Shown here: positions 1 to 8,284 of the stretch, piece by piece | Numbering within the stretch: the stretch's first letter is position 1 | Layout: every line of letters begins with the position of its first letter | Assembly (NCBI GenBank): GCA_022562855.1 | Contig: JADFON010000065.1 | Span: forward strand, 1 to 8,284 | DNA length: 8,284 nt | DNA from: Candidatus Zhuqueibacterota bacterium | Lineage (GTDB): Bacteria > SM23-31 | Direction: 5' to 3' | The notes under the pieces: generated by a model | What the model was told of the DNA's origin: nothing | The model's database searches: none | Seen by the model: only the letters and a program-made list of their open reading frames with translations | Made by a program: the position numbers and the translations under genes

Positions 1-297
1 CAGGTTTAATGAAAATAATTTTCGTCTGACATACAGTACCCGGTAATCCATTTTTCTCAGAACAGACTCTACCTCAGACCGTTCATAGGCTTTCTGTTCT
101 CCGAGGACGGGCTTCTCTTTTGATCTCTGCGCCTTATACAAAAAGGTCTTTTCACGGATAATCCGCTTCAGCCTGAAAAACTTCTTTATCTGGAGAAGTT
201 TTACCGCTCTTTTCGCGGCGGGAAGATTAGTGACGGCTATTACCCCGCTGATTACCTGCCCGTTGTTTCTTTCACCTATGTATTTGAAATTTGTCAT
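1..297 (-). CDS. Type II secretion/type IV pilus assembly protein, GspF/PilC family (N-terminal part)
   Basis: Only the first 99 codons are inside the window; the gene continues past the left edge. The protein opens MTNFKYIGERNNGQVISGVI, the usual start of GspF/PilC platform proteins (F-x-Y, then N-G-Q, then G-x-I). It continues with a basic segment (residues 28-60, including TFLYKAQR), then GEQKAY and EVESVLRKMDYRV. This ~100-residue N-terminal region, with a 'GEQKA...EV...L.kM.Y.V' tail before the membrane part, is what I recall from FCB-group F-family proteins. In the family these are polytopic inner-membrane platforms on which pilin or pseudopilin fibres assemble; the membrane segments themselves lie outside the window. 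The gene follows a pilin-like gene on the same strand 100 nt upstream, which supports the call. The Shine-Dalgarno is weak. A GTG nine codons upstream (324) is in frame, but the ATG gives the usual family start. Confidence 0.8.
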   Translation of the reverse strand, partial: MTNFKYIGERNNGQVISGVIAVTNLPAAKRAVKLLQIKKFFRLKRIIREKTFLYKAQRSKEKPVLGEQKAYERSEVESVLRKMDYRVLYVRRKLFSLNL

Positions 298-337
298 TTG
301 ATAATGAACCAAATTTTTTTTCACGTTTGAGAATTTA

Positions 338-375
338 CAGGCTCCCTCTGCAAATAAAGCCGCAAAGGAAGCCTG
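338..375 (-). promoter_or_regulatory. Intergenic stem-loop between pilin-like gene and gspF-like gene
   Basis: The arms at 338-351 and 362-375 form a 14-bp stem with a 10-nt loop. On the minus-strand RNA every position pairs, two of them as G-U wobbles. On the plus strand those two become C-A mismatches, so the structure is specific to the transcribed strand. No U-tract follows directly, so this is not a standard intrinsic terminator. I infer an attenuating or RNA-stabilising hairpin that keeps pilin mRNA abundant relative to the downstream assembly gene. Confidence 0.5.
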
Positions 376-397
376 CTTTCCAGGAACACTTTTTCGA

Positions 398-799
398 CTA
401 ACGGCTTGTGATTACCGGCGTCGAAGCAACCGAATCGGGATAGACGGTCAGGGAAATTGTTACCGGGGTCCCGTCTTTGTCGCCATCCATGTTGCCGATT
501 CCGGTAATGTCAAAGTTCGCACCGGTGATATTTGAAAATGAATAGCTGCCGTTTGCATTGCTGCCGCTCGTATTAATATTTGTCAGCGAAACGGATGAAA
601 ACGTCCTGCCTCCGCCCCCAAGCGAGGTAGGTTTCATATACCACTGCTGGGCATTGGAAGCTATCCTGAGCATATCCGACATAACCGCGTCGAAATTTGC
701 CTGCGCTGCGCTCTCGCTAAAAATATTGATTCCGATCGCCACAGCGATACCGACAACGATAACTCCCAGAACGATTAATAGTAATTGTTGCTGACCCAT
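398..799 (-). CDS. Type IV pilin-like / pseudopilin-like protein with minimal leader
   Basis: This 133-residue protein begins MGQQQLLLIVLGVIVVGIAV. It has one hydrophobic helix (about residues 6-27) and then a small polar C-terminal domain containing QQWYMKP, a Gly-rich LGGGGRTF stretch (60-67) and many Asn/Ser/Thr residues. The layout is that of a type IV pilin: an N-terminal assembly/membrane helix plus a short globular head. If a prepilin peptidase cuts after Gly2, the leader is only two residues. The usual Glu at mature position 5 is absent; that position is Leu. I recall proteins with this start and the 'lGGGg.sF' segment from FCB genomes, usually annotated as hypothetical. The start is well supported: GGAGG sits 7 nt before the ATG. 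A sigma-54 promoter lies just upstream and a GspF-like gene follows on the same strand. Membership in a type IV pilus or type II-like secretion system is inferred; no pilus ATPase, secretin or peptidase gene is visible in the window. Confidence 0.72.
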   Translation of the reverse strand: MGQQQLLLIVLGVIVVGIAVAIGINIFSESAAQANFDAVMSDMLRIASNAQQWYMKPTSLGGGGRTFSSVSLTNINTSGSNANGSYSFSNITGANFDITGIGNMDGDKDGTPVTISLTVYPDSVASTPVITSR

Positions 800-846
800 T
801 GTAAACCTCCGTAAATGTGAATGTTTGTTACCTGCACAGTACTAAG

Positions 847-861
847 GCAACAGCCGTGCCA
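847..861 (-). promoter_or_regulatory. Sigma-54 (RpoN) promoter of the pilin-like gene
   Basis: Reading the minus strand, the sequence is TGGCACGGCTGTTGC, an exact match to TGGCACG-N4-TTGC, with the invariant GG and GC separated by 10 nt. The -12 C is at 847, which predicts a transcript start near 835 and a leader of about 36 nt carrying the GGAGG site. Pilin genes in several bacteria (PilA of Pseudomonas, Myxococcus and Geobacter) are sigma-54 dependent, so the match is biologically sensible. It implies control by an enhancer-binding ATPase that is not encoded in this window. Confidence 0.85.
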
Positions 862-1233
862 AAAATATTTGATATGGGTGTATGTTATTGAATGTAATAG
901 AGTTATGATCTTTACAGCGAAGATAAAAAAAGTGATGGTGCGCACATCATTGATTACTATTAACCGGAACTGGTGGTTGCAAACAAAAAAACTGCTTTAT
1001 ATTTATGATATCTTGTGAGAGTACAGGGGAATGTACAGTAGGAGCAATATGGAAAATGTATGGAGGAATAGAATCTCGGATAATTTGAATTTGAAATACA
1101 TAATACTTTAGTTAGATTTCAAAATCAAAGATCAATTGTTTATAAAAGTACTTCAAAATAAATTGAATAAACCGTAAATAAATAGTATATTTGTGTGCGG
1201 TGTACGGTGGCGCGGATATTTGAGGAATTTAAC
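862..1233. other. AT-rich intergenic region, no convincing gene
   Basis: About 370 bp between the sigma-54 promoter and the small basic gene. Apart from the dyad at 933-949 it holds a short inverted repeat, GTACA-N6-TGTAC, at 1021-1036. It also holds a 20-codon open frame at 1049-1111 (plus strand) preceded by AGGAG. Neither is strong enough to call. The rest is AT-rich DNA with many stops, consistent with an upstream regulatory region. Confidence 0.5.
933..949. promoter_or_regulatory. Candidate enhancer-binding-protein site (GTGCGCAC dyad)
   Basis: An 8-bp perfect palindrome GTGCGCAC (938-945) is flanked by TGAT and ATCA, with one unpaired G on the left side. Its centre is about 106 bp upstream of the predicted sigma-54 start, within the usual distance for bacterial enhancer sites. 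The surrounding DNA is AT-rich, so the GC-rich dyad stands out. Its function is inferred from position and symmetry only. Confidence 0.35.
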
Positions 1234-1473
1234 TCAGGCGAATATATCGATAAACCGGTCCTGGAACGACCTGTTTTTCTGGACTGATATCAAGAATTTT
1301 GACGTGGCAAATTTGATCCTGGTGGGTGTCAGGTTGGTATCGATACCGGTTCTTGCTATGTTTCCTGCTTTTTTTCGTACTTTCAAACCGGTTTTTGAAA
1401 TGACTCTACTTCCTCTGCTGCGTACAAAAACCAGACTTCTTAAAGCGTTAACTCCCGTGCTTATAGATGCCAT
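1234..1473 (-). CDS. Small, strongly basic protein of unknown function
   Basis: I do not recognise this 79-residue protein. It begins MASISTGVNALRSLVFVRSR and has about 16 Lys/Arg against three Asp and no Glu, so it is very basic; the central part (SKTGLKVRKKAGNIARTG) is the most charged. No signal peptide, membrane helix or cysteine is visible. The opposite strand is open over the same DNA (1193-1480, GTG start), but I prefer the minus frame. Its codons start with a purine far more often, it has an AAGG Shine-Dalgarno 8 nt before the ATG, and a good -35/-10 pair lies about 25 nt upstream. The plus frame would give a hydrophobic antisense-like product with no ribosome site. The composition suggests a nucleic-acid-binding role, which is a guess. 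The frame could also be the remnant of a larger gene. Confidence 0.42.
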   Translation of the reverse strand: MASISTGVNALRSLVFVRSRGSRVISKTGLKVRKKAGNIARTGIDTNLTPTRIKFATSKFLISVQKNRSFQDRFIDIFA

Positions 1474-1499
1474 AGGTTAACCTTTTTATACAACTATCT

Positions 1500-1550
1500 G
1501 ATGTGAAAATACTATATTTTCAATGCTTTGTCAAGAAGAATTTTCACATC
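1500..1550. repeat. 11-bp perfect inverted repeat bracketing divergent promoters
   Basis: GATGTGAAAAT (1500-1510) and ATTTTCACATC (1540-1550) are exact reverse complements separated by 29 bp. The left arm overlaps the minus-strand -10, and the right arm lies in the spacer of the plus-strand promoter next to its -10. The placement is that of an operator pair acting on both transcripts; DNA looping or cooperative binding is inferred. Confidence 0.6.
1506..1534 (-). promoter_or_regulatory. Promoter of the small basic protein gene
   Basis: On the minus strand TTGACA (1529-1534) is separated by 17 bp from TATTTT (1506-1511). This is an exact -35 and a 4/6 -10, and it is also compatible with the Bacteroidetes-type TTG...TAnnTTTG pattern. 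The predicted start near 1499 leaves a leader of about 26 nt before the ATG at 1473. Confidence 0.5.
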
Positions 1551-1557
1551 GTATTAT
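1528..1557 (+). promoter_or_regulatory. Promoter of the winged-helix/zinc-ribbon gene pair
   Basis: TTGTCA (1528-1533), an 18-bp spacer and TATTAT (1552-1557) match the vegetative consensus at 5/6 in each box. The -35 box overlaps that of the divergent minus-strand promoter (TTGTCAA read in both directions). The predicted start near 1564 gives a leader of about 80 nt to the ATG at 1644. Confidence 0.5.
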
Positions 1558-1643
1558 GCCCTTATTCTTCAATGTCAAAACTAAAAAAGTTCCGCCGTTT
1601 ATAGTTACATATCAAAACCGGACTAATTAAAGTTTTAAGCGTT

Positions 1644-2810
1644 ATGGATTCAATTACACAAGATTATCTGCGGTCCTACAGATTCTGGAAAAACCGGCTT
1701 ATTCGTGCCAATGTATATAATGATATTTTTGATGTAATCCACGATACGGTTGCATTTCCTGCATCAAATAGTATGGGGCTTTATATCGGACTGTTTAACA
1801 GGATGAAAAACATTTCAAAACAGACAATCGAAAAAATCCTCAATAATAACTTAGAATTGGGAAGATTTCGGGGCATGAGACGAGATACGTTTCTGATCCA
1901 CAAAGACAATTTTGAAATGATTTTTTCCGGAACTCACAGAATGCGCGAGGAAAGAATAAAAAAAGATCTGCAAAATTGGGGAATTGAGGAACCGGAATAT
2001 TTAAACATCGCACGAAAAATATTGAACAATTTATCATCCTGTAAATTGAATTATCCAAACCTGCAAAAATCTTTACCCGAAGAAGATGTAAGACAAATTA
2101 AATTAAAAGAGGGGAAAAGCTCTATTTCCAGCACAAACTTTGAACAGGTATTTTCGGTTCTTCTTGACAGGTGGCAGGTTATTCGAAGCTGGGAAAAACC
2201 GGGAAGCAAACATCCTGTGTATTGTTTGTTTGATGCTCTACATTCTCCCAGTATGTTCTCGAACGATTATGCGAAAGCGGAAAACACCCTGGTTCTGCGG
2301 TATATAGGTTCTTTTGGTCCCGTCACAGTTGAAGAAATTGCATGGTGGTGCGACCTTGCCAGCCTGCGGGTCAAACAAATTCTGGAATTACCCGAAATTA
2401 AATCGGAAATTGAGGAAATTGAGATTACCGGACGTACTCATTACATTGAGATAAACGAAATAGAAGACTTCAACGAACAAGAATATGAAATTGAAGACGA
2501 ATGTCATATTCTTGGAGAAAACGACCCGTTATTGTTGGGTTATCCTTTTGATGAAATTTTCGTTGCCCCGGAATACAGGGCTTCGGTTTTCAATCGGTCT
2601 GGCGGTTCACAGCCCTCTGTTATGATAGACGGCAGGGTAATAGGAACATGGAGTTTCAAGGAGACCAAGTCGTGTCTTGATTTGTCGATTTCGATGTTTC
2701 GGTCTATTAAACGAAAACAGGAAAACAGGCTGTTCAGAGAGACAGACCGGATAGCTGACTTTCTTTGTGAAAAAGACAAAACCACCAACGTCGAAATTGT
2801 CTATAGGTGA
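1644..2810 (+). CDS. Winged-helix DNA-binding protein, AlkZ-like (HTH_42) family
   Basis: The 388 residues show the ordered landmarks of the AlkZ/YcaQ-like winged-helix family. These are an N-terminal helix-rich repeat ending LYIGLFNRM (46-54), RGMRRDTFLI (76-85, the 'RGTxHLv' position), LRYIGSFGPVTVEEIAWWCDL (218-238), GENDPLLLGYPFDEI (291-305) and VMIDGRVIGTW (326-336). The family comprises DNA glycosylases that remove bulky alkylated bases or unhook crosslinks, plus uncharacterised relatives. In active members a QxQ/QxD motif sits about eight residues before the 'YvgLw.R' segment; here that place reads P39-A40-S41, so catalysis is doubtful. The protein may therefore bind DNA without cutting it. 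A cytoplasmic location is likely, with no signal or membrane segment. The Shine-Dalgarno is weak. The gene is followed 36 nt later by a zinc-ribbon gene, probably in the same operon, and is divergent from the small basic protein gene. Confidence 0.78.
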   Translation: MDSITQDYLRSYRFWKNRLIRANVYNDIFDVIHDTVAFPASNSMGLYIGLFNRMKNISKQTIEKILNNNLELGRFRGMRRDTFLIHKDNFEMIFSGTHRMREERIKKDLQNWGIEEPEYLNIARKILNNLSSCKLNYPNLQKSLPEEDVRQIKLKEGKSSISSTNFEQVFSVLLDRWQVIRSWEKPGSKHPVYCLFDALHSPSMFSNDYAKAENTLVLRYIGSFGPVTVEEIAWWCDLASLRVKQILELPEIKSEIEEIEITGRTHYIEINEIEDFNEQEYEIEDECHILGENDPLLLGYPFDEIFVAPEYRASVFNRSGGSQPSVMIDGRVIGTWSFKETKSCLDLSISMFRSIKRKQENRLFRETDRIADFLCEKDKTTNVEIVYR

Positions 2811-2846
2811 AGTCGAATATGCTTTGCGAGATAGTAAGAGGTATCG

Positions 2847-3623
2847 ATGCCTGAGAAAAAGCGCTGTCCAAAATGTGCAAAATTCTTCGAAATTCCGGAT
2901 AAATCCAAAGGTACGAAATGGAGATGCCCCTACTGCAAAGCAGTACTCAATTTGAAACCTGTGAAAACCGTGAGGGAAAAGCAGGAAAAGCAGCCAAAAA
3001 TCAAACTCCATTCAGATACGCATCCTCTTATCCAGGTAACCGGGAACCATGCGTCAAGGCTAAAAAAATACGGTCAGGACCTGCAAAAAGTCTATGCATT
3101 GATCAGAAAAGAGATGATTCACAAAAAGGAATACGAAAAGCAAAAAGCACTCCTGAAAAAAGAAGCTTTCGCACCAATTATCGATTCATTGCTGGAAATT
3201 CCCGATACGCCTTTTTCCCTGAAAAAGAGAATTGAACTCTGGTATCTGGTATTCGACTTACTTCCTTATAAGATGCCTGAAAACGATACCGGCGTAGTAT
3301 TCAACATATATCCCCGTTACGAATACGCCGCGCTTGTCGGTTTGAGTTATGTTCTCGGCGGGTTTGAGGATAAAATAGTAAAGAAAAAAATTTGCGTCAA
3401 AGCAGTTAAGGGGGAGCGGTCCTCTTCCCAAATGAAGGAGCTATTTCAAAAAATCACCGGCTCACCATATAAAAAAGAATTTTTTGAAAGAATGACCGGT
3501 TTCATCGAGGACAGCGGAAAAATAAGTAAAATGGCGCCAAAAGGAGAAGAACTTTCTTCAAAACAAATGGAGGAAGATTTTAATTTTGGATTTAGCTGGA
3601 TAGCTTTCTATCTTCCGCAGTAA
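2847..3623 (+). CDS. Unknown protein with N-terminal zinc ribbon
   Basis: I do not recognise the full 258-residue protein. Its N-terminus carries a clear zinc ribbon, CPKC (7-10) - x16 - CPYC (27-30), in a context resembling the MJ0042-type ribbon ('CP.C...f.ip....g.k.rCp.C'). A basic linker follows (residues 36-60, rich in Lys and Gln), then a predicted mostly helical body with a Lys/Glu-rich, possibly coiled-coil stretch (about 75-110). After that comes a more hydrophobic segment around LWYLVFDLLPY (131-141) and YEYAALVGLSYVLGGF, ending FGFSWIAFYLPQ. There is no signal peptide, and the hydrophobic parts are too short and broken for confident membrane helices. AGAGG sits 5 nt before the ATG. 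The gene follows the winged-helix gene by 36 nt on the same strand, so co-transcription is likely. The ribbon suggests contact with nucleic acid or protein; no enzymatic role can be stated. Confidence 0.7.
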   Translation: MPEKKRCPKCAKFFEIPDKSKGTKWRCPYCKAVLNLKPVKTVREKQEKQPKIKLHSDTHPLIQVTGNHASRLKKYGQDLQKVYALIRKEMIHKKEYEKQKALLKKEAFAPIIDSLLEIPDTPFSLKKRIELWYLVFDLLPYKMPENDTGVVFNIYPRYEYAALVGLSYVLGGFEDKIVKKKICVKAVKGERSSSQMKELFQKITGSPYKKEFFERMTGFIEDSGKISKMAPKGEELSSKQMEEDFNFGFSWIAFYLPQ

Positions 3624-3669
3624 CCGCTGCATAGGTTTTCTTTATGACGTTTCGGTCAGCAGAAAAAAC

Positions 3670-3700
3670 TTGACAAAAGATTGAAAAAAACCTACCTTAT
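3670..3700 (+). promoter_or_regulatory. Promoter of the STAS-domain gene
   Basis: An exact TTGACA (3670-3675) is followed after 17 bp by TACCTTAT (3693-3700). The second box is poor against TATAAT but close to the Bacteroidetes TAnnTTTG box, which fits the suspected lineage. The predicted start is near 3705, about 50 nt before the ATG, so this gene need not depend on read-through from the preceding one. Confidence 0.45.
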
Positions 3701-3757
3701 GACCGGAAAATTATGTAATTAAACGCTCCTTCAAACCTTATTGCCGAGAGGATACCT

Positions 3758-4105
3758 ATGGGGATTCATGAATCAATCCATGATAAAGTTGCTGTGCTGA
3801 AAATCAGCGGAAAATTGATGGGTGGTAATGAAACAAAAGAAATACCGGAAAAGATCAGAAGCTTGCTAAGCGATGGCATGACCGACATTGTCATGGATCT
3901 TGGAAAAGTAAAATGGATGAACAGTACAGGTCTGGGAGCCCTCATCGAATCTCGCCGTCTTATAATCGAGAAAGAGGGCAATCTGAAACTTTCTGCAGTA
4001 ACCGAAAAAATAAAAAGCCTGCTCATGATAACCCAGATCATTCAACTTTTTGATACCTATGAAACGGTTGACAGGGCTTTAGCCAGTTTTCAATCATCCG
4101 AATAA
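3758..4105 (+). CDS. STAS-domain anti-sigma-factor antagonist (SpoIIAA/RsbV-like)
   Basis: This 115-residue single-domain protein has the full STAS fold pattern. It starts with a strand (VAVLKISGKLMGG, 11-23), then a helix (IPEKIRSLLSDG), then DIVMDLGKVKWMNSTGLGAL (43-62) and a C-terminal helix ending near residue 110. The NSTGLG motif (55-60) is the phosphorylation site of this family, with Ser56 or Thr57 as acceptor; Asn replaces the Asp of classical RsbV/SpoIIAA. In the family the unphosphorylated protein binds an anti-sigma kinase, or another HPK-like partner, and frees a sigma factor; a phosphatase recycles it. No kinase, phosphatase or sigma gene is adjacent, so the partner is unknown, and an orphan adaptor role is equally possible. 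The start is supported by GAGAGG about 6 nt upstream. The length is typical for stand-alone members. Confidence 0.88.
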   Translation: MGIHESIHDKVAVLKISGKLMGGNETKEIPEKIRSLLSDGMTDIVMDLGKVKWMNSTGLGALIESRRLIIEKEGNLKLSAVTEKIKSLLMITQIIQLFDTYETVDRALASFQSSE

Positions 4106-4124
4106 ATTTCGGGCGGTCTTTTTT
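4097..4124 (+). terminator. Probable weak terminator of the STAS gene
   Basis: A 6-bp stem, TCCGAA (4097-4102) with TTCGGG (4108-4113, one U-G pair), overlaps the stop codon. A T-run (4119-4124) follows after five bases. The gap before the U-tract makes this a modest terminator. Confidence 0.35.
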
Positions 4125-4244
4125 CGATTCAAACATATCTAATGATTTTTGTTGTTTTCCCACCTGTTTTCAATGTTTACAGACTTTCCTTTATTTTCCA
4201 CTAAATAATATTTTTAGATTTCAGTTGTATTTATTGAAAAATAG

Positions 4245-4290
4245 CAAAAAAAAGGTCAATTCCAATCCGTGAAACGGAAAGGAATTGACC
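4245..4290 (-). terminator. Strong intrinsic terminator of the peptidase-SDR unit
   Basis: The arms GGTCAATTCC (4254-4263) and GGAATTGACC (4281-4290) pair perfectly. Inside lie a symmetric 2x2 loop and a second stem, TCCGT/ACGGA (4266-4270/4274-4278), with a 3-nt loop. Reading the minus strand, eight consecutive T follow directly (4246-4253). On the plus strand no T-run follows, so it acts for the minus-strand genes. It lies about 100 nt after the SDR stop. Confidence 0.85.
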
Positions 4291-4297
4291 AAACTTT

Positions 4298-4323
4298 GGT
4301 GGGGATAATATTGTTTCTCCACC
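4298..4323 (+). other. Second hairpin beside the terminator
   Basis: GGTGGGGA (4298-4305) pairs with TCTCCACC (4316-4323) around a 10-nt AT-rich loop, with one G-U pair if read on the plus strand. No U-tract follows. It may stabilise transcript ends in the convergent STAS/SDR region. The role is unknown. Confidence 0.35.
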
Positions 4324-4387
4324 GCAATATATAAAAAGTATAACCAAATGCAACAAAAAAATAATCAACCGCACTTAAACCCGGCTG

Positions 4388-5101
4388 TCAGGGATTTGTG
4401 ATTCTGAGCTCTATCTGGTGTGCGGTTGCGCTCTGCGGCAGTCGCAGGGCATAGAGCACTGTCTCTGCGCAGTCCTCCGGCGTCAATACATGACCTTTTT
4501 CCTTGTTCATGGCTTCACCCGTATGAAAATGCGTTGCAACCGAACCGGGACAAATAGAAAGCACCCTGATATTGTATTGGCGGATATCGAGCATCAACGC
4601 TTCGGTAAAACCCAGCATAGCGAACTTGCTTGCGCTGTACGCCGCGCCGCCGGCAAATCCCCGTTTCCCCGCTATTGACGCAATATTTATGATTGTCCCG
4701 TCTTTCGCTTCCATCATATGAGGAAGCGAAAAATGTGTCGCCAGGAAGGTGCCCCTCATATTGATGTTCATCGTATCGTCCCAGTCCTTTATAGACATAT
4801 CCTGAATCGGTTTTATTATCCCGATACCGGCATTATTTATGAGGAAGTCCAGTCCTCCGAATTCTTGTACGGTCTGCTCTATGCTTTTTTCTACCGCTGT
4901 TTCGTCCGCGATATCACCGGGAATACCGAGAAATTTTCCTGTGCAGGATTTCGAGAAATCTGCGATACTGTCCAGGTCAGAAGAAGTCCGCGTTAACCCG
5001 GTTACGTTTACACCCTCTTTCAGTAAAGCAAGTACAATTGCCCTTCCGATTCCTTTACCTGCCCCACTGACGTATGCGCTTTTGTCTTGTAAATTATTCA
5101 T
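4388..5101 (-). CDS. Short-chain dehydrogenase/reductase (classical SDR)
   Basis: This 237-residue cytoplasmic NAD(P)(H)-dependent oxidoreductase has all classical SDR landmarks. There is a Gly-rich nucleotide loop SGAGKGIG (12-19, Ser in place of the usual Thr), Asp63, and NNAG (89-92). The catalytic set is Asn114, Ser142, Tyr155 and Lys159 (YSASK), with PG at 185-186. Arg38 after the second strand favours NADP(H), which is an inference. The substrate cannot be read from sequence. Similar proteins are annotated as 3-oxoacyl-ACP reductase-like or sepiapterin/serine-type dehydrogenases, but no fatty-acid genes are near, so a specific name is not justified. The length is at the short end of the family and the C-terminus is brief. 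The start has GGGAG about 5 nt upstream. It begins 30 nt after the stop of the M14 peptidase gene, so the two probably share a transcript ending at the terminator at 4245-4290. Confidence 0.9.
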   Translation of the reverse strand: MNNLQDKSAYVSGAGKGIGRAIVLALLKEGVNVTGLTRTSSDLDSIADFSKSCTGKFLGIPGDIADETAVEKSIEQTVQEFGGLDFLINNAGIGIIKPIQDMSIKDWDDTMNINMRGTFLATHFSLPHMMEAKDGTIINIASIAGKRGFAGGAAYSASKFAMLGFTEALMLDIRQYNIRVLSICPGSVATHFHTGEAMNKEKGHVLTPEDCAETVLYALRLPQSATAHQIELRITNP

Positions 5102-5131
5102 AAATCTCCCTTATTGTATTAATGAAATTCC

Positions 5132-7678
5132 TTACTTGATATAAACCATCTTGCGAATGCTGCTGAATCCCGGTACTTCGAGCTTGTAAAAGTAGACCCC
5201 GGTTGAAACGCTAATTCCAAAATCGTCAAGCCCGTTCCAGCTTACGCCAAAACTTCCCGCCGGGTATTCCCTCTCGGCGAGTGTTCTGATTTTCTGTCCA
5301 AGTATATTGTATATAATTAAACTCACTGTGCCACCTTCAAAGAGATCGAATAGTATGTTTGTATTAAAGTTGAATGGATTAGGATAGTTTTGGCTCAATA
5401 CAAATCTGTCGGGTTGTGTTAACGGAAGCAACAACGGATCGTTTTCTGTCAATAACGGTTGATCGTGGACCAAAATATCGTCCAATGTCCATCCTCCTGC
5501 CACATCCGATTCATCGGTCACAAGACCAAACCGGATACTCACATCCTTCTTGCCTCCCGCAATGCCGGAAATATCAAGCGTCTGCAGAGTCCACTCCTTG
5601 TCAAATTGAGGTTCGCTTTCAGGACTTTCCCATATTGTTTCCCCGTTTACAGAAATATACGCCGCGTCGCTCTTATCTTTTGTCAACCAGCGAAAAAACT
5701 GTAGATAAACCGTATCCCAACCGGTGAAATTCAGACTCCTTATCTGCAAATAGTTATCCGTAAAATCCTGGTAATTACCGTTAAACCCCGGTTTCCCCAG
5801 GTCGTTACCCCAGACGAATTTTCCCGAATGCGCCCAGGGTGGATCAAATGTTCCTCCGAATGTGCGTCCCCGTTCCCAGTCATCGTTGTTGTTTAGCGTT
5901 CCGGGAATATAATTGTGTGTCCAGCCGGTTTCGTCATCATATTCAACATTATCGAAAAACCCCTGAACGGTGTCCGATAATACAGTTTCCGACAAAAATT
6001 CATTCTCCTCGTAGAGCGAAGCGTTAATCTCTATTATATGACCCGGTGCAACGCCGGACGACACCGTATATTTGACATTTTGCTCGGATGTAACGGTCTC
6101 GTCCGGCTCGAAAGGTCCAAAAGCGACTGAATCTGTCTTGATCGTAATATTTTCATCTGTTGTCGAAAGCAAAACATAAATATCATCCAGTATTAACCCG
6201 CCGATGTTTCTCAGGGTAAGAGATCTTTCAACGGATTCCCCCCTGTTCACCAGCCTGTTTCCGTTACCCGTGCCAATTCCCGAAACTCCGTCAAGAACAG
6301 CGGTCTGAATAACAACCGGAAACCCGGTCGGCTGTAGAGAAACGTCAAGAACCTGTAGAGTTTCACCTTCCTGGAAGGTAACGGAGTATTCTTTTGTCAT
6401 ATATCCCATTGCAGAAAAGGCAATAGTGTAATCACCGGGCTCGAGCAACCTCGTATACCTCCCGAATTGCGGTTCCGCTCTGCGGTGTTTCATGAGAATT
6501 TCATTTTCTTTGCCTTCTATTGCTATCCGGGCGCGGACCGGTTTTCCCGAAAGACTGTCGGTTACCAATCCTGTTATTCCCGGTCCTTTCATCCTGTTTA
6601 GGAACATGACGAATGAGGTAAGATTTTGTTGTTGAACGAGTGGGATAGCGTTTAACGGATCAGACGGTATTTTGCTCTTGCCAGTCTCCATAGTAAACGT
6701 CATTGTACCGAATTCAGCATACATATAATCGTCATATCCGCCCGATACGGTATAACGAAACGGATGGCTGTATTCGTAAAACATTATGTCCGCCATCCGG
6801 TTGCCGAGATTACTATAGAAATCTTCATCGGGTGTCGGCAGGTTAAATTGGAACAACCATGGATGGAGTACAAGGTCTCCAAAACTATGATAGGTGATCG
6901 AACCTGTAAAAGGAACCTTATCAACGAGTTTTTTTAGCGCTTGTGTTTCCGGTTCGGAAAAGGGAGCCGTGCCGTGACCTCCTATACCGCCCGGCGTAAA
7001 TCCAAAATCGTGATTTCGGTTTAAATCCACATTATTCATATTCCGGCGTTGAGGCGGATTCGACATACGCCCGTCAGGATTGAACATAGGAATAAACCAC
7101 AATTCATACGAATCGACATAATCCTTTGCATCCGGGTTACTGTTGTACGATTCAACCAGCCACGTAATTTGACTCATCGCTACCTCAACATTCAATACTT
7201 CATCGCCATGGTAACTTGCTGCTACAAGAAACTTCGGTTCGTCCTCTTGTTCATCGACATTGTCCGAAATCTTGACCCCCCAGATTCCAAGACCGTTTAC
7301 CGATGAGCCAAGCGAATCGACCTTCATGATTTCAGGGTAGTCCGCCTGCAGTTCGGAAAGTATCGATTTCATTTCAAAATAGTCGGTGAACTCCTCAGGC
7401 AGCGGTGCATTCGGAACAAGCATTGTAACCGTAAACCCCATTCCGGATAACTCGACGGCAAACTTTTCAGTATCGTAAACCACAATATATTCGCCCTGCT
7501 TCCCGCCGATAATATCTACTTCCAGATCGTCAAAAAGCCTCAAAAGTCTATCGGTCGGAGAATCGATCCGAAAACTGGTCATCTTCTCATCCTGGGCAAA
7601 GAGCAGGGTGGTAAAAGAGACGGAAATGGCGATAACCAAGAAAATACAGATTCGATGTAAATTACAATTGTTATTCAT
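5132..7678 (-). CDS. Secreted M14 zinc carboxypeptidase with type IX sorting domain
   Basis: This is an 848-residue exported metallopeptidase. The signal peptide is residues 1 to about 28 (basic start, hydrophobic core, cut near LLFA-Q). After a propeptide-like stretch, the M14 catalytic domain covers about 95-360. It has zinc ligands H157 and E160 (HGDE) and H264 (YHSFGD), substrate residues in NPDGR (200-204) and NRN (220-222), Arg211/212, Tyr320, and catalytic Glu331 (TMETG). A carboxypeptidase-regulatory-like beta domain follows (366-451), then an Ig-like region (about 455-570) and a jelly-roll/MAM-like region with DDWERG and GGWTLDDI (about 575-740). The C-terminal sorting domain (about 758-848) has the FVLSQNYPNPFN signature. 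In this family the sorting domain sends proteins through the type IX system to the surface or medium, so extracellular peptide degradation is the likely role. An in-frame GTG at 7690 would add four residues; ATG gives the better signal peptide. No clear Shine-Dalgarno is present for either. Confidence 0.92.
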   Translation of the reverse strand: MNNNCNLHRICIFLVIAISVSFTTLLFAQDEKMTSFRIDSPTDRLLRLFDDLEVDIIGGKQGEYIVVYDTEKFAVELSGMGFTVTMLVPNAPLPEEFTDYFEMKSILSELQADYPEIMKVDSLGSSVNGLGIWGVKISDNVDEQEDEPKFLVAASYHGDEVLNVEVAMSQITWLVESYNSNPDAKDYVDSYELWFIPMFNPDGRMSNPPQRRNMNNVDLNRNHDFGFTPGGIGGHGTAPFSEPETQALKKLVDKVPFTGSITYHSFGDLVLHPWLFQFNLPTPDEDFYSNLGNRMADIMFYEYSHPFRYTVSGGYDDYMYAEFGTMTFTMETGKSKIPSDPLNAIPLVQQQNLTSFVMFLNRMKGPGITGLVTDSLSGKPVRARIAIEGKENEILMKHRRAEPQFGRYTRLLEPGDYTIAFSAMGYMTKEYSVTFQEGETLQVLDVSLQPTGFPVVIQTAVLDGVSGIGTGNGNRLVNRGESVERSLTLRNIGGLILDDIYVLLSTTDENITIKTDSVAFGPFEPDETVTSEQNVKYTVSSGVAPGHIIEINASLYEENEFLSETVLSDTVQGFFDNVEYDDETGWTHNYIPGTLNNNDDWERGRTFGGTFDPPWAHSGKFVWGNDLGKPGFNGNYQDFTDNYLQIRSLNFTGWDTVYLQFFRWLTKDKSDAAYISVNGETIWESPESEPQFDKEWTLQTLDISGIAGGKKDVSIRFGLVTDESDVAGGWTLDDILVHDQPLLTENDPLLLPLTQPDRFVLSQNYPNPFNFNTNILFDLFEGGTVSLIIYNILGQKIRTLAEREYPAGSFGVSWNGLDDFGISVSTGVYFYKLEVPGFSSIRKMVYIK

Positions 7679-7726
7679 TTTTAGTGTCACAGCTTAGGTA
7701 ATTTTTTGAATTTAACGCAATAATCA

Positions 7727-7750
7727 CACCCCCAAACGAGTTTGGGGGTG
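7727..7750. repeat. Perfect 11-bp GC-rich palindrome upstream of the peptidase gene
   Basis: CACCCCCAAAC (7727-7737) and GTTTGGGGGTG (7740-7750) are exact reverse complements separated by only GA. This gives an extremely stable hairpin or cruciform about 50 nt upstream of the M14 start. No T-run follows on either strand, so it is not a standard terminator. It could be a repeat-element end, a protein site, or a 5'-UTR structure. Confidence 0.7.
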
Positions 7751-7839
7751 CCACAAATGCCTCATTGTGTCATTGTCCCGTTAGGGATGGCTTACGCCAC
7801 GAGGAGCGTAGCGACGCCTGCCTCTATCTTTTCGGGGTG
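7727..7839. repeat. Hairpin-rich, REP/MITE-like noncoding block
   Basis: The block starts with CACCCCCAAA and ends with TTTCGGGGTG (7830-7839), which are inverted copies matching at 9 of 10 positions. Between them lie further small hairpins: TCCC-GTTA-GGGA, TTACGC...GCGTAG around an 8-nt loop, and GCGT-AGCG-ACGC. It is GC-richer than its surroundings and has no plausible coding frame. This looks like a dispersed palindromic repeat, but copy number cannot be seen from one window. Confidence 0.4.
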
Positions 7840-8088
7840 GCAATCTCTCCGCTAATATATAATAAAATCCTTGGATTTACCTTTAATCGATTTTTAGCAA
7901 AGTTGTGTTCAATGTATCAAAACGCGTGAAGGAATACGATCTCTTGCTAATATAGTCAGCGCGAGAGAAAAAAACAAGGCAGGAGACTAAGATGGGGACA
8001 CTTCTTCTTGTCCGCCGTCGGTTAGCAATGCATCAAAGCCGACTTCGCAAACCGGTGAGTTTGTTATGAAGCGAATAGAAGATTGCTA
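7840..8088. other. Intergenic region without a convincing gene
   Basis: About 250 bp between the repeat-like block and the stop of the rightmost gene. A 25-codon plus-strand frame (7992-8069) has AGGAG upstream but an unremarkable Arg/Leu-rich product. Two imperfect hairpins are visible: GGACA...TGTCC (about 7995-8012) and GTCGG...CCGAC (about 8018-8044). No promoter or terminator could be assigned with confidence. Confidence 0.4.
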
Positions 8089-8284
8089 TCACAGGTTTAT
8101 TTTCTTTCTTTCTTCATCAGGATTTTTCCCAGTGGTTTTAGTATATTCATCGTCACCAACAATTTTTTTATTATCTTGATATAGAGTAAAATAATTTTTT
8201 AAAAATGTGTGCCTTTTTTCTATCGCAGTTTTTTCACCTGCTGCCTGTGAAATACTAGTTTGAACATTGAGTAGATCATAATAA
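8089..8284 (-). CDS. C-terminal end of an unidentified protein (partial)
   Basis: A minus-strand frame enters from the right edge and gives 64 codons before a TGA at 8089-8091. The other two minus frames are closed by stops early. The sequence begins YYDLLNVQTSISQAAGEKTA, continues through a Tyr/Phe-rich helix-like part (HTFLKNYFTLYQDNKKIVG) and ends in a charged tail (NPDEERKKINL). The '(Y)xDLLxxQtsixQAxgE' pattern resembles the last helix of TolC-type outer-membrane efflux proteins, but the match is short and could be chance. The start, full length and function lie outside the window. No clear terminator follows. Confidence 0.55.
   Translation of the reverse strand, partial: YYDLLNVQTSISQAAGEKTAIEKRHTFLKNYFTLYQDNKKIVGDDEYTKTTGKNPDEERKKINL

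Follow-up and report, generated by a model that had tools for sequence, protein, structure and literature searches.

The window analysed here is the whole stretch of 8,284 nucleotides and belongs to the MAG of an uncultured bacterium of the SM23_31/KSB1 type, which has 2.5 Mb and is 80% complete (G000). Together with five relatives, this source genome makes up the class set of six: G001 (bacterium SM23_31), G002 (PL23a_bin.125), G003 (KSB1 B21_G16), G004 and G005; the contigs of the latter two stop too early to cover the promoter. On the minus strand of the window, positions 398 to 799 encode a pilin-like protein of 133 amino acids (MGQQQLLLIVLGVIVVG...), the first gene of an operon that continues with the start of a PilC/GspF-type gene (1 to 324, minus strand; alternative start Met at about 297), which is cut by the contig end. 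By eye, the N-terminus of the PilC/GspF-type product is the same as that of the PilC-like protein of G001 (L019:4710-6056). Orthologues of the 133-amino acid protein are found in G001 (81% identity), G002 (65%), G004 (59%), G003 (50%) and, in part, in G005. On contigs that are long enough, the orthologue heads an operon (loci L019, L020, L021, L022 and L177) for PilC/GspF, PilB/GspE, small pilin-like proteins and a member of the PilT family, followed by proteins that are PilM/N- and PilO-like by their position and then by a secretin.

The AlphaFold model of the 133-amino acid protein (pLDDT 84) consists of one helix (residues 2 to 55) and four strands. A Foldseek search with this model gave no significant match in the PDB (best E value 0.46, PilE). 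In a second structural comparison (VIA), ranks 1 to 15 were all type IV or competence pilins, with Z scores from 10.1 to 5.8. As judged from the model, the protein has a type IV pilin fold. We call it pilin-like rather than a canonical type IV pilin, since the Gly-Phe class III cleavage motif and Glu5 are missing in all 33 aligned members (MGQQQLLLIVLG...); moreover, the MGQQQLLL N-terminus leaves a leader of at most one or two residues. Neither Pfam nor NCBIfam holds a family for the pilin of the window, and there was no match to the N_methyl model of Pfam; among the members of the MGQQQLLL family that were tested, NCBIfam gave no match and Pfam only weak and mixed ones (the best to ComP_DUS, E value 4e-4). 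A literature search on the MGQQQ pilin motif found no match, and relatives of the pilin are encoded in at least 482 candidate stretches of GTDB genomes. At two loci of the wider family, L045 and L050, the pilin gene is apparently present in tandem copies, and one of the copies at L045, located right after an activator gene, has a non-ATG start (IGQQQ in frame).

Several other features of the window deserve mention. Between an AlkZ-like gene and the pilin gene, positions 1237 to 1473 (minus strand) hold an open reading frame of 79 codons (MASISTGVNALRSLVFVRSRG...) with a counterpart of 54% identity at the same place and in the same orientation in G001 (L019:2980-3216) and none in the other loci compared; it overlaps an open reading frame on the opposite strand (1193 to 1480) that is probably not a gene. 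The product of positions 5132 to 7690 (minus strand) is an M14 carboxypeptidase; it also has a carboxypeptidase-regulatory domain and, at its C-terminus, a tail of the FlgD-Ig/Por-secretion type, and this domain arrangement suggests secretion by a type IX-like route. Two strong inverted repeats were recognized by eye, one after the STAS gene (about 4254 to 4291, ggtcaattcc...ggaattgacc) and one upstream of the carboxypeptidase gene (7726 to 7751, cacccccaaac...gtttgggggtg).

The promoter and its conservation

The first-pass annotation had described an exact RpoN consensus in front of the pilin-like gene, and this is what we find on the minus strand: at positions 847 to 861, TGGCACGGCTGTTGC matches all specified bases of the sigma-54 (-24/-12) pattern TGGCACG-N4-TTGC, with the spacing GG-N10-GC. 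The distance to the ATG, the A of which is position 799, is 47 nt. If the standard spacing between -12 and +1 is counted from the -12 at position 847, transcription is predicted to start at about position 835. This would give a 5' leader of 36 nt (800 to 835, minus strand) that contains GGAGG at 806 to 810, six nucleotides from the ATG, in agreement with the leader and start proposed earlier. If two mismatches are allowed, the window contains one match, which is the number expected from shuffled sequence; the value of the match therefore lies in its exactness and its position. By our own arithmetic with equal base frequencies, a window of this size should contain about 0.004 exact matches. The six class genomes contain 17 exact copies, five of them in G000, as compared to none for the reversed control pattern. 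Other exact sites in G000 (L150, L156 and L162, on contigs C16, C115 and C424) precede genes for FapA, flagellin and a canonical N-methyl pilin with the GFTLIE motif, and in the class relatives such sites are also found in front of two Hsp20 genes and one CheY-like gene. The contig of the GFTLIE pilin carries in addition two apparently out-of-place open reading frames (L185:5746-8051), one of them JAB-like by eye, which possibly reflect a mis-assembly or a mobile island.

The site is conserved at the orthologous genes. Both closer relatives, G001 and G002, with pilin identities of 81% and 65%, have kept TGGCACGG-N3-TTGC at 43 to 62 nt from the ATG (CTGGCACGGGTATTGC, 62 nt, in G001; TTGGCACGGGCATTGC, 43 nt, in G002), and in these two genomes the promoter stands out from upstream DNA that is otherwise poorly conserved. 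G003 has a degenerate form (ATGGCATAATAATTGT / ATGGCATAATAATTGTA); MAFFT did not align it with the others, so it was judged by its position. For the wider family, upstream regions were scored with a purpose-made, approximate sigma-54 matrix. A score above 12 was reached by 23 of 77 regions in front of pilin genes as compared to 4 of 431 that precede other genes at the same loci, and by 2 of the 77 pilin regions when the reverse strand was used as control (Fisher p about 7e-17 for the enrichment, a value that is only indicative because the sequences are related). The promoters of the cousin group end in TTGT rather than TTGC. Many distant members of the family, notably those of the Balneola group, have no high-scoring site although rpoN is present there. 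Thus, enhancer-dependent control as it had been proposed for the FCB-type pilin family as a whole holds for this class and for some cousin lineages, but not for the entire family, in which only about one third of the members have the site.

A palindrome upstream of the promoter

A second element, which had gone unmentioned in the first-pass annotation, is located at positions 951 to 966 (minus strand). The sequence CGGTTAATAGTAATCA is a near-palindrome with three mismatches to TGGTTAATATTAACCA, and a fit of this quality was reached by 10 of 2000 Markov samples. The exact TGGTTAATATTAACCA is present in G001 and G003, in each case as the sole exact copy in the genome, and the palindrome of G002 deviates from it at two positions. 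The spacing is conserved as well: from the centre of the palindrome to the GG of the -24 element we count 98 bp in G000, 97 bp in G001, 101 bp in G002 and 91 bp in G003. Size, symmetry and position are as expected for the site of an enhancer-binding protein (EBP), and this is the probable function of the element.

RpoN and its activators

Searches with PF00309 and PF04552 detected no RpoN in the 80%-complete assembly of G000; RpoN is encoded in all five class relatives and in 44 of 50 other pilin-bearing genomes. Since rpoN is nearly universal in the latter set, a correlation between the presence of the site and that of rpoN is uninformative. Where the contigs of the class relatives extend around rpoN, the gene adjoins lptB, mostly in front of hflK. 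None of the three genes was recovered from G000, where only ABC transporter and weak SPFH paralogues were found. The product of lptB is generally essential in Gram-negative bacteria. The objection that there can be no sigma-54 promoter in an organism that lacks RpoN was rejected because the neighbouring lptB is missing from the assembly, too, and a gap in the assembly is the best explanation for the missing rpoN.

There is no activator gene in the 8,284-nt window. G000 encodes about eight strong sigma-54 activators, and the four of them that were put through a GAFTGA-like filter (L124, L131, L138 and L144) all pass it. In G002, the gene directly upstream of the pilin gene and on the same strand encodes, at L018:1003-2460, an activator of 485 amino acids in which a sigma-54 interaction domain is combined with a Fis-type helix-turn-helix, whereas a receiver domain is missing. 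In G005, an activator fragment with a DNA-binding end similar to that of the G002 EBP is convergently oriented right after the secretin gene of the pilus operon, and G000 contains an N-terminal fragment of 124 amino acids, cut at a contig end, that resembles the G002 activator (27% identity, E value 5e-5). An activator gene is located upstream of the pilin gene and in the same orientation at 11 of 80 loci of the wider family. At six of these loci (L053, L054, L055, L087, L094 and L114), a gene for a response regulator of the PilR/NtrC type immediately precedes the pilin gene, and all six contain the motif TTT(A/G)TGACA at nearly the same place relative to the TGG: at -172 in L053, L054 and L087, at -171 in L055 and L094, and at -170 in L114. 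The chance of any copy of this motif is 0.4 to 2.4% per region. The class and these six loci thus share the combination of a sigma-54 promoter with an activator at a constant distance, but they differ in the activator and in its site.

Discussion

Our work supports, with high confidence, the idea that a working RpoN promoter, controlled by an EBP bound to the upstream palindrome, drives the type IV pilus-like operon headed by the gene at 398 to 799. From the sequences, we infer the following course of binding and activation: The RpoN holoenzyme would wait at 847 to 861 as a closed complex, a dimeric EBP on the palindrome near 951 to 966, about 98 bp upstream, would reach the promoter by looping of the DNA, and its AAA+ ATPase would open the complex so that transcription begins near position 835. 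The most likely activator in this class is the EBP without receiver domain, the gene of which lies beside the pilin operon in G002 and at the far end of this operon in G005. In the cousins among the Zixibacteria, LCP-89 and Calditrichota, a response regulator of the PilR type would act through a different enhancer.

Three other explanations have to be considered. (i) The promoter may be real, but in G000 it may be activated by a PilR-type response regulator with its gene at another place, for instance beside pilD on contig C327, rather than by an EBP of the G002 type. Adjacent activators in other phyla do carry receiver domains, and the pilD/ATPase cluster on C327 includes a receiver-like EBP. 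However, in both G002 and G005 the pilus operon is physically linked to a gene for the G002-type EBP, and among the activators compared, the G004 homologue alone comes near to the G002 EBP in its DNA-binding end (61% over 104 residues; 39% for the next one). We regard a PilR-type activator in G000 as rather unlikely. (ii) An additional promoter of the sigma-70 type might provide a basal level of pilin without any signal. Four weak sigma-70-like matches are present between positions 300 and 1250 on both strands, one of which is well placed (1128 to 1100, minus strand), but this number corresponds to the level in shuffled sequence (mean 2.7), and none of them has demonstrated conservation; a contribution of such a promoter seems improbable. 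(iii) That the match at 847 to 861 is a functionless chance resemblance, as its chance-level frequency with two mismatches might suggest, is hardly credible in the light of the conservation at the same position in the orthologues, the enrichment in the family, the linked enhancer element and the linked activator genes.

With the RpoN promoter and its palindrome-bound EBP as the preferred reading, the transcription of the pilin gene very probably depends on RpoN and an activator, and is therefore signal-gated, in this class and in some cousin lineages. To this extent, the earlier view of fibre production as an induced, signal-dependent trait is supported. It is tempting to speculate further that the MGQQQ proteins form a distinct class of major pilins that have hardly any leader and lack Glu5. 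Their sigma-54 promoter would have persisted in several FCB phyla, whereas activator and enhancer were exchanged, so that an EBP without receiver domain acts on TGGTTAATATTAACCA in a single lineage and a PilR-type regulator on TTT(A/G)TGACA in the remaining ones; we put this idea forward tentatively, as somewhat less probable than its opposite. The results open the regulation of this pilin family to experiment; the family is widespread, is not covered by a fitting model in Pfam or NCBIfam, and occurs in phyla known mostly from metagenomes. As the promoter and the likely enhancer and activator can be named, one can search for the signal that induces the fibres in relatives with the site, such as some Ignavibacteria.

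The type of mechanism is already known: the control of pilA by PilR and RpoN has been described in Pseudomonas aeruginosa (PMC6058289), and in Geobacter sulfurreducens the RpoN promoter of pilA lies just downstream of pilR (PMC2725144). As in these PilS/PilR-RpoN systems, a sigma-54 promoter directly precedes the major pilin gene, and as in the pilR-pilA arrangement of G. sulfurreducens, the gene for an NtrC-family activator is located immediately upstream in several of the relatives. The differences are that the phyla are unrelated, that the pilin has no canonical prepilin motif, that the linked activator of G002 lacks a receiver domain, and that the enhancer sequences vary between lineages. 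With the type IV pilins of the PilA/PilE/PilV fold, the protein shares the predicted long N-terminal helix and four-stranded sheet as well as an operon with PilC, PilB, PilT and a secretin; unlike them, it starts with MGQQQLLL and has neither the Gly-Phe cleavage motif nor Glu5 nor a longer leader. What is less expected is the lineage-specific activator and the unmodelled pilin family. Enhancer-dependent control of pilins, which is best known from the Pseudomonadota and Geobacter, is very probably also present in FCB lineages. Finally, our data fit the view of sigma-54 as a controller of the bacterial exterior (Francke et al. 2011, PMC3162934): the exact sites of the class also precede genes for flagellin, FapA, a CheY-like protein and an N-methyl pilin. 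There is no difference in principle from this theme, which is now extended to FCB lineages that are uncultured and to a pilin family for which Pfam and NCBIfam have no fitting model.
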